Source of the DNA: Tissierellia bacterium
GTDB taxonomy: Bacteria; Bacillota; Clostridia; Tissierellales; Tepidimicrobiaceae
Assembly (NCBI GenBank): GCA_012735215.1
Contig: JAAYHX010000006.1
Coordinates: 1-64,000, forward strand
Direction: 5' to 3'
Length of the DNA: 64,000 bases
Shown here: one piece after another, positions 1 to 64,000 of the stretch
How the letters are laid out: each line of letters starts with the position of its first letter
How positions within the stretch are numbered: position 1 is the first letter of the stretch
Position numbers and translations under genes: made by a program
The notes under the pieces: model-generated
Told to the model about the DNA's origin: nothing
Database searches by the model: none
What the model saw: the letters and a program-made list of their open reading frames with translations, nothing else

Positions 1-360
1 ATTGCACACGATTTTATTTCTGAAGATTATTGGAGGTCAAACTATGATTATGTAAAGAAGATTTTACCAGAATCTAGTGTTTTTGTTTATGAAGAAGATG
101 GTGAAATAAAAGGATTCATAGGGATTACGGAAGAGTCATATATTGCAGGACTATTTGTTGCTACTCAATATCAGTCTAATGGAATAGGAAGTAGATTGAT
201 TGAAAAATGTAAGGAATATTATCCGATTTTAAAATTAGATGTTTATGCCAAGAATTTAAAAGCGATAACATTTTATAAAAAACATGGATTTAAAATAGAG
301 GGAGAAAGAGAAAATGATGAAACTAAGGAAATAGAGTATTCAATGATATGGAAACTATAA
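1..360 (+). CDS. GNAT family N-acetyltransferase, 5' end cut off by the window
   Basis: The reading frame is open from base 1 to the TAA at 358-360 and encodes the last 119 residues of a GNAT acetyltransferase, which moves an acetyl group from acetyl-CoA to an amine. The acetyl-CoA loop is visible as QSNGIGSRLI, and the C-terminal part has the usual N-x-x-A-x-x-F-Y-x-K-x-G-F pattern (NLKAITFYKKHGF). The start codon and N-terminal strand lie outside the window. The substrate cannot be told from sequence. A terminator hairpin follows at 524-561. Confidence 0.85.
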   Translation: MAHDFISEDYWRSNYDYVKKILPESSVFVYEEDGEIKGFIGITEESYIAGLFVATQYQSNGIGSRLIEKCKEYYPILKLDVYAKNLKAITFYKKHGFKIEGERENDETKEIEYSMIWKL

Positions 361-523
361 TAAAATCAAACTTTATTGTAATGGTATATTCTTTATATTT
401 TATTCAATTGATAATTTCTTTTCATATAAATTAGAAAAATATTTCTTGATCTTAACTCTAATTCCTAAATCCTGTACTATGTACTAACAAAATTAAGTTC
501 TTCAACAAGTAACAAAGTTATTC

Positions 524-561
524 AAAAGTAGGAGAAAATCCAAGGTATCTCCTACTTTTTT
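524..561 (+). terminator. Rho-independent terminator
   Basis: A perfect 12-base inverted repeat (524-535 with 548-559, AAAAGTAGGAGA and its complement) is followed by a T-run. It lies 160 bases behind the partial acetyltransferase gene and probably ends its transcript. Confidence 0.75.
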
Positions 562-743
562 ATATTCGTACTTATTTTCGCCTATTCCCCAACCCGTTGA
601 AATTACTGTGTTATGTATTTTAAATTTATAACCCTATCCCTCATACCCCAATTTTGTTGAAAAACTTTATTTTCAGGTTACAATTATCCTCACCAAACAA
701 ACTCCTTTCATTTTGCAAAATTTCAAAGCAAAAAAGTTTTTTC

Positions 744-918
744 AAAAACATGGTTTAATAGGGACAAGGAAAACCTTATAAACCATGTTTTTTATTATGG
801 TTTACTCCACATTTATTATAGGGAAAATGGGGATAAGGTTTATAAAAGTACAAGAAGGGTGTGAATAAGTTGTAAGGTTGTAGATGTTTTAATAGAATAT
901 ATGGTGTAAAATAAAGGT
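744..918 (+). repeat. Diverged repeat module, copy A (hairpin plus conserved upstream box)
   Basis: Nothing coding was recognised in the 630 bases from 361 to 990. This part holds a 14-base perfect hairpin with a T-run (744-757 with 779-792) and, at 865-918, a block that recurs at 5178-5229: ATAAGTT, then TGTAGATGTTTT, then GTGTAAAATAAAGGT. Copy B (5067-5229) has the same order, hairpin first and box last, and nearly the same length. Both copies end 50-75 bases before a gene start. The box could hold a promoter (TAAAAT as a -10 candidate) or an operator; that is inference. Confidence 0.5.
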
Positions 919-990
919 ATGTGGTACATATGATCAGCTTGCTGTGATAAAACCATAAGAAAATATATGATAAATAGGGTGTATATAGCT

Positions 991-1482
991 ATGAATAGCC
1001 TTCGCAAAGAAGTAATTGATGTCATGGATAGTATGAAGATTCAATATGATATTACTGAACATCCACCAGTGTATACTATAGAGGAAATGGATAAATTAAA
1101 TATTGACATTTATAATCAAGTAGTTAAAAACTTATTTGTTCGAGATGATAAAAAGAAAAAGTACTACTTGATAGTTCTACAAAAGGATAAGAAGGTTAAT
1201 TTGAAAGAAGTTAGGAATCAACTGAATTGTAGACCTTTAACTTTTGCGTCAGAAGAAGATCTGAATAAATATATGGGATTAAGCAAAGGCTCTGTAAGCC
1301 CCTTTGGCATTCTAAATGATACCGACTGTAGGGTAGAAGTGATTTTCGACAAAAGTGTATTATCATTTGAACGTATCGGAGTTCATCCAAATGATAATAC
1401 AGCAACTGTTTGGATTAATCCCAAGGATTTAGAATTAATCATAAACAGCCACGGTAATAGAATTAGTTATATTAATATTTAA
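991..1482 (+). CDS. YbaK/PrdX-type aminoacyl-tRNA deacylase domain protein
   Basis: This protein of about 163 residues belongs to the YbaK/ProXp family, which hydrolyses mischarged aminoacyl-tRNA in trans. The N-terminal pattern (YDITEHPPVYTIEEM) and the segments KNLFVRDDKKKKYYLIVL and SVSPFGILND are typical of the PrdX branch, whose genes often sit beside D-proline reductase clusters in Clostridia; no prd gene is present here. The ATG at 991 is preferred over 967 because an AGGGTG ribosome site lies 9 bases upstream. It is monocistronic, behind repeat module copy A. tRNA specificity cannot be deduced. Confidence 0.8.
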   Translation: MNSLRKEVIDVMDSMKIQYDITEHPPVYTIEEMDKLNIDIYNQVVKNLFVRDDKKKKYYLIVLQKDKKVNLKEVRNQLNCRPLTFASEEDLNKYMGLSKGSVSPFGILNDTDCRVEVIFDKSVLSFERIGVHPNDNTATVWINPKDLELIINSHGNRISYINI

Positions 1483-1576
1483 ATTATTGATGAAGCTGAA
1501 AAGGATGCATTTTATAAGTAGTGGGGATAGAAAAAAGTAATAAATTTTTCAGGGTTATTTTAGAGGAGATCTTTTA

Positions 1577-1957
1577 TTGATTTTCACAGGCGATGGTAGC
1601 TTGGCAAGGCATGAGTTTGGAATAATAGATTCCTTTGAAGAAAACAAATGGTATGATACATATGAACCTGATAAATATAATTGTATTTCTGTGGATGATT
1701 ATTTTATAGAGGAAATAATAGCAAGGTATTATAAAGAGTTGACGGCTATAAAAACATACTTTGTAATTTCAACACAGATAGGTAAGGGATTGGATGAAGC
1801 AGGGGTAACCATCATTCCTCCAGAATCCCTTGGACAGTTCAGGGATCTTATCATAAAGGCAAATAGCCACTTAAAGTCAAATGAACTTCAAATTCTTATT
1901 AAAATAATATCAGAGGCTATAGGGGAGAATAAGCACTTAATTCACTTTGGCATCTAG
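1577..1957 (+). CDS. Hypothetical protein, 126 residues
   Basis: The family is not recognised. A TTG start is preceded by GAGGAG at 8 bases, so translation is plausible. The protein is soluble and acidic, with no signal peptide or membrane segment. Its first half has many aromatic residues (KWYDTYEPDKYNCISVDDYF) and its second half looks helical. It reads in the same direction as its small neighbours, with about 95 bases before it and 55 after. A role as a small immunity- or effector-associated protein cannot be excluded or supported. Confidence 0.6.
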   Translation: MIFTGDGSLARHEFGIIDSFEENKWYDTYEPDKYNCISVDDYFIEEIIARYYKELTAIKTYFVISTQIGKGLDEAGVTIIPPESLGQFRDLIIKANSHLKSNELQILIKIISEAIGENKHLIHFGI

Positions 1958-2012
1958 CACTATGAAGGGTATCATTGTGAAATAATAATAATTTAAGGGA
2001 GGGGGTTAACCA

Positions 2013-2249
2013 ATGGAGTTTTTTATGGCACTATTTATTTTTCCATTAATATCATTCCTATTTGGAATAATTGGTCAGATATTAATAAAGAAAATATATA
2101 TAGTTGTTGGAATAACTTTTTTAGGATGGTTTATTGCTACCTTTACAATATTTAATGAAAGTTTCCTAATATGGGTATTTATTTATTCATTATTGGCTCT
2201 TCTGGGAGCACTGATAGCAGGTGCAATTCAAAAATATAGGAAAAAATAG
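2013..2249 (+). CDS. Small membrane protein, 78 residues
   Basis: Residues 1-20, about 26-48 and 50-70 are almost entirely hydrophobic, giving two to three membrane segments, followed by a basic tail (IQKYRKK) that should remain in the cytoplasm. A strong ribosome site (GGGAGGGGG) lies 7 bases before the ATG. No family was recognised. It stands in a run of small genes between 1577 and 2506 and may be cotranscribed with them. Confidence 0.6.
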   Translation: MEFFMALFIFPLISFLFGIIGQILIKKIYIVVGITFLGWFIATFTIFNESFLIWVFIYSLLALLGALIAGAIQKYRKK

Positions 2250-2305
2250 GACATATAATTTATAAAACATAAAGTTAATAAAATATATTTAAAGGGGGAA
2301 AAAAG

Positions 2306-2506
2306 TTGGATAGGTGGGAATACAAAACCATTAAATTTGCCTTGAAAGGTTTTACTGGAGGAATATTAGAGACAGAGGATTTTGATTATGAGCTTAATAA
2401 GTATGGCAGTCAAGGCTGGGAGCTGGTATCTTGCTTTACATCTAATTCAAGTTATGGTTATAGTAGAGATGCAATAGCAGTCTTTAAAAGAAAAAGCAGG
2501 CTGTAG
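2306..2506 (+). CDS. DUF4177 domain-containing protein
   Basis: This 66-residue protein matches the small DUF4177 family by its opening WEYKTIKF, the central LNKYGSQGWELVS and the closing AVFKRK, a compact fold of unknown function. The TTG start at 2306 follows AAAGGGGGAAAAAAG. Between this gene and the next (2507-2684) there is only a 20-codon ATG frame at 2547 with no ribosome site, which is not called. Confidence 0.75.
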   Translation: MDRWEYKTIKFALKGFTGGILETEDFDYELNKYGSQGWELVSCFTSNSSYGYSRDAIAVFKRKSRL

Positions 2507-2684
2507 GGAAATTTAGACCAATTTAGATGGATTTATTCATTCATTTATGCTAATAGGTATCTTGGTGTTCATTATTGGATTAGTAAATATGTTATCAAAT
2601 AGGAAATAACACACTATATTAGTACTTATTCTTTATCAAATCTATACCAGCAGATAAATGCCTATTTAAAGAGGAGAGAATTTG

Positions 2685-3113
2685 ATGAAGCACATCTTGA
2701 ACTTATCTCCAACAGAAGAGGATATCTTGAAGATCCGAAAAAAATTACAAGAGTATAATTCTGCATTTTTTGAAATAAAGGATGAACCTAGATTTGTTAT
2801 TTCAGTAGTTGATGAATATGGTGAGCTGATAGGTGGAATTGTATGTACTATTGTTGGACAATGGCTGGAAATAGATTTTTTGTGGGTCAGGGATGATCAA
2901 CGAGGTAGAGGTTTAGGTAAAAAGTTGTTATTTGAAGCAGAGAGAATAGGTATGGAAAAGGGATGTAAAAAAGCATTCTTAACTACTATGAATTTTCAGG
3001 CAAAACCGTTCTATTTGAAACATGGATATAAAATCGTGTATGTTCAAAAGGAATATCCCCTAATAAATGAAAAGTACTATATGGAAAAGACATTAATTAC
3101 ACATAAAGCTTAA
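2685..3113 (+). CDS. GNAT family N-acetyltransferase
   Basis: A 142-residue single-domain acetyltransferase. The acetyl-CoA-binding motif is clear (VRDDQRGRGLGKKLL), followed by a helix and the FYLKHGYK segment near the C-terminus. The form, with EIDFLWVRDDQRGRGLG and a final YYMEKTL, resembles GNAT proteins annotated in Firmicutes as acting on small molecules, but the substrate is unknown. The ATG at 2685 is preferred over TTG 2682 because GAGGAG lies 8 bases upstream. A hairpin at 3143-3188 ends the unit. Confidence 0.85.
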   Translation: MKHILNLSPTEEDILKIRKKLQEYNSAFFEIKDEPRFVISVVDEYGELIGGIVCTIVGQWLEIDFLWVRDDQRGRGLGKKLLFEAERIGMEKGCKKAFLTTMNFQAKPFYLKHGYKIVYVQKEYPLINEKYYMEKTLITHKA

Positions 3114-3142
3114 AGTAGAAAATCCTTATTCATCAATTAGAG

Positions 3143-3188
3143 AAAGCATGGTTATTAGGTTAGTGAAAGCCTTGTAAGCCATGCTTTT
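3143..3188 (+). terminator. Rho-independent terminator
   Basis: AAAGCATGG (3143-3151) pairs with CCATGCTTT (3179-3187), followed by Ts, 30 bases behind the acetyltransferase stop. The loop and arms resemble the hairpin at 744-793 (CATGGTTA, then CCTTGTAAGCCATG), so it may belong to the same dispersed family. Confidence 0.7.
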
Positions 3189-3366
3189 TGTTAAGCTTAA
3201 GAGTAGTTAAATGTTCTAAAGTTCATTAAAGGCCATTTTTCCTATAAATAGCAAGGATGATAATTAGTATAACTTATAAGAAAATTCAATAATTATTTAA
3301 TTTTAATAAGAATTATGATATTATTTTATCGTTATGAGTTTTTGACAAAATTTGGGGGGAAAAGAT

Positions 3367-5055
3367 ATGAATAAATTGGGAATGAAAATTTTAAGAATGA
3401 TTGGATTAATATCTATTATTTCAATACTTATATTGTTATTGTCAAACTTCTTGATTTTTAGATCCATGTTTTCTAATTTACAAGCTGAATCAGAAAGTAT
3501 TGCAAATGAATCTGTAAGTTTAATTGATGTAGGTAATTTGCAAAAAGTTATTAACAGTAAATCTATGGATAGCGATGAGTATAAGGAAATACAACAGTCT
3601 ATAATAGAGTTTAAAACTGATAAGGATATCAAATACTTATACATATTGGCCAAGGGAGCAGACAATAAGGCTTATATGCTAGTGGATGCATCCTTAAATC
3701 CATTTCCTATTGGAGAAGAATATGATTTGGAAGAAGAGATGGAAGAGGCATTTAACGGGAATATATCATCTACCAGCAAGCCTGTGTCAGATGAATATGG
3801 TACATTTATTTCCGGTTATGCTCCAATAAAAAACTCTACGGGGCAGATAATTGCAATAGTTGGAGTTGATAAAGATGTAGGAAGTTTCATATATATACGA
3901 GAGACTTTCACTAAAGCAACTCTTGCAGTAGCTATAGTTATTTTGGTTATGTCTATTCTAATGAGCGTTATATTCTCAAAGAGGATTTCTTCAAGTGTTA
4001 AGGACTTAAATGATGGATTAAGCAAAATGGCAGAGGGAGATCTCACAGCTTCTATAAGAATTAATACTAAAGATGAAATTCAAACCATTGCAGAGTCCAT
4101 TGATTATGTCAGAACCAACACAATAGACACCCTTAGTAATTTAAGACAGGCTTTTGACAAGGTAACTGAAAGGATTGATAACTTATCAGCAGTGTCAGAA
4201 GAGATGGCTGAATCATCTGAAGAAGTAGCTACCACTATACAGGAAGTAGCCAATGGAATGAACTCCCAATCTGATGAAATGGCTAAGATAATTGATATTG
4301 TGTATAACTTTGGTGTGAAGATTGATCAAACAGTAAAAGACGTGGGGGAAGTGAATTCGAAAATTGAGATAGTTAATTCTAAAGTTCAAAACAGCAATAA
4401 GGATTTAGCCATGCTTGAAGTTGCCATAAAGGACATAAATACTTCCTTTTCTGATGTTAAAAATGAGATAAAAGATCTGAGTACATACTTATCTCAGATA
4501 GGAGAAGTAACGAATCTTATAAATAATATTTCAGAGCAAACAAATCTTCTTGCTTTGAATGCTGCAATAGAAGCAGCTAGGGCAGGAGAGGCAGGAAGAG
4601 GTTTTGCAGTAGTAGCTGATGAGATTAGAAAACTAGCAGAACAGTCTAAAAGCTCAGCTTCAGACATAAACAAGATGCTTCATAATGTTATGGCTAAAAG
4701 TGACCTAGTTATAAGGACTTCTGACAATATGGATGTAGAATTAAGTGATCAGATTAAAGTAATTAATTATTCTATAAACTCATTTAAGGAAGTAATAGAT
4801 AATATTGAAGAAATCATTCCCAGAATTAATTATATAAGTAATAATATGAGTCATATTGACAATGAGAAACAGGAAATAATTCAAAGTGTTGAAGCAGCTA
4901 CAGCTGTTGCAGAAGAGGTTTCTGCCTCTGCAGAACAAATAGCAGCCTCTTCCCAGGCATTAAGCGCATTTTCACAGGAGGTGGCTTCTTCAACACAGGT
5001 TTTAAGTGAACTGTCAGAAAATATGGTAGATGCTATGAAGAAATTTAAAATATAG
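3367..5055 (+). CDS. Methyl-accepting chemotaxis protein
   Basis: A 562-residue transmembrane chemoreceptor. Order: short cytoplasmic tail, membrane segment about 10-32, extracytoplasmic sensor domain about 33-185 (Cache-like by length and by [18 protein letters not shown]), second membrane segment about 190-208, HAMP linker, then a long coiled-coil signalling domain. The conserved tip that binds CheA/CheW is at about residues 389-426 ([20 protein letters not shown]). The ligand is unknown. The ATG at 3367 has a GGGGGGAAAAG ribosome site. No other chemotaxis gene is nearby. Confidence 0.95.
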
Positions 5056-5066
5056 TTTTGTAGACA

Positions 5067-5229
5067 GCCATAGGGAAAAGGTATAGAGAATGCCTTGGAA
5101 CTATGGTTTTTTATTGGCCACCATTTTTAAAAGCAGAGTGAAAACACAGCTTATTATAGCTTGAGGGAAATATTGATATAAGTTCAAATATGTAGATGTT
5201 TTGCTGGTAATATAGTGTAAAATAAAGGT
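5067..5229 (+). repeat. Diverged repeat module, copy B (terminator-like hairpin plus upstream box)
   Basis: CCATAG (5068-5073) pairs with CTATGG (5101-5106) and is followed by a T-run, so the first part probably ends the chemoreceptor transcript. The last part (5178-5229) matches 865-918: ATAAGTT, TGTAGATGTTTT and GTGTAAAATAAAGGT in the same order. The block ends 52 bases before the flavodoxin-like gene and may carry its promoter. Confidence 0.5.
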
Positions 5230-5281
5230 GTTAGTATATATTAGTAGGGTTATATAAATTAAATTACTTAGGGAGGGGACA

Positions 5282-5812
5282 ATGAAGAAGGTAGCCGTTG
5301 TGTTTAAATCCAAATATGGAAGTTCAGAAAAGTATGCAAAATGGATTGCAGAGGATGCAGGTGCTGAAGTTTTTAAAGCCGGTGAAATCAAGGTGGATAA
5401 GTTAGAAGAATACGATACTATTGTATACTGTGGAGGGCTTTATGCTGGGGGTATACTTGGCTTTTCCTTAATTAAGAAGAATTATGACAAGCTTCATGAC
5501 AAAAAGCTTATAGTGGTTGCAGTAGGCGCTACTCTAAAAACAGGTGAGGCGATAGAAGAGGTTAAGGCACAAAATCTTACAGATGAAATGAAGGATAGGG
5601 TCCAGTTTTTTCTGCTAAGAGGTGGATTAAATTATAAGAAAATGAATTTTATTGATCGATTGTTAATGTTTTTACTGGTAAAGTCAGTAAAATTGAGAAA
5701 AACAGAGAAGCTTGATGAGGATAGCAAGGCGCTAATTGCTACTTATGGTAAGGTGATTGATTTTACAAACAGAGATGCAATTGCACCAATAATTCATGCT
5801 ATTAATAGTTAG
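5282..5812 (+). CDS. Flavodoxin-domain protein, HemG-like
   Basis: A 176-residue flavodoxin-fold protein. The FMN phosphate loop is the KSKYGSSEKYA segment at residues 9-19, and IVYCGGLYAGGI is the second flavin-contacting loop. The architecture (flavodoxin domain with a basic C-terminal region containing FIDRLLMFLLVKSVKLRK) resembles the oxygen-independent protoporphyrinogen oxidase HemG branch, but in Clostridia such proteins are generic flavodoxin-like reductases, so haem biosynthesis is not implied. A GGGAGGGG ribosome site precedes the ATG. It stands alone behind repeat module copy B. Confidence 0.8.
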   Translation: MKKVAVVFKSKYGSSEKYAKWIAEDAGAEVFKAGEIKVDKLEEYDTIVYCGGLYAGGILGFSLIKKNYDKLHDKKLIVVAVGATLKTGEAIEEVKAQNLTDEMKDRVQFFLLRGGLNYKKMNFIDRLLMFLLVKSVKLRKTEKLDEDSKALIATYGKVIDFTNRDAIAPIIHAINS

Positions 5813-5883
5813 GCTTATTACTGAATAAGTGAGCTTAATGTTAGGTTTAATACATTGTTTTATATGTACCAGGGGGTGTAAAA

Positions 5884-6729
5884 TTGAGCAGGGAAGTTAG
5901 CTTTCAAGCTCGTGTCAAAAAACATATGGGGAAGTATAAAGAAAGCAATTTAGGGATTAAGGAAGACGGTATATATTATGGCAATAAAAAAGAATATAAT
6001 CATATATTACCAGCTGAAAAAAGTCTGCTTAACATAATAGAAGACTACAGAGAAGATTTTTATAATTCATGCTATAGCAAAAATCTTCAATATCATCCAT
6101 GTTTTAATCACTTAAACTCATCTCAGGCAATGTGTATTAATTTCTTTTATCCATTAATTCGAGAAAATAAAATTCAGCTAATACTAGATATACTAGGGAT
6201 AGATGATGGACAGAACAATACAATTGAAGAGGTCTGCTTTGAAAAAGAATCCCAATTGGAAGAGGGAATGTCACGGAAAACTAATTTTGACTTTTATATT
6301 AATTTAAAATCTGGTATAGAAATATTCTTTGAGATTAAATATACCGAAAGTTCCTTTGGCAAAGCTGTCAGAGATGACCGGCACAAAGAAAACTACAATA
6401 AAGTATACAAGAGAATTCTAGATAAAAATAATGCAATAAAACAAGAACATAGCAATGAAGAGTTTTTTCTTAACAATTATCAAATAATGAGAAACATCAT
6501 TCACATTAGTGATAGTGCTTATGTAGTTTTTGTATGCCCAAAGGAGAATCGTAAAATTTATCATGAAGCCTTAGAGGTAGGAAATGCTGTAATAAGAGAA
6601 GAATATTTAAACCATTTTATACTGTATGCATGGGAAGAAATGATAGAAGAATTGCTTAAAAGGCTTAATTCTAATAAATTGATAGATTACTATAGCAATG
6701 AGTTTTCTTATAAATATTTAGAATATTAA
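5884..6729 (+). CDS. PGN_0703-type PD-(D/E)XK nuclease-like protein
   Basis: A 281-residue protein with a PD-(D/E)XK nuclease core: Asp136 in TNFDFYINL and the E-x-K pair Glu150/Lys152 in FFEIKYTES. The layout resembles proteins annotated as PGN_0703 family putative restriction endonucleases. No methyltransferase or specificity gene is beside it, so a role in restriction is only inference. The TTG start at 5884 follows AGGGGGTG. It is flanked by a flavodoxin-like gene and a membrane protein gene in the same direction, without evident functional links. Confidence 0.7.
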   Translation: MSREVSFQARVKKHMGKYKESNLGIKEDGIYYGNKKEYNHILPAEKSLLNIIEDYREDFYNSCYSKNLQYHPCFNHLNSSQAMCINFFYPLIRENKIQLILDILGIDDGQNNTIEEVCFEKESQLEEGMSRKTNFDFYINLKSGIEIFFEIKYTESSFGKAVRDDRHKENYNKVYKRILDKNNAIKQEHSNEEFFLNNYQIMRNIIHISDSAYVVFVCPKENRKIYHEALEVGNAVIREEYLNHFILYAWEEMIEELLKRLNSNKLIDYYSNEFSYKYLEY

Positions 6730-6791
6730 AGCTGTGTTAAATATAACAGAAAGCTTACATAGTCAATTATAAATTAATGTGGGGGATTAAT

Positions 6792-7313
6792 ATGGAGGAA
6801 GCTAAAATCATCATAAATACGATCATGACAAAGGAAGATTATAGGAAGTTTTTATATATTGCAACCTTCAGGAGAAATAAAGTTATACTTCCTTTGCTGG
6901 GGTTGATTTCTTTGATGGGAAGCCTACTTATTAGTTTAAATGCTGGTTACTTAAACTTTTTAAGACTAATTATAGGTTGGATTGCCTTGTTTGCACTGGC
7001 AATTATAGTTGTTCTAATTAAAATTGAAAAGCGAAATGCCCAACGGATAAAAACAGATAAAACAGGTACCTTTGATAGCATTAATACTTTAAAGTTTTAT
7101 GACGATAGAATTGTAATGGAGAATAAGGCCCTTAAATCAACAGGTGAATTAAAGTATAGTCAATTCTATGCCTTAATGGAAAGTAAAGATTATTTTATTT
7201 TTTATTTGACCATAAACCAGGCATCCTTGATAAGAAAAAAGGATATAGACAATCTAAGTGAATTCAAGGAGTTTATTATTGAAAAGTTGGGGGACAGATA
7301 TAAGAGGATATAA
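6792..7313 (+). CDS. YcxB-like membrane protein
   Basis: A 173-residue protein with a short N-terminal part (TMTKEDYRKFLYIATFRR-like), two close hydrophobic segments at about 31-51 and 56-76, then a cytoplasmic C-terminal domain with the pattern FYDDRIVMEN...LKYSQFYALMESKDYFIFYLT, typical of the YcxB-like C-terminal domain. Function is unknown in this family. The ATG at 6792 is chosen because GGGGG lies just upstream; an in-frame ATG at 6777 has no ribosome site. Confidence 0.75.
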   Translation: MEEAKIIINTIMTKEDYRKFLYIATFRRNKVILPLLGLISLMGSLLISLNAGYLNFLRLIIGWIALFALAIIVVLIKIEKRNAQRIKTDKTGTFDSINTLKFYDDRIVMENKALKSTGELKYSQFYALMESKDYFIFYLTINQASLIRKKDIDNLSEFKEFIIEKLGDRYKRI

Positions 7314-7441
7314 GGGGAAAGAAGAATAACTCAAAGGGATTATGGAACTAATTTAAGGATTTATGGGAAAATAGGGACATGAAGATATTGTAGCTCTTCT
7401 TTACATTAGGGGATATGTAGAAGATACGAGGAGGCGAAGTA

Positions 7442-7876
7442 ATGGTAAGACCAATAAAATGCAGAAGGGTTAAGTTTATTCCAGAAAACACCTATTTTAT
7501 ACCCTATGGTAATGGGAAGTGTGAAGTAGAAGAGATTATCCTCAAGGTTGAAGAACTTGAAGCCATGAGGTTAAAAGATATAGAAGGACTAAATCAGGAA
7601 GAATGTGCAGAGAGTATGCAGGTATCAAGACAGACTTTTCAAAACATCATAGATAGCGCAAGAAGGAAAGTCGCTATGGCACTAGTGCAGGGCAATGCCA
7701 TACATATATGGGGAGGCCATTATACTTCAGGTTCGTGCAGATTTAAATGCCTAGACTGTGGTGAAGTCTATAGCATGAGTTATGAGAAGACTAGGCATAT
7801 ATGCCCTTCCTGTGGCTCAAATGAAGCCCTTTGTGAAAAGAAGAACAGGTTTTGTCACAGGCGGCTGGAGAGATAA
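7442..7876 (+). CDS. DUF134 (UPF0251) DNA-binding protein, copy 1
   Basis: A 144-residue protein with a sigma-70 region-4-like helix-turn-helix (LNQEECAESMQVSRQTFQNI, about residues 53-72) and a C-terminal zinc ribbon built from C99/C103/C106 and the CPSC pair near 121-124. Family members are annotated as putative DNA-binding proteins and often sit beside Mrp/NifX-type iron-sulfur genes. A paralogue lies at 47460-47891 directly behind mrp; this copy stands alone. The ATG has a GAGGCGAAG-type ribosome site. Confidence 0.85.
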   Translation: MVRPIKCRRVKFIPENTYFIPYGNGKCEVEEIILKVEELEAMRLKDIEGLNQEECAESMQVSRQTFQNIIDSARRKVAMALVQGNAIHIWGGHYTSGSCRFKCLDCGEVYSMSYEKTRHICPSCGSNEALCEKKNRFCHRRLER

Positions 7877-8042
7877 TGAAGTAGTTAATCTGCATGGTTA
7901 AATAGTATAAAAACTTAATAAAGCATTATTTATTATTTAAAATATAATAGGTCTTATGCATAGAAAATCTAAGAAAAGGTTAAATAGTGTGGATTAATGG
8001 GTATCATATTTGAAAGACCTTTTTATAAAAGGGGGTTTTTCT

Positions 8043-9725
8043 ATGCCCATTGGTAGTAGTGATAGCATTATAGTAAGAGAATTTGATACCATATATAAAC
8101 ACGCTCTTAATGTAGGGGATATAGGAATTTGCAAATGGAATTTAGATAAGGATGAAATGTATATTGCAGAAAAGATCACAGGCCATGATCTGGACTCTGT
8201 TAAGAACATGAAGGAGATGTTGAGCATAATTGCTTATCCTAAGGATAGGGATTTGGCACTAAGAGATCTAGAAGACTATATTAATAGGGATACTATATAT
8301 TATCAAAGCTCCTTTAGGATAAGGACTAAAGCAGGGGAGATTAAATGGATCCTATGTAGGGGGAAGATATTTAAAGACATAGTTACAAAAGATAATGTAT
8401 TACACGTACTGATGTTCAATGTTACAGGCACTAAATTACATGAAGGACATGACATTCTTACAAATTTGATTAATGATAGATTCTTTATTAGGAAGCTTAA
8501 GAATTCAATAAAGACAGCCAAGGCCCAAAATAGACGAGGGGCATTAATATATATTGATATTGATAACTTCGGATCAGTGGTAAACAATTTCGGGTTTCAT
8601 TTTGGTGATGAAGTATTAATAGGCTTTTCTCAAACGGTGGATTCATTAATTGATAAGGACCATGAGCTGGCAAAGTTCCCGGGTGATAAATTTATAATAT
8701 TGATACATAATTTTAATAATATAAAAGAAGTGGAAGAAATATGCAATAGAATCTATGAACGCTTTAAAAGCCCCCTATTAATTATGGACAATCAAATTAA
8801 TATAAATTTAAGCTTAGGAGTAACTATATTTCCAGATGACAGTGATGATGCAGATGAGTTGTTGAAGTACTGTAACTTTGCAATCAGCCAGTCAAAGCAA
8901 TCGGGTAAAAATATATGTACTTTTTTTGATAAGCAGGTTTCAGAATCCTACTATAGGAAGATTTTAATAGAAAGTGAACTGTTAAATGCCATTGTAAAGG
9001 ATGAACTATATCTTAATTATCAGCCCAAAATTGATATTTCCAGCAACAGGGTCAAAAGTGTTGAGGTGCTTCTAAGATGGAGAAATGGTAAGATTGGCAA
9101 TATCTCTCCTATTGAATTTATTCCCATTGCTGAAAGCAAGGGGCATATTGTAAAGATAGGCAACTGGGTGCTGGAAGAGGCGTTAAGGACAGCTAATGAA
9201 TGGAAGGAAAAGGGCTATAAGCTAGAAGCCATTTGTGTAAACATATCTCCTATGCAATTGAAGAGAAAAGACTTTAAGGCAAATTTATTAGATTTATGTA
9301 ATAAGTATAACTATCCACCTTCTAAACTGGAACTAGAAATTACGGAAGGCACATTGATGGAAGCCTGTCAAGATAATGTGAATATTATAGATGAGCTTAT
9401 AGAAACGGGATTTCAAATTGCAATAGATGATTTTGGTACTGGATATTCTAACTTAAATACATTAATACAGTTTAAGCTCAGTACATTGAAGGTGGATAAA
9501 TCTATTATAGATCATATAGAGAATGATAAGAACAGATACGTATTTGAAAGTATATTAACCTTAGCTAAAAATCTAGGTTTTAAGGTAATTGCTGAAGGAG
9601 TAGAAACTAAAGAACAGTTTGATATACTTACTAAGCTGGGCTGCAATAGGGTTCAAGGCTATTACTTTAGCAAACCCCTCCCTAAGAATGAAATTGAGCT
9701 TTTATTGGACAAGTATTCTAGATAA
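8043..9725 (+). CDS. PAS-GGDEF(degenerate)-EAL protein, probable c-di-GMP phosphodiesterase
   Basis: A 560-residue cytoplasmic signalling protein: PAS-like sensor (about 15-130), a GGDEF-fold domain whose signature is degraded to P213-G-D-K-F217, and a complete EAL domain (about 310-555). The EAL metal and catalytic patches are present: E341-V-L, NISPMQL, LELEITEG, DDFGTGYSNL, KVDKS and AEGVET. It should therefore hydrolyse c-di-GMP and not make it; the GGDEF part may bind GTP as a regulator. The ATG at 8043 has AAAGGGGG upstream, better than the TTG at 8010. A strong terminator follows. Confidence 0.9.
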   Translation: MPIGSSDSIIVREFDTIYKHALNVGDIGICKWNLDKDEMYIAEKITGHDLDSVKNMKEMLSIIAYPKDRDLALRDLEDYINRDTIYYQSSFRIRTKAGEIKWILCRGKIFKDIVTKDNVLHVLMFNVTGTKLHEGHDILTNLINDRFFIRKLKNSIKTAKAQNRRGALIYIDIDNFGSVVNNFGFHFGDEVLIGFSQTVDSLIDKDHELAKFPGDKFIILIHNFNNIKEVEEICNRIYERFKSPLLIMDNQININLSLGVTIFPDDSDDADELLKYCNFAISQSKQSGKNICTFFDKQVSESYYRKILIESELLNAIVKDELYLNYQPKIDISSNRVKSVEVLLRWRNGKIGNISPIEFIPIAESKGHIVKIGNWVLEEALRTANEWKEKGYKLEAICVNISPMQLKRKDFKANLLDLCNKYNYPPSKLELEITEGTLMEACQDNVNIIDELIETGFQIAIDDFGTGYSNLNTLIQFKLSTLKVDKSIIDHIENDKNRYVFESILTLAKNLGFKVIAEGVETKEQFDILTKLGCNRVQGYYFSKPLPKNEIELLLDKYSR

Positions 9726-9777
9726 TAAACATTGGTTACTAAAAACATAATAGCATTTATGGGAATAGAGAAGATAT

Positions 9778-9826
9778 AAAATGCTCTTTTCTGGTAAGAA
9801 TAATTGATACCAGAAGAGGGCATTTT
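9778..9826 (+). terminator. Rho-independent terminator
   Basis: A long hairpin: AAATGCTCTTTTCTGGTA (about 9779-9796) pairs with TACCAGAAGAGGGCATTT (about 9808-9825), followed by Ts. It ends the EAL gene transcript. Confidence 0.85.
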
Positions 9827-9899
9827 CTATTTAAGAAGGATTGGAGACTTATAAATCATTAAGAGATTAAAATAATATAAAAAAATTTAAATAAAGATA

Positions 9900-9946
9900 T
9901 TGACATTTTACCAGCTTAGGCTATAATAATAGTAACGATTACTATT
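9900..9946 (+). promoter_or_regulatory. perR promoter with Per-box-like operator
   Basis: TTGACA (9900-9905), 16 bases, then TATAAT (9922-9927) form a near-consensus promoter. Directly behind it, 9928-9946 is a perfect inverted repeat, AATAGTAA-cga-TTACTATT, similar in arm content to the Per box (TTATAATnATTATAA). It covers the expected transcription start of the Fur/PerR-family gene that begins at 9964, which fits self-repression. Confidence 0.7.
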
Positions 9947-9963
9947 AGATAGGAGTTATTAAT

Positions 9964-10359
9964 ATGAATAAGCGATATAGTGCTCAGAAGATGATGATTG
10001 AGGAAGCATTGATGAGGCTAGACCATCCAACAGCCTCAGAAATACATGATTATATTAAAAAATCTTATCCTAACATTAGTTTGGGTACAGTATATCGTAA
10101 CCTAGGCCTTATGGCTGAATCAGGTGATGTATTGAGAATTACCTTTGGTGATGCTCCTGATCGCTTTGACATCAATACTCATGATCATTTTCATGTTATG
10201 TGTAAGAAATGTGGTCAAGTCTTTGATGCTGAAAGTGATAGGCTAAAAGAACTTCTTGCTCAAATAGATCAATCCTTAGAGGAGACAACAGGAGTTCATA
10301 TAGAAAATAGGAGTATGTATTACCAGGGTATTTGTTCCAGCTGTAGGGAACAATCTTAA
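9964..10359 (+). CDS. perR: Fur-family regulator, PerR type
   Basis: A 131-residue Fur-family repressor. The winged helix occupies about residues 1-78 (recognition part ISLGTVYRNLGLM), and the metal-binding half has DRFDINTHDHFHVMC, with structural zinc cysteines C80/C83 and C124/C127. The subtype is called PerR from its place directly before an ahpC-type peroxiredoxin gene and from the operator upstream; a general Fur role is less likely because a distinct Fur box is present elsewhere (15586-15604). PerR senses peroxide by metal-catalysed oxidation of histidines. No terminator separates it from ahpC. Confidence 0.85.
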   Translation: MNKRYSAQKMMIEEALMRLDHPTASEIHDYIKKSYPNISLGTVYRNLGLMAESGDVLRITFGDAPDRFDINTHDHFHVMCKKCGQVFDAESDRLKELLAQIDQSLEETTGVHIENRSMYYQGICSSCREQS

Positions 10360-10370
10360 TATGTGCCTTG

Positions 10371-10382
10371 CCGGTATACCGG
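10371..10382. other. Short perfect palindrome in the perR-ahpC gap
   Basis: CCGGTATACCGG is a 12-base perfect palindrome, GC-rich against its surroundings, 39 bases before the peroxiredoxin start. It lacks a T-run. It could be a protein site or a small hairpin affecting ahpC translation; this is inference. Confidence 0.35.
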
Positions 10383-10420
10383 ATAAAAATAAAAAATACA
10401 TTTAAGGAGGAGAATGGTTT

Positions 10421-10984
10421 ATGTCACTTATAGGAAAAGAAATATCAGATTTTACTGTTAAGGCATTTGTAGACGGAGAATTTAAGGATGTAAGTAAATC
10501 AGACTTATTAGGTAAATGGTCAGTATTCATATTCTATCCAGCAGATTTCACTTTTGTATGTCCAACAGAACTAGAGGACGTAGCTGACCTTTACGAAGAA
10601 TTTAAGAACATAGGTGCTGAAGTATATTCAGTATCAACAGACAGCCACTTTGTTCACAAGGCTTGGCATGATGCTTCAGATACAATTAAGAAAATTAAGT
10701 TCCCAATGCTAGCTGATCCTACTGGAAAACTATCTAGGGATTTTGATGTATACATTGAGGAAGAAGGAGTGGCTCTAAGAGGAAGCTTTATAGTAAACCC
10801 AGCAGGCAAGATTGTATCCTATGAAGTTAACGAAAACAGCATAGGTAGAGATGCTTCTGAACTATTGAGAAAGGTTCAAGCTGCACAATTTGTAGCAAAA
10901 CACGGAGACCAAGTATGTCCTGCAAGATGGAGACCAGGAGCAGAAACTCTTAAGCCAGGAATTGATTTAGTAGGAAAGATTTAA
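10421..10984 (+). CDS. ahpC: Peroxiredoxin, AhpC type (2-Cys)
   Basis: A 187-residue typical 2-Cys peroxiredoxin that reduces hydrogen peroxide and organic peroxides. The peroxidatic cysteine is C47 in TFVCPTE and the resolving cysteine is C166 in QVCPARW; both are intact, and the length matches the AhpC family (about 187). No ahpF reductase gene follows, so electrons must come from another thioredoxin-like donor. It probably forms an operon with perR (61-base gap, no terminator) and is ended by the hairpin at 11031-11073. Confidence 0.95.
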   Translation: MSLIGKEISDFTVKAFVDGEFKDVSKSDLLGKWSVFIFYPADFTFVCPTELEDVADLYEEFKNIGAEVYSVSTDSHFVHKAWHDASDTIKKIKFPMLADPTGKLSRDFDVYIEEEGVALRGSFIVNPAGKIVSYEVNENSIGRDASELLRKVQAAQFVAKHGDQVCPARWRPGAETLKPGIDLVGKI

Positions 10985-11030
10985 ATCCCTAAAAGGGCTT
11001 GAAATATATATGAATATATAAATTAGAATT

Positions 11031-11073
11031 AGGCACCTTCCCTGTATTTGACAAGTATGGGGAAGGTGTTTTT
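11031..11073 (+). terminator. Rho-independent terminator
   Basis: CACCTTCCC (11034-11042) pairs with GGGAAGGTG (11060-11068), followed by a T-run. It ends the perR-ahpC unit. Confidence 0.85.
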
Positions 11074-11230
11074 GTGCTTTTGTATTAGGTATATTGTTAA
11101 CAACATTACCAAATGATATAATTATCCTAGCAAACACAGAAAATGGTATTTGATTTGCTAAGTTAAAATATTATAATAGAGAAGTTGTCTTGGCAAATAT
11201 TTAATAGATTATACAAAGGAGGAGACTTAA

Positions 11231-11560
11231 TTGGCGACCTTTGAAGATTTTAATAAGTTGGATATTAGAGTTGGTGAGATAATAAAGGCAGAACACTTTG
11301 AAAAAGCAAGGAAACCCGCTTATAAGCTTTGGGTTGATTTTGGAGAAGAAATAGGCATAAAAAAATCCAGTGCTCAGATAACTGACTGTTATAAGGTAGA
11401 TGAACTGGTAGGCAGACAAGTTTTAGGAGTGGTGAATTTCCCACCAAAGCAAATAGCAGATTTTATGTCAGAAGTATTGGTCCTAGGAGTTTACTCAGAA
11501 GAGGGAGTTGTACTTATATGTCCTGACAGGCCTGTAGAAAAAGGAGACAAGTTAGGATAA
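11231..11560 (+). CDS. csaA: CsaA-like tRNA-binding-domain protein
   Basis: A 109-residue protein consisting of one EMAP/tRNA-binding OB fold. [20 protein letters not shown] at the start and [19 protein letters not shown] at the end match CsaA, a dimeric protein with chaperone-like activity that supports protein export in Bacillus; it also resembles the C-terminal domain of methionyl-tRNA synthetase, but stands alone here. The TTG start has a GGAGGAG ribosome site. It is monocistronic. Confidence 0.85.
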
Positions 11561-11649
11561 GTTTATTATATGCCCATCCATGAATAAAGGCTTCACCAAT
11601 CTCATAATAAGATTATGTAAAGGTTTTTGCTAAAGGGGGAGTTTATAAA

Positions 11650-12528
11650 GTGACTAACAATACTATAATCATAACTGATTCTAGTTGTGATCTAGCTGAA
11701 GATTACATAAAGGTAAGTAATATTCATGTGATACCTTTTACATACAATATAGATGGACAGGATTATACTGATGATTTGGGACAGACAATGGCATATGATG
11801 AATTCTATAGCAGATTAAGGGAAGGGAGCATTTCTACCACATCTCAAATAACATCCTATACCTTCCAAAAAACCTTTAAGCATTTTATTGATGAAGGATA
11901 TTCTATCATATACATAGGTTTTTCATCAGCATTAAGTGAAACCTTTAACAATGCACTTATGGCTAGAGAGATCATATTGGGAGAGAACCCCTCTGCAGAT
12001 ATTACGGTTATTGACTCAAAGAGTGCCTCGGTGGGTCTTGGCCTCATAGTATATTATGCAGCTGAAATGCTCAAGGAAGGAAAAACAAAAGAGGAAATAG
12101 TTGAATGGGTTGAAAAGAACAAGCTCAAGTCTAACCATTGGTTTGTAGTAGACAACTTAGAACATCTAAAAAGAGGAGGAAGGATATCTGCTGCTAGGGC
12201 TGCTATTGGTACTCTGTTAGAAATAAAGCCAGTTTTAATAGTAGATGGTGAAGGGAAACTAGATGTATCAAAGAAGATTAGAGGTAGAAAAAAGGCTATA
12301 AAAACACTATTGGAAGTCCTAAAGGAAAAGATTATAGATCCGGAAGAGCAAACCATTTTCATAAATCACGGAGATTGTATAAAGGATGCAGAATACCTAA
12401 AGGAATTACTATTGAAGGAAGTTAAGGTTAAGGATGTAATGATTAACCATGTAGGTCCCATTATAGGAAGCCATACTGGTCCTGATATGTTGTGTATGGT
12501 TTTCCTAGGGGACTCTAGGAGTGCCTAA
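11650..12528 (+). CDS. DegV family fatty-acid-binding protein
   Basis: A 292-residue DegV-family protein. Recognition points are ITDSSCDL at the N-terminus, the fatty-acid-binding region TTSQITSYTFQKTF and GFSSALSETFNNA, the NLEHLKRGGRISAARA segment, and HVGPIIGSHTGPDMLCMVF at the C-terminus. Such proteins (FakB in Staphylococcus) present a bound fatty acid to the kinase FakA; no kinase gene is adjacent. A GTG start with GGGGGAG upstream is used. The terminator stem begins at its own stop codon. Confidence 0.9.
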   Translation: MTNNTIIITDSSCDLAEDYIKVSNIHVIPFTYNIDGQDYTDDLGQTMAYDEFYSRLREGSISTTSQITSYTFQKTFKHFIDEGYSIIYIGFSSALSETFNNALMAREIILGENPSADITVIDSKSASVGLGLIVYYAAEMLKEGKTKEEIVEWVEKNKLKSNHWFVVDNLEHLKRGGRISAARAAIGTLLEIKPVLIVDGEGKLDVSKKIRGRKKAIKTLLEVLKEKIIDPEEQTIFINHGDCIKDAEYLKELLLKEVKVKDVMINHVGPIIGSHTGPDMLCMVFLGDSRSA

Positions 12529-12557
12529 GCTGTAGCAGATTATTTTGCTACAGCTTA
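12526..12557 (+). terminator. Hairpin terminator overlapping the degV stop codon
   Basis: TAAGCTGTAGCA (12526-12537) pairs perfectly with TGCTACAGCTTA (12546-12557). The first TAA is the stop codon of the degV-like gene. The T-run is weak. Confidence 0.6.
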
Positions 12558-12690
12558 TTATTGCTAAGTAATGTAAGGATTTTAGATCCAGTATTAAAAT
12601 AAATATTCTCTCTATGAATTTATCTAAGGCCATTAAGGTATATAATATTTAATAAATACACAACTTTGAAAACCTAAAGGAGAGTGGGAT

Positions 12691-13302
12691 ATGTCAAAAA
12701 TACCAAAACAAGGGGAGAAGGTTACTATTTGGACTAGGCAGGATAAGAGAAGCCTTGAGGATTTGGAAAAAAACGGAGTCTTTAGGATGAAGGGAGAATA
12801 TATAGAAAAGGAATATGGGGATATTGCAGAGCATTTTATTAGACTGTATAAATGGTTTACAGAAAAAGCAAGCAAGATGGTTCCTAAGCCTGAGGGGGTT
12901 GAGTTTCCAATATGGTGCTCTATTAGCTACGAAAACATGTATAGGCCAACAGAAAATACGGTAGTCTATGAGCTAGAGGTAGATAAGTCAGAGGTCATAT
13001 ACTTTGATGGAGGCAAGTGGGACTATGTCTTGAATCATAGGTATTTACCAAAGGATGAGGAAGATGATAAGCTATATATTGAGGAAATGAGAAAAAAAGG
13101 ATTTACCGATTTGGATCTATATTCCTTTATAGAAGGCAAGAATTCCCATCTTTATCCTGAGGAGAAAAAGAGGATAATGGATAGCTGGATCAGGGTCTTC
13201 GATATAGATGATTGGAATATCTTTGTGGTCCAAGCCAATATATGGGAAGTTAGGCCGGATATGATAAAGGATATATTATACTATCAAGGTGAATATAAAT
13301 AA
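12691..13302 (+). CDS. DUF3841 domain-containing protein
   Basis: A 203-residue soluble protein matching DUF3841: an early VTIWTRQDKRSLEDLEKNGVF, then WCSISYENMYRPTENTVVYELEVDKSEVIYFDGGKWDYVLN in the middle and a late IFVVQANIWEVRPDMI. Function is unknown. The early WTRQ and VYELEVDKSEVIYFD segments recall ADP-ribosyltransferase-like folds only weakly, so nothing is claimed. It precedes the threonine aldolase gene by 18 bases and may be cotranscribed with it. Confidence 0.75.
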   Translation: MSKIPKQGEKVTIWTRQDKRSLEDLEKNGVFRMKGEYIEKEYGDIAEHFIRLYKWFTEKASKMVPKPEGVEFPIWCSISYENMYRPTENTVVYELEVDKSEVIYFDGGKWDYVLNHRYLPKDEEDDKLYIEEMRKKGFTDLDLYSFIEGKNSHLYPEEKKRIMDSWIRVFDIDDWNIFVVQANIWEVRPDMIKDILYYQGEYK

Positions 13303-13320
13303 TAGATTGGGGGAATTCAT

Positions 13321-14343
13321 ATGAGGTATGTTGATTTAAGAAGCGATACTGTAACATTACCGACAGAAGAGATGAGACAGGCCATGTATGAGGCTGTAGT
13401 TGGAGATGATGTATACGAGGATGATCCCACTGTAATCAAGCTTGAGAAGTTGGCAGCAGAAATGATGGGCAAGGAAGCAGCCCTCTTCGTGGCTTCTGGC
13501 ACTATGGGCAACCAGATAGCTATCATGAGCCACACTAAACTAGGGGATGAAATAATTGCTGGGGCTAACTGCCATATAGTCCAGCATGAAGTAGGAGCTG
13601 CAGCTAGATTGTCAGGAGTAAGCTATGCTCTTGTAGATAATCCAGACAACAGGATCTATAGGGAGGATGTATTAAAAAAGATTAGGGTTGAGGATATACA
13701 CTACCCTGAAACTGGCCTACTATGTTTGGAGAATGCCCTATCTGATGGTACTGTAGTACCCTTAGAGGATATGAAGGAATTATACGAAACAGCCCATGAA
13801 TATAAGATACCGGTTCACCTTGATGGGGCTAGGATATTTAATGCAGCAATATATTTAAAAGTGAAAGCTAAGGAAATTGCTAAATATGCAGATTCTGTAA
13901 TGTTCTGTATATCTAAGGGCTTGTGTTCTCCAGTAGGTTCCCTCCTATGTGGTAGTGAAGAATTCATAAGGAAGGCAAGGAAAATGAGGAAAATACTAGG
14001 GGGAGGCATGAGACAGGCAGGTTTTTTAGCAGCCTGTGGAATTATCTCCTTGGAAAAAATGATTGATAGGCTGAAGGAAGATCATGATAATGCAAAATAT
14101 CTGGCTAGCAAGTTAAATGAAATAGAAGGCTTTTCTGTGGATTTGGACAAGGTTCAGATAAACATGGTGTTTTGTAATGTAGAAAAGGAAAACTTTGACT
14201 TTGAGGATTTTGCAAGGAAGCTATTTGAAAAGGGAATTAAGACCAATCCTGGCTATGAGGGAGTCATTCGCTTTGTAACCAACAAGGATGTATCAAGGGA
14301 GGATATAGATTATACAATTAAGTGTATAAAAGAAATATTATAG
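13321..14343 (+). CDS. ltaE: Low-specificity L-threonine aldolase
   Basis: A 340-residue fold-type I PLP enzyme that splits threonine or allo-threonine into glycine and acetaldehyde. DLRSDTVTLPTEEMRQAM at the start, GDDVYEDDPTV, the HLDGARIFNA aspartate that contacts the PLP ring, and Lys199 in ISKGLCSPVGS as the PLP lysine are all present. Length is normal. It probably supplies glycine for anaerobic amino-acid fermentation. The upstream DUF3841 gene and the downstream thioesterase gene are closely spaced in the same direction. Confidence 0.93.
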   Translation: MRYVDLRSDTVTLPTEEMRQAMYEAVVGDDVYEDDPTVIKLEKLAAEMMGKEAALFVASGTMGNQIAIMSHTKLGDEIIAGANCHIVQHEVGAAARLSGVSYALVDNPDNRIYREDVLKKIRVEDIHYPETGLLCLENALSDGTVVPLEDMKELYETAHEYKIPVHLDGARIFNAAIYLKVKAKEIAKYADSVMFCISKGLCSPVGSLLCGSEEFIRKARKMRKILGGGMRQAGFLAACGIISLEKMIDRLKEDHDNAKYLASKLNEIEGFSVDLDKVQINMVFCNVEKENFDFEDFARKLFEKGIKTNPGYEGVIRFVTNKDVSREDIDYTIKCIKEIL

Positions 14344-14376
14344 AAGAATGTATAGTTTATGGGAGGAGTAACTATT

Positions 14377-15135
14377 ATGAAACCAGTTCCAGTATATAGT
14401 AAGGAATTTTATGTAGATGTAGGCCATGTAGATTTTACTGGTAAGCAAAAGTTAAGCTCGTTCTTCTTATACTTTCAAGATGTGGCTACCCTTCATGCAG
14501 AAAACCTGGGTGTTGGCATGAAAGAAATGCATGAAATCCACAATTCTTTATGGGTTTTGGTAAAGATGAGAGTCCATATTAGTAGATATCCTAAATGGGG
14601 AGAAAGAATACTTGTTGAAACCTGGCCGGAAAAACCAGAGAGATTTCAATTCATGAGGAATTTCATTATAAAGGATGCTGAAGATAATACAATAGCTGAG
14701 GCAACTTCTACCTGGGTTATTATCGATATGGATACCAGAAGGCTCAAGGTGGTTGAGTCCATATATGGTACATATCCATTGGCAAGTAGAAATAGGCCAA
14801 TAGATACCAAACTAGGAAGGTTTCAGCCTAATGGTCCCTTAGAAATAATATACAGAAGACCAGTAGGCTATAGTGATATTGATGTAAATGGCCACCTAAA
14901 CAACTCTAAGTATGTTGATTTTATAATGGACTGCTTTAGCTTAGACGATCACAGAAATTTTACTATTGAATCAGTAGAAATCAACTACAAAAATGAAGCC
15001 TTTGCAGGAGATACTATAACTTTATTTAAGGATAAGCCTAATGATGGTTCAGGCTTAATATATGTTGAAGGGGTCAATGAAGAGGAAAATAAGTTGATAT
15101 TCAAATGTCAATTAAAGGTAAGCTCCAGTAAATAG
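14377..15135 (+). CDS. Acyl-ACP thioesterase
   Basis: A 252-residue protein with tandem hot-dog folds, which hydrolyses acyl-ACP to free fatty acid. Diagnostic segments are FYVDVGHVDFTGKQKLSSFF, the WPEKPERFQFMRNF stretch, TSTWVIIDMDTRRL, and in the second half the catalytic-region pattern VGYSDIDVNGHLNNSKYVDF with its Asp-x-Asn-x-His. The ATG at 14377 is preferred because GGGAGGAG lies 8 bases upstream; an ATG at 14359 overlaps that ribosome site. It converges on the AraC-type gene at 15152. Confidence 0.9.
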   Translation: MKPVPVYSKEFYVDVGHVDFTGKQKLSSFFLYFQDVATLHAENLGVGMKEMHEIHNSLWVLVKMRVHISRYPKWGERILVETWPEKPERFQFMRNFIIKDAEDNTIAEATSTWVIIDMDTRRLKVVESIYGTYPLASRNRPIDTKLGRFQPNGPLEIIYRRPVGYSDIDVNGHLNNSKYVDFIMDCFSLDDHRNFTIESVEINYKNEAFAGDTITLFKDKPNDGSGLIYVEGVNEEENKLIFKCQLKVSSSK

Positions 15136-15151
15136 TATCAAATGATATTTT

Positions 15152-15502
15152 TTAATTTCTATTTTTGTAGTTTTTAGGTGTAGTTCCTGTTAGCTTTTTG
15201 AAAGCCATACTATAATAGTTTTGATTGTTATAGCCTACGGTTAGAGCTATATCTAATATAGATAAATTTGTGTTTTCTAAAAGCTCCTTACTCTTCTCTA
15301 TTCTTAACTCATTGAGAAACTGGGAATAGGTTTTTCCAGTTTCTCTTTTAAATAATTGGCAAAAATAGCATTTATTTAATCCCAAATAGTCGGCCATCTC
15401 TTCTAAGGTTAAAGGTTCCGTGTAATTTTTCAAGGTATAGGCTATTGCCTTGTTTATATGGAAATTACAGATGGGCTTGTGAAAAAAATTATAGGTGTCC
15501 AA
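15152..15502 (-). CDS. AraC/XylS-type helix-turn-helix regulator, DNA-binding domain only
   Basis: A 116-residue protein consisting almost only of the two AraC helix-turn-helix motifs: LTLEEMADYLGLNKCYFCQL and the second one in LSILDIALTVGYNNQNYYSM, ended by TGTTPKNYK. No ligand-binding domain is attached, unlike the usual 280-residue family members. It diverges from the siderophore importer genes, with a 162-base gap that holds a Fur box, so it may help regulate that importer; that is inference from position. Confidence 0.85.
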   Translation of the reverse strand: MDTYNFFHKPICNFHINKAIAYTLKNYTEPLTLEEMADYLGLNKCYFCQLFKRETGKTYSQFLNELRIEKSKELLENTNLSILDIALTVGYNNQNYYSMAFKKLTGTTPKNYKNRN

Positions 15503-15568
15503 TCTTGTCCCCCCTCTGAAGAATTTTAAAATACCTAAATATATTTAAAAAATTAACTTATAAGATGT

Positions 15569-15604
15569 TATACTAGACATGCAATGATAATGAATATCAA
15601 TATC
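15569..15604 (+). promoter_or_regulatory. Fur box and -10 element before the siderophore importer
   Basis: GATAATGAATATCAATATC at 15586-15604 matches 16 of 19 positions of the Fur consensus. A candidate -10, TATACT (15569-15574), lies just upstream, so the box would cover the transcription start. The ATG of the first permease gene is 61 bases downstream. This supports iron-repressed expression. Confidence 0.75.
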
Positions 15605-15664
15605 AACACCTACATTATATCAAAGGTAGAAATAAGAATCAATGGAATTAGCTAGGAGGAAAAA

Positions 15665-16612
15665 ATGAAAATACTTATATTAATTCTGGTACTGCTATCG
15701 ATCTTTTCAATTTTTATTGGGGTTAAGGATATATCTATTTGGGATATCCCTAACTTAAATAAAGGACAAATACATATTTTGATGCTAAGTAGGATACCTA
15801 GACTTATAAGCATAATTGTAGCTGGTTTTGGTTTGAGTATCTGCGGTCTTATTATGCAGAGGATAACTCAAAACAGGTTTGTTTCACCTACTACGGCTGG
15901 CACCATGGATTCTGCAAAGCTGGGAATTTTGACATCCATTATCATATTCCCTGGATCCAGCACTCTTACTAAGATGATAACTTCCTTTATATTTGCACTT
16001 GCTGGTAGTTTTATGTTTCTTGGTATCTTGAGAAGGATCAAATATAGGAATACGGTTATGATACCTCTTATAGGCCTAATGCTGGGAGGAGTGCTGGATT
16101 CCATAACAAGCTTTCTTGCTTATAGGTATGATTTGGTTCAAAATATATCTTCCTGGTTGCAAGGGGATTTCTCCATGATTATCAAGGGAAGGTATGAACT
16201 ATTATATGTAAGCATTCCCTTTGTTATACTGGCTTTTATTTATGCCAATAAGTTTACTCTGGCAGGTATGGGAAAGGACCTTTCTGTTAGCCTTGGTTTG
16301 AACTACAATCAGGTAGTTGCTGTAGGGCTTACTATAGTTGCTTTAATATCCTCTACGGTTATTATCACCGTAGGAAGAATACCTTTTTTAGGCCTGATAA
16401 TACCCAACTTAGTTTCTATTTATATGGGTGATAATCTAAAGAAAAGCCTACTGTATACAGCCTTGCTTGGGGCCATATTCCTCCTATTCTGTGATATTTT
16501 AGGAAGGATCATAATCTATCCTTACGAGATCCCCATAGGTTTAACTGTAGGAGTACTAGGAAGTTTGATATTTCTCTACTTACTAGCTAGGAGGAAAGGT
16601 TATGAAGCTTAA
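15665..16612 (+). CDS. Siderophore ABC transporter permease, FecCD family (first)
   Basis: A 315-residue polytopic inner-membrane permease of the FecCD/BtuC family. The typical features are SRIPRLISIIVAGFGLSICGLIMQRITQN near the start, a SPTTAGTMDSAKLG motif, and GRIPFLGLIIPNLV near the C-terminus, which contacts the ATPase. Gene order (permease, permease, ATPase, binding protein) is that of YclNOPQ/FatDCEB/CeuBCDE importers for petrobactin-like or catecholate siderophores; the substrate is not provable here. A Fur box lies upstream. Confidence 0.9.
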   Translation: MKILILILVLLSIFSIFIGVKDISIWDIPNLNKGQIHILMLSRIPRLISIIVAGFGLSICGLIMQRITQNRFVSPTTAGTMDSAKLGILTSIIIFPGSSTLTKMITSFIFALAGSFMFLGILRRIKYRNTVMIPLIGLMLGGVLDSITSFLAYRYDLVQNISSWLQGDFSMIIKGRYELLYVSIPFVILAFIYANKFTLAGMGKDLSVSLGLNYNQVVAVGLTIVALISSTVIITVGRIPFLGLIIPNLVSIYMGDNLKKSLLYTALLGAIFLLFCDILGRIIIYPYEIPIGLTVGVLGSLIFLYLLARRKGYEA

Positions 16613-17555
16613 AGGGAAACTATTGTTTCTAAGCATTATACTGCTAGTTTTGGCAGCGCTGTACTTGATATGGGGATTAAACCCAGACAACTTGGATTAT
16701 GCTCTTCCTAGACGCGTAATAAAGTTGATTTCTATACTGATGGTAGGAAGCTGTATAGCTTTTTCCACTACAGTTTTCCAAACCATAACCAACAACAGGA
16801 TACTTACACCAAGTGTTTTAGGATTGGACTCACTCTATGCTTTCATACAGACCTTTGTAGTATTCCTTCTAGGTTCTACCATGCTGGCTAATCTTGGAGG
16901 AGATATTAACTTTATATTATCTGCAGGACTGATGGTGATATTCTCTGTAGTTTTGTTTAAAACCTTCTTCAGCAAGGAGAAAAGAACTGTATTCTCATTG
17001 CTTTTATTTGGTGTGATACTTGGGACCTTCCTTCAGAGTTTGACCACTTTTATGCAAGTCCTTATGGACCCTAATGAGTTTTTCCTAGTACAGAACAGGA
17101 TGTTTGCAAGCTTTAATAACATAAATACGGATATCTTGTATATAGCTGTTCTTGGAACTATGGTGACTTTAATATATATCTTCAGATACACAAGGGAGCT
17201 GGATGTTGTATCCCTAGGTAGAGATAGTGCAATAAGTCTTGGAGTCGACTATGCAAGCTTTGTTAAGAGAATGTTTATAGTTATTTCCATCTTGGTTTCC
17301 ATATCTACTGCTTTGGTAGGGCCAATAAGCTTTTTAGGCTTGATAGTTGTCAACATAAACCGGCAGTTTTTGAATACCTATAAACATAAATATCTAATAC
17401 CTGGGTCCATGCTAATTAGTTCAATTATGCTCCTTGGCGGTCAATTGATTGCTGAGAGGATAATGAATTTGAAGACTCCCATAAGTATAGTTATTAATTT
17501 TATTGGAGGGACATACTTTATATACTTAATATTCAAGGAGGGAAGGCTTTCATGA
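16602..17555 (+). CDS. Siderophore ABC transporter permease, FecCD family (second)
   Basis: A 317-residue permease that overlaps the previous gene by 11 bases and the ATPase gene by 4. Conserved segments include PRRVIKLISILMVGSCIAFSTTVFQT, TPSVLGLDSLYAF and GPISFLGLIVVNINRQ. It should form the second half of a heterodimeric channel with the product of 15665-16612. Confidence 0.9.
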   Translation: MKLKGKLLFLSIILLVLAALYLIWGLNPDNLDYALPRRVIKLISILMVGSCIAFSTTVFQTITNNRILTPSVLGLDSLYAFIQTFVVFLLGSTMLANLGGDINFILSAGLMVIFSVVLFKTFFSKEKRTVFSLLLFGVILGTFLQSLTTFMQVLMDPNEFFLVQNRMFASFNNINTDILYIAVLGTMVTLIYIFRYTRELDVVSLGRDSAISLGVDYASFVKRMFIVISILVSISTALVGPISFLGLIVVNINRQFLNTYKHKYLIPGSMLISSIMLLGGQLIAERIMNLKTPISIVINFIGGTYFIYLIFKEGRLS

Positions 17556-18307
17556 TAGAAGTAAAAAATATGGATAAGAAGTATGGGACCAACAAGGTTC
17601 TCGATAATGTGAGCCTAAAGATAGAAAGGGGAAAGGTTACATCCTTTATAGGACCCAATGGGGCTGGTAAGAGTACCTTATTATCTATCATAAGCAGGCT
17701 TATGGATAAGGATTCTGGGCAGGTTTTTATAGATGGAAAGGAATTAGAAGATTGGGATACAAAAGAGCTAGCTAAAAAGATATCCATCTTAAAGCAATTT
17801 AATCATATTAATATTAGGCTTACTGTTAGGGACTTGGTTAGCTTTGGTAGATTTCCCTACTGCAATGGTAAACTTACAGAAGAGGATTGGCAACAAGTAG
17901 ATGAAGCTATTGATTATATGAAATTGAAGGATATTGAGTATAAGTATTTGGATCAGCTTAGTGGTGGCCAGAAACAAAGGGCTTATATAGCCATGATCAT
18001 TGCTCAAGATACAGACTACATCCTACTTGATGAGCCTTTAAATAATCTTGATATGAAGCATTCAGTGGAGATTATGAAAACCTTAAGGAGGCTAGCAGAG
18101 GAAAAGGGCAAGACAGTACTTATAGTTATTCATGACATTAATTTTGCTTCCTGTTACTCGGATCATATAGTGGTTTTATGTAAGGGAAAGGTTGTTGAAA
18201 AGGGAGGTGCTGATGATATCTTAAGGGAGGACCTACTTGAGAAAGTATATGAATTGGATTTCTGTATTAAAGATATAAACAACAATAAAATATGCCTTTA
18301 CTATTAA
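17552..18307 (+). CDS. Siderophore ABC transporter ATP-binding protein
   Basis: A 251-residue ABC ATPase with Walker A GPNGAGKST (about residues 34-42), the signature LSGGQKQRAYIAM, Walker B YILLDEPLNNLD and the switch histidine in VIHDINFA. It powers the importer formed by the two permeases. The ATG overlaps the end of the second permease gene, and a 27-base gap leads to the binding-protein gene. Confidence 0.95.
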   Translation: MIEVKNMDKKYGTNKVLDNVSLKIERGKVTSFIGPNGAGKSTLLSIISRLMDKDSGQVFIDGKELEDWDTKELAKKISILKQFNHINIRLTVRDLVSFGRFPYCNGKLTEEDWQQVDEAIDYMKLKDIEYKYLDQLSGGQKQRAYIAMIIAQDTDYILLDEPLNNLDMKHSVEIMKTLRRLAEEKGKTVLIVIHDINFASCYSDHIVVLCKGKVVEKGGADDILREDLLEKVYELDFCIKDINNNKICLYY

Positions 18308-18334
18308 TACAAGGGATGAAAGGAGAAGTTATTA

Positions 18335-19300
18335 ATGTTTAAGAAGAAGTCTATAATTCTATTCTTAGTACTTATTTTGAGTATTGCAGTTCTAGCTGGC
18401 TGCAGCAATAACAATACTGATGAGAAGGCAAGTTCACAGGATACAGATTCTCAATTAGAAGAAGAAACTTTCCCTATAGAACATGCCTTAGGTAGAACAG
18501 AAGTTAAAAGGAATCCAGAAAGGGTAATTGTATTTGACTATGCTGCCTTGGATTCCTTGGACAAGATGGGAGTTGAAATATTAGGCCTTCCAAAAAGCAA
18601 TATTCCTGAGTATTTAAGCAAGTTCAATGATGATAAATATGAGGATGTAGGCACTCTGTTTGAGCCTGATTTTGAAAAGATATATGAGCTTAATCCAGAT
18701 GTAATATTTATATCTGGAAGACAGACTGAGGTCTATGAAGAGCTAAATAAAATTGCACCTACTGTATTTTTGCAGGTGGATGGAGCAGACTATTTGGAAT
18801 CAGTAAACAATAATATGAAATTATTAGGACAGATATTTGATAAAGAAGAAATTATAGATGATGAATTAGCAAAGATAAATAGTGAAATAGAGAAGATAAA
18901 TAAGGAAGTAAAAGAAAAGGGTATAAAGGCTCTAGTGGTCCTGGCCAATGATGGATCAATCAGTGCTTTTGGAGAAGGATCTAGATTTGGTGTTATTTAT
19001 AAGGAATTTGGATTTGTACCAGCAGACCCCCATATAGAGGTAAGTAAGCATGGTCAAAATGTAAATTTTGAATATATATTAGAAAAGAACCCAGACTATG
19101 TATTTGTTATAGATAGAGCAGCTACAACGGGAGGGAATATAGCAGCTGAACAAATATTTGATAATGACATAATAAAAGAAACTGACGCTTATAAAAATGA
19201 AAGAATTGTATATCTGACTTCTCAAATCTGGTATGTGGCTTCTGGTGGCTTGCAAGGAACAAATATGATGATAGAGGATATACAACAAGCTTTAGACTAA
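18335..19300 (+). CDS. Siderophore ABC transporter substrate-binding lipoprotein
   Basis: A 321-residue periplasmic-binding-type lipoprotein. Signal peptide with lipobox LAGC, giving lipidated Cys23, followed by an acidic, serine-rich linker and a type III (FecB/TroA-like) binding fold: NPERVIVFDYAALDSLDKMG, LNPDVIFISGRQ and NPDYVFVIDRA. It belongs to the YclQ/CeuA/FatB group, which binds Fe-siderophores. It is the last gene of the Fur-controlled operon. Confidence 0.92.
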   Translation: MFKKKSIILFLVLILSIAVLAGCSNNNTDEKASSQDTDSQLEEETFPIEHALGRTEVKRNPERVIVFDYAALDSLDKMGVEILGLPKSNIPEYLSKFNDDKYEDVGTLFEPDFEKIYELNPDVIFISGRQTEVYEELNKIAPTVFLQVDGADYLESVNNNMKLLGQIFDKEEIIDDELAKINSEIEKINKEVKEKGIKALVVLANDGSISAFGEGSRFGVIYKEFGFVPADPHIEVSKHGQNVNFEYILEKNPDYVFVIDRAATTGGNIAAEQIFDNDIIKETDAYKNERIVYLTSQIWYVASGGLQGTNMMIEDIQQALD

Positions 19301-19305
19301 TTTAT

Positions 19306-19353
19306 AGGGCAGCCAAAGGCTGCCTTCCTTCCTGGGGCTGCATAAATTTTTTT
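19306..19353 (+). terminator. Probable terminator of the siderophore importer operon
   Basis: GGCAGCC (19308-19314) pairs with GGCTGCC (19318-19324); a second GGCTGC at about 19335-19340 followed by a T-run could make an alternative, larger hairpin with the same left arm. Either form lies just behind the stop codon. Confidence 0.5.
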
Positions 19354-19409
19354 GATAGCGTTATACTTACGTATAAGGCAATACATAAACAGCCAAGGAG
19401 GGATATTTT

Positions 19410-20801
19410 GTGGATAGTTTAGAAAGGATTGTTTCCTTTGTTAATAGCATTCTATGGGATTATGTATTAATTATTGGTTTAGTTGGTATAGGGATACTTC
19501 TTTCTATAGTTCTAGGCTTTCCTCAAGTTAAACGCTTTGGGAAGGCAGCAAAAAAGGTATTTGGTGGAGTTTTCAATAAAGAGGAAAGCAAGGAAGGCAG
19601 TATGTCCTCCTTCCAAGCCTTAGCTACATCTATAGCTGCTCAAATAGGTACTGGTAATGTGGCTGGGGTAGCTACAGCTATTGCCATGGGAGGTCCAGGA
19701 GCTGTATTTTGGATGTGGGTATCAGCATTCTTTGGAATGGCAACTATATTTGTAGAAGCAACCTTAGCACAAAAGTATCGGGAAAAGGATGTAGATGGTC
19801 AATTAGTAGGGGGACCAGCCTACTATATCAAAAATGGATTAAAATCTAAGGGACTAGCATCATTTTTTGCCATAGCCCTTATTGTAGCCTTAGGCTTTAT
19901 AGGGAATATGGTTCAATCCAATTCTATAGCAGACGCAATTAGTAGGGCATTTAATATTCCTAATATAGCAGTAGGTATGGCAATAGCAATTATAGCAGGT
20001 TTGATTTTTATAGGTGGAATGAGTAGGATTGCAAGGTTTGCAGAAATGGTGGTTCCAGTTATGGCTGGCGTGTATATACTTGGTACTATACTTGTTGCTA
20101 TACTATTTAGAGGCAATATAATTCCAACAATAAGGGCCATATTTGTAGGGGCCTTTAATCCCCAAGCAGTTCTTGGTGGCGCATTAGGCATAGGAATAAA
20201 GCAAGCCGTTAGATATGGAGTAGCTAGAGGGCTTTTTTCCAATGAAGCTGGTATGGGTTCCACACCCAACTCCCATGCAGTAGCGGATGTTGATCATCCA
20301 GCAGAACAAGGGCTTTCAGCAATGATAGCAGTCTTTATAGACACTATTCTAGTATGTACTGTGACAGCCTTGGTTATTTTAACCACAGGGGCAGACAAAC
20401 TAGGTCTAACTGGTGTTGCAGTAACCCAGGAAGGCTTTAAAATTGCCTTTGGACCAATTGGTCAAAAATTCCTAGCAATATGCCTAACATTCTTTGCTTT
20501 TACAACGGTAGTTGGATGGTATTATTTTGGAGAAAATAATGTTAGATTCTTATTCAGAGGGAAGCTTGCAATTAGAGTATATCAAATTATTGTATTGATT
20601 TTTTTAGTATTAGGATCCTATCAAAAAGTTGATCTAGTATGGAATGTAGCTGATATGTTTAATGGTATTATGGTTATACCTAACTTAATTGCATTGCTTT
20701 TGTTGTATAAGGAATCTAATAATATGTTAAGGGATTATGATAGTCAAGTAGCAAGAGGGGAAAAGCTGCATTATACCTATGAATATGAAAAGCTTAAGTA
20801 A
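19410..20801 (+). CDS. Alanine/glycine:cation symporter (AGCS family)
   Basis: A 463-residue membrane protein of the sodium:alanine symporter family. Recognised by FPQVKRFGKAAKKVFG, SSFQALATSIAAQIGTGNVAGVATAI, GGPGAVFWMWVSAFFGMAT, and GLFSNEAGMGSTPNSHAVAD. It should import alanine or glycine with Na+ (or H+), which suits an amino-acid fermenter. A GTG start with AGGAGGG upstream is used. It is monocistronic and ended by the hairpin at 20837-20878. Confidence 0.93.
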   Translation: MDSLERIVSFVNSILWDYVLIIGLVGIGILLSIVLGFPQVKRFGKAAKKVFGGVFNKEESKEGSMSSFQALATSIAAQIGTGNVAGVATAIAMGGPGAVFWMWVSAFFGMATIFVEATLAQKYREKDVDGQLVGGPAYYIKNGLKSKGLASFFAIALIVALGFIGNMVQSNSIADAISRAFNIPNIAVGMAIAIIAGLIFIGGMSRIARFAEMVVPVMAGVYILGTILVAILFRGNIIPTIRAIFVGAFNPQAVLGGALGIGIKQAVRYGVARGLFSNEAGMGSTPNSHAVADVDHPAEQGLSAMIAVFIDTILVCTVTALVILTTGADKLGLTGVAVTQEGFKIAFGPIGQKFLAICLTFFAFTTVVGWYYFGENNVRFLFRGKLAIRVYQIIVLIFLVLGSYQKVDLVWNVADMFNGIMVIPNLIALLLLYKESNNMLRDYDSQVARGEKLHYTYEYEKLK

Positions 20802-20836
20802 AACTAAAGTAGATATGTAGGCTATTAAGGATATGA

Positions 20837-20878
20837 AGACTTAATCCTTCCCATAACAGAGAGGATTAAGTCTTTAAT
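20837..20878 (+). terminator. Rho-independent terminator
   Basis: AGACTTAATCCT (20838-20848 region) pairs with AGGATTAAGTCT (20862-20873), followed by a T-rich stretch. It ends the symporter transcript. Confidence 0.8.
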
Positions 20879-20889
20879 TCTTTTATGGT

Positions 20890-21068
20890 CTATTTACAGC
20901 CCCCTTCCTTCAAAGAGCCATCCCTATAGAACCTTTCAAAGACTCTTTCTCTATTTTTGGAGTTATTCCCTTTCCAGTATTTTTTACCATTATCTCTACA
21001 TTGTTTTTCTTTACAGAAAGCTTGGTTGAAACCATCCCATCCTTTATATTACAGATACTATTGACATG
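20890..21068 (-). pseudogene. Relic of a sensor histidine kinase ATPase domain (frameshifted)
   Basis: On the minus strand one frame reads KDGMVSTKLSVKKNNVEIMV followed by KNTGKGITPKIEK, which is the stretch from just behind the N box through the G1 box of a histidine kinase. A second frame over the adjoining bases gives NRERVFERFYRDGSLKEGG, the F box (FERFYR) region. The two parts are contiguous only if a frameshift is allowed, and the frames stop at 20910 and 20890. There is no start, no dimerisation domain and no partner regulator. It is therefore a decayed fragment, probably of a kinase gene lost by deletion. Confidence 0.6.
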
Positions 21069-21089
21069 CTAACCAAAAATTGTTAAAAT
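21061..21089 (+). promoter_or_regulatory. Sigma-A-type promoter for the hydrogenase maturation operon
   Basis: TTGACA (21061-21066), exactly 17 bases, then TAAAAT (21084-21089). It lies about 170 bases before the first coding start, leaving a long structured leader. Confidence 0.65.
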
Positions 21090-21142
21090 ATTATCAAAAC
21101 CATATCCAATTAGATTGAGGTGCGCCTTAATCTTTTTGGTGT

Positions 21143-21240
21143 GAAAACATATCTAATACCTGCCAATATTAGAGGTTTTCTATATTGAAAGGGGATTAGT
21201 ACTTTAATGTGCTTAGCTTCCTTTCATGGGAAGTTTTTTT
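21143..21240 (+). promoter_or_regulatory. Structured leader with attenuator-like hairpin before the hyd genes
   Basis: Within the leader, GAAAAC...CTAATA (21143-21158) pairs with TATTAG...GTTTTC (21167-21180). A second hairpin with CTTCC and GGAAG arms (about 21218-21233) is followed at once by seven Ts, the form of an intrinsic terminator, only about 20 bases before the first ribosome site. This suggests transcription attenuation of the operon. No known riboswitch class was recognised. Confidence 0.45.
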
Positions 21241-21261
21241 ATTTTGAAAGGAGGAATCTAC

Positions 21262-21522
21262 TTGAAGAAAAGAATTGCTGTTATAAGCTCTATACTTGAA
21301 AATCCTGAAAAAATACAGCACGAATTTAATAGAATCGTATCCAATTATAAGGACATAATCAAGGGAAGGATGGGAATACCCTTTGAGGAAGAAGGGATAT
21401 CTGTCATAGCCATAACGGTTGTAGGGACTTTGGATGAGATAAACAGCTTTACAGGAAAACTTGGAAATTTAAACAACTGTGTTGTCAAAACTTCCATTTC
21501 TAAAAAGGAAATAGAAGCATGA
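21262..21522 (+). CDS. TM1266-type iron-only hydrogenase system regulator
   Basis: An 86-residue ACT-like/NikR-C-like small protein of the TM1266 family, annotated as a putative regulator of [FeFe]-hydrogenase systems. It has KKRIAVISSILENPEKI, IIKGRMGIPFEEEGISVIAI and a closing NLNNCVVKTSISKKE. The TTG at 21262 is chosen because AAAGGAGG lies 7-8 bases upstream. It overlaps hydE by 4 bases, so it is the first gene of the maturation operon. Confidence 0.85.
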   Translation: MKKRIAVISSILENPEKIQHEFNRIVSNYKDIIKGRMGIPFEEEGISVIAITVVGTLDEINSFTGKLGNLNNCVVKTSISKKEIEA

Positions 21523-22568
21523 GACATATCTTAGAAAAGCTGTACTCCAAAAACTCTTTAACAAGGGAAGAGCTCTTATACTTGTTGGATAAGCTAGAGG
21601 AAGATGGCAGAGATTACTTGTACAGCTTAGCCTACAATACTACTTTAAAAACCTATGGAAACAGAATATTTGTTAGGGGCCTGTTAGAGTTTACAAATTA
21701 CTGTAAAAATAACTGCAAGTACTGTGGTTTAAGAAGGGACAACAAGAAGATTGAAAGATATAGGTTGTCTAAAGAAGAAATACTTGCCTCTCTAGAGGAA
21801 GGAAATAAACTAGGATATAAGACTTTTGTACTTCAGGGTGGAGAGGATCCCTATTATACAGATGAGATACTAATAGATATAGTGAAAACCATAAAGAGCA
21901 AATACAAGGATGTGGCGGTAACCTTGTCTATAGGAGAAAGAAGCAGGGGAAGCTATGAAAAGCTTTACCAGGCAGGAGTAGACAGGTTTCTCCTAAGACA
22001 TGAAACAGCAACTAAGAACCTATACCATAGCCTGCATGAAGGCATGTCACTAGAAAAGAGAATGGAGTGTTTATTAAATCTGAAAGAAATAGGCTATCAG
22101 GTTGGAGCAGGATTTTTAGTTGGATTACCAGGTGAGTCCAAGGAAAGCCTTGTAGACAATCTATTGTTTTTAAAGAGGCTCCAACCAGCCATGGTGGGAA
22201 TAGGACCATTGATTTCCCATCCTGATACTCCATTAAGGGGATTTAACAATGGTTCTGTGGAAACTACCCTAAAAATGATTTCTTTAACTAGGCTATTACT
22301 TCCCAATGCCCTTATACCAGCTACTACAGCATTAAATACCCTTTCAAAGGAAGGTTTAGAAAGAGGCATATTGGCAGGTGCAAATGTAGTTATGCTAAAC
22401 CTTTCCCCTGTTGAAATAAGAAGGAAGTATGAATTATATAAGAATAAGGAAATTACAGATGCTCACCAAATAAGGAAGATTGAAGATAGGGTAAAGAAGG
22501 TAAACTTCCAAGTGGACATGGGGAGGGGAGATCACATTAAGTATAATAGGAGGGTTAATAATGTATAG
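21519..22568 (+). CDS. hydE: [FeFe] hydrogenase H-cluster radical SAM maturase HydE
   Basis: A 349-residue radical SAM enzyme. The [4Fe-4S] motif is C62-x3-C66-x2-C69 (NYCKNNCKYCGLRR), followed by LQGGEDPYYTDEILIDI, LSIGERS and the TIM-barrel pattern LRHETA...GAGFLVGLPGES. HydE helps make the diiron subcluster of the H-cluster, including its dithiomethylamine ligand. It overlaps hydG by 8 bases. Confidence 0.95.
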   Translation: MRHILEKLYSKNSLTREELLYLLDKLEEDGRDYLYSLAYNTTLKTYGNRIFVRGLLEFTNYCKNNCKYCGLRRDNKKIERYRLSKEEILASLEEGNKLGYKTFVLQGGEDPYYTDEILIDIVKTIKSKYKDVAVTLSIGERSRGSYEKLYQAGVDRFLLRHETATKNLYHSLHEGMSLEKRMECLLNLKEIGYQVGAGFLVGLPGESKESLVDNLLFLKRLQPAMVGIGPLISHPDTPLRGFNNGSVETTLKMISLTRLLLPNALIPATTALNTLSKEGLERGILAGANVVMLNLSPVEIRRKYELYKNKEITDAHQIRKIEDRVKKVNFQVDMGRGDHIKYNRRVNNV

Positions 22569-23961
22569 GGAAGACTTTATAAAGGATGAGGAAATATTTA
22601 AGCTGTTGGAAGAAGGCAAAAAGGCCAGCAAGGATGAAATAAGGGACATCATTTCAAAGTCTTTGAGTAAAGAGCGCCTAGAGCCAATTGAGACTGCCAA
22701 GCTACTTCAGGTAGAAGATGAAATATTAATAGAAGAGATATTTGAAGCAGCCAAAAAATTAAAGGAAGAAATATATGGAAATAGGATTGTCTTCTTTGCA
22801 CCACTTTATATAGGCAACAAATGTATAAACAACTGTGTATATTGTGGATTTAGAAGGGATAATAAGGCAATAGTTCGAAAGACCTTGACTAAGGAAGAGC
22901 TAATAGAGCAGGTGAAGATTCTAGAAGGCAAGGGACATAAAAGGCTTATACTAGTATATGGTGAACATCCTGATTATGATGGGGACTTCATAGCTGAAAC
23001 TATGAAAATTGTATATAGCACAAAAAATGGCAATGGAGAGATACGAAGGGTTAATATCAATGCTGCCCCCTTAGATGTAGAAGATTATAGAAAGCTTAAA
23101 GATGCAGGTATTGGTACCTTCCAAATATTCCAAGAAACTTACCACCATGATACATATAAAAAACTACATCCAAATGGGGATAGGAAAAGTGACTTTGCCT
23201 GGAGACTGTATGGACTGGACAGGGCTATGGAAGCAGGAATAGACGATGTGGGTATAGGGGCCCTATTTGGCTTATTTGACTGGAAGTATGAGGTCATGGG
23301 CTTGTTAATGCATGCAATACATTTGGAGGAAGCCTTTGGAGTAGGTCCACATACTATTTCAGTTCCCAGGATTGAACCTGCTTTAAATACGGATTATCCT
23401 CAAGAAGGGAAATATTTAGTATCAGATGAAGATTTCAAGAAGCTTGTTGCCATAATCAGGCTTTCTGTTCCCTATACTGGACTAATACTTACTGCCAGAG
23501 AAAGTGCAGAAATCAGAAGAGAGGTACTCCCTCTAGGTGTATCTCAAATCGATGCAGGATCCAGAATTGGTATTGGTGGATATGAAGAGGAGGACTACAT
23601 CCCAGATAAAGAACAGTTTCAGTTGGGAGATATGCGTTCTCTTGATAGTGTAATAAATGAGTTGAGTAAAGAAGGATATATAACATCTTTCTGTACTGCT
23701 TGTTACAGGTCTGGCAGGACTGGAGAGGACTTTATGAGCGTGGCCAAGCCAGGTTTAATCCAGGATTTCTGTATACCCAATGCCATTCTAACCTTTAAGG
23801 AATACCTGCTAGATTATGCTACTGAAGCTACTGTGGAGTCTGGCAATAAGATTATAGAAGAGGAGCTTGAGAAATTAGAAAGAATAGATCCTAAATTGAG
23901 GTCAATAGTTGAAGAAAAATTAAGGCTAGTAGAAGCGGGACAGAGAGACTTATACTTATAG
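22561..23961 (+). CDS. hydG: [FeFe] hydrogenase H-cluster radical SAM maturase HydG
   Basis: A 466-residue radical SAM tyrosine lyase that makes CO and cyanide for the H-cluster. The SAM cluster motif is C88-x3-C92-x2-C95 (NKCINNCVYCGFRRD), and the C-terminal auxiliary-cluster region is present as FCTACYRSGRTGEDFM and DFCIPNAILTFKEYL. Length is normal for HydG. It lies between hydE and hydF, 10 bases before the latter. Confidence 0.95.
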   Translation: MYREDFIKDEEIFKLLEEGKKASKDEIRDIISKSLSKERLEPIETAKLLQVEDEILIEEIFEAAKKLKEEIYGNRIVFFAPLYIGNKCINNCVYCGFRRDNKAIVRKTLTKEELIEQVKILEGKGHKRLILVYGEHPDYDGDFIAETMKIVYSTKNGNGEIRRVNINAAPLDVEDYRKLKDAGIGTFQIFQETYHHDTYKKLHPNGDRKSDFAWRLYGLDRAMEAGIDDVGIGALFGLFDWKYEVMGLLMHAIHLEEAFGVGPHTISVPRIEPALNTDYPQEGKYLVSDEDFKKLVAIIRLSVPYTGLILTARESAEIRREVLPLGVSQIDAGSRIGIGGYEEEDYIPDKEQFQLGDMRSLDSVINELSKEGYITSFCTACYRSGRTGEDFMSVAKPGLIQDFCIPNAILTFKEYLLDYATEATVESGNKIIEEELEKLERIDPKLRSIVEEKLRLVEAGQRDLYL

Positions 23962-23971
23962 AGGTGGGAAC

Positions 23972-25162
23972 ATGAATAATACTCCTAATTCAAGCAGAAT
24001 AACCATATCCATATTTGGAAAAAGGAATGCGGGAAAATCTTCACTTTTGAATGCCATAGCTGGTCAGGAAGTATCCATAGTAAGCAGTGTGGCAGGCACT
24101 ACTACAGATCCGGTTAAAAAGGCCATGGAGCTTATTCCTGTAGGACCTGTACTTTTCATAGATACAGCAGGTATTGACGATGATGGATTTCTTGGAGTCT
24201 TAAGGGTTAATAGGAGCTTAGAAGTAACTAGAAGAACCCATATTGCCATATATGTAATGGATATAGAGGATATTGATGAAAGCCCATTGATGAATATGAT
24301 AAACATATTCAAAAAATATAAGATACCCTATATACTGGTATTTAACAAAATTGATAAGGTAAACAGCAGCTATATAGATGCTGTTAAAGAAAAATATCAG
24401 GAGGCAGTGTTCGTATCTTCTCTTAATAAGGTAAACATAGACCTTCTTAAGAAGGTACTTATAAGAAAAATAGAACATATAAGAGAGGAAGGGCTAGCTC
24501 TTGTAGGAGATTTGGTGCCCTATAATGGGAAGGTCATGCTTGTAATTTCCATTGATGATGAAACCCCAAAGGGAAGGATTATACTGCCTCAAGTACAAGT
24601 TTTGAGGGATTGTTTGGATCATGGGATTATGTGCTATGTAGTAAGGGATGAGGAACTTGAATCTGCTCTTAAGGATATGGAAGATATAGATTTGGTGATT
24701 ACAGATTCTAAAATATTCAGGAGGGTGGACAGGATAGTTCCGGTAAGCATACCTTTGACATCCTTCTCAATACTATTTGCAAGACAAAAGGGAGAACTGG
24801 ATGAATTTGTGAAGGGCGTAAATGCCATAGAAGATCTACCAGAAGGAGCCAATGTACTTATAGCTGAAAACTGCACCCACAATACTAGTCATGTGGATAT
24901 TGGAAGAGCCATAATACCTAGCTTGCTTGAAAGTAAGACAGGGAAAAAGTTTATTTTTCATTTCCAAACCGGATACAATTTTAAAGAAGACTTAAGCAAA
25001 TATAACCTTGTAATACACTGTGGAGGCTGTATGGTAAATGGAAAGGAAATTGAAAGCAGAATCAAAATCTGCAGGGAACAAGGGATACCCATAACTAATT
25101 ATGGCATATTATTGGCCTACCTAAATGGCATACTGGATAGGGCCATAAAAATCTTTAACTAG
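23972..25162 (+). CDS. hydF: [FeFe] hydrogenase H-cluster maturation GTPase HydF
   Basis: A 396-residue GTPase and scaffold that receives the diiron subcluster from HydE/HydG and passes it to apo-HydA. The P loop is FGKRNAGKSS (about residues 15-24), followed by the TTTDPV switch, DTAGIDD and VFNKIDK. The C-terminal cluster ligands are in ENCTHNTSHVD and HCGGCMVNG. No hydA lies in the window, so the hydrogenase itself is encoded elsewhere. A strong terminator overlaps the stop codon. Confidence 0.95.
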   Translation: MNNTPNSSRITISIFGKRNAGKSSLLNAIAGQEVSIVSSVAGTTTDPVKKAMELIPVGPVLFIDTAGIDDDGFLGVLRVNRSLEVTRRTHIAIYVMDIEDIDESPLMNMINIFKKYKIPYILVFNKIDKVNSSYIDAVKEKYQEAVFVSSLNKVNIDLLKKVLIRKIEHIREEGLALVGDLVPYNGKVMLVISIDDETPKGRIILPQVQVLRDCLDHGIMCYVVRDEELESALKDMEDIDLVITDSKIFRRVDRIVPVSIPLTSFSILFARQKGELDEFVKGVNAIEDLPEGANVLIAENCTHNTSHVDIGRAIIPSLLESKTGKKFIFHFQTGYNFKEDLSKYNLVIHCGGCMVNGKEIESRIKICREQGIPITNYGILLAYLNGILDRAIKIFN

Positions 25163-25191
25163 CAGGAGAATCTTACTCCTGCTAGTTTTTT
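25158..25191 (+). terminator. Rho-independent terminator behind hydF
   Basis: ACTAGCAGGAG (25158-25168) pairs perfectly with CTCCTGCTAGT (25176-25186), followed by Ts. The stem begins two bases before the hydF stop codon. Confidence 0.9.
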
Positions 25192-25270
25192 GCATGTTTT
25201 ACAGCAGAAACTACTTTTTCTGGTTTCAGGAGGAAGTATTTCCAGTTCCTTTAATGTAGGCTTTACCATA

Positions 25271-25861
25271 TTATTGATTCCCTAAATTCAAAATCAAAAC
25301 CACAATAGAATACAAGATAAGCAATATAAATATAAATTTTTCTCCAAAGCCATTATTCTTAACTTTTAACGGAAATGCTATATTGGTCTTAAGGGGATAG
25401 AATAGCTTGATCCCCTTTGCTGTAAAGCAATCAGTTAGTAGATGGGAAGCATATCCTATGATAAATGCTGCATCAATGGGGAATAAATCCGAGTCCATTA
25501 ATATAAGCCTTATTATAGCTGAAAACAAAAGGAAGCCTATAATGCTGTGGGTAAAGCTTCTATGACTTGAAGTTGCCAAAGCAAAAGAAAACAGTCCCAA
25601 TAGTATAAATATGGAGCTTCTATTTTGAATATATATGGATAGGAAGATAATTCCAATTATTAGGTAAAAAATAGTCTTAAAGAAGTTATTATTTATTAAT
25701 AGCAGTTTTTGATTTAGCTCTCCTTTTGGATGGTCTAAGTCAGGAGCTAAGGCACCAAGGGTAGATGCAGTAATTAGAGCAAGTTGTGCTTCTACGGGTT
25801 TTTTAAATGCTAGGGTTAATCCTATTGCCATTCCCATTGCTGTGTGTGTTTTTCCTGTCAT
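25271..25861 (-). CDS. YdjM-like membrane-bound metal-dependent hydrolase
   Basis: A 196-residue protein of the YdjM/DUF457 family, membrane-bound proteins with a histidine-rich putative phospholipase-C-like metal site. Recognised by TGKTHTAMGMAIGL at the start, LGALAPDLDHPKGE, SSHRSFTHSIIGFLLF and YASHLLTDCFTAKGIKLFYP, plus four to five hydrophobic segments. Substrate unknown. It is on the minus strand, convergent with the hydF operon; the start codon is followed by no other gene in the same direction. Confidence 0.85.
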   Translation of the reverse strand: MTGKTHTAMGMAIGLTLAFKKPVEAQLALITASTLGALAPDLDHPKGELNQKLLLINNNFFKTIFYLIIGIIFLSIYIQNRSSIFILLGLFSFALATSSHRSFTHSIIGFLLFSAIIRLILMDSDLFPIDAAFIIGYASHLLTDCFTAKGIKLFYPLKTNIAFPLKVKNNGFGEKFIFILLILYSIVVLILNLGNQ

Positions 25862-26214
25862 GGCTTCTCCCTTTCATATGTATTAGTCCCTGTAATAATT
25901 AAGTATACTTTATATCATGAAAAAGAACAAGTGTTTTCTCTGCCCCGATACAAGAATTTATATATTTCCATAATGAAATAATAAAAAAGAATAAAATTGT
26001 AAATATTAAATAGAGACTTAGGTCATATTTAGTTCAGCATTTATATTACCACTTAGAGCATATTTTTTTGTTTTTAGATAATATATCAATATTATAATTT
26101 GCTTTGAAGTTGATATACAATTCATAAGAGTATGATTAATTGCAAAACTAAAGGGTAAATTCTAAATAGGCTTTTAAGATGTAAAATTAAAATATACTGA
26201 AAGGGGTATAGGTA
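25862..26214. other. Intergenic region, 353 bases, nothing recognised
   Basis: This very AT-rich divergent gap between the YdjM-like gene and the wrbA-like gene should hold both promoters. No riboswitch, strong hairpin, repeat or coding remnant was recognised. An AAAGGGG ribosome site at its end serves the wrbA-like gene. Confidence 0.5.
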
Positions 26215-26829
26215 ATGAGCAATGTAAAAGTATCAATTATTTATTATAGTTCTACAGGTAACAACTATCAAATGGCCAAATGGGCCAAGGAAGCGGCGGA
26301 GGAATTAGGTGCTGAGGTTAGACTCAGGAAGGTAGAGGAACTTGCTCCAGAAGCAGCAATTAGTAAAAATCCATTATGGAAAAAACACTATGATGAAGCA
26401 AAAGATGTACCAGTAGCTACTTCTGAAGATTTGGATTGGGCTGATGCTATTATCTTTAGTACACCAACCCGCTTTGGAAATGTAGCTTCCCAGATGAAAC
26501 AGTTTTTAGATCTACAAGGGGGATTATGGGCACAAGGTAAACTAGTCAACAAGGTAGTGTCTGCCATGTCTTCAGCACAAAACAGCCATGGTGGTCAAGA
26601 GGCAACTGTTCTTGCCCTATACAAAACCATGTGCCACTGGGGAGCAATTATTGTGCCACCAGGATTTACAGATGCTTCAGTATTTAAAGCTGGAGGAAAC
26701 CCATATGGAACAACTGTATCTGTGGATCAAGAGGGCAAAATGGTGGAAGATGTAGAAGATGCTGTAAAACATCAAGCTAGACGAACAATAACAGTGGCAA
26801 AATGGCTAAAACAGGGCAAAGAGGAGTAG
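26215..26829 (+). CDS. wrbA: NAD(P)H:quinone oxidoreductase, WrbA family
   Basis: A 204-residue flavodoxin-like enzyme that reduces quinones by two electrons with FMN. The phosphate loop is YSSTGNNYQMA at about residues 11-21 (the usual STTG as SSTG), followed by SEDLDWADAIIFSTPTRFGNVASQMKQF, GLWAQGKLVNKV and MCHWGAIIVPPGF, all characteristic of WrbA. It is followed 30 bases later by an FMN-binding lipoprotein gene in the same direction; the two may form a small redox unit. Confidence 0.9.
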   Translation: MSNVKVSIIYYSSTGNNYQMAKWAKEAAEELGAEVRLRKVEELAPEAAISKNPLWKKHYDEAKDVPVATSEDLDWADAIIFSTPTRFGNVASQMKQFLDLQGGLWAQGKLVNKVVSAMSSAQNSHGGQEATVLALYKTMCHWGAIIVPPGFTDASVFKAGGNPYGTTVSVDQEGKMVEDVEDAVKHQARRTITVAKWLKQGKEE

Positions 26830-26859
26830 AGTGTATTATTAAATAGGGGGGATAATTAA

Positions 26860-27276
26860 GTGAAAAAAAGAACTAGACTATTATTAAGCCTGTTACTTAT
26901 TGTATCCTTAGCTTTAGCCTTGTCAGCATGTACTTCTTCTCAGGATAGTGGTAATGGGGATGCCACTTACAAGGATGGTACTTATACTGGTGAAGGAGAA
27001 CATAGGGAGCATGGTTATGAAGCAGCTGAAGTTACCATTGAGGGGGGCAAGATTACTAAGATAGTCCTTAAGAGAATGACTGCTGATGGAGAAGAAGTAA
27101 ATTATGACGAATGGACTGGAGAAGGAGACAGACCAAATCTAAAACAATTTAGAGAAGATATGGCTGAGGAAATGATTGAAAAGCAAACCTATGATGTGGA
27201 TGTTATTGCCACAGCTACTCAAACTTCAGAAGGCTGGAAACAGGCAGTAAAGAATGCTTTAGATCAAGCCAAATAA
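26860..27276 (+). CDS. FMN-binding-domain lipoprotein
   Basis: A 138-residue surface lipoprotein: signal peptide with lipobox LSAC (lipid on Cys24), then one FMN_bind-like domain with YKDGTYTGEGEHREHGYEAA and the late IATATQTSEGWKQAVKNAL. In this family FMN is bound covalently to a Thr in an S(T)GAT-type motif by ApbE; here the motif reads ATATQTS, so attachment is possible but not certain. GTG start behind AGGGGGGA. It may carry electrons outside the membrane. Confidence 0.75.
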   Translation: MKKRTRLLLSLLLIVSLALALSACTSSQDSGNGDATYKDGTYTGEGEHREHGYEAAEVTIEGGKITKIVLKRMTADGEEVNYDEWTGEGDRPNLKQFREDMAEEMIEKQTYDVDVIATATQTSEGWKQAVKNALDQAK

Positions 27277-27280
27277 TCAA

Positions 27281-27306
27281 AGGGCGGTTATAGAACCGCC
27301 TTTTTA
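27281..27306. terminator. Bidirectional terminator
   Basis: GGCGGTT (27284-27290 region) pairs with AACCGCC (27294-27300), with As on the left and Ts on the right, so it can serve both the FMN-binding lipoprotein gene and the convergent gene at 27304-27663, whose stop codon overlaps it. Confidence 0.8.
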
Positions 27307-27663
27307 CTTTAGTTCATTTGAGTTAGATTCTTCTTTTACCACTCCTCCCATTTCATTTATTATGTTTTTAACATTGTCAGCACTCATTTCATCTGTATCA
27401 ATTACCAGAGTATAGTTATAATTATTATTGCTTGCTGCTCCATCCATTTTGTTTTCACCTATTGAAGTTGAGTTGGAAATGGTAGGCGCATTTGAGGATG
27501 GTTCAGAAATACTGGTTCTAAAGGTGGTGCCAGGCAAACTGTTTACTATGTCATTGTTGGTATTATCCACATCTACATAAGCCTTGGTGATTCCCTCTGC
27601 TCTAAGCATTCTGAAGGCTTCGTTGGCTGATTTTAGATTGGGAAAAGAAGCTAGAATTCTCAT
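27304..27663 (-). CDS. Hypothetical protein, 119 residues
   Basis: No family name can be given. The protein begins RILASFPNLKSANEAFRMLRAEGITKAYVDVD and ends YTLVIDTDEMSADNVKNIINEMGGVV; the two ends look like halves of a ferredoxin-like (ACT or general-stress YflT-like) fold joined by a Ser/Asn-rich linker. The ATG at 27663 has AAAGGAGG 7 bases upstream. It is convergent with the FMN-binding lipoprotein gene and divergent from cwlD. Confidence 0.65.
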   Translation of the reverse strand: MRILASFPNLKSANEAFRMLRAEGITKAYVDVDNTNNDIVNSLPGTTFRTSISEPSSNAPTISNSTSIGENKMDGAASNNNYNYTLVIDTDEMSADNVKNIINEMGGVVKEESNSNELK

Positions 27664-27805
27664 CAAATTCCTCCTTTTCAATTTCTATTATGTATATAGT
27701 ATTTGTAATTTAGTAAAATATATTTAGACTAGTATCCTATTCTATAGTCCTTTTAAATTGCATATAATTATATAGATTGGAACTTTATATTTTAAAGGTG
27801 AAAAA

Positions 27806-28540
27806 ATGAAGAGAAAGCCTAAAGTTCATCTAGTCTTTATAAGTAATAAAAGAATAATATTGGCAATAATAATACTGGCCCTACTGATAGGAACCTTAGT
27901 TAACTATAGTTATTCTAGAGGCTTCAGCATTTTCAACTTTCTTGAGCATGATGTGATAGTAGTGGATCCGGGCCATGGAGGGATAGATGGAGGAACTGGA
28001 AACAAAAACGATGTACTTGAAAAGGACGTAAATCTTGATATAGCCTTGAAGTTAAAGAAGGAACTGCTGATAGAAGGCTTTAAGGTGGTTCTTACAAGAG
28101 AACAGGATGTATCCCTAGAAGGTCTTAGCAACATAAAAGCCTCTAGATATAGAAGGGATTTAGATGCCAGAAAGAACATAATAAATGGAAATGATCCAGT
28201 AGCTTTTGTAAGCATTCATTGTAACTCAAGTACTAGCACTGTTGCTAAAGGTATTAAGATATACCACTATCCAGATTCCATAGAAGGAGAAAAGTTAGCC
28301 AAGTGCATATCTGAGGAAGTGGATGAGATAATATATAGAGAATATTTAAATGAAGATAACCTAAGATCAGAAGTGCTATCAGAGGATTTTTATATACTCA
28401 GGGAACCTGACTATACAGGAGTCCTTATAGAAGTGGGTTTTTTGACCAACCCGGAAGAAAAGAAGTTGCTTGTAGATGAAGAATATCAGCAGATTATAGC
28501 TAGAGCTATAAAAAAGGGAATACTTAAATATTTAAAATAG
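27806..28540 (+). CDS. cwlD: N-acetylmuramoyl-L-alanine amidase CwlD
   Basis: A 244-residue protein with an N-terminal membrane anchor (about residues 17-33) and an Amidase_3 zinc hydrolase domain. Zinc ligands are His57 in DPGHGG, Glu72 in LEKDVN and the His in SIHCNSS; the catalytic Glu is in LIEVGFLTN. The size and anchor match CwlD, which removes the peptide from muramic acid so that muramic-delta-lactam can form in spore cortex; germination depends on it. It is monocistronic, with a terminator at its stop. Confidence 0.88.
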   Translation: MKRKPKVHLVFISNKRIILAIIILALLIGTLVNYSYSRGFSIFNFLEHDVIVVDPGHGGIDGGTGNKNDVLEKDVNLDIALKLKKELLIEGFKVVLTREQDVSLEGLSNIKASRYRRDLDARKNIINGNDPVAFVSIHCNSSTSTVAKGIKIYHYPDSIEGEKLAKCISEEVDEIIYREYLNEDNLRSEVLSEDFYILREPDYTGVLIEVGFLTNPEEKKLLVDEEYQQIIARAIKKGILKYLK

Positions 28541-28570
28541 CTATGAAGACAACTGCTTCATAGCTATTTT
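28534..28570 (+). terminator. Rho-independent terminator behind cwlD
   Basis: AAAATAGCTATGAAG (28534-28548) pairs perfectly with CTTCATAGCTATTTT (28556-28570). The left arm includes the cwlD stop codon. Confidence 0.85.
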
Positions 28571-28755
28571 GTTATGATAATCTTAATAGTTATAAATCAC
28601 AAGGAGATTAACTAGCCTAAGAATATTCAATAATTATGATATAATGATTTAAGGTGTAGAAGTGAAGCATGTATATGAATAGAGATGAAACAATAGTACA
28701 TTGGGAACAAGTGGGGAAGATAAAATAGAGTAAGTGATATGAGGAGGTAATTGTA

Positions 28756-30360
28756 ATGGATTTTGATTTGCTAAGATATAAATATCCATCCCAGAGGATG
28801 GTTACCCTTGGCAATAGAGGTATGGTTGCCACATCCCAGTATCTAGCTGCAAATGCAGGTCTGGATATGCTAAAAGGAGGAGGCAATGCCATTGACGCTG
28901 CTATTGCTACTGCTGCCTGTCTTACTGTTGTGGAGCCTACTTCCAACGGCATAGGAGGAGATGCCTTTGCCTTAGTATGGCATGAAGGCAAACTTTTTGG
29001 ATTAAACTCCTGTGGACATGCCCCCGAAGGCATATCCCTTCAAGCTTTAGAAAGGGAAGGGCTTAAGGAAATACCCAAGTATGGATGGATTCCTGTGACG
29101 GTTCCCGGTGCCGTAGCAGCTTGGAGGGAACTATCAGATAAATTTGGTAAACTACCTTTCTCCCAATTACTAGAACCTGCCATAGACTATGCTCTTAATG
29201 GTTTTCCAGTTTCTCCAGTGGTAGCTTATTATTGGCAGGAGGCAGCTAATAAATATGCTAAGGAGCTAAAGGATGAAAAGTTTAAGTACTGGTTTGAAAC
29301 CTTTACTAAGAATGGAGTGGCACCAAAAGCAGGAGATATATGGTATTTACCAGATCATGGACATACCCTAAAGGAAATAGCCCATACAAAAGGCCAATCC
29401 TTTTACAGGGGAGATATTGCTGATAGGATAGATAAGTTTTCAAGGGAAACTGGTGGATATATAAGAAAGAAGGATTTAGAAGATTACAAGCCTAAATGGG
29501 TAGAGCCTATATCAGTCAACTATAGAGGCTATAATATATGGGAGATACCACCTAATAACCAAGGAATAGTGGCCCTTATAGCCCTAAATATATTAAAGGA
29601 GTTTGAGTTTACGAATAGGGAGGATCCTATAACCTTCCATAGACAAATTGAAGCCATAAAGCTTGCCTTTGCTGATGCTAAAAGGTATGTGACAGAAGAA
29701 GATAGAATGGAGGTAAAGGTAAAGGCCTTGCTTTCAGATGATTATGGAAAGGAAAGGGCAAAGCTTATAGGAGATGAAGCCATGCTTCCAACACACGGGA
29801 AGCCTGATCAGGGAGGCACTGTTTACCTAGCTACTGCTGATGGAGAAGGGAATATGGTTTCCTTTATACAGAGCAATTACATGGGATTTGGCTCAGGCCT
29901 AGTGATTCCAGGAACAGGGATTGCCCTACATAATAGAGGGCACAACTTTACCTTGGATCCAAACCATGTGAACTGTATAGAAGCAGGCAAAAGGCCCTAT
30001 CACACTATAATGCCTGGATTTATAACCAAGGATAATAAAGCGGTAGGACCCTTCGGCGTCATGGGAGCCTTTATGCAGCCACAGGGACATGTTCAGGTAG
30101 CCATGAACATGATAGACTTCAATTTAAATCCTCAGGAAGCTTTAGATGCCTTTAGATGGCAGTGGGTAGAAGGGAAACGAGTGTATATAGAACCAGAGTT
30201 TCCAGCACATATGGGTAAGAAGCTGGAAAGCATGGGGCATGAGATCGGCCCTAGTTTGGATTATGGAAGCTTTGGCAGGGGGCAGATAATTATAAGAAGG
30301 GATGGGGCTTTAATAGGAGCCACAGACAAGAGGGCAGACAGTAGTGTGGCCGTCTGGTAA
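28756..30360 (+). CDS. Gamma-glutamyltransferase family protein (YwrD-like)
   Basis: A 534-residue Ntn-hydrolase of the gamma-glutamyltranspeptidase family, which normally splits itself before a catalytic Thr. Recognised by MLKGGGNAIDAAIATAACL, PTSNGIGGDAFA, and the small-subunit start DQGGTVYLATADGEGNMVS with Thr as the likely nucleophile, followed by GFGSGLVIPGTGIALHNRG and RPYHTIMP. There is no signal peptide, so it should be cytoplasmic, like Bacillus YwrD. It may hydrolyse gamma-glutamyl or related amide compounds. Confidence 0.88.
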   Translation: MDFDLLRYKYPSQRMVTLGNRGMVATSQYLAANAGLDMLKGGGNAIDAAIATAACLTVVEPTSNGIGGDAFALVWHEGKLFGLNSCGHAPEGISLQALEREGLKEIPKYGWIPVTVPGAVAAWRELSDKFGKLPFSQLLEPAIDYALNGFPVSPVVAYYWQEAANKYAKELKDEKFKYWFETFTKNGVAPKAGDIWYLPDHGHTLKEIAHTKGQSFYRGDIADRIDKFSRETGGYIRKKDLEDYKPKWVEPISVNYRGYNIWEIPPNNQGIVALIALNILKEFEFTNREDPITFHRQIEAIKLAFADAKRYVTEEDRMEVKVKALLSDDYGKERAKLIGDEAMLPTHGKPDQGGTVYLATADGEGNMVSFIQSNYMGFGSGLVIPGTGIALHNRGHNFTLDPNHVNCIEAGKRPYHTIMPGFITKDNKAVGPFGVMGAFMQPQGHVQVAMNMIDFNLNPQEALDAFRWQWVEGKRVYIEPEFPAHMGKKLESMGHEIGPSLDYGSFGRGQIIIRRDGALIGATDKRADSSVAVW

Positions 30361-30372
30361 TAGGTGTATATG

Positions 30373-30407
30373 AATCCATAGCAAATATTATTGTTATGGA
30401 TTTTTTT
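30373..30407 (+). terminator. Rho-independent terminator
   Basis: AATCCATA (30373-30380) pairs with TATGGATT (30395-30402), extended by a GCAA/TTGT pairing, with a seven-T run. The rest of the gap to 30707 shows no recognisable gene, only short AT-rich frames. Confidence 0.8.
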
Positions 30408-30707
30408 GTTTAAGATAAAAAATAAGGGGGTAAGATTTATTATACCAAGCACCTTTGCAAAAATCTTTCAACTCATCATCATGTATTCCTGTTTATTCAG
30501 CCTACAATTCTCAATATTACCTTCTTTAGAATTCAAGGATCATTTCCAGAAAGAATTGGTATCCTTTATTATATAACAATCATGATATTAAATTTCCACT
30601 ATAGCTAATAAGATAATAGAAACTTTACTGTATAGGATGAAGCATATATATCCAAGTTGAAATATGATTTACTTGTTATTCTTCAAAAAATTGGAGGATG
30701 TGATAAA

Positions 30708-30947
30708 ATGCAAAAGGCAAGTGTATATAAGAAAATGAAAAGTGCTAATGACAAAAAGTCAAAAGGTCCTGAAGAAGGACCGGCCCAAAGAAAAATGACC
30801 TATTTGCTTTATGAAATAGAGGCCTTAAGGGATGACTTAAATAATAAAATTGCCCAAAGTACAGATGGTTTAACCAGTAAGGAGATAGTGAAGTTGAGCC
30901 AGAGATTGGACCAGTTAATAGCTAGGTATTTGATACATAATGGGTAG
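30708..30947 (+). CDS. Spo0E-like sporulation phosphatase
   Basis: A 79-residue protein whose C-terminus carries the Spo0E-family motif SQRLDQLIARY (S-Q-x-L-D) preceded by the helix YEIEALRDDLNNKI. Spo0E-type proteins dephosphorylate Spo0A~P and delay sporulation. The ATG at 30708 has TTGGAGG upstream. The charged N-terminal 25 residues are unlike most family members. It is monocistronic, ended by the terminator at 30991-31040. Confidence 0.8.
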   Translation: MQKASVYKKMKSANDKKSKGPEEGPAQRKMTYLLYEIEALRDDLNNKIAQSTDGLTSKEIVKLSQRLDQLIARYLIHNG

Positions 30948-30990
30948 ATGGAGTCAGCTTAAATAAAGTAAAATAGCATAAAGAATCTTT

Positions 30991-31040
30991 AAGTCGTCAA
31001 TACTGAAAGGAATTAAGATCAAGTATTGACGACTTTTTTT
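30991..31040 (+). terminator. Strong terminator before the CRISPR type III operon
   Basis: AAGTCGTCAATACT (30991-31004) pairs perfectly with AGTATTGACGACTT (31022-31035), followed by Ts. It isolates the cas operon from upstream transcription. The inverted repeat is single, not part of an array. Confidence 0.88.
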
Positions 31041-31176
31041 GCTTAAAAATCCTGATTAATTAATATTGTATAAAAAGCATTCCTAAAAAAGAGGATTTTT
31101 GTCATTTGATGAAGAAGATAAATAGGGGACTTAGAATAATGCTATATTTTACAAACAAGTAAAAGGAGTGCTTTTA

Positions 31177-32121
31177 TTGCAGAACATAAAATATACTGAA
31201 CTAGTATTTAAGCTTAAATTCCTGGAAAACACTTTCCTGCCCAAGCATAAAGTATTAATGCTAAACGGTGCATTGTTGAAGGTCCTATTAAATCTCTACT
31301 GTATAAATGATAAAGAGTGCAGTACTTGTAAGATATTCTCCAGATGTTTTATTCAAAAACTATTGGGCAATAGATACCAAGCAAACAAGCCCCTCATATT
31401 ACAAAGCTCAAGTATTCAGCCCTATTATCTGATTGAATGTAACCATAAGGGGACAAGCTTCAATCAAGATCAAGAGTTGATTTTTAAAATTAGGTTGTTG
31501 GATAAGGCTATTGATTATGTAAGTCAGTTCATATATGTCTTTGAACAATTGAGCAATATTGGAATAGGCAAGAACAGATCCAAATATCAATTGATAGGCA
31601 TTTACAACAATAAAAAAATGCCAATATTTGAAGATGGAATTTTTTTTGAAGATAACATATCTATCGAGTATATCTGGGATTATATTGGCCATAGAAGATC
31701 ACCTGTAGGGGATAGGGTAACTTTAGTATTTGTTACTCCTTTTGTGATGAGCAATATAAGCCTTAATCCCCTTATTAATATGCACAATTTTTGCTATTCT
31801 ATTGAGAATAGATTTAAGAGTCTAAACATATTAGAAGAAGAGGACGTGAGGCTGTTAGCTGCCTTTGAGGCAGACAACATAATAAATAATTATGATTTAA
31901 ATATAATAAAGAGTCAGTATCCTATGGAAAAATTACAGAAGAGGAAGGTCATCATTGGATACAAGGGGAAAATAGATTTTATCTTAAAAAGGCAGGACTT
32001 CATAGACTATCTAATAGCTTGTGAAAAACTATCTATAGGAAGTCATATTTTACTAGGCTATGGCAGATTTATAATAAAAGGAGGGCAGCCAAATGCTACA
32101 ACCAGTGCCAATACAGATTGA
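31177..32121 (+). CDS. cas6: CRISPR pre-crRNA endoribonuclease Cas6
   Basis: A 314-residue RAMP-fold protein, called Cas6 from the C-terminal glycine-rich loop SHILLGYGRFII, from the family-typical layout with two ferredoxin-like halves, and from its place ahead of cas10. Cas6 cuts CRISPR repeat RNA into crRNAs. The N-terminal half has a cysteine cluster (CSTCKIFSRC) that could bind zinc. The TTG at 31177 is chosen because AAGGAG lies 8 bases upstream. It overlaps cas10 by 29 bases and is the first gene of a ten-gene operon. Its active-site residues cannot be assigned by eye. Confidence 0.82.
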   Translation: MQNIKYTELVFKLKFLENTFLPKHKVLMLNGALLKVLLNLYCINDKECSTCKIFSRCFIQKLLGNRYQANKPLILQSSSIQPYYLIECNHKGTSFNQDQELIFKIRLLDKAIDYVSQFIYVFEQLSNIGIGKNRSKYQLIGIYNNKKMPIFEDGIFFEDNISIEYIWDYIGHRRSPVGDRVTLVFVTPFVMSNISLNPLINMHNFCYSIENRFKSLNILEEEDVRLLAAFEADNIINNYDLNIIKSQYPMEKLQKRKVIIGYKGKIDFILKRQDFIDYLIACEKLSIGSHILLGYGRFIIKGGQPNATTSANTD

Positions 32122-33907
32122 AGACTACAAAAAACTTTTAGAAGAAATAAGAAATAGAATAAAAGAAAAGGATGATATAAGCAAGATATTTGATGAATAT
32201 GATGATAAACCCTATTATTTTATGAAAGATGGAAAACCCTTAATAGAAAACCATCTGCTTATTTCCATAAAAGATGCAGCCTCTTTTTATGTATTGCTTG
32301 ACTATCTGTTAGCAGAAGATAAAGAAGGCTTTGACAGGGATAGTAGCTACAGGTCCTTTGTTGAGGGAGACAAGGAGACAATAAATAGCCTCTTGTTTTC
32401 TATTTCACAGGGGCAGTCGGTTCAGCTTCATGAGGATATACAAGTGGATTTTATCAAAGGTTCTCTTTATAAGATAAAAAAGTATTTTCTTGAAAACAAT
32501 AAGATTAAGGATATAAGAGGAGCCAGTGCTATTTTGGACTACTTGAATACTGAAGTTACACTAGAGTATTTGGATGACAAGTATATAAGAGAATGTGCTA
32601 TTTACTGTGGTGGAGGTAATGTGCTTATAATAGCTCCAGCAGGACAAGGATCGCAAATATGTGAAGATCTTGAAAGGCTCTATAGGGACATCTCTCTGAC
32701 TGCTAAAAATGCCTTTGAATCCATTACTTGCTCTATCAATAAGATAGCAGCAAACTATAATGAAGTTCAAAGGGAGTTGACAGATAAGCTGGAAGAGAGG
32801 AAGAAGGTTAAACTATATGAGATCAATCCAGATAATGATATAGATGGGATCGAGATAAGAGGTAAGATCTTTAAATTTGAAGGGAAATACCATGAAGGAG
32901 GACAAGTATGCCAGCTATGTGGTATTAGGGATGGAAAGTATGAGATACCCTCACCTGAAGGCGAAATAGCCACTTGTCCATCCTGCTTGAGGAAAAACAG
33001 GGTTGGTAAGGATAAGGCTATCTTTTACGATGAATTTGAATCGAGTGAAAAGGTCAAGATGAAAAGAAAAGAGGAAATAGAAAGTATAAATGATATAGCT
33101 GATTCTAAAGGATATGTAGCATTAATCTATGCAGATGGAAACAACCTAGGTAATGTTATAAAAAATATTAAAACCCCCTTCCAGCATATGTACTTTAGCA
33201 GGAAGTTAGAAAGCACAACAAAGCAATCTGTTTACAGTTCCTTGTATGAGGTGATGAAGGAAGATGCAGTATTTGAAGCCATATGCTTAGGAGGAGATGA
33301 TCTGCTTATAGTTGTTCCTGCTGATGTGAGCCTTGATATAACAAATGGCATAATAGATAAGTTTGATAAAGCTTTTGACTATCAAATTACCATCTCAGCA
33401 GGCATCTGTATAGCAAAATCTACAACTCCAATTCAAAATATGCTAACTATAAGTCAGGATTGTTTAAAGAGTGCCAAAAGATATGAGAAGAGAATAGATG
33501 ACAATTGCGGAACCTTAGATGTGATCGCAATTGGTAGTAACTCATATATGGAATTGGAAAAGAGAGGAACTACCCTGTTTCCAATGACTAATAAGAGGGC
33601 AAAAGCAGTAATCAAAGTTATAAAAGAAATGAAGAAATGCAAAGAGATAAGTAAAAATCAACTATATAAGCTAAAATATGCAGCAAACCATATGTCTGTT
33701 AACGAATTCCAATTGTTCTATCCATATCAGATGGCTAAGCTGAATTCAAGATTATACACAGAATACATCAGCAAAATATTTGACTTTGAGGATTCTTCCT
33801 TTTCAGGGCTAGTAAGAATAGGTGATAAGCTAATATCTCCTTGGAATGACATAGTGTTATTGTGGGACTACTCAGGAGGTGGAAAGAATGAAACAGGCAC
33901 TCTATAG
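32093..33907 (+). CDS. cas10: Type III CRISPR Cas10, cyclase-competent, without HD domain
   Basis: A 604-residue large subunit. The first palm domain is degenerate (IYCGGGNVLIIAP); a zinc finger follows (C273/C276 and C295/C298); the second palm has YADGNNLG and an intact GGDD at 400-403, the site that makes cyclic oligoadenylate when target RNA is bound. The N-terminus starts directly with helical, non-HD sequence, so there is no HD DNase. Cas10 without HD but with GGDD is typical of subtype III-D. It overlaps both neighbours and must be cotranscribed with them. Confidence 0.93.
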   Translation: MLQPVPIQIEDYKKLLEEIRNRIKEKDDISKIFDEYDDKPYYFMKDGKPLIENHLLISIKDAASFYVLLDYLLAEDKEGFDRDSSYRSFVEGDKETINSLLFSISQGQSVQLHEDIQVDFIKGSLYKIKKYFLENNKIKDIRGASAILDYLNTEVTLEYLDDKYIRECAIYCGGGNVLIIAPAGQGSQICEDLERLYRDISLTAKNAFESITCSINKIAANYNEVQRELTDKLEERKKVKLYEINPDNDIDGIEIRGKIFKFEGKYHEGGQVCQLCGIRDGKYEIPSPEGEIATCPSCLRKNRVGKDKAIFYDEFESSEKVKMKRKEEIESINDIADSKGYVALIYADGNNLGNVIKNIKTPFQHMYFSRKLESTTKQSVYSSLYEVMKEDAVFEAICLGGDDLLIVVPADVSLDITNGIIDKFDKAFDYQITISAGICIAKSTTPIQNMLTISQDCLKSAKRYEKRIDDNCGTLDVIAIGSNSYMELEKRGTTLFPMTNKRAKAVIKVIKEMKKCKEISKNQLYKLKYAANHMSVNEFQLFYPYQMAKLNSRLYTEYISKIFDFEDSSFSGLVRIGDKLISPWNDIVLLWDYSGGGKNETGTL

Positions 33908-34421
33908 GATTAATATAAGGGTTCTAACCCCCTTTAACATAGCCACTGGAGAAAATATAGGAGATTTTGTAAGCAAGAGTACAATTAAATATAAAGGGAA
34001 GCCCTATATTCCTGCCAGCACCATAAAGGGCAAGATAAGGGATAACTTCTTTATGATAAACCACTTAAATCATAGGGAAGAAGACTGTTCATGTCCCATG
34101 TGCAAAATATTTGGCAGTGCCGGATACAGTCCGTCAAGGATCTATGTAGATGATTTTGTAACAGAAGAGGATAGCTTGACCTTGATCAGGTATGGCAATG
34201 CCATTGACAGATATAGAAAAATTGCTAAAGATAAAGCCTTATTTAATGAAGAGGTATCGGCAAACCGACTATTTAAAGGTACTATTAAGATTTACTTTGA
34301 TGAGGAAACTATCAATTATAAAGAGAAGCTAGAAATGGCCATAAGGATGATAGAATCTATTGGGAACAGCAGTAGTAGAGGGCAGGGGCATGTAGAAATT
34401 GACCTGCAGGAGGTGAGCTAG
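33888..34421 (+). CDS. Cas7/Csm3-like RAMP protein 1 (short)
   Basis: A 177-residue RAMP protein, shorter than the three later ones. It has the Csm3-like core GKPYIPASTIKGKIRDNF, a CxCxxCKIFGS zinc-type motif (C67, C69, C72) and the closing glycine-rich SSSRGQGHVEI. The aspartate that cuts target RNA in active Csm3 subunits, normally just before the PYIPGSSLKG strand, appears to be replaced (SKSTIKYKGKPYIP), so it may be a structural subunit. The ATG at 33888 is preferred, with AGGAGGTGGA upstream. It overlaps cas10 by 20 bases. Confidence 0.88.
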   Translation: MKQALYRINIRVLTPFNIATGENIGDFVSKSTIKYKGKPYIPASTIKGKIRDNFFMINHLNHREEDCSCPMCKIFGSAGYSPSRIYVDDFVTEEDSLTLIRYGNAIDRYRKIAKDKALFNEEVSANRLFKGTIKIYFDEETINYKEKLEMAIRMIESIGNSSSRGQGHVEIDLQEVS

Positions 34422-35555
34422 TTGAAGGTAAAATTACATTTTCATTCCCCTCTAGTATTAGGGGGAAGAAAGACAACTACAAACTATATAGATAGCATTG
34501 ACTATATACAAGGGAATGTTTTAAGGGCAGCTTTTGCTAAATACATACTCAACAATTGTGTAGAATACAGTCCAGATGAAACAGTTCTTGTAAATGGAGA
34601 AAGGAAGAAAAACTGGGTTTACTATAGGGCTAAAGAGGGATGTAAAGATTGTAGGTTGAAGAGCTTGTGCCAAAAATTCAGCATTCTAAAATTCTCCTAC
34701 TTCTATCCAGAGGAAGTGGATATTTTACCTCTAACAGCCATGGTATGTAAGTTAGATGAAAACCATGGTTATATAGATATATTGACCCAGGAAAAGGAAT
34801 GTCCTGTGTGTGAAAAGGGAGGAAGAGTAGAATCAGCTAGTGGATACATAAGGAACAAGAAAAAGTATAGTGTAAAGAAGATGTTTGTAACTAAAAGTCA
34901 GATTGATAATTACACAAAAACTGTTAAGGATGGCAGGCTATATTCTGTAGTATCAATCTATGAAACCTCTCCTAATAGTAATTGCTTTACTGGATATATT
35001 GATGGAATAGAAGAAGAGGACTTAAATAATATAGATGAATTAAGAGTCGGGAAATACTTATCTGTAGGCTATGGGAAATGCACTATAGTACCGGTTGTAG
35101 ATGACAGGAAGAGTAGACAGGATATACTTGAAGGCTTAAGGGACTTTGATGCTAAATACAAAAGCTTCAATAAGCTAGATAATGAGTTTAATTATTTTGC
35201 TATAAAGCTAGTTTCAGATGCTAAGCTAAGTATTAGTGTAGATTTATCAAGCTATTATTCTACAGAAGACTATATAGGCAAGTGGCAGGAATTGCTAAAA
35301 GTAGATAATAGGTATGAAATATATAAGATGTATTGTGAAACTTTCAATTTTAGAGGCTTTGATCTGTCCAGGGATTCAGAAGATATCAGGGAAAAACCCG
35401 TAATTATGCTGGAAAAAGGAAGTGTAATCCTGTTTAGAACTAAGGAATTTTTTGATAGTGTATTAGACTATTTCATGCAACTTAAAGGGCTTGGGGAAGA
35501 AAATGAAAATGGATTTGGAGATTATATATTTTACTCTGGAGGTGTTTTTCAATGA
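34422..35555 (+). CDS. csx10: Csx10 family RAMP protein (Cas5-like), type III-D
   Basis: A 377-residue RAMP protein with the Csx10 layout: N-terminal SPLVLGGRKTTTNYIDSIDYIQGNVLRAAF, a cysteine cluster CKDCRLKSLC (C74, C77, C83), a CPVC pair (C127, C130), then LRVGKYLSVGYGKCTI as the glycine-rich loop. Csx10 takes the Cas5 position, capping the 5' end of the crRNA, and is the marker gene of subtype III-D. It begins with TTG immediately behind the stop of the previous gene and overlaps the next by 4 bases. Confidence 0.82.
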   Translation: MKVKLHFHSPLVLGGRKTTTNYIDSIDYIQGNVLRAAFAKYILNNCVEYSPDETVLVNGERKKNWVYYRAKEGCKDCRLKSLCQKFSILKFSYFYPEEVDILPLTAMVCKLDENHGYIDILTQEKECPVCEKGGRVESASGYIRNKKKYSVKKMFVTKSQIDNYTKTVKDGRLYSVVSIYETSPNSNCFTGYIDGIEEEDLNNIDELRVGKYLSVGYGKCTIVPVVDDRKSRQDILEGLRDFDAKYKSFNKLDNEFNYFAIKLVSDAKLSISVDLSSYYSTEDYIGKWQELLKVDNRYEIYKMYCETFNFRGFDLSRDSEDIREKPVIMLEKGSVILFRTKEFFDSVLDYFMQLKGLGEENENGFGDYIFYSGGVFQ

Positions 35556-35941
35556 CAAATATCAATGAAAGCCTAATAAAATATGTTAATGAAATAGGAG
35601 ACAATACAAGGTTTTGGGAAGATCGATATAAAAATACTAGATCCACTAATAAGGATAAGATAGGTTCTAACAATATAAGAGAACTTGCAATTATAGCATT
35701 AAATGCTGATTGTTATGAAGAGCTAAGACTATTCATACAGTATAAGACTGCCAAGGGAAATGGATGGGAGTCCTATTTTGACACTAAGAACAAGAAGAGC
35801 TTTGGAGATGTTATCATAGATTATCTAGATAGAATATATGAGCTTTCAAACAGATCTGATAAGGAAGCCCTAAGCAATATTGGCAGATTTTTTGGATATC
35901 TGTACTGGAAAAAGAGAATAATTGGAGGAAGAGGAGAATAG
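35552..35941 (+). CDS. Small helical cas-operon protein, candidate Cas11/Csm2-like subunit
   Basis: A 129-residue, mostly helical protein with no membrane part. By size, position between csx10 and the next Csm3-like gene, and a C-terminal helix ending in FFGYLYWKKRIIGG, it is the best candidate for the small subunit (Cas11) that forms the belly of type III complexes. This is a positional inference; sequence similarity to Csm2 is not obvious by eye. It starts on an ATGA overlap with csx10, so translation is coupled. Confidence 0.6.
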   Translation: MTNINESLIKYVNEIGDNTRFWEDRYKNTRSTNKDKIGSNNIRELAIIALNADCYEELRLFIQYKTAKGNGWESYFDTKNKKSFGDVIIDYLDRIYELSNRSDKEALSNIGRFFGYLYWKKRIIGGRGE

Positions 35942-35952
35942 GAGGTGCCCCA

Positions 35953-36711
35953 ATGTTATTAGATAAATACGAGAATAGGTATATTGTTAAAGGCATACTG
36001 AGAACAAACACTCCACTACATATTGGAGCAGGACGAGACAGCTTTAACCCAGTACAAACAGATAATGGTGTTATAGTAGATCCTATAGGCAATCCATTTA
36101 TTCCAGGAAGCTCTTTAAAGGGAGTTCTTAGGTCATATATAGAGAGTGTGGTAAATAGTGGTATAGATTCTAAATTGAAATCTTGCTTAATAGTGAACAA
36201 GCCCTGCCTAACCAAGGACAAAGTTGACCAGATTAAGGACAAGTATAAAGAGGATGATCATAAAGATTTAAAGGTGGCCCAGGAGATTTACTCTGAAATG
36301 TGTGATGTGTGTAAAATTTTTGGTTCCCACTACTTTGCCTCTAAAATAACCATCAGGGACTGTACTTTAAAAAGTGAAAAGGCTTATATCCAAAAAAGAG
36401 ATGGGGTTGCCATAGATAGAGAAACAGGCACTGCTGCCGATGGGAAAAAATATGATTATGAACAGGTAGCAGCTGGTACAGACTTTGATTTCTATATGAG
36501 TGTAGACAATCTTGAAGAGGAGCGGGTGGATATTTTTAAGCTTGCAGTTAAGGCATTAGCTGATGGTAATTTACATGTAGGGGGTAAGACTAGCTACGGA
36601 CTTGGTAATATTCAGTTAGTTGACTACAAAATATATAGGATAACCAGCGATAACTTAAAACAGTATCTAATGGAAGGCTTATCTGATGAAATGAGGTGGA
36701 ACTATGTTTAG
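35953..36711 (+). CDS. Cas7/Csm3-like RAMP protein 2
   Basis: A 252-residue Csm3-like backbone subunit. LHIGAGRDSF is followed by QTDNGVIVDPIGNPFIPGSS, in which the Asp of TDNG takes the place of the catalytic Asp of Csm3 (target RNA cleavage every six bases). The CDVCKIFGS motif and the glycine-rich GGKTSYGLGNIQ are present. It should bind crRNA in the filament and cut target RNA. 11 bases behind the small-subunit gene. Confidence 0.9.
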   Translation: MLLDKYENRYIVKGILRTNTPLHIGAGRDSFNPVQTDNGVIVDPIGNPFIPGSSLKGVLRSYIESVVNSGIDSKLKSCLIVNKPCLTKDKVDQIKDKYKEDDHKDLKVAQEIYSEMCDVCKIFGSHYFASKITIRDCTLKSEKAYIQKRDGVAIDRETGTAADGKKYDYEQVAAGTDFDFYMSVDNLEEERVDIFKLAVKALADGNLHVGGKTSYGLGNIQLVDYKIYRITSDNLKQYLMEGLSDEMRWNYV

Positions 36712-37525
36712 TAAGCTTTACAATGAGGCAATAATAACCTTTAACATGGAAACCACAAGTCCATTGTTTATAAAAGCAAATGAAGACAGCTCCCTTGATC
36801 CAACTTCAGCAGACAATACCTACTTGGCCTTTTATAAGGATGGCAAACAGGTACCGGTAATTCCTGGCACAAGTATTAAGGGAGTTTTTAGGAGTAATGC
36901 AGAGGCGTATATAAGAGCCTTAGGTTTAGGAGTATGTGATGTTTTGAATAATCCATGTGGTAATATTATTAACAAGGAACAAAGACAGCAAAGGAAAAAG
37001 TATGATGTTGTAGAAAAGTACGCTAGAAGCTGTCCTATATGCAAGGTATTTGGTACTACCACTATGAAAAGCAGAGCAAACTTCTACGACGCGTTTCCTG
37101 ATGGAGAATTTAAGATAGGGAAGAGGACGTCTGTTGGGATAGATAGAATAACGGGAGCAAGCAGAAGAGGGGCCCTTTTTGACTTTGAGTATGTGGAATA
37201 CTGTGATTTTAAAAGTCAAATCAAACTAAAAAACTTTTTTCCATGGCAGTTGAAGTTAATATTTGATCTTTTCGACAGGGTAAACGATGGACTTATAGCC
37301 TTTGGAGGGCTGACTTCTAAGGGATTTGGGAGGATTGAAGTAAATAAGATAAATCTAGAATTAAGGTATTACAATAGTTCTAAGCTTCCAGAAGGCTACA
37401 CACAAAAGGATTACTTCATATGTAAAAAGGTAGAGGGGGAAGAAGTTTATAAGATTTTTAAGGATATTCGAATTGACAATAATTCAGTCAAAAGGTGTGA
37501 TTTAGAAAATGAGCAAATCTTATGA
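36704..37525 (+). CDS. Cas7/Csm3-like RAMP protein 3
   Basis: A 273-residue Csm3-like protein with TSADNTYLAF before PVIPGTSIKGVFRS, so the putative catalytic Asp is present, a CPICKVFGT motif and the closing AFGGLTSKGFGRIEV. It overlaps the gene before it by 8 bases and the one after by 17. Three related full-length RAMPs in a row fit a heteromeric backbone, as in subtype III-D, in place of repeated copies of a single Csm3. Confidence 0.9.
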   Translation: MFSKLYNEAIITFNMETTSPLFIKANEDSSLDPTSADNTYLAFYKDGKQVPVIPGTSIKGVFRSNAEAYIRALGLGVCDVLNNPCGNIINKEQRQQRKKYDVVEKYARSCPICKVFGTTTMKSRANFYDAFPDGEFKIGKRTSVGIDRITGASRRGALFDFEYVEYCDFKSQIKLKNFFPWQLKLIFDLFDRVNDGLIAFGGLTSKGFGRIEVNKINLELRYYNSSKLPEGYTQKDYFICKKVEGEEVYKIFKDIRIDNNSVKRCDLENEQIL

Positions 37526-38342
37526 TTTTGTGCCTTTTTTAGAGTGTAAGCCTTATAATAGTCAAGATAAGAACTATGATGGTGTCATACCTATAAAGAT
37601 AAGAACACTAACACCTATACACCTATCCTTTGGGGAATACAGTATTGATAAACAGAATAGGATTTTTAAGCCATTTACTAGAATTAATGATAGCCTAGTA
37701 ATTCCAGGCTCTAGCATTAAGGGGGTTATAAGAAGTATTGCTGAAGCCATATCCTATAGTTGTTACACTCCTTCTGGACAATTAGATAGGGAGAGGCTGC
37801 CAGATAAAAGACACCCTAATAGGAATAGCAATTGTATAATCTGCCATATGTTTGGAACCATGAGCCATAAAAGCAAGGTTTACTTTAGCGATAGCTATAT
37901 TAGGGAGGGGACAAGCCAAATAATTGGCTTACCTGCATCCTTTCCTCCTAGACCTACTTCTTTATCATATCATGATGAAGAGGGAAAATATAAGGGACAT
38001 AAATTCTATAAACATGGAATTCTTGGAATACAAGCCAGGGGAGATATACTATACGAATATGTTCTCGAAGATTCAGAATTTCAAGGACAAGTTAGATTTA
38101 ATGGTTTAACAGATGAACAGGTCCAACTATTATGTTTTTCCTTAGGCCTAAGCGGAGATATACAGCCTAAGATTGGATTTGGTAAAGGCCATTATTATGG
38201 GAGTATTAGTATAGAGTCTGAAGGCAAGTGGATAGACAAGGCTAAAGAGTATAAGGAAATCAAGAATGCTGATATTTCAGGAAATATTGCTAAGATAATA
38301 GAGATATTAAACTTCAATAATGCAGTTAAATCTCTTGAATAG
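37509..38342 (+). CDS. Cas7/Csm3-like RAMP protein 4
   Basis: A 277-residue RAMP protein with IRTLTPIHLSFGEYSID, LVIPGSSIKGVIRSIAEA, CIICHMFGT and the glycine-rich PKIGFGKGHYYGSI. A central insertion (GLPASFPPRPTSL) and the longer N-terminus set it apart from the other three; it looks like the crRNA 3'-side RAMP found late in type III-D operons. An Asp occurs in the SIDKQNRIF stretch, but whether it is catalytic is not clear. It is followed after 13 bases by an unrecognised gene. Confidence 0.88.
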   Translation: MSKSYDFVPFLECKPYNSQDKNYDGVIPIKIRTLTPIHLSFGEYSIDKQNRIFKPFTRINDSLVIPGSSIKGVIRSIAEAISYSCYTPSGQLDRERLPDKRHPNRNSNCIICHMFGTMSHKSKVYFSDSYIREGTSQIIGLPASFPPRPTSLSYHDEEGKYKGHKFYKHGILGIQARGDILYEYVLEDSEFQGQVRFNGLTDEQVQLLCFSLGLSGDIQPKIGFGKGHYYGSISIESEGKWIDKAKEYKEIKNADISGNIAKIIEILNFNNAVKSLE

Positions 38343-38355
38343 TGAGGTGTTTTTC

Positions 38356-38754
38356 TTGCTAGAGAATAAAAAGTATCTGCTTAGCTGTGCTGAAAGTGCT
38401 GCTAAGTTTATAAACGAGAGAGGTTCAGGAATTTTCTTGGATTTATTGCTTGATCTATTGGAAATATCTGAAAGAGTATATGATGATGAAGACATGAAAA
38501 AACAATATTTCTGTGAAATTATATATGATAACAAGAGTTTTAATGTTGAGAAAGTACTAAGTGGAGGAAAGTCTTTATCCTATACCTTTAAAGGCTTTAT
38601 AGAGGAGTTTCTGCAGATATCCAAGGACCAAGAAGGATATGCTATTAAGAATAAGGAGTTTGAAGACTTGACTGTTGACCAGTTAAAGTATGTATTGGGC
38701 TGGGCTAGGAGATTAACTGTAAAGGGTTCAGGTGGAAAATCAAAGACAAATTAG
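38356..38754 (+). CDS. Unrecognised cas-operon protein, 132 residues
   Basis: No family was recognised. The protein is soluble and mainly helical (FINERGSGIFLDLLLDLLEISERVY) and ends with a helix DQLKYVLGWARRLTVKGSGG, faintly like the last helix of small type III subunits (Csm2/Cmr5). A TTG at 38356 has GTGAGGTG upstream; an in-frame ATG at 38320 would overlap the previous gene and lacks a ribosome site. It could be a second Cas11-like subunit, a Csx19-like accessory protein, or a new effector or regulator. It lies between the last RAMP gene and csx20. Confidence 0.6.
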   Translation: MLENKKYLLSCAESAAKFINERGSGIFLDLLLDLLEISERVYDDEDMKKQYFCEIIYDNKSFNVEKVLSGGKSLSYTFKGFIEEFLQISKDQEGYAIKNKEFEDLTVDQLKYVLGWARRLTVKGSGGKSKTN

Positions 38755-38771
38755 CTATGAGGTGATAATAT

Positions 38772-39161
38772 TTGAATCTACTGGTTATAATGTCCCACCA
38801 GCTTTCAGATACCCAAATAGAAGAAGCAAAAGAAGTGTTGAAAGTCCATAGTATAAAGGAATTGCCTTCACAGCTACAAGAAATATGGTCCAATGTGGAT
38901 CCTGAAGGAGAGCTCCCTACAGGTATATTAGAACCTATTAAGGATTGGATTTTGAAAGAATCTAGGGAAAAGGACTATGTGTTGGTCCAGGGAGACTTTG
39001 GAGCAAGCTTCTACATTGTAGATTATTGCTTTAATATAAAGAGAATACCCATATATGCTACTTCTATGAGGAAAGTAGAAGAGAGGGTAGAAGGGAATAT
39101 AACCATTACCGACAGGATTTTTAAACACGTTAACTTTAGAAAATACGTAAGGGGCCTATAG
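38772..39161 (+). CDS. csx20: CRISPR-associated protein Csx20, candidate ring nuclease
   Basis: A 129-residue protein. SHQLSDTQIEEAKEVL, LPSQLQEIWSNVDP, YVLVQGDFGASFYIVDY and IPIYATSMRKVEE together match Csx20, a single-domain CARF-like family that has been proposed to degrade cyclic oligoadenylate and so switch off type III signalling. There is no nuclease domain, so it is not itself an effector. TTG start behind GAGGTGATAATAT. It is the last gene of the operon; a terminator follows at 39183-39224. Confidence 0.75.
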   Translation: MNLLVIMSHQLSDTQIEEAKEVLKVHSIKELPSQLQEIWSNVDPEGELPTGILEPIKDWILKESREKDYVLVQGDFGASFYIVDYCFNIKRIPIYATSMRKVEERVEGNITITDRIFKHVNFRKYVRGL

Positions 39162-39182
39162 GTATTCTATAGAGGCTATTGT

Positions 39183-39224
39183 CCATCTTCTATAGTTTAG
39201 TAGCTATAGAAGGTGGATTTTTTA
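39183..39224 (+). terminator. Terminator at the end of the type III operon
   Basis: CCATCTTCTATAG (39183-39195) pairs with CTATAGAAGGTGG (39204-39216) with one G-T pair, followed by a T-run. It closes the cas operon. Confidence 0.85.
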
Positions 39225-39290
39225 TTGACAAGGGCGAAGGATTGTGGAATAATAACCAAAATAGCAAATATCAGCTTAGGGGGGATTAAA

Positions 39291-39809
39291 GTGGATTTCA
39301 TTATTAGGCCAGTTAGAATTGAGGATGCAGAGGCCATAAATGAAATGAGAAGGATGGATGGAGTCAAGGAGAACATACTGGGGGTATCTAGCGAGAGGAT
39401 AAGTGGAACAGAATACTTTATAAACAATTTAACGCCAAATGATCATATGTTGGTGGCTGAAGTAGACGAAGAAGGGGTTAAAATGGTAGTTGGAGCTGTA
39501 TCCCTCCATGTGGGAGGAACACCAAGAATGAGGCATGCAGCAAACATAGGGATTATGGTACATAGGGATTATCAAGGAAAGGGTATTGGCACTGCTTTAT
39601 TAAAGGAGATTATAGATCTGGCCGACAATTGGCTGATGCTCATTAGAATAGAGCTTTCAGTTTTTGTAGATAATGAAAGGGCAATAAAGCTATATGAATC
39701 CTTGGGCTTTAAAATAGAAGGAAGAAAGAGATTTGCTTCAATTAGAAGGGGCAAGTATGAAGATGAGTATTTAATGGCCAGGTATAATTATAATCTAATA
39801 GGTAACTAG
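39291..39809 (+). CDS. GNAT family N-acetyltransferase
   Basis: A 172-residue acetyltransferase of the SpeG/RimJ-like branch: FIIRPVRIEDAEAINEMRR, GIMVHRDYQGKGIGTALL as the acetyl-CoA motif, and FVDNERAIKLYESLGFKIEGRKR. The substrate is unknown. A GTG at 39291 behind AGGGGGGATT is chosen; an upstream in-frame TTG at 39213 lies inside the cas-operon terminator. It is not part of the CRISPR operon. Confidence 0.88.
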   Translation: MDFIIRPVRIEDAEAINEMRRMDGVKENILGVSSERISGTEYFINNLTPNDHMLVAEVDEEGVKMVVGAVSLHVGGTPRMRHAANIGIMVHRDYQGKGIGTALLKEIIDLADNWLMLIRIELSVFVDNERAIKLYESLGFKIEGRKRFASIRRGKYEDEYLMARYNYNLIGN

Positions 39810-39871
39810 CAACGATTGCTATTCATATATGAAATATGTTTCTTTTCAACAAGATCCATAAGGCTTTAAGC

Positions 39872-39901
39872 TTGTACTTTAACAGGCTTTAATGGTATAA
39901 T
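39872..39901 (+). promoter_or_regulatory. Candidate promoter of the sigma-54 activator gene
   Basis: TTGTAC (39872-39877), 18 bases, then TATAAT (39896-39901). An imperfect hairpin (GGCATT with AATGCC) lies just downstream, about 39911-39936, before the start codon at 39976. Confidence 0.45.
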
Positions 39902-39975
39902 ACTCATACGGCATTTTAATTTACAAAATAATGCCAATTGTGAGACAAATGATTTTATCCTAGGAGTTGAATCCA

Positions 39976-41409
39976 ATGGACAAACAATCTCTTTTAAATC
40001 TAATTGTAGACAATATGAAAGAAGGGATACATGTAGTTGATACTAATGGGAAGACTTTACTATATAACAAGGTTATGGCTGATGTAGAAGGCATGGATCC
40101 TGATGAAGTCTTAAACAGACAGTTGCTTGAGGTATTACCATCTCTTGAAGGGAATAGTACCCTTCTTAAGGTTCTCAAAACGGGAAAAGCAATAACCATG
40201 AACTACCAGACCTACTTTAACAAGGATGGTAAAAAGATAACCACATTAAATTCCACTTGGCCAATCAAGAGGGATAAGGAGATAATTGGAGCAGTTGAAA
40301 TTGCTAAGGATATTTCAAATATCGAAAAGATGATTGATTCCTTACTATACTCCATTAATTATACTGACAATAATAACAAGAATTACAGCAACAAAACTGC
40401 TAGCTATACTTTTGATGACATATTGGGCCAGTCTCCTGAAATACTCAATGCAAAACAAATAGGATATTTGGCCAGTAAAACAGATTCTCCGGTGCTGATA
40501 ATAGGGGAATCAGGAACGGGCAAGGAACTCTTTGCTCAAAGTATACATAATGCTAGCTCTAGAAAGAATAAGCCCTTTATTGCAGAAAACTGCGCAGCCA
40601 TTCCAGAAAACCTCTTGGAAGGCTTGCTTTTTGGCACGTCCAAAGGGGCTTTTACAGGAGCAATAAACCGATCTGGACTTTTAGAGCAGGCCCATGGTGG
40701 TACACTATTATTAGATGAGATCAATTCTATGCCCTTGGACTTACAGGCTAAATTTTTAAGGGTCCTTCAAGAGTCAAAGTTTAGGCCTATTGGAAGCACA
40801 AAGGAAATAAAAGTAGATATTAGAGTTATTTCTATTACTAGCAAGGATCCTATAAAATTAGTAAAAGAAGGCAAACTAAGAGAAGATTTATTTTTTAGAC
40901 TTAGCGTAGTTAACATCTATTTACCTCCTTTAAGAAACCGGCAAGGAGACATTGAAATATTAAAGAACCACTTTATAAAAACCTTTGAGGAAAAGTTCAA
41001 CAAGAAGATTGCTGGAATAGATGATGAGGTAGAGGAATTTTTTAAAACCTATACTTGGCCAGGAAATATAAGGGAACTGGAACATATATTAGAAGGGGTC
41101 TTCAATATTATACAGGAAAATGAAACCATTAAAATGGAACATCTACCCTACTATGTAAAGAGGGACTACAGTAATTACAGAAATAATGAGTATGTGAATC
41201 CAGACAAATCAATCTTCAGCCTAGATTTAATGAAGAGAAAGGATCTTACTTTAAATGAATATTTAAATAGTATAGAAGAAGAGCTTATAATTGAAGCTCT
41301 AAAGTTAAACGATTATAATATAACTAAAACAGCCCAATACCTTGGTATTAAAAGGCAAGGGCTTCAATATAAGTTAAAGAAAATGTCTTTGCAAAAGCCT
41401 ACCATCTAA
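39976..41409 (+). CDS. PAS-AAA+ sigma-54-dependent transcriptional activator (RocR-like)
   Basis: A 477-residue enhancer-binding protein: PAS sensor (about 5-115), AAA+ domain with Walker A GESGTGKE, the sigma-54 contact motif GAFTGA, Walker B GTLLLDEIN, and a Fis-type helix-turn-helix at the C-terminus (NITKTAQYLGIKRQGLQYKL). RocR-like proteins turn on amino-acid catabolism genes. The gene directly upstream of an NhaC antiporter gene (19-base gap) suggests a shared operon, so this activator may sense an amino acid or ion imported there. The ATG at 39976 has TAGGAG upstream. Confidence 0.9.
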   Translation: MDKQSLLNLIVDNMKEGIHVVDTNGKTLLYNKVMADVEGMDPDEVLNRQLLEVLPSLEGNSTLLKVLKTGKAITMNYQTYFNKDGKKITTLNSTWPIKRDKEIIGAVEIAKDISNIEKMIDSLLYSINYTDNNNKNYSNKTASYTFDDILGQSPEILNAKQIGYLASKTDSPVLIIGESGTGKELFAQSIHNASSRKNKPFIAENCAAIPENLLEGLLFGTSKGAFTGAINRSGLLEQAHGGTLLLDEINSMPLDLQAKFLRVLQESKFRPIGSTKEIKVDIRVISITSKDPIKLVKEGKLREDLFFRLSVVNIYLPPLRNRQGDIEILKNHFIKTFEEKFNKKIAGIDDEVEEFFKTYTWPGNIRELEHILEGVFNIIQENETIKMEHLPYYVKRDYSNYRNNEYVNPDKSIFSLDLMKRKDLTLNEYLNSIEEELIIEALKLNDYNITKTAQYLGIKRQGLQYKLKKMSLQKPTI

Positions 41410-41428
41410 AATAAAAGGAGGACATCAT

Positions 41429-42844
41429 ATGACTAGACAACCACGTAAACCTTATATATATGAAGCAATTATTACATTTTTATTCCTTATAATTGTAATG
41501 GCTGTGGGTATTGCAGTATTTGAAATGGATCCACATATTCCCATGTTAATAGGGACGGCTTTTGCGGCAGTTATGGCCATGAAGCTTGGTTATCGCTGGC
41601 AGGATATAGAAGAAGGAATGATTCATGGAATAACTCAAGCCCTCCAATCAGTAATCATACTGGCAATTATAGGAGTTTTAATTGGAGTCTGGCTGCTATC
41701 GGGAGTAGTACCTACTATGATTTACTACGGCTTAAACATTATATCACCTTCCATTTTCTTATTAGCCACAGTTATAATTTGCTCCATTACCTCCCTGGCA
41801 ACCGGGACATCTTGGGGAACAGCAGGGACTATTGGTATCGCCCTGATGGGTGTGGCACAGGGTTTAGGCATACCTGCACCAATTGCTGCAGGTGCAATTA
41901 TATCTGGGGCTTATTTTGGAGATAAGATGTCGCCCTTATCGGATACAACAAACCTGGCTCCAGCCATGGCAGGGACAGATGTATTTACCCATGCCAAATT
42001 TATGGTTCGAAGCAACGTTATAACCTATATAATAACTCTAATCTTTTTCCTAGTTGTAGGCCTTAAATATGGAGGAGCTGCTGCTGACCTTTCTGCTATC
42101 GAGCAGATCCAAGGTGGATTACAAGCAAGCTTTAATATATCTCCAATACTCTTACTGCCGCCCATCGTTGTAATAGTATTAGTAGCCAAGAAGATGCCAG
42201 CTATTCCAGGAATATTCATTGGTGCGATGTTGGGAATGATATTTGCTCCTATATTTCAAGGGGCTGACTTTGGAGATATACTATCTGCCAGCTACAGTGG
42301 ATATGTAAGCCAAACAGGAGTAGAAACCATAGATAGCCTTCTTACAGCAGGCGGCCTTGAAGGCATGATGTATTCCATTTCCCTTACCATCATTGCAATG
42401 ATGTTTGGAGGAATAATGGAAAAGACAGGCCAGTTGGAAGTAATAGTAAATGCTTTACTGAAAAGGATAAAGGGTGTAGGAGGACTTATTGCCCTTACTG
42501 CTGGAACCAGTGTCATGAGCAATATAACAATGCCAGAGCAGTATATATCAATTGTTGTGCCTGGAAGGATGTATGCCAAGGCCTATAGGGATAAGGATCT
42601 TCATCCAAAAACCTTATCTAATGTTTTAGAGTCTGCTGGAACCCTTACTTCCCCCTTGATACCATGGAATACCTGCGGCGCTTTTCTATACACCGTTTTA
42701 GGGGTATCAGCTTTTCAATATGGCAAGTGGGCAATAATGAACTATTTGACTCCTATAGTGGTTATTATTCTAGGATTCTTAAATAGCAAACTTGTAATAT
42801 CCAGGATAGAAGATGATCCGGAGACGGTAATTTCTATTAATTAA
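41429..42844 (+). CDS. nhaC: Na+/H+ antiporter, NhaC family
   Basis: A 471-residue protein with about 12 membrane segments. NhaC-family patterns include GTSWGTAGTIGIALMGVAQG, IISGAYFGDKMSPLSDTTNLAPAMAG, and the late TMPEQYISIVVPGRMYA and LESAGTLTSPLIPWNTCGAF. The family includes Na+/H+ and malate/lactate or amino-acid antiporters, and in amino-acid fermenters NhaC members often exchange organic substrates, so the ion is not certain. It follows the sigma-54 activator closely and has its own terminator. Confidence 0.9.
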   Translation: MTRQPRKPYIYEAIITFLFLIIVMAVGIAVFEMDPHIPMLIGTAFAAVMAMKLGYRWQDIEEGMIHGITQALQSVIILAIIGVLIGVWLLSGVVPTMIYYGLNIISPSIFLLATVIICSITSLATGTSWGTAGTIGIALMGVAQGLGIPAPIAAGAIISGAYFGDKMSPLSDTTNLAPAMAGTDVFTHAKFMVRSNVITYIITLIFFLVVGLKYGGAAADLSAIEQIQGGLQASFNISPILLLPPIVVIVLVAKKMPAIPGIFIGAMLGMIFAPIFQGADFGDILSASYSGYVSQTGVETIDSLLTAGGLEGMMYSISLTIIAMMFGGIMEKTGQLEVIVNALLKRIKGVGGLIALTAGTSVMSNITMPEQYISIVVPGRMYAKAYRDKDLHPKTLSNVLESAGTLTSPLIPWNTCGAFLYTVLGVSAFQYGKWAIMNYLTPIVVIILGFLNSKLVISRIEDDPETVISIN

Positions 42845-42860
42845 TATTGTGTATAGAATG

Positions 42861-42903
42861 GAAAGCTTCCTCAGAAATTAACTTTCAGTTGGAAGCTTTT
42901 TTC
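42861..42903 (+). terminator. Rho-independent terminator
   Basis: GAAAGCTTCC (42861-42870) pairs with GGAAGCTTTT (42891-42900), followed by Ts. It ends the activator-antiporter unit. Confidence 0.85.
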
Positions 42904-43001
42904 TTTTCAGTTCTTCTAGTGCAATACATATAATGAACTCTTTTTATATGGAAGCATACAATGGGATTAAGGTATCAATTGTGCTAGAAGGGAATGGTAT
43001 G

Positions 43002-43889
43002 ATGGACAAGGATTTTAAAGAGGTTAGGAAGGTGTTATGGCTGATACTATTTATAAATTTGATTGTAGCAACTGGAAAGATTGCTGTAGGTACTATAATT
43101 AATAGCACCAGCATGACAGCAGATGGACTCCACTCCTTGTCGGATGGATTGTCTAACATTGTTGGATTGATTGGAGTTTGGTTGGCATCCAAGCCTATAG
43201 ACAAATGCCATCCCTATGGGCATGGAAAATTTGAAACTCTAGCAGGGCTTTTTATTTCTCTTATGCTCTTTGGAATAGGTACTAAAATTGTTATTGAAGG
43301 AATAAGTAGAATGATAAAACCTGTAATGCCGGATGTAACCTTTCAAAGCCTTATGATACTACTTATAACCCTGTTTATCAACATATTCATAAGTATATTT
43401 GAATACTTAAAGGGGAAAAAGTTAAACAGTCAAATCCTCATATCCGATTCTATGCACACCAGAAGCGATATATACATATCAACTGGAGTGCTGTTTACAA
43501 TCTTAGGAATAAGATTAGGATTACCGGCTGTAATTGATTCTATAGTTTCCTTCATTGTGGCAGGGCTAGTATTTAAGGGAGCCTATAGTATTTTTAAATA
43601 CAATAGGGATGTTCTAGTAGATAGAGCAGCAGTTGAGGAAGAGGAAATAAAAGATATTGTGTTAAGTTTTGACAAGGTTAGGGATATTCATAAGATTCGA
43701 AGTAGAGGAAGTACAAAAACCCTTTATGTTGACATGCATATTTTGACAGAACCGGATCTGACAGTAGAAAAATCTCACCAGCTGGTTCATAGAATTGAAG
43801 ATAAAATAAGGGATCACTTAAATGAAAATGTGCAGCTAATAGTCCACCTAGAGCCCTTTTATAATAGCAAAGGACAAAAAACTCTATAG
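43002..43889 (+). CDS. Cation diffusion facilitator family transporter
   Basis: A 295-residue CDF-family protein that exports Zn2+, Fe2+, Mn2+ or similar divalent metal by proton antiport. Six membrane segments, site-A motifs HSLSDGLSN and SMHTRSDIYIS, the cytoplasmic motif HPYGHGKFETL, and a C-terminal dimerisation domain (KVRDIHKIRSRGSTKTLYVDMHI). The metal cannot be told. The ATG at 43002 (or 42999) has GAAGGGA upstream; an in-frame ATG at 42933 lacks one. Confidence 0.92.
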   Translation: MDKDFKEVRKVLWLILFINLIVATGKIAVGTIINSTSMTADGLHSLSDGLSNIVGLIGVWLASKPIDKCHPYGHGKFETLAGLFISLMLFGIGTKIVIEGISRMIKPVMPDVTFQSLMILLITLFINIFISIFEYLKGKKLNSQILISDSMHTRSDIYISTGVLFTILGIRLGLPAVIDSIVSFIVAGLVFKGAYSIFKYNRDVLVDRAAVEEEEIKDIVLSFDKVRDIHKIRSRGSTKTLYVDMHILTEPDLTVEKSHQLVHRIEDKIRDHLNENVQLIVHLEPFYNSKGQKTL

Positions 43890-44049
43890 TTTAGTATTGA
43901 TGTAATCCTATTTCCCAATGAATATAAGAGCAGCATATAAACTCATCTTTGCAAGTTAGACTTAATTCTGTTATTATGATTATCAGTACCAGCCCCTTGG
44001 CGTTTATAGTACTACCATCTGGGTAAAGTAAAAATGAAGGGTGATAGAC

Positions 44050-45162
44050 ATGATTAGGATTAGAGGAAAGTATAATACAGCCCTGGTGTTTACTGATAAT
44101 GTAGATAGTGGAGCAATAGCCCAAATAACCGAATTATGTGATCAGGAATTTGTTAAGGACAGTATTATCCGAATCATGCCTGATGTCCATACTGGAATAG
44201 GATGCACTATTGGCACAACTATGACCATTTCCCATAAGGTTGTACCCAATCTGGTTGGGGTGGATATAGGTTGTGGCATGGAAACAGTAAAGCTAAAGAA
44301 TAAGACAATAGACTTAGAGAAGCTGGATAGGATTATCCATGATTTTGTGCCAGCAGGTTTTGATATTAGAAAGACACCCCACAGCTATGAGGAGTATATA
44401 GATTTTGATAGCTTAGCTTGTAAAAAACATGTTGACCTAAACAGAGCAAGACTTAGCATTGGTACCTTAGGTGGAGGCAATCACTTCATAGAAGTAAATT
44501 CTGATGAGCAGGGAAACTTATACCTAGTTGTCCATTCTGGAAGTAGGCATTTAGGTAAGCAAGCCGCAGAATACTATCAGAAGTTAGGATATGAGGAGCT
44601 GATGAAAAAAGGCAATTCCCTTGCTATAAAGAAGCCTTTAGCTTATGTGGAAGGGAAAAACTTTAGAGATTATATCAATGATATGAAAATAATTCAGCGG
44701 TATGCTGCTTACAATAGAAAAGCCATTGTAGACGAAATTATTACCAAGATGGGTCTTGAAATAGAGGAACAGTTTACTACCATTCACAACTATATAGATA
44801 CGGATACTATGATTTTAAGGAAGGGTGCTATTTCTGCCAAGAAGGGTGAAAAGGTGCTTATTCCTATAAATATGAGAGACGGAAGTCTTATATGTATTGG
44901 AAAAGGCAACAAGGATTGGAATTTTTCGGCACCTCACGGAGCAGGAAGAATCATGAGCAGGAGACAAGCCAAGAAGAACATCAGCCTTGAGGAGTTTGAA
45001 AAGGCTATGGAGGGCATATATTCTACCACGGTCAACAAGTATACACTAGATGAAAGCCCTTATGCCTATAAGCCTATGGATGAAATAATAAATAATATTA
45101 AGGATACTGTTGATCTAGTCCATATAATAAAACCAATATATAACTTTAAGGCTAGTAAATAA
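44050..45162 (+). CDS. rtcB: RtcB family RNA ligase
   Basis: A 370-residue member of the RtcB family, which joins RNA 2',3'-cyclic phosphate (or 3'-phosphate) ends to 5'-OH ends using GTP and Mn2+. The metal and guanylylation motifs are visible: DVHTGIGCTIG, VGVDIGCGME, LGGGNHFIEV, VHSGSRHLG and APHGAGRIMSR (the His that takes GMP). It is the short bacterial form, as in Firmicutes, without RtcA or RtcR nearby. The ATG at 44050 is preferred over GTG 44041 because GAAGGGTG lies upstream. Confidence 0.9.
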   Translation: MIRIRGKYNTALVFTDNVDSGAIAQITELCDQEFVKDSIIRIMPDVHTGIGCTIGTTMTISHKVVPNLVGVDIGCGMETVKLKNKTIDLEKLDRIIHDFVPAGFDIRKTPHSYEEYIDFDSLACKKHVDLNRARLSIGTLGGGNHFIEVNSDEQGNLYLVVHSGSRHLGKQAAEYYQKLGYEELMKKGNSLAIKKPLAYVEGKNFRDYINDMKIIQRYAAYNRKAIVDEIITKMGLEIEEQFTTIHNYIDTDTMILRKGAISAKKGEKVLIPINMRDGSLICIGKGNKDWNFSAPHGAGRIMSRRQAKKNISLEEFEKAMEGIYSTTVNKYTLDESPYAYKPMDEIINNIKDTVDLVHIIKPIYNFKASK

Positions 45163-45288
45163 GGCCTTCCAGTTTAATACAGAATAAGCCAGATTATATT
45201 AAGGACTTTGTCATCCACATCAAAATTTTTAATCAAATCAAAACTAAAAGTTAGCTGCATTTTTTGATTTTTGATTTATGATTTACTC

Positions 45289-45363
45289 TAGTATAGTTTT
45301 TCATGGTTGTTAAACTATACTAAAAAACAGGTCTTTGAGCTAGGGCTCTCTGACCTGTTTTTT
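45289..45363 (+). terminator. Two hairpins, the second an intrinsic terminator
   Basis: In the 315-base gap behind rtcB, TAGTATAGTTT (45289-45299) pairs with AAACTATACTA (45312-45322), and AAAAAACAGGTC (45322-45333) pairs with GACCTGTTTTTT (45352-45363). The second ends in a T-run. Nothing else was seen in this gap. Confidence 0.7.
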
Positions 45364-45477
45364 ATGGGTTTTCTGTTTTGAAACAGCTCCCTTTTTTAAT
45401 ATTTTGTAATTTATTAAGTTTATTTTGCAACCTTTGATGCACAAAATATTAATTATCTTCATTAAGGCAATTAGAAT

Positions 45478-45789
45478 CTAAAATATTCCATCATTATATT
45501 TTTTTTGAGCTTTCAAGAGTTTAATAAAACCTAAGGTGATAAATATTGTGAAAAATAACCATCCAAATACCCTTTTCGAAATAAAATTAATAATTCCTGT
45601 TAATAGCATTCCTATTCCCATAAAAATAATTGACTTACCTATCTCCTCGGTATAATACTTTTTGTTTTCTTCTGAAACCTTTTGATAGTGATAACTAATA
45701 ATCAAGGTAATCTGTTCTTTTTTCCATATACGCCATCCCAAAAATAGAAACAACAATCCTAAAGACAGCATCAATATAAGCTCATACAA
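45478..45789 (-). CDS. DUF3784 small membrane protein
   Basis: A 103-residue membrane protein with hydrophobic segments at about 3-20, 52-68 and 74-90, and a charged loop containing KEQITLIISYHYQKVSEENKKYY, as in DUF3784 proteins of Firmicutes. Function unknown. It is a lone minus-strand gene at the edge of a decayed region (45868-46520) that also reads on the minus strand. Confidence 0.7.
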   Translation of the reverse strand: MYELILMLSLGLLFLFLGWRIWKKEQITLIISYHYQKVSEENKKYYTEEIGKSIIFMGIGMLLTGIINFISKRVFGWLFFTIFITLGFIKLLKAQKKYNDGIF

Positions 45790-45867
45790 ATTAACTACTC
45801 CTTTTCATAACAGATTATTTTAGCTTTGGGTAAATCTACTTATTTAAATTATAAACTGTATATAGAT

Positions 45868-46037
45868 TTACCCCACTAGAGTAAACACCACCATTCCAAA
45901 GCTAACCCAAGCCCCAATAGTATATTTTGATGTTGTTTTATCATTTTGTGCTTTGATTGCTTTAATTAAATAGGTAATCCTTCTTCATCAACAAATAAGT
46001 ACCTTCTCTGGTTTTTATATAACCTTACTTCTTGCAC
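45868..46037 (-). pseudogene. Decayed coding remnant 1 on the minus strand
   Basis: One minus-strand frame (46037 to 45966) reads VQEVRLYKNQRRYLFVDEEG before a stop, which resembles the N-terminus of Firmicute tyrosine recombinases (integrases), where YLFVDEEG-type segments precede the core-binding domain. The adjoining frame (about 45974 to 45868) gives YLIKAIKAQNDKTTSKYTIG, then a hydrophobic segment and a stop. Both are too short to work as proteins. The region 45790-46614 thus looks like a gene graveyard. The integrase likeness is tentative. Confidence 0.35.
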
Positions 46038-46296
46038 TTTTATATGTTTTCACTTCTCTCCCCTAAAAATACATTAAGTTAACTAATTGGAACTATACTA
46101 ATCTTACAAATCTACTTATATATTTTTGATGATTATAACACATAAAAAAAGATATTGGAATAGGAGTAATTATAATATCTATCCTATATCAAATATACTC
46201 TATTTATATAAATATGGAAGCTCTTGTTATTTTTGCTGAGTTCAATCAGCATCAAAGTTTATATTACGGGGTTTTGTTTCATCCACTTATAAGATG

Positions 46297-46518
46297 TCAT
46301 ATGCAAGTAAAGGATCTTACAGCCATTTTTTCTATAGGAATATCCAGATACATAATGGGAGAATTGCCATAAAGGCTGTATTCAATATTATTGTAGCCTA
46401 CCGCTTCTCTTCTTAGCTTGTCATTAAGATAATAAGACATTAAAGGTTTTGGTTCAATGAGGCGAAAAATATTCCCTTGTAATAGGGATAACTTATGTTC
46501 ATAAAAGTATTGACATAT
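46297..46518 (-). pseudogene. Decayed coding remnant 2 on the minus strand
   Basis: An open minus-strand frame of about 70 codons without a start codon includes LSLLQGNIFRLIEPKPLMSY, LNDKLRREAVGYNNIEYSLY and GNSPIMYLDIPIEKMAVRSF, then a stop at 46297. Amino-acid usage is protein-like, but no family was recognised and no ribosome site was found. It is probably a fragment of a lost gene. Confidence 0.35.
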
Positions 46519-46545
46519 TGATGATGTGGAACTTTATATTTATAA

Positions 46546-46594
46546 TTGACATCTCCACAAAATAAACATACAATATAATTGGCATATGCTAATT
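46546..46594 (+). promoter_or_regulatory. Promoter with palindromic operator before mrp
   Basis: TTGACA (46546-46551), 17 bases, then TACAAT (46569-46574) is near consensus. Just behind it, AATTGGCATATGCTAATT (46577-46594) is an 18-base palindrome with one mismatched pair, placed over the likely transcription start. A repressor site is likely; the DUF134 protein encoded in the operon is one candidate. Confidence 0.55.
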
Positions 46595-46614
46595 ATTAAG
46601 AAAGGGATGAAAAC

Positions 46615-47439
46615 ATGGCTGACTGCAATAACTGTCCTTCAAGAAGCACTTGTACTTCACAAGATGCTTGTACTATAAAAAACAACCCAAACAATCATGT
46701 AAAGAACATAATTGGAGTAATGAGCGGCAAAGGTGGAGTTGGTAAATCAACAGTTGCTTCATTAATTGCCAAAGAATTAAAGGATAAGGGATATAAGGTT
46801 GGAGTGCTGGATGCAGATATTACAGGACCTAGCATTCCAAGGCTTTTCCAGTTGGATAAGGAAAGAGCTTTAGCTAATGATGAAGGTATCATACCTGTTG
46901 AAACTGAAGATGGAATAAAGGTTATGAGTTTAAATCTATTGGTGGAAGATGAAGACAATCCAGTTATCTGGAGAGGGCCTGTAGTTTCTGGAATAGTCCA
47001 ACAGTTTTGGACCGATGTTATATGGGGAGAATTGGACTACCTTATCATAGATATGCCACCAGGAACTGGGGATGTTGCCTTGACTGTTATGCAGTCTATA
47101 CCTATTACCGGCTTAGTAATAGTATCAATACCTCAGGATATGGTATCCATGATAGTGGCAAAGGCAGTAAACATGGCTAATAAGTTGAATATTAAAGTTT
47201 TTGGAGTAGTAGAGAATATGAGCTATGTTATGTGTCCTGATTGTGATAATAAAATTAAGATATTTGATGGAGAGAACACAGCAAGCTTCCTAAGAGAATA
47301 TGATTTGGATTTACTAGGGGAGCTTCCAATGACAAGGGATATGGCCAACCTTCCAAGGGAGGGAAGCAGCAATCTAAACAGGGAAGTGAAAAATACCTTT
47401 GCTGAAATAGCTGATAAAATAATTGTCTCATCAAACTAG
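46615..47439 (+). CDS. Mrp/NBP35 family iron-sulfur carrier ATPase (ApbC-like)
   Basis: A 274-residue P-loop ATPase with the deviant Walker A SGKGGVGKST (about residues 37-46), preceded by an N-terminal cysteine cluster (DCNNCPSRSTCTSQDAC) and with a C-terminal CPDC pair that holds a bridging [4Fe-4S] cluster in the dimer. Family members carry Fe-S clusters to target proteins. The N-terminal cluster makes it NBP35-like. It is followed after 20 bases by a DUF134 gene, a frequent pairing. Confidence 0.92.
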   Translation: MADCNNCPSRSTCTSQDACTIKNNPNNHVKNIIGVMSGKGGVGKSTVASLIAKELKDKGYKVGVLDADITGPSIPRLFQLDKERALANDEGIIPVETEDGIKVMSLNLLVEDEDNPVIWRGPVVSGIVQQFWTDVIWGELDYLIIDMPPGTGDVALTVMQSIPITGLVIVSIPQDMVSMIVAKAVNMANKLNIKVFGVVENMSYVMCPDCDNKIKIFDGENTASFLREYDLDLLGELPMTRDMANLPREGSSNLNREVKNTFAEIADKIIVSSN

Positions 47440-47459
47440 CTTGTATTGGTGGAATAGAT

Positions 47460-47891
47460 ATGGCAAGAAGGACTAGATGTAGGAAGATAGAATTTTTCCC
47501 TGATACAAGTTATTTCCTTCCTTTAGGAAAGGACGATGGGGTAAGTATAGAGTTAACCTTAGAAGAGCTAGAAGCTTTGAGGCTAAAGGATATTAAAGGC
47601 CTAACCCAACAGGAATGTGCTGACAGGATGGAGGTTTCCAGGCAGACCTTCCAGAACATAATAGACAAGGCCAGAAATAAGGTTGCAGTTGCTTTAACCG
47701 AGGGGCTGGCCATAACCATAAAGGGAGGGTATTTCAAGTCTTCTTACTGTGAAATCAAATGCAAAGACTGTGATTCAACCTATTCCATTCAATATCCAGA
47801 AGATAGACAGACCTGTCCAATATGTAACTCATTAGATGTATACTGCAATAATAGGCATAGAAAATGTAATAGATGGTGTGAAAGAGATTAG
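47460..47891 (+). CDS. DUF134 (UPF0251) DNA-binding protein, copy 2
   Basis: A 143-residue paralogue of the protein at 7442-7876. It has the same helix-turn-helix (LTQQECADRMEVSRQTFQNI) and a zinc-ribbon C-terminus (CKDC and CPIC). Standing right behind mrp, and under a promoter with a palindromic site, it may sense Fe-S or molybdenum status and control its own operon; that role is inference. The hairpin at 47898-47945 follows its stop. Confidence 0.88.
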   Translation: MARRTRCRKIEFFPDTSYFLPLGKDDGVSIELTLEELEALRLKDIKGLTQQECADRMEVSRQTFQNIIDKARNKVAVALTEGLAITIKGGYFKSSYCEIKCKDCDSTYSIQYPEDRQTCPICNSLDVYCNNRHRKCNRWCERD

Positions 47892-47897
47892 TATAAT

Positions 47898-47945
47898 CCC
47901 CTACATTTTTGTCAAATATATAGATAAAAAGTGTAGGGGGTTGTT
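47898..47945 (+). terminator. Terminator-like hairpin that contains the next gene's ribosome site
   Basis: CCCCTACATTTTT (47898-47910) pairs with AAAAAGTGTAGGGG (47926-47939) with one mismatch. The right arm carries AGGGGG, the ribosome site of the DUF2508 gene that starts at 47948. The T-run is weak (TTGTTTT). It may end the mrp-DUF134 transcript, or fold to restrain translation of the downstream gene. Confidence 0.6.
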
Positions 47946-47947
47946 TT

Positions 47948-48220
47948 ATGATTAAGGACAAAGATTATTTTAAGGAGAAAGCAAAAAGGATAATCACATA
48001 TATATATTATTTGTCAAAAAGTTTGGAAGAAGAGAAATCTGAGGAACAGCACATACTTGAAGGATTGAAAGATGCCTATAAGGAATGGAGGATGAATGAA
48101 GAATATTTTCAATGGGTAACGGATCCAGATCTAGTTGACTATGCTATATATGAACTAAAAGCCTCTAAGAAAAAGTATGCCTATTTCTTAAAAAAAGCAA
48201 AAGAGATGGTAAATAAGTAA
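47948..48220 (+). CDS. yaaL: DUF2508 family protein (YaaL-like)
   Basis: A 90-residue helical protein matching DUF2508/YaaL: the ILEGLKDAYKEWRMNEEYFQ stretch, then TDPDLVDYAIYELKASKKKYAYFLKKAKE. Function unknown; in Bacillus and Clostridia it lies directly before bofA, as here (55-base gap). The ribosome site is inside the upstream hairpin. Confidence 0.85.
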   Translation: MIKDKDYFKEKAKRIITYIYYLSKSLEEEKSEEQHILEGLKDAYKEWRMNEEYFQWVTDPDLVDYAIYELKASKKKYAYFLKKAKEMVNK

Positions 48221-48275
48221 TAATTATGACCCCTGTCCATTATTATATAATAGGAAGATAAAAGGGGGAGTATAT

Positions 48276-48536
48276 ATGGATGTTGGTGTTGTTTTAGCCT
48301 TTTTATTTGGACTATTTCTCTTGTATATTTTAGGCATGCTATTGGTTATTCCTATAAAGTTAATTATCAAGTTGATAATCAATGGAGTATTAGGTGGGAT
48401 ACTCCTGTTGATAGTCAATTTTGTAGGAAGCTTTATCGGCATAAATATTACCATCAATCCACTGACAGCAGTAATTGCAGGGATTTTTGGAATACCTGGT
48501 ATTATATTATTGATAGTGCTCCAGTTTATACTTTAA
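48276..48536 (+). CDS. bofA: Pro-sigma-K processing inhibitor BofA
   Basis: An 86-residue membrane protein with three hydrophobic stretches and the BofA-type ending NITINPLTAVIAGIFGIPGI. In the mother cell BofA holds the SpoIVFB protease inactive, delaying sigma-K processing. AAGGGGGAG lies upstream of the ATG. Its place after yaaL matches Bacillus gene order. Confidence 0.88.
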   Translation: MDVGVVLAFLFGLFLLYILGMLLVIPIKLIIKLIINGVLGGILLLIVNFVGSFIGINITINPLTAVIAGIFGIPGIILLIVLQFIL

Positions 48537-48644
48537 CAATAAATTAAGAAAGAGGCAAAATATGTTAATGGCATTTGCAATTATCAGAAAAATTTGATAT
48601 AAATAGTGTAAGGGACAACAAATTTATACAAGGAGGGGAATTGC

Positions 48645-49280
48645 ATGGCAGCAGTTAAGCTTGAATTAAAAACAAGAACTGAACTAGGAAAGAATAAAGT
48701 AAACAAGCTAAGAAAAGCTGACATGGTACCAGGGGTAATATATTCAAAAGGTGAAGAGACTAGATCTATTAAGGTAGATAGAGGGAATCTTCAAAGGGTA
48801 TATAAGATTGCTGGTACTTCTTCAATAATAGACCTGGAACTGGAAGGAGAAACTATTCCTGCAATAATCAAGGAACTTCAGCTAGACCCTGTGAAAGATG
48901 AATATGTGCATGTGGACTTCCAAAAGATTAAAATGGACGAAGTTGTTAAGCTGACTATTCCTGTTGTATTAGAAGGTAAAGACAATATTAGATTACAGCC
49001 TTCTGTATTAATGCAACAATTAGATGAGATAGAAATCGAATGCTTACCAAAATACATTCCTGAAGCAGCAGTTGCTGATGTATCAAATATCGACTTTAAT
49101 ACTCCAATCTATGTTTCCGATCTAGATATATTTAAAAATGAAAATATAACAATCTTTAAGGAGCCAGATGAGTTAGTGGCTACCTTAATGGCACCAGCTA
49201 AGACGGAAGAAGAGGAAGAGGAAACTGAAGAGGTTCAAGCAGGAGATGTTCCAGTAGTAGGTAAGGATGAGGAAGAATAA
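48645..49280 (+). CDS. rplY: 50S ribosomal protein L25 / general stress protein Ctc
   Basis: A 211-residue L25 of the long TL5/Ctc form: an N-terminal 5S rRNA-binding domain (LKTRTELGKNKVNKLRKADMVPGVIYSKG) and a C-terminal beta domain (VVKLTIPVVLEGKDN to VSNIDFNTPIYVSDL), ending in an acidic tail (EEEEEETEEV). It binds 5S rRNA on the large subunit. A strong AAGGAGGGG ribosome site is present; a terminator follows. Confidence 0.93.
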   Translation: MAAVKLELKTRTELGKNKVNKLRKADMVPGVIYSKGEETRSIKVDRGNLQRVYKIAGTSSIIDLELEGETIPAIIKELQLDPVKDEYVHVDFQKIKMDEVVKLTIPVVLEGKDNIRLQPSVLMQQLDEIEIECLPKYIPEAAVADVSNIDFNTPIYVSDLDIFKNENITIFKEPDELVATLMAPAKTEEEEEETEEVQAGDVPVVGKDEEE

Positions 49281-49310
49281 AACAGATAGGCTTTAAGTCT
49301 ATCTGTTTTT
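49279..49310 (+). terminator. Rho-independent terminator behind rplY
   Basis: AAAACAGATAG (49279-49289) pairs with CTATCTGTTTT (49299-49309), with a T-run. The left arm begins at the stop codon. Confidence 0.85.
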
Positions 49311-49396
49311 ATTCTTGATAATAATATTCTTATGGGCTGAAATGAAAGTAACAAATCCCAACTTTTGCAATTAAAAACTAAATAGGGAGTGATAAT

Positions 49397-50752
49397 ATGG
49401 GAAAGATACTATCTGGTTACCTATTCCCCCATCCTCCTATAATAATAGATGAAATAGGAAAAGAAAGACGCCTAGCTGCTATTAAAACTATTGAAGGATC
49501 GAAAAAATTGGCTAAAGACATAAGGGAAAAAGAACCTACCACAATAATTATAATAACACCTCATGGACCCCTATTTAGAGATGCTATATCCATATCAGTA
49601 GATGAAGAGTTAAGAGGAGATTTTGGGGACTTTGGCAATAGAGGATTAGGTTTTACATTTAAGAACAATGTGGCTCTTGTAAGGAATATTATAGATAAAT
49701 CTATTGAAAATGATATTTTAATAGCTAGGATTGACAAGACAATGGCTAAATCCTATCATGTGAGCCACAGACTGGATCATGGTACCTTGGTTCCCTTGTA
49801 CTTTGTAAACCAAGAATACAGCAATTACAAGCTGGTTCACATAACCTATGGCTTATTACCTCCTGAAGATTTATTTAAGTTTGGAAAGATAATACAAAAA
49901 GCTGTTCTGGAGTCAGATGAAAAAGCTGTCTTCATAGCTAGTGGAGATCTATCTCATAGGCTATCCAAAGAAGGTACTTACTCATATTCTCCCCAGGGAT
50001 TAGTCTTTGATGAAAAAATAGTAGACTTATTGGAGTCGGCTGAATTTGATAAAATAGTATCCTTTGATTTGGCTCTGGCTGAAGAGGCTGGCCAGTGTGC
50101 CCTTAGGTCTTTGATGGTATTAGCAGGTTTTCTAGATGGACATAAACTGGAAGGGGAAGTCCTTTCCTACGAAGGTCCCTTTGGAGTAGGGTACTGCAAT
50201 GCAAAGTTCAAAGTGGTAGAAAAGGATGAAAAAGAAAATCCCTATGTAGCGTTAGCCAGAAAAAGCTTAGAACACTATGTAAGATATGGTAAGAAACTAG
50301 AGATTCCCAAAGACTTAGGGGAAGAATTTCTCAATAATAGAGCTGGAGTCTTTGTATCCATAGAGAAAAAAGGAATGCTTAGGGGTTGTATAGGTACTAT
50401 TAAACCGGTTAGAAGTAACTTGGCAGAGGAAATAATTGAAAATGCCATAAGTGCTGGTACTGAAGATCCTAGGTTTAGGCCAGTATCTAAAGAGGAGCTG
50501 GCTGAACTTGATTATTCGGTTGATGTGTTACAGGAGCCAGAGCCTGTTTCATCAATAGAGGAGTTGGATCCTAAGAGATATGGAGTAATAGTATCTAAAG
50601 GCTTTAGAAGAGGGCTATTACTTCCTAATTTGGATGGTGTCAACACTGTAGAGGACCAAATAAGAATAGCCCTTATGAAGGCTGGCATAAGTGAAGATGA
50701 GGATTATAAACTGGAGCGCTTTGAAGTCACAAGACACCAGCAGGAGGGTTAA
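49397..50752 (+). CDS. amrA: AmmeMemoRadiSam system protein A, fused to a LigB/Memo-like domain
   Basis: A 451-residue fusion. Residues 1-270 resemble class III extradiol dioxygenases (PHPPIIIDEIGKER, with metal-type His in ITPHGPLFRD and SGDLSHRL), and residues about 280-451 form an AMMECR1 domain (NRAGVFVSIEKKGMLRGCIGTI, AISAGTEDPRFRPVSKEEL). Such proteins occur with a radical SAM enzyme, whose gene starts 3 bases downstream. The conserved trio Amme-Memo-RadiSam has no settled biochemical role. It is common in anaerobes. Confidence 0.9.
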   Translation: MGKILSGYLFPHPPIIIDEIGKERRLAAIKTIEGSKKLAKDIREKEPTTIIIITPHGPLFRDAISISVDEELRGDFGDFGNRGLGFTFKNNVALVRNIIDKSIENDILIARIDKTMAKSYHVSHRLDHGTLVPLYFVNQEYSNYKLVHITYGLLPPEDLFKFGKIIQKAVLESDEKAVFIASGDLSHRLSKEGTYSYSPQGLVFDEKIVDLLESAEFDKIVSFDLALAEEAGQCALRSLMVLAGFLDGHKLEGEVLSYEGPFGVGYCNAKFKVVEKDEKENPYVALARKSLEHYVRYGKKLEIPKDLGEEFLNNRAGVFVSIEKKGMLRGCIGTIKPVRSNLAEEIIENAISAGTEDPRFRPVSKEELAELDYSVDVLQEPEPVSSIEELDPKRYGVIVSKGFRRGLLLPNLDGVNTVEDQIRIALMKAGISEDEDYKLERFEVTRHQQEG

Positions 50753-50754
50753 TA

Positions 50755-51729
50755 ATGGAAGCCATGTACTATGAAAAAGTGGACAATAAGTCAGTCAAGT
50801 GCAAGCTTTGTCCTCATGGATGTGTTATCAAGGATGGAGAGCTAGGAATATGCAAAGTAAGAAAGAATGAGGCAGGGGTTTTGTTGTCTTTAAATTACGG
50901 TAAAATTGCATCCTATGCTTATGATCCTATAGAGAAGAAGCCCCTATACCACTTCTATCCTGGAAGCAATATTCTATCCATAGGCAGCTATGGGTGTAAT
51001 TTTAGCTGTGATTTTTGTCAAAATTGGGAGATAGCTCAGGCAGAGCCTATGACTCTGGAGCTAGATGATAAGGACATCCTATTATTGGCCAGAACAAGAG
51101 GGTCTATTGGCGTGGCCTATACTTATAATGAACCTAGCATCTTCTACGAATATGTACTCCACATGAGCAAGCTCATAAAGGACCAAGGATTGAAAAATGT
51201 ATTGGTTACTAATGGATATATTAATCCCGAGCCTTTAGAGGAGCTGCTTCCCTATGTGGATGCTATGAATATAGATCTAAAATCCGTAAAAGAGGATTTT
51301 TATAGAAAAATGTGTAAGGGAAGATTGGAATCTGTTATGGCAACTATTAAAAGGGCAGCAGAACAGGTCCATGTGGAGATAACCAATCTCATAATTGATG
51401 GACTGAATAGTTCAGAAGAGGAAATAGAAAGCTTAGCAAAAGGGGTAGCTGAAATAGATGAGAATATTCCTTTACATCTATCAAAGTACTTTCCTGCTTA
51501 CAAATTGAATCTTCCTCCTACAAGCTATGATACCCTTGTGAAAGCTAAGGAAATTGCAGAAAAGTATCTAAAGTATGTATATATAGGTAATGTAAGTGGG
51601 ATAGATCATAACACCTACTGTCCTGAGTGTTCTAATGAGTTGGTAAACAGACCTATTGTAGGTAAGATTACAGGAGTACAGGATGGCAAGTGTTCAAATT
51701 GTGGCCATGGGGTAAACTTAGTATATTAA
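50755..51729 (+). CDS. amrS: AmmeMemoRadiSam system radical SAM enzyme
   Basis: A 324-residue radical SAM protein. The cluster motif C-x3-C-x2-C is in GSYGCNFSCDFCQNWEIAQ; N- and C-terminal cysteine sets (CKLCPHGC, and CPECSNE with CSNCGHG) may bind metals. It resembles glycyl-radical-activating-enzyme-like proteins. It starts two bases behind the AMMECR1 fusion gene, so the two must be translated together. Confidence 0.92.
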   Translation: MEAMYYEKVDNKSVKCKLCPHGCVIKDGELGICKVRKNEAGVLLSLNYGKIASYAYDPIEKKPLYHFYPGSNILSIGSYGCNFSCDFCQNWEIAQAEPMTLELDDKDILLLARTRGSIGVAYTYNEPSIFYEYVLHMSKLIKDQGLKNVLVTNGYINPEPLEELLPYVDAMNIDLKSVKEDFYRKMCKGRLESVMATIKRAAEQVHVEITNLIIDGLNSSEEEIESLAKGVAEIDENIPLHLSKYFPAYKLNLPPTSYDTLVKAKEIAEKYLKYVYIGNVSGIDHNTYCPECSNELVNRPIVGKITGVQDGKCSNCGHGVNLVY

Positions 51730-51828
51730 ACCAACCTAACCCTGGCAAGCACAAATAAAAGTTCTATTGAATAATATATATCAGGATTGACAATAATTTG
51801 CTAATAAGGTGCCGGGGGAGTTGATTTT

Positions 51829-52023
51829 ATGTATTGTGATGTATGTCATTTAGAAGCAGAAAAGACAATGGAATTGTTAGGTTCTAGTGTATGTGAAAAC
51901 TGCTTTTATAAAATCGCTAATATATCTGTGGCCTGTGATGAATATGACTATTACAAGGAAATAGTAAAAAGTTTATTGAAGAACTATAAATATGAAAGGC
52001 CAATTGTAAACCCTGTAGAATAA
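51829..52023 (+). CDS. csfB: Anti-sigma-G factor Gin (CsfB-like)
   Basis: A 64-residue zinc-finger-like protein with CDVCHLEAEKTMELLG and VCENCFYKI (two CxxC pairs), as in the Gin family. Gin blocks sigma-G, and in the mother cell sigma-E, during sporulation. Its place between bofA and the yaaO-tmk genes matches Bacillus csfB. A hairpin lies at its stop. Confidence 0.78.
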   Translation: MYCDVCHLEAEKTMELLGSSVCENCFYKIANISVACDEYDYYKEIVKSLLKNYKYERPIVNPVE

Positions 52024-52040
52024 ACAGGGTTAAGTTTTTT
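52009..52040 (+). terminator. Terminator behind csfB
   Basis: AACCCTGT (52009-52016) pairs with ACAGGGTT (52024-52031), followed by AAG and a T-run. The left arm lies in the last codons of csfB. Confidence 0.75.
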
Positions 52041-52150
52041 GTAAGAACTTTTAGCTCATTATGTTAATATGTAGCAAAGATAATATTCGATTGGAAGAAG
52101 ATTTATTATATAATTTTAATATAAACTTAAATATACAAAGGATGATAGAC

Positions 52151-53584
52151 GTGAAAACACCCATATTGGATAAGCTTATAGACACAATGGATAAAGAAAG
52201 AATATCCTTCCATACCCCTGGTCATAAGGGTAAGAACACATTAATTGAATGGGGGAAGCTGGTTCCCTATGGAGACACCACTGAGCTTTCCGGATTGGAC
52301 AACCTGCATTATCCTACAGGCATTATAAAGGAAAGTCAGGATTTAGCAGCAAGGACCTTTGGTGCAAAAAAGACCATCTATTCAGTAGGAGGAACTACAG
52401 CAGGCATATACATAGCCTTAGGCACCCTAACAAATCCAGGGGATAAGATACTAATCCAGAGGGAATCCCATAAATCCGTATACAAGGCTGCCATTCTAAA
52501 CAAGCTCACTACAGAATATATATATACTAATTATAATAGGAAATATCAAGTATATACAGGAGTTAACCCAAGGGATATAGAAAAAAAGCTAACAGATGAT
52601 CCAAGTATAAAAGTGGTAGTTATAACCTACCCTAACTACTATGGCATATGTTCTAACATAGAGAAAATAGCAGAAATTGTCCATAAGCACAATCGGCTGC
52701 TTCTAGTAGATGAGGCTCATGGAAGCCACCTTGTCTTTTCTAACAAGCTGCCGATACCTTCCCTAAAGGCAGGAGCTGATTTGGTGGTTCAGAGTACCCA
52801 CAAAAGTCTACCTAGCTTAACACAGACCTCAATGATTCATGTGGGCACTGATAGGGTGGATATACAAAAGTTATGCGACATATCCAGCTTATATCAGACT
52901 ACCAGCCCATCCTATCTATTTATGGCCTCTTTGGAGCTAGCCCGAGCCTATATGGAAGGGGAAGGGAAGGAGAGACTAAACAGAAATATAGATAATATAC
53001 ATGAACTGATAGAATCCTTGAAGTCTATTGAAAAGGTGAAAATCTTTACAGGAGATGAGAATGATAGAACTATCTATGATATAGATATAAGCAAGATACT
53101 ATTAGGCATTAAAGGTCTTACTGGAAGTCAGTTGAGTAATATTCTAATGAAAGACTATGGTATATATATGGAGATGTCAGACTTTAACTATACCTTAGCT
53201 CTTGCTACTGTCATGAATGAAGCTGGAGATTTTAAGGAGCTATTGAAGGCAATAGAGGCCATAGCTGGGAAAGAATTTGAGGGATCAAATCCTTGTCTAG
53301 TGCCAAATCTACCAGAACCTAAAATAGAAATGCCTATCCATGAAGCTTATTACTCTAATAAAGAAGAGGTGGATCTAGTAGACAGTATTGGGCGGATATC
53401 CTCCTCCTTTATAACCCCTTATCCACCAGGAGTTCCTGTTGTTTGTCCTGGAGAATTGATTACTGAAAAAATATTGGATTACATTCAACTTGCATTGGAT
53501 AAAGGTATAGAAATTATAGGGCTTATAGGCTATAATAGAGAAAAGATACAAGTAGTTAAAGAAGAAGGGAATGACAGATATTGA
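52151..53584 (+). CDS. yaaO: Orn/Lys/Arg decarboxylase family PLP enzyme (YaaO-like)
   Basis: A 477-residue fold-type I PLP enzyme of the basic amino-acid decarboxylase family. SFHTPGHKGKN, TTELSGLDNLHYPTGI, the PLP lysine in VQSTHKSLPSLTQTSMIH and LVDEAHGSHLVF are seen. The family makes polyamines (arginine or lysine decarboxylation), but YaaO substrates are not settled. A GTG at 52151 with AAAGGATGA upstream fits the usual length better than the ATG at 52061, which has no ribosome site. It overlaps tmk by 4 bases. Confidence 0.9.
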   Translation: MKTPILDKLIDTMDKERISFHTPGHKGKNTLIEWGKLVPYGDTTELSGLDNLHYPTGIIKESQDLAARTFGAKKTIYSVGGTTAGIYIALGTLTNPGDKILIQRESHKSVYKAAILNKLTTEYIYTNYNRKYQVYTGVNPRDIEKKLTDDPSIKVVVITYPNYYGICSNIEKIAEIVHKHNRLLLVDEAHGSHLVFSNKLPIPSLKAGADLVVQSTHKSLPSLTQTSMIHVGTDRVDIQKLCDISSLYQTTSPSYLFMASLELARAYMEGEGKERLNRNIDNIHELIESLKSIEKVKIFTGDENDRTIYDIDISKILLGIKGLTGSQLSNILMKDYGIYMEMSDFNYTLALATVMNEAGDFKELLKAIEAIAGKEFEGSNPCLVPNLPEPKIEMPIHEAYYSNKEEVDLVDSIGRISSSFITPYPPGVPVVCPGELITEKILDYIQLALDKGIEIIGLIGYNREKIQVVKEEGNDRY

Positions 53585-54216
53585 AGGGAGCTTTTATAGC
53601 TTTTGAAGGACCCGATGGTTCAGGAAAAAGCACCATGGTTAGGATGATTTCAAACTACTTTAAGGATAATAATATAGATTTTATTCAGACTAGGGAACCT
53701 GGAGGCACTAGAATAGGGGAAGATATAAGACGTATACTGCTGGATAATAGGAATAAAGGCATGATTCCAGAAACGGAGGCCCTTTTATATGCAGCTTCTA
53801 GAGGTCAGCATCTTAGAGAAAAGATACTGCCAGCAATTGAGGAAGGGAAGGTAGTCCTATGCGACAGGTTTTTACTTTCCAGCCTGGCTTACCAAGGAGT
53901 AGGTAGAGGTTTGGGCATTGAAGAAGTGATGATGATAAATGATTTTGCTATAAAGGGTATAAGGCCTGATTTAACTTTGTTTTTCCATGTGGACCCTACT
54001 ACTACCCTAATTAGAAAGACTAACAAAAAAGGGGGAGATAGGTTAGAGAGAGAAGGGGATTCCTTTCATAAGATAGTATATGAAGGATATATGGAGCTTA
54101 TTAAAACCTACTCAGATAATGTGATAATTGTGGATGCAACAAAATCTAAGGAGGAAGTGTTTGAAGAAACCAAAATTCAAATTAACAATTTCCTTAAAAG
54201 GAGGGGGATTATATGA
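53581..54216 (+). CDS. tmk: Thymidylate kinase
   Basis: A 211-residue kinase that makes dTDP from dTMP. The P loop is EGPDGSGKST, the DR(Y/H)-like motif is CDRFLLSSLAYQG, and TREPGGTRIGEDIR is the substrate loop. The TTG start overlaps the stop of the decarboxylase gene. It is the second gene of the yaaO-tmk-yaaQ-holB-yaaT string. Confidence 0.95.
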   Translation: MKGAFIAFEGPDGSGKSTMVRMISNYFKDNNIDFIQTREPGGTRIGEDIRRILLDNRNKGMIPETEALLYAASRGQHLREKILPAIEEGKVVLCDRFLLSSLAYQGVGRGLGIEEVMMINDFAIKGIRPDLTLFFHVDPTTTLIRKTNKKGGDRLEREGDSFHKIVYEGYMELIKTYSDNVIIVDATKSKEEVFEETKIQINNFLKRRGII

Positions 54217-54539
54217 AGCTTATTATAGCCATAGTTCAAGATCAGGATGCATCAAGCCTTATAGATGATCTTACTGATAATGAATTCAGTGTAACCAAAT
54301 TAGCTTCAACAGGAGGCTTTCTTAAGTCTGGCAATACTACTTTGTTAATAGGAGTAGAGGACGACAAGGTAGAGGATGTATTAAAGATAATTGAAAACAA
54401 TTGTAAAACTAGAACTATGACCACTTCTTTACTTTCAGTAACTATGCCAGGAGATGCTTATATACCATATCCGCTAGAAGTTAGGGTAGGAGGAGCAACT
54501 ATATTTATCCTAGATGTAGAAAAGCATATTAGGCTATAA
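54213..54539 (+). CDS. darA: Cyclic-di-AMP receptor DarA (YaaQ/PstA, PII-like), copy 1
   Basis: A 108-residue PII-like trimeric protein of the DUF970 family. KLIIAIVQDQDASSLIDDL, TKLASTGGFLKSGNTTLLIG and the closing VGGATIFILDVEKHIRL are typical. DarA binds c-di-AMP between subunits. The long B loop is present (ENNCKTRTMTTSLLS). It overlaps tmk by 4 bases. Confidence 0.92.
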   Translation: MKLIIAIVQDQDASSLIDDLTDNEFSVTKLASTGGFLKSGNTTLLIGVEDDKVEDVLKIIENNCKTRTMTTSLLSVTMPGDAYIPYPLEVRVGGATIFILDVEKHIRL

Positions 54540-54555
54540 TTAGGAGGGGGTCTTG

Positions 54556-54834
54556 ATGAAGCTCATTGTTGCCATAATGGAAGACCAACTTTCAGGTGAG
54601 GTTATTAAAGGACTTACAGAGGAGGGCCGCAGGGCTACTGTACTATCTTCAACAGGAGGTTTATTGAGATCGGGAAAGGCCACCCTATTAATAGGGGTAG
54701 AAGATGAAGATGTGGATCCTGCTGTAAATACCATAAGAGAAAAGCTTGGAAACAAAAAGGTAGCCAAAGGCAAAGAAGCCCTAGATGGGGTAGATCTGAT
54801 AATACTAGATATGCAGGGATACCATAAGATATAG
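54556..54834 (+). CDS. DarA-like PII-type protein, copy 2
   Basis: A 92-residue paralogue of the preceding gene: KLIVAIMEDQLSGEVIKGL, ATVLSSTGGLLRSGKATLLIG, DGVDLIILDMQGYHK. It is shorter, with a reduced loop between the second and third strands (EKLGNKKVAKGKEALDG), so nucleotide binding may differ. The ATG at 54556 has AGGAGGGGG upstream. Tandem darA genes are uncommon. Confidence 0.85.
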   Translation: MKLIVAIMEDQLSGEVIKGLTEEGRRATVLSSTGGLLRSGKATLLIGVEDEDVDPAVNTIREKLGNKKVAKGKEALDGVDLIILDMQGYHKI

Positions 54835-54848
54835 TAAAGGTGGATAAT

Positions 54849-55826
54849 ATGGATTTTAATCAGATAATAGGACATGAAAAAATAATTGGCATACTTAAAA
54901 ATGCAATAAAGTGCAATCATATATTTCACTGTTATCTTTTTGCTGGAGAGGAGTCGGTAGGCAAGAGACTTGTAGCTTTAGCCTTTGCTAAAGCACTTTT
55001 GTGTAAAAGGGAGGATGTGAAGCCCTGCAATAAGTGTACTTCATGCCTTAAGTTTAATAGCTTCAACCATCCAGACTTTGAACTTATAGAGCCTGAAGAT
55101 GGATCTATTCCCAAGAAAAGAATCGATGATTTGATAAAGTCTATGGCAATAGCTCCATTAGAAAGCAAAAGAAGAATTATCATAATAGACCAATGCGATA
55201 AAATGCGCATAGAAGCCCAAAATGAGCTTCTTAAGACTTTAGAAGAACCTCCCCTTTATGTAAACATGATACTAATTACTTCCAATAGTAATGGCCTCAT
55301 ACCTACAATACTATCCAGATCCCAAGTAATTAAATTTCATCCAGTTGAAAGCAAAAAAATTGTTCAGCTTCTAATGGGAGAATACAATAAGACTGAAGAA
55401 GAAGCCAACTTTATTGCCCATTTTACTAAGGGAAGTGTAGGAAGGTCCATAGCTTTAAGCAAGTCCCCAGATTTTTTCAATATGAGAGAGGATGTTCTTA
55501 GTATTATCCATAAGGTAGTAACTGGGGATAAGATGAATATCATGAACTCAGTAGATTTCTTTGTTGAAAATAAAGATTCTATAGATAAGATAATGGATAT
55601 AATTCTCTATTGGTTTAGGGATTTGATAATATATAAGGAAATTGGAGATTCTAACTTGATAATAAATAAGGATAAAATTCAAATATTATCCAGACAAAGC
55701 TTTTTAAATATAGGAAGGATTAATGATATAATAGAGTATATAATAAAGACAAAAGATTATGTAAAAAATAATGTTAATTTTCAACTAGCTATAGAAGCTA
55801 TGCTTTTGAAAATACAGGAGGTTTAA
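54849..55826 (+). CDS. holB: DNA polymerase III subunit delta'
   Basis: A 325-residue clamp-loader subunit. HCYLFAGEESVGKRLVALAFAKALLC is the P-loop region, a zinc site is made by CKREDVKPCNKCTSC, and EAQNELLKTLEEPPLYVNMILIT with ILSRSQVIKF is the sensor-1 part with the SRC motif changed to SRS. The ATG at 54849 is chosen over GTG 54840 because AAAGGTGG lies upstream. It sits between the darA-like gene and the PSP1 gene, as in Bacillus. Confidence 0.92.
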   Translation: MDFNQIIGHEKIIGILKNAIKCNHIFHCYLFAGEESVGKRLVALAFAKALLCKREDVKPCNKCTSCLKFNSFNHPDFELIEPEDGSIPKKRIDDLIKSMAIAPLESKRRIIIIDQCDKMRIEAQNELLKTLEEPPLYVNMILITSNSNGLIPTILSRSQVIKFHPVESKKIVQLLMGEYNKTEEEANFIAHFTKGSVGRSIALSKSPDFFNMREDVLSIIHKVVTGDKMNIMNSVDFFVENKDSIDKIMDIILYWFRDLIIYKEIGDSNLIINKDKIQILSRQSFLNIGRINDIIEYIIKTKDYVKNNVNFQLAIEAMLLKIQEV

Positions 55827-55831
55827 TATAG

Positions 55832-56743
55832 ATGGTAACAGTTGTAGGTGTGAGATTTAAAAAGGCAGGAAAAATATATTACTTTGATCCAGATGATCTA
55901 GATATTAAAAAGGATGACTATGTAATAGTAGAAACCATAAGGGGGATAGAATTTGGACATGTAATAGTAGGGCCAAAGCAGGTAACAGAAGATGAGATAG
56001 TTTCTCCTTTAAAGAAGGTCATTCGGGTGGCAACTGAGGAAGATTGCCAAATCCATAAGAACAATAAAGATAAGGCAGAAGAAGCCTTTCATATATGTGA
56101 AGAAATGATTGCAGAACACCAACTTCCAATGAAATTAATAGATGTGGAATATACTTTTGACAACAACAAGGTAATATTCTACTTTACAGCAGAAGGCAGA
56201 GTGGACTTTAGGGAACTGGTTAAGGATTTAGCAGCTATATTTAAAACCAGAATTGAACTAAGACAGATAGGAGTAAGAGATGAGGTAAAAATGGTTGGTG
56301 GCCTTGGACCTTGCGGAAGAGTAGCTTGCTGCCATCAATTCTTAGGTGAGTTTGAACCGGTTTCAATTAAGATGGCTAAGGACCAAAGCCTATCTTTAAA
56401 TCCTACCAAGATTTCAGGCCTTTGTGGAAGGCTCATGTGCTGCTTAAAATATGAATATAAGACTTATGAAGAAATGATTTCAAATCTACCTAGTGTTGGA
56501 ACCATAGTATTAACTCCAGTGGGACCAGGCACAGTAGAAGAAACCTATACTTTACCTCAGATGGTAAAGGTGAGGGTAAAACTTGAAGACGATGTGGAAG
56601 AGCTGCACAATTACAGGGTAGATGAGATAATAATTACCCAAGAGAAGGATACTGAACATGAGCAAGAAGAAAGTTGTTCTGAAGTATATAGGGAAGATTG
56701 TGAAGAAATCCTTGAGGAACTAGAGAACTTGGAAGAAGAGTAG
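55832..56743 (+). CDS. ricT: PSP1 domain protein RicT (YaaT)
   Basis: A 303-residue protein with the PSP1 core: TIRGIEFGHVIVGPKQV, TFDNNKVIFYFTAEGRVDFRELV and GPCGRVACCHQFL then SGLCGRLMCCLKYE. In Bacillus, YaaT with YlbF and YmcA forms an iron-sulfur-containing complex that affects RNA processing, competence and sporulation; the conserved cysteines are present. The C-terminus is acidic. It starts 5 bases behind holB. Confidence 0.9.
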   Translation: MVTVVGVRFKKAGKIYYFDPDDLDIKKDDYVIVETIRGIEFGHVIVGPKQVTEDEIVSPLKKVIRVATEEDCQIHKNNKDKAEEAFHICEEMIAEHQLPMKLIDVEYTFDNNKVIFYFTAEGRVDFRELVKDLAAIFKTRIELRQIGVRDEVKMVGGLGPCGRVACCHQFLGEFEPVSIKMAKDQSLSLNPTKISGLCGRLMCCLKYEYKTYEEMISNLPSVGTIVLTPVGPGTVEETYTLPQMVKVRVKLEDDVEELHNYRVDEIIITQEKDTEHEQEESCSEVYREDCEEILEELENLEEE

Positions 56744-56855
56744 TAGTAGAGCTTAAAATCTCTGGTTTAAAACAGGGATAATAATTGATAAAAAATATAT
56801 ATTTATATTTAGTCCTTTTATTATTTTGGATTATTTGATAAAATGTAATAGGTGA

Positions 56856-57053
<198 letters not shown>

Positions 57054-57060
57054 TAGAGAT

Positions 57061-57102
57061 AAAAAGAGACCCTACCTTTTCGTACATAGGGGTCTCTTTT
57101 TT
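57061..57102 (+). terminator. Terminator behind the ferredoxin gene
   Basis: AAAAAGAGACCC (57061-57072) pairs with GGGTCTCTTTTT (about 57090-57101), with a T-run. Confidence 0.88.
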
Positions 57103-57191
57103 CATATAAGAAATACCAATCTATAAATTGTCAACAATAATGATATACTGGTATAATAGTATAAAGCAAAAACTACAAGAGGAGAATGAAT

Positions 57192-58022
57192 ATGGACCGC
57201 GGGATTTTATATATATGCCCTACTCCTATAGGCAACCTAGAAGATATAACCTTAAGAACCCTTAAGGTACTAAAGGAAGTAGATCTAATAGCAGCAGAGG
57301 ATACCAGGCGTACTGTAAAGCTCCTCAACCACTATGATATTAAGAAACCCCTCATATCCTACCATGAACACAACAAGCTAGTAAGGGGGGAACAGCTTCT
57401 AGAAAAGCTGATAAATGGCAACAAAATTGCTCTTGTTACAGATGCAGGTATGCCAGGCATATCAGACCCTGGTGCAGATATCATAAGGCTGTGCATAGAA
57501 GAATGTATAGAAGTAGTAGCCTTGCCAGGTCCTACAGCTTTTGTGTTAGCCCTGGTTCTATCTGGCCTACCCACAGACCGATTCGTATTTGAAGGTTTTC
57601 TGCCCTCTAAGGGTAAGGAGCGAAAGGATAGATTAAACGTATTAAGGAATGAGAAGAGAACCATAATTATCTATGAAGCTCCTCATAGGATTAAGCACCT
57701 TTTAAAGGATCTGTTGGGAAGTTTAGGGAACAGACAAATTTCAGTATCTAGAGAGCTCACAAAGGTTTATGAAGAAACCTTTAGGGGCTGCCTCCTTGAG
57801 GCTATAGAGAAATTTAACCTGCAAGAGCCAAAAGGGGAATTTGTATTGGTTGTAGAAGGAGCAGAGGATGTGGAAGATACATCCTTTGATGATATGAGTA
57901 TAAAAGAGCATATAAAGATGTACATGGATGAAGGATTGTCAAAAAAAGATTCAATAAAAAAGGTAGCTAAGGAAAGGAATATTCCCAAGAACCAGGTGTA
58001 TAGGGAGGGTATTGATCTGTAG
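57192..58022 (+). CDS. rsmI: 16S rRNA 2'-O-ribose C1402 methyltransferase RsmI
   Basis: A 276-residue tetrapyrrole-methylase-fold enzyme that methylates C1402 of 16S rRNA with SAM. Motifs are CPTPIGNLEDITLRTLKVL, AAEDTRRT, DAGMPGISDPG, ALPGPTAFVLALVLSGLPTDRFVFEGFLP and YEAPHRIKHLL. The ATG at 57192 is chosen because AAGAGGAG lies 7 bases upstream. The position before abrB matches Bacillus yabC. Confidence 0.93.
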   Translation: MDRGILYICPTPIGNLEDITLRTLKVLKEVDLIAAEDTRRTVKLLNHYDIKKPLISYHEHNKLVRGEQLLEKLINGNKIALVTDAGMPGISDPGADIIRLCIEECIEVVALPGPTAFVLALVLSGLPTDRFVFEGFLPSKGKERKDRLNVLRNEKRTIIIYEAPHRIKHLLKDLLGSLGNRQISVSRELTKVYEETFRGCLLEAIEKFNLQEPKGEFVLVVEGAEDVEDTSFDDMSIKEHIKMYMDEGLSKKDSIKKVAKERNIPKNQVYREGIDL

Positions 58023-58033
58023 AAATAACAAGA

Positions 58034-58049
58034 CCCGTCATTTGACGGG
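58034..58049. terminator. Short bidirectional hairpin between rsmI and abrB
   Basis: CCCGTCA (58034-58040) pairs with TGACGGG (58043-58049). No T-run, so the terminator role is weak. It lies between convergent genes. Confidence 0.45.
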
Positions 58050-58051
58050 CA

Positions 58052-58300
58052 TTACATGTTAGCTATTTGTATTTCTTTTAGGCAAGCAGGGCAAATGTTT
58101 TTTCCCTTGAAAGTGGTTATATCCTTAGCTTGTCCACAGAATATACAAGCTGGAGCATATTTCTTGAGTATGATTTGCTCTCCCTCAATGAATATTTCCA
58201 GTGCATCTTTTTCTTCGATATCTAAATTTCTTCTTAGTTCGATAGGGATGACTACCCTCCCGAGTCTGTCAACTTTTCTTACAACTCCTGTAGATTTCAT
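58052..58300 (-). CDS. abrB: AbrB family transition-state regulator
   Basis: An 82-residue protein with the AbrB swapped-hairpin DNA-binding domain MKSTGVVRKVDRLGRVVIPI, ELRRNLDIEEKDALEIFIEG, and a C-terminal part with two CxxC pairs (CIFCGQ, CPACLK) that might bind zinc. AbrB represses post-exponential genes until Spo0A~P relieves it. The ATG at 58300 has GGGAGG upstream at good spacing. Convergent with rsmI. Confidence 0.93.
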   Translation of the reverse strand: MKSTGVVRKVDRLGRVVIPIELRRNLDIEEKDALEIFIEGEQIILKKYAPACIFCGQAKDITTFKGKNICPACLKEIQIANM

Positions 58301-58423
58301 ACTCATTCCTCCCAAAATATTATGATATCGACTTATTTCTACAATTAACAATAACATAAATACCAAAAACAGTCAATATTGGGTCTGGAAAACTCGTTAA
58401 CAATTTGTTTAGGAGTGATATAT

Positions 58424-59413
58424 ATGTACAAGATTAGCGAAGAACTAAAGGACAAGATAATGTTTGTTAACCGGGTACTGTTAGATAAATATGAAGAAGT
58501 CCTTTCTATGGATAGAGAGTCCTTAAGAAGTTATATCAACAGCCAGGTAGGTCCAATCCTTAAGATAGAAAAGTTCACAGAAGAGGAGCTGAAAAAATAC
58601 ACTAAGGTAGGAGGTATAATAGGAGTAGATGGCTCTAAGAACCGAATTGGTGGCGCCTATCCTCACTTCATAGAAGTATTTCAAGGTTTAGCTAAATCTA
58701 CCTTACATAAGGAAGAGCCCGTCTATAAGGTGGATTTCTATACTCCTCTATATACTGAACTGGAAGAACCAAACTTACTAGAAGAAGATACGGAAAGGGA
58801 CGAAAAGATTAGCAACAAGAAGCTTGCTTCCATAGAGGTGGATGCTGCCCTAGAGGGAATAAAGAAGTTCGATCCCTATGCAGTAATGATGGATGGTTCC
58901 CTAATTAGATATAAGATAGTATGTTCTGAAAAATGGCAAGAGCTAAAGGAAGAATGTGAAAGAAGAAACATAATCCTTGTAGGTGTTATTAAGGATATTA
59001 AAACTTCCATTATCAGAGATTCCCTAAAGGAAGATAATTATTTGAAAGAGGAATGCTTTTATGATAGGGAGCTATTATATGGATTATTGGACTATGGTGA
59101 GGTCATATTCACAAATATAGAAACCAAGAAGGAGAAAAGAGGCTTTGCCTCGCTATTTATGAGGAGTTCCCAATCTCCTGCTGTAATAGGCATGGACATA
59201 CTAAAAAGCCAACAAAGCTATTTGCTGGAAATGGCAAGGCTTGTATTTACATTAACACCCCAATCCAGCAGGGGAGTGCCCCTATGGATGGATATAATAG
59301 ACAGTGAAGTTAAAATCCCCGATCAGATGATAAAGGGCTTTTTAGAATCTTACCTAGATCGAAGGATCTTTGAGATGCTCTTTATATCAGAAAGGGATAA
59401 GAGAACCATGTAG
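58424..59413 (+). CDS. nurA: NurA-domain nuclease
   Basis: A 329-residue protein of the NurA family: GGIIGVDGSKNRIGGAYPHF holds the first metal-binding Asp, AVMMDGSLIRYKIV the second, and ILVGVIKDIKTS follows. NurA nucleases resect DNA ends together with the HerA helicase, whose gene follows 11 bases later. The ATG at 58424 has AGGAGTGA upstream. A strictly anaerobic core version of the pair is common in Clostridia. Confidence 0.85.
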   Translation: MYKISEELKDKIMFVNRVLLDKYEEVLSMDRESLRSYINSQVGPILKIEKFTEEELKKYTKVGGIIGVDGSKNRIGGAYPHFIEVFQGLAKSTLHKEEPVYKVDFYTPLYTELEEPNLLEEDTERDEKISNKKLASIEVDAALEGIKKFDPYAVMMDGSLIRYKIVCSEKWQELKEECERRNIILVGVIKDIKTSIIRDSLKEDNYLKEECFYDRELLYGLLDYGEVIFTNIETKKEKRGFASLFMRSSQSPAVIGMDILKSQQSYLLEMARLVFTLTPQSSRGVPLWMDIIDSEVKIPDQMIKGFLESYLDRRIFEMLFISERDKRTM

Positions 59414-59424
59414 GAGGGATTAGA

Positions 59425-61266
59425 GTGAAAGTAGTAGGCATAACCACCCAACAAGAGGTATATGTTGGCTCCAAGGATAGGAATTTTAGAATAAATGAGT
59501 TTTTGATAATAGTAGACCCCTATCAAGGGGACTTGATAGGGGAAGTGGTAGAAGCTAGGACCTATAATAAGTATATACCCCTAAACTTAAGTGGGGAGCT
59601 GGCAGACAGTTCTGTTCTCCAGTCCTTGAAAGCCATAGGATATAATGTGGAAGAGGATACTATATACTTGGCTAAAGTCAGACTCCTAAACGAAGCCCTT
59701 TACCCTGTGCAAGCTGGTTCGGATGTTAGGGTGCCAGATTTTCATGAGGTTAAAGATTTTATGATTAACTGTTCGGCAGACCAGGGATTGATATTGGGTG
59801 TCATAAAGAATACGGACCAGATGGCAGATAATATGGATCAGGAGTATAAAGATCTTCTATATACTTTTGAAGACGGAAAGCTAAAGGAACAGAAGGAAAT
59901 CCCTTATATATTCAACATAAAGTCCATGAATCAGTATCCACACATTGGGATATTCGGAGGTTCTGGCTCTGGCAAGTCCTTTGGCCTCAGAGTTATGCTG
60001 GAAGAGATGATGAATTTAAACATTCCCACTATTGTCTTGGACCCCCATTTTGAAATGGACTTTTCAGAAGTAGTAGATTATCTATCAGAGGACAAGAGGG
60101 TAGATTATACTGATAAGTTTAAGTGTCTCCAGGTGGGAGTGGATGTGGGAGTTAGATTTGAAGACCTATCCCATCAGGACTTGAAGAACCTACTAGATGC
60201 CTCTAGCCCTCTTACTGATGCTATGAGCAATGTGGTGGATATATTGTTTAAGAGGAAGGATTCCTATAACAGCTTCTATAATAGGGTAAAAATGCTAGCT
60301 GAAGCACAAGAGGAAGGCTCTATAGACAGAATAAATAGAAGGATTGAAGAGAGTACTACTGATCTTGAAAGACAAGGCTGGCTAAAGAGAAGGGAAATAT
60401 ACTTAAACTATGACAAAAGTTGCCCCTACAGCTCCGTAAGGGGAATACTGTGGAGGGTAAATAGGCTCTATAATGAAGGTATATTCAATAATGATATTAG
60501 AAAGATTGAGGAAGGTTTAAGTCAGGGTAAGCTAATGGTGATACAGGGTAGCACTAGGATACTTCAAGTATTTAGCACCTATCTATTAAACAATTTATAC
60601 CATAAGAGAAGGGAGTATAAGGATGCCCAGTTTAACAAAAACACTGTTGAATACTTTCCTCCCTTTGTAGTGGTTACAGACGAGGCCCATAACTTTGCTC
60701 CAAAGGGCTATGAGTGTCCTTCCAAGTCCATATTAAAGGAAATATCCCAGGAGGGAAGAAAGTATGGGGTATTCTTGATGCTGGCAACCCAAAGGCCAAC
60801 CCTTTTGGATGAGACCATAACAGCCCAGCTAAATACCAAGCTCATATTTAGAACTGTAAGGGGTTCAGATATTGCTACCATAAAGGAAGAGACGGATATA
60901 ACTGAAGAAGAAGCTAGAAGGCTTCCCTATTTAAAAACGGGGGATGTGTTTATCTCTGAGTCTGCTAGGGGTAGGACTATATTTGCTAGGATAAGAGCTG
61001 CTAACACCGCCAGCCCTCATACAGAAAATCCCTTTGATGAACTTAAGGGTAGGATAGAAGAAGAGGATAACAAGTTCTTCCTCATGATCAAGGATAAGCT
61101 GCCAATAAATGGAGATGATTTCATAAATGTGATAAAGGAAATAGAAGGGGAAACAGGAAGGACCTATACCATAGATTCCTTTGAAGAGCTTCTTAACAAT
61201 CTAGTGGAAAAGGGCTATATAATCAAGGAAAAGACTCCATTTTTTAATGTATACAAAGAGAAATAG
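59425..61266 (+). CDS. herA: HerA-type ATPase/helicase (DUF87)
   Basis: A 613-residue HerA-FtsK ATPase: N-terminal HAS-like barrel (VGITTQQEVYVGSKDRNF), Walker A FGGSGSGKSFG at about residue 178, Walker B VVTDEAHNFAPKG and the sensor ATQRPTLLDETITAQLNTK. It should form a hexamer that pumps DNA for NurA. GTG start behind TAGGAGGGA. It is cotranscribed with nurA. Confidence 0.9.
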   Translation: MKVVGITTQQEVYVGSKDRNFRINEFLIIVDPYQGDLIGEVVEARTYNKYIPLNLSGELADSSVLQSLKAIGYNVEEDTIYLAKVRLLNEALYPVQAGSDVRVPDFHEVKDFMINCSADQGLILGVIKNTDQMADNMDQEYKDLLYTFEDGKLKEQKEIPYIFNIKSMNQYPHIGIFGGSGSGKSFGLRVMLEEMMNLNIPTIVLDPHFEMDFSEVVDYLSEDKRVDYTDKFKCLQVGVDVGVRFEDLSHQDLKNLLDASSPLTDAMSNVVDILFKRKDSYNSFYNRVKMLAEAQEEGSIDRINRRIEESTTDLERQGWLKRREIYLNYDKSCPYSSVRGILWRVNRLYNEGIFNNDIRKIEEGLSQGKLMVIQGSTRILQVFSTYLLNNLYHKRREYKDAQFNKNTVEYFPPFVVVTDEAHNFAPKGYECPSKSILKEISQEGRKYGVFLMLATQRPTLLDETITAQLNTKLIFRTVRGSDIATIKEETDITEEEARRLPYLKTGDVFISESARGRTIFARIRAANTASPHTENPFDELKGRIEEEDNKFFLMIKDKLPINGDDFINVIKEIEGETGRTYTIDSFEELLNNLVEKGYIIKEKTPFFNVYKEK

Positions 61267-61283
61267 GATAAATATTATCTATG

Positions 61284-61316
61284 CTCCTTTCATATATTTT
61301 TATGAAAGGAGTTTTT
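61284..61316 (+). terminator. Terminator whose right arm contains the spmA ribosome site
   Basis: CTCCTTTCATA (61284-61294) pairs perfectly with TATGAAAGGAG (61301-61311), followed by TTTTT. It should end the nurA-herA transcript, but AAAGGAG in the right arm is also the ribosome site of spmA (ATG 61319). Confidence 0.75.
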
Positions 61317-61318
61317 AT

Positions 61319-61900
61319 ATGATAAATACCATATGGTTTTTTCTTATTATAGTAGGTATCCTATATGGCACCCTTTCAGGGAACTTAGGTCAGATTAACA
61401 ATATAATCCTAGAACAAGCAGAAGAAGGAGTAAGCTTTGGAATTGGACTTATGGGTATTATGGCTTTTTGGATGGGCACTATGAATATTGCTGAAAAATC
61501 TGGACTAATTAAAACCATATCTAAAGGATTGAGGCCAATAATAGGCTTCCTTTTTCCACAAATACCTAAGGAGCATCCAGCAGAGAGATGGATTGTTATG
61601 AATTTTATAGCCAACATGTTTGGTGTTGGAAATGGGGCTACCGCCTTTGGCCTAAAGGCCATGAAGGAATTGGATGCTCTAAACCCTGATAAGAAACGAG
61701 CAAGTAATGCAATGGCAATGTTTTTGATAATAAATATGTCTTCCTTACAGCTAGTTCCCCTATCAGTAATAAAGATAAGACATGATTATGGGGCCGAAAA
61801 TCCTACTTCTATAATAGGCATAACTTTACTGGCAACCTTCTTATCTACATTGGTGGCAGTAATAGTTGGTAAGATATTTGAAGGAGGGAGAAGATGTTAG
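61319..61900 (+). CDS. spmA: Spore maturation protein SpmA
   Basis: A 193-residue membrane protein with a nucleoside-recognition (Gate) domain: GIGLMGIMAFWMGTMNIAEK, PIIGFLFPQIPKEHPAERWI, NMFGVGNGATAFGLKAM. SpmA and SpmB together drive spore core dehydration. The ATG at 61319 is preferred because the ribosome site lies 7 bases upstream. It overlaps spmB by 7 bases. Confidence 0.92.
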   Translation: MINTIWFFLIIVGILYGTLSGNLGQINNIILEQAEEGVSFGIGLMGIMAFWMGTMNIAEKSGLIKTISKGLRPIIGFLFPQIPKEHPAERWIVMNFIANMFGVGNGATAFGLKAMKELDALNPDKKRASNAMAMFLIINMSSLQLVPLSVIKIRHDYGAENPTSIIGITLLATFLSTLVAVIVGKIFEGGRRC

Positions 61901-62415
61901 AGCTCTTATCCTTTAGCCTAGTTCCCTTTATGGTACTTATTATAGTCATTCATGGATATATAAAAGGTGTGGATATTTATGATGCCTTCCTAGAGGGGGC
62001 CTTAGAGGGATTGAAAACAGCAGTAAAGTTAATACCAAGTCTTATAGCCATATTTATAGCCATAGGTATATTCAGGGGCTCTCAAGCTCTAGATATGCTG
62101 ATTACCCTTTTAAATCCCCTAACGGATTTAACAAATATACCCAAGGAAGTTCTTCCATTAATACTAATAAGGCCTTTATCCGGTTCAGGAGCCTTGGCAG
62201 CTGTAAGGGATATTATTAGCCATTATGGACCTGATTCCCTGCCGGGAATACTAGCTGCTGTCATGATGGGGTCCTCAGAGACCATATTTTATACAACAAG
62301 CCTATACTATGGTTCTGTAGGTATAAAAGATTATCGATATACCCTCAAGGCTGCACTTATATCCTATGTAATTTCCGTATTCATTACAGTGACCATATGT
62401 GGACTGTTACTATAG
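61894..62415 (+). CDS. spmB: Spore maturation protein SpmB
   Basis: A 173-residue Gate-domain membrane protein: VPFMVLIIVIHGYIKGVDIYD, LIRPLSGSGALAAVRDII, MMGSSETIFYTTSLYYGSVG, with four to five hydrophobic segments. It partners SpmA. No terminator is close behind it, only the palindromic elements at 62456. Confidence 0.93.
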   Translation: MLELLSFSLVPFMVLIIVIHGYIKGVDIYDAFLEGALEGLKTAVKLIPSLIAIFIAIGIFRGSQALDMLITLLNPLTDLTNIPKEVLPLILIRPLSGSGALAAVRDIISHYGPDSLPGILAAVMMGSSETIFYTTSLYYGSVGIKDYRYTLKAALISYVISVFITVTICGLLL

Positions 62416-62455
62416 GATTAAAGTTTAATATTTGCTTAGTCCTTTGTAATAATAA

Positions 62456-62610
62456 ATAAAGCCCCGCCCTCCGCTTACGAAATTTGGAAAGCATCACCAC
62501 TTGGAAAATAGGTTTGCAAATTCGCTTACCTGAAGAGTTGCAAACCTTTTTGATTTTCCTTGGTGGGTTGCTTTCAACAAATTTCTGCAAAGTCGGGCTT
62601 GGGGCTTTAT
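62456..62610. repeat. Large imperfect palindrome 1 (155 bases)
   Basis: Nested arms pair in order: ATAAAGCCCC (62456-62465) with GGGGCTTTAT (62601-62610); GCCC with GGGC; GAAATTTG (62479-62486) with CAAATTTC (62578-62585); GGAAAAT (62503-62509) with ATTTTCC (62553-62559); GGTTTGCAA (62511-62519) with TTGCAAACC (62538-62546). The element is less AT-rich than its surroundings and not coding. It could be a folded RNA, a MITE-like element or a DNA cruciform. The 540-base gap 62416-62955 holds this, palindrome 2 and the yabE-side terminator. Confidence 0.75.
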
Positions 62611-62637
62611 ATATTATGCTGTCCAAACTGCAGCCAA

Positions 62638-62806
62638 AAGCATATAGCAAAGATTAGAGCCGACTCGAGAAGATTTGATTGAAGTATCCGGCGCAGCAAA
62701 ACCATAAGATTTGCGTCTTAAGCGTTAGCGGTTACGCAAATCGGTTTTGCAAGCCGTGATACTTCACAAATCTTTGAGCCGGAGGCTCGTTCTTTGCTAT
62801 ATGCTT
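62638..62806. repeat. Large imperfect palindrome 2 (169 bases)
   Basis: A very long hairpin: AAGCATATAGCAAAGA (62638-62653) pairs perfectly with TCTTTGCTATATGCTT (62791-62806); then AAGATTTG with CAAATCTT; GAAGTATC (62681-62688) with GATACTTC (62758-62765); CGGC with GCCG; GCAAAACC (62696-62703) with GGTTTTGC (62743-62750); GATTTGCGT (62708-62716) with ACGCAAATC (62734-62742). About 53 base pairs form in all. No coding frame. Its nature is unknown; it begins 28 bases after palindrome 1. Confidence 0.8.
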
Positions 62807-62894
62807 GCAAACTAGTATCATATGTATATTTTTCAAGTGTCAGTAATAGTGGGCTGAGCTTTATGTATTATACATGATAAATAAATATTAAAAG

Positions 62895-62940
62895 AAAAAA
62901 GAAAGCTCTACCTTAATAAATAATTAATAGTAGAGCTTTC
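62895..62940 (-). terminator. Terminator of the yabE-like gene
   Basis: GAAAGCTCTAC (62901-62911) pairs with GTAGAGCTTTC (62930-62940); on the minus strand it is followed by a T-run at 62895-62900. It lies just behind the stop of the minus-strand gene. Confidence 0.8.
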
Positions 62941-62955
62941 TAATTTAATATAATA

Positions 62956-63978
62956 CTAATCTAACACATATACTTTTACTTTCCTCACACCAAAGCGTCT
63001 TACTTCACTACTGGAATTGAAAAATAAATCAATTCTGTTTCCTTTAATTGCTCCACCTGTGTCCTCAGCTACGCAGAAACCATAATCTTGTCTACCATCT
63101 AGAGATTTTACATATAGCTTGGTGCCTAGAGGAATTACCCTTGGGTCTACAGCTACTACCCCTGGTCTTGCCCTTGTTCCTGATGCTGTAATTCCATAGT
63201 ATTTATCACCTGGTCTTTTTCCTGTACTTTCATAAGACAGATCATAAGCTGTAGCTGTCATTGTAAGTACTTTCTTGTATCTAAAGCTGGTTCCTCTGGA
63301 TGAGGTAGCTACATTTCTTGTTCCTCTTTCAGTAATTTGTGGAACTGGTTCTTTTACAACTTCTTCTTCCACAACTTCTTCTGATACAAGTTCTCCATTT
63401 TCATATCTTTTATTTATTTTTTTGACCTTTAGTCCATTTTGGCCTTTTTGAGTTACCTTTTCTTGACCAATATCCATATTACTATTTTGCTTTACCAGGC
63501 TTTCATAGGGGATTGATTCTTCAACTTCTTCAAGGACTTCTTCTACTTCAATAACCTGGATTTCATCTCCAGGGGATACTGTTTCAGACAGATCAGGTAT
63601 AGTATAGTCCTTTTCCCCTAATTCCACTTGATTTTCCTTTAGTATATCTTCTACTCTATCGAAAATTGATTTGATTTCATACTTGCCTCCACCTATGCTC
63701 AGCATATAGGCATTAGACGTTTTTATGATTATATTCATATTGTTTTCTATTTTGGCATCTAATGGAACATTTATATAATCATCTTCATTAAGAACTATTT
63801 TCTCATTATCTAAAAAATCTTTGACGGTGTTTGCATAGGTTACTACTTCCCTAATTTCACCATCAATATCTAGAGTAATGTCCTTAGCACTGAGCATATA
63901 AGCTCCTAGAGATAGACTTGAGCAAATAGTGAGGACACCTAAAACCTTCAAGGCCTTAGCCTTGTTAATACTATTCAT
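62956..63978 (-). CDS. yabE: DUF348-G5-3D domain protein (YabE-like), cell-wall associated
   Basis: A 340-residue exported protein: an N-terminal hydrophobic signal/anchor (about 10-29), two DUF348 repeats (about 33-130: ITLDIDGEIREVVTYANTVK), a G5 domain (EVEESIPYESLVKQNSNMDI to QITERGTRNVA), and a C-terminal 3D domain with its three aspartates (MTATAYDLS, VVAVDPRVIPLGTKLYV, AEDTGGAIKGNRIDLFF). The 3D fold is a lytic-transglycosylase-like barrel (as in MltA). Related to Bacillus YabE/YocH, autolysins linked to peptidoglycan turnover. The start at 63978 has AGGAGGTAAAG upstream. Confidence 0.9.
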   Translation of the reverse strand: MNSINKAKALKVLGVLTICSSLSLGAYMLSAKDITLDIDGEIREVVTYANTVKDFLDNEKIVLNEDDYINVPLDAKIENNMNIIIKTSNAYMLSIGGGKYEIKSIFDRVEDILKENQVELGEKDYTIPDLSETVSPGDEIQVIEVEEVLEEVEESIPYESLVKQNSNMDIGQEKVTQKGQNGLKVKKINKRYENGELVSEEVVEEEVVKEPVPQITERGTRNVATSSRGTSFRYKKVLTMTATAYDLSYESTGKRPGDKYYGITASGTRARPGVVAVDPRVIPLGTKLYVKSLDGRQDYGFCVAEDTGGAIKGNRIDLFFNSSSEVRRFGVRKVKVYVLD

Positions 63979-64000
63979 GACTTTACCTCCTATTTTTTGA

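What the first reader, a model, noticed from the sequence alone, without database searches (positions are those of the whole stretch)
744..918. Diverged ~170-base module repeated upstream of two unrelated genes
744-918 and 5067-5229 share order and several exact words: a T-tailed hairpin, then ATAAGTT, TGTAGATGTTTT and GTGTAAAATAAAGGT. Both end shortly before a gene (PrdX-like; flavodoxin-like). The hairpin at 3143-3188 also resembles the first one. This may be a common regulator site, a small RNA gene or an old repeat.
Basis: seen in the sequence. Interest (0 to 1): 0.5.

Follow-up and report, generated by a model that had tools for sequence, protein, structure and literature searches.

The report
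Decayed Tn7-like transposon ends with leader
The repeated stretch is a worn-down piece of a family of jumping DNA that, in relatives of this bacterium, usually sits just behind the recR gene; it joins the element's hairpin-bearing end to a constant short leader found in front of changing carried genes.

Summary
The repeat is real. It is made of two parts of a clostridial Tn7-like transposon family.

H is the transposon end: TGT terminus, candidate TnsB sites, T-tailed hairpin. Profiles built without the window's copies hit the window at 689-799 (E 1.8e-17), 5048-5115 (1.2e-6) and 3141-3193 (6e-5). In relatives H lies behind recR at 26 of 29 loci examined in one search; 16 machine-read gaps from stop codon to terminus are 12-16 bp. 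tns genes lie in islands with H or P.

P is a ~75-bp leader (873-943, E 1.7e-12; 5185-5255, E 1.5e-7). It follows tnsD or a tnsD remnant in 9 of 31 copies, and 23 of 31 face a ribosome-site-plus-ORF start within 160 bp. The genes behind it differ.

In the window tns genes are missing; a tnsD query found nothing in this assembly. I read P as the cargo's promoter and leader, which is inferred. Three papers checked by passages or word counts do not name recR as a Tn7-like attachment site.

The parts
633..680 (-). Weak inverted copy of the inner end site (best site 657-674); perhaps the far side of a preceding unit
   Evidence: profile H on the minus strand, E 0.05 only; site matrix 15.3 at 657(-)
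689..799 (+). Transposon end H, decayed: outer candidate TnsB site 693-710, inner site about 728-744, T-tailed hairpin 744-796
   Evidence: profile without window copies, E 1.8e-17; R3 707-805 (training member)
873..943 (+). Leader element P, copy c1
   Evidence: profile without window copies, E 1.7e-12
967..1482 (+). First gene behind P c1: Pfam tRNA_edit (YbaK/PrdX-type) protein; start may be 991
   Evidence: E 1.9e-34
1577..1957 (+). Gene without Pfam match; relatives recognised by a shared motif in seven other P loci
3141..3193 (+). Third hairpin of the H family, without recognisable end sites, behind an acetyltransferase gene
   Evidence: profile without window copies, E 6e-5
5048..5115 (+). 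Truncated end H of the other stem type: inner site and hairpin; overlaps the last codons of the chemoreceptor gene ending at 5055
   Evidence: profile without window copies, E 1.2e-6, model positions 52-120; 88% over 73 bp to a copy in G386
5185..5255 (+). Leader element P, copy c2
   Evidence: profile without window copies, E 1.5e-7
5282..5812 (+). First gene behind P c2: Flavodoxin_5
   Evidence: E 7e-23
5884..6729 (+). REase-ARP nuclease-family gene, probable cargo
   Evidence: PF22558 E 1.1e-47; no PADLOC match
6777..7313 (+). YcxB-like gene; a close look-alike directly follows P in L101
   Evidence: likeness seen by eye
7442..7876 (+). DUF134 gene; a look-alike lies behind P in L105
   Evidence: likeness seen by eye

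Best explanation
744-918 and 5067-5229 are two decayed, tns-less derivatives of one family of Tn7-like transposons. Each keeps (1) a transposon end with candidate TnsB sites and a T-tailed hairpin (complete in c1, truncated in c2) and (2) the leader element P, which elsewhere directly follows tnsD or lies behind the recR-proximal end and in front of the first cargo gene. In relatives the end stands about 15 bp behind the recR stop codon; by analogy with Tn7 at glmS, TnsD would recognise the 3' end of recR and TnsABC insert the element there (position shown, mechanism inferred). The hairpin would stop transcription at the element's edge and P would start transcription of, or provide the 5' leader for, the cargo behind it (inferred). 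In the window tns genes are absent, so these units are probably immobile and persist as leader-plus-cargo remnants.
For: Profiles without window copies hit H three times and P twice. P starts 5 and 7 bp after two tnsD stop codons and behind seven further tnsD 3' remnants. H at recR: 13 of 32 rows, 26 of 29 loci, among them all 11 loci fetched from the window's own family. tnsA, tnsB, tnsC and tnsD domains by Pfam in these islands. The window shares cargo-type genes with other P loci. P faces a gene start in 23 of 31 copies, against 0 of 31 in the reverse control.
Against: No tnsD relative, and no recR or 16S, was found in the own assembly, so neither the attachment site nor a functional transposon can be shown here. 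P did not follow the ~42% identical tnsD genes nor a decayed 75% identical one. 22 of 31 P copies show no tnsD remnant. The count of candidate end sites in the whole window (12) hardly exceeds shuffles (5-11). The far end and a target-site duplication were not determined. P has no good -35 at fixed spacing (17-21 bp between its blocks, by eye), the promoter scan gave no excess (44 against 42.7) and the terminator scan did not list the hairpins (its loop limit is 8).
Confidence: 0.8

Rival explanations
1. P is the operator or promoter of a host regulator or alternative sigma factor that co-regulates unrelated genes (a true regulon).
For: P is conserved over about 75 bp and faces gene starts in 23 of 31 copies.
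Against: The genes behind it differ between genomes; most genomes with a match have one copy; block spacing varies; tnsD remnants lie directly upstream in 9 of 31.
Confidence: 0.1
2. P marks a cargo-capture point: new genes are placed behind it by a dedicated recombination, as at an integron attI site.
For: Different genes stand between P and the same following gene in several genomes (the gene at window 1577; the PadR operon in L062 and L100).
Against: No integrase or cassette-side repeat was found or systematically searched for; deletion and ordinary recombination give the same picture (L062 has a truncated acetyltransferase right behind P).
Confidence: 0.15
3. The hairpins are only the ordinary terminators of recR and other host genes, and the likeness is convergent.
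For: The hairpins at 3141 and 5048 do follow genes; T-tailed hairpins are common there.
Against: The sequence, including loop and upstream site, is conserved across families, and it accompanies the TGT terminus where no recR precedes it, for example L138, L149, L150, L154, L155, L158, L163.
Confidence: 0.1
4. c2 is a recent local duplicate of c1.
For: Both lie 4.3 kb apart in the same orientation.
Against: c2's hairpin has the other stem type and is closer to a copy in another genome (88% over 73 bp) than to c1 (64% over 198 bp); c1 has the outer site, c2 does not.
Confidence: 0.03
5. The module is a small RNA gene.
For: A T-tailed hairpin is part of it, and its stem covaries (7 of 15 pairs).
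Against: The hairpin comes before P, not after it; no Rfam match; no fold in P. The covariation mostly reflects one switch between two stem types shared by four rows.
Confidence: 0.03

Closest known systems
Tn7 and TnsD-guided Tn7-like transposons (glmS, tRNA, parE, yhiN attachment sites; PMC11406308, passages seen)
   Same: TnsA/B/C/D-type genes, subterminal site arrays, TGT terminus, fixed insertion just behind a conserved gene, variable cargo
   Different: Attachment gene is recR; the recR-side end carries a conserved T-tailed hairpin; a constant leader P stands before the cargo; the window's copies lack tns genes
Integron attI with its cassette promoter (recalled)
   Same: A constant element ahead of exchangeable genes
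   Different: No integrase or attC-type sites seen; only the layout is alike
MITE-like non-autonomous transposon derivatives (recalled)
   Same: Ends kept, transposase genes lost
   Different: These carry cargo and a leader, and the far end was not determined

Membership tests
Tn7-like transposon, window copies as intact element | tnsA, tnsB, tnsC and tnsD/tniQ genes | tested here: not met
   tnsD query: no match in G000 at E 1e-10; no tns domain among the ten proteins of 967-7876 that were scanned; tnsA/B/C not searched separately in G000
Tn7-like transposon, window copies as derivative | end with TGT terminus and site array | tested here: inconclusive
   c1 matches the end profile at E 1.8e-17 with a degenerate terminus; c2 truncated; overall site count not above shuffles
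Tn7-like transposon, window copies as derivative | fixed position behind the attachment gene | tested here: inconclusive
   recR not found in the assembly and the window opens its contig
Tn7-like transposon family in relatives | tns genes | tested here: met
   Pfam TnsA, Mu-transpos_C (TnsB), AAA_22/TniB (TnsC), TnsD and TniQ in G536 and, for B, C and D, in G659
Tn7-like transposon family in relatives | fixed attachment site | tested here: met
   26 of 29 loci behind recR; 16 machine-read gaps of 12-16 bp, four loci unread by the script
Tn7-like transposon family in relatives | 5-bp target-site duplication and defined far end | not tested
   far end of recR-type units not delimited
Tn7-like transposon family in relatives | transposition guided by TnsD to recR | not testable with these tools
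   needs an experiment
Bacterial promoter (P) | -35 and -10 boxes at fixed spacing | tested here: not met
   TAAAAT-like -10 near-invariant; upstream block at variable distance (17-21, by eye); scan without excess
Small RNA or riboswitch (P) | conserved structure or Rfam match | tested here: not met

The most novel reading that the evidence does not exclude
P is the fixed gateway of a cargo-exchange system: a clostridial Tn7-like family homing behind recR keeps one constant, hairpin-insulated leader, and incoming genes are repeatedly placed right behind it by a dedicated mechanism so that they are expressed at once, an integron-like capture point inside a Tn7-like transposon.
Probability: 0.12. 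Interest if true: 0.8.

Novelty: new variant of a known kind. Interest (0 to 1): 0.5.

Why it matters
[quoted passage not shown] This family has a defined position (behind recR), a marked end, and a constant short element in front of changing genes. That gives a handle for finding tns-less remnants that searches from transposase genes would miss, and for testing how cargo is expressed and replaced. It also shows that a 'shared promoter module' seen by eye can be a transposon scar.

Tried and rejected
Host regulon: the exact pattern gave only c1 and c2 in the own genome. R1 gave one further full-length but weak match on contig C5 (E 0.011), which reads as part of an inverted repeat (seen), and a fragment cut by the start of contig C12 about 107 bp behind glmS (E 0.38 genome-wide; 0.0036 over the stretches). 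rRNA-operon promoter: considered because hits lay near contig ends and recR; no rRNA among Rfam matches in 11 and 12 fetched stretches. dif/Xer-like site: a resemblance recalled from memory, not tested formally. P as a TnsB site: best matrix score 8.7 in one copy, 4.8 or less in the other 25 scored, against 16.7-25.3 for the sites that made the matrix. P as leader peptide: frames compared by eye; the start codon is not conserved. Fold of P: none. Plasmids and phages: best listed E 0.01 and 0.06, no record with 80% coverage (20 of 68 and 20 of 117 records listed). Viral contigs: 0 for one exact pattern. Exact pattern in 84,980 species: 3 hits, one real; the other two lack the flanking conservation. 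PADLOC on nine window proteins: nothing.

Rows dropped before counts: 9 rows (19.8-24.7 bits) and 5 (21.1-23.3 bits), not followed, some looking like coding sequence; 2 of 6 rows (one locus already held, one of 9.3 bits); 2 of 34 rows had no locus and were not checked for recR; only rows with a new locus (29) were checked. 17 of the 34 rows are training copies of R3, and 8 of the 13 recR cases are among them. Some genomes recur under new handles (for example G536 as G957, G445 as G868), so the counts and 94/95 overlap. L099 and L103 are identical and L105 is 98% identical over the 1.7 kb compared, so they are not independent. The P profile leaves out the window's letters, but its members were gathered by searches seeded with c1 and c2.

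Full report
1. The observation. The two stretches resemble each other far beyond chance: Smith-Waterman score 96, against a maximum of 63 in 400 paired dinucleotide shuffles and 60 for the best of 357 other tiles of the window. In the own genome (1.89 Mb, 25 contigs) blastn finds only the second copy clearly (E 1.7e-5; next 0.06). The hairpins also resemble one another, the c1-c2 pair by a narrow margin.

2. The leader element P. An exact pattern scan of 84,980 species gave one true outside copy, in Clostridium prolinivorans ahead of an acetyltransferase-like gene. A sequence-only profile of these three copies (R1) found 19 of 292 genomes around that species at E 0.003, that species included. 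A profile of 12 copies (R2) found 17 of 391 genomes around a second centre at E 0.001, one with five copies. P is about 75 bp, with a core close to TGTAAAATAAAGGTAT and an upstream block close to GTAGATG. It has no conserved RNA fold. Of 31 copies, 23 face a ribosome-site-plus-ORF start within 160 bp; the same test on the other side and strand gave 0 of 31. The genes behind it vary between genomes.

3. The Tn7 connection. In genome G536 P starts 5 and 7 bp after the stop codons of two tnsD genes (Pfam TnsD E 1.2e-122 and 7.3e-110). One of these operons, on contig C9, has recognisable tnsA, tnsC and tnsD and an ORF in the tnsB position that was not itself scanned; the other, on contig C31, has a short tnsB ORF and no tnsA ORF in front of it. 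Counting these two, 9 of 31 P copies have a tnsD 3' end directly upstream. A tnsD query matched 9 of 19 genomes that hold P, the own genome not among them. P follows only those two tnsD genes; it was not found beside the others, neither the ~42% identical ones nor a decayed 75% identical one.

4. The hairpin module H. The hairpin is the inner part of a transposon end: terminus TGTCTACATC or similar, an outer site like CAAATAAACTCCTTTCA, an inner site like GTAAATAAAGTNGTATC, then the hairpin with its T run. Calling these TnsB sites is inference from such arrays beside tns genes. Seven of 15 stem pairs show changes on both sides, mostly through one switch between two stem types. The profile R3 matched 15 of 19 P genomes at E 0.001 (half of its 34 rows are training copies). 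It also matched 41 of 395 relatives of the window's genome at E 1e-4, among them 12 of the 19 other members of its family.

5. recR. In one search, 13 of 32 rows follow the recR stop codon. In 12 of these the terminus, nine times with TGT and three times degenerate, stands 14-15 bp behind it (counted by eye); one is truncated. Several of the other rows abut pyrimidine-rich DNA that looks like the far side of another unit. All 11 loci fetched from the window's own family follow recR; rows of that family without a locus were not examined. On the 3.6-Mb contig of G659 three H copies at 127.1, 148.5 and 169.4 kb have the same orientation, the first behind recR, and tnsB, tnsC and tnsD stand at 160.7-166.2 kb. 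A tnsA-like ORF before them was judged by eye; the part I scanned had no Pfam match.

6. Back to the window. Profiles of 21 H and 24 P copies from other genomes hit 689-799 (E 1.8e-17), 5048-5115 (1.2e-6) and 3141-3193 (6e-5) for H, and 873-943 (1.7e-12) and 5185-5255 (1.5e-7) for P; the best chance match in five shuffled windows had E 0.027. c1 keeps both sites and the hairpin; c2 keeps the inner site and hairpin and overlaps the last codons of a chemoreceptor gene; the hairpin at 3141 stands without recognisable sites. The number of site-matrix hits over the whole window (12) hardly exceeds shuffles (5-11), so the site evidence rests on the aligned end, not on counts. c2's hairpin is closer to a copy in another genome than to c1. 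A motif of the gene at 1577-1957 recurs in seven other P loci; in one of them, L098, that gene stands before P. recR and 16S rRNA were not found in the assembly (the recR search had no positive control), and the window opens its contig, so the attachment site cannot be seen here.

7. Mechanism. Shown: positions, orientation, co-occurrence. Inferred: TnsD recognises recR, TnsB binds the sites, the hairpin ends transcription at the element's edge, and P is promoter or leader of the cargo. Against a standard promoter: no good -35 at fixed spacing and no excess in the promoter scan. I give about 0.5 to P as promoter or leader and 0.15 to P as a capture site.

8. Known or new. Tn7-like transposons, their end arrays and their variable cargo are known (PMC8649781, passages; PMC11406308, passages). 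recR is not a word in PMC10293859 or PMC11406308, and in PMC8649781 the passage seen is a reference title on RecR proteins. Searches for Tn7-like or Tn7 with recR listed one other paper, PMC8987985, which I did not open. Most subscription papers and all supplements were out of reach, so novelty of the recR site is not proven.

Noticed in passing
L179:90-510 (G000 contig C9, start): A compact stretch with sites like AATAAAAAAGTCGTATCA, a CATGG-type hairpin and inverted sites further on, no cargo gene: looks like a mini-element of a related family (R3 E 6.8e-4).
   Followed up: partly
L069:1-34 (G000 contig C12, start): A piece of P cut by the contig end, about 107 bp behind glmS, the classic Tn7 attachment gene.
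   Followed up: partly
whole assembly G000: recR and 16S rRNA were not found although completeness is given as 98.96%; contigs may break at these islands.
   Followed up: partly
L170-L172 (G659 C1, 127-129 and 148.5-149.7 kb): Behind H, candidate end sites alternate in orientation roughly every 100-145 bp for about 1 kb, an unusually long array.
   Followed up: no
window 5048-5055: The last codons and stop of the chemoreceptor gene overlap the inner transposon-end site.
   Followed up: no
window 22126-22172: A weak further hairpin match to the H profile (E 0.01), inside an ORF.
   Followed up: no
L062 and L100: The same PadR-type operon lies behind P with different genes in between.
   Followed up: no
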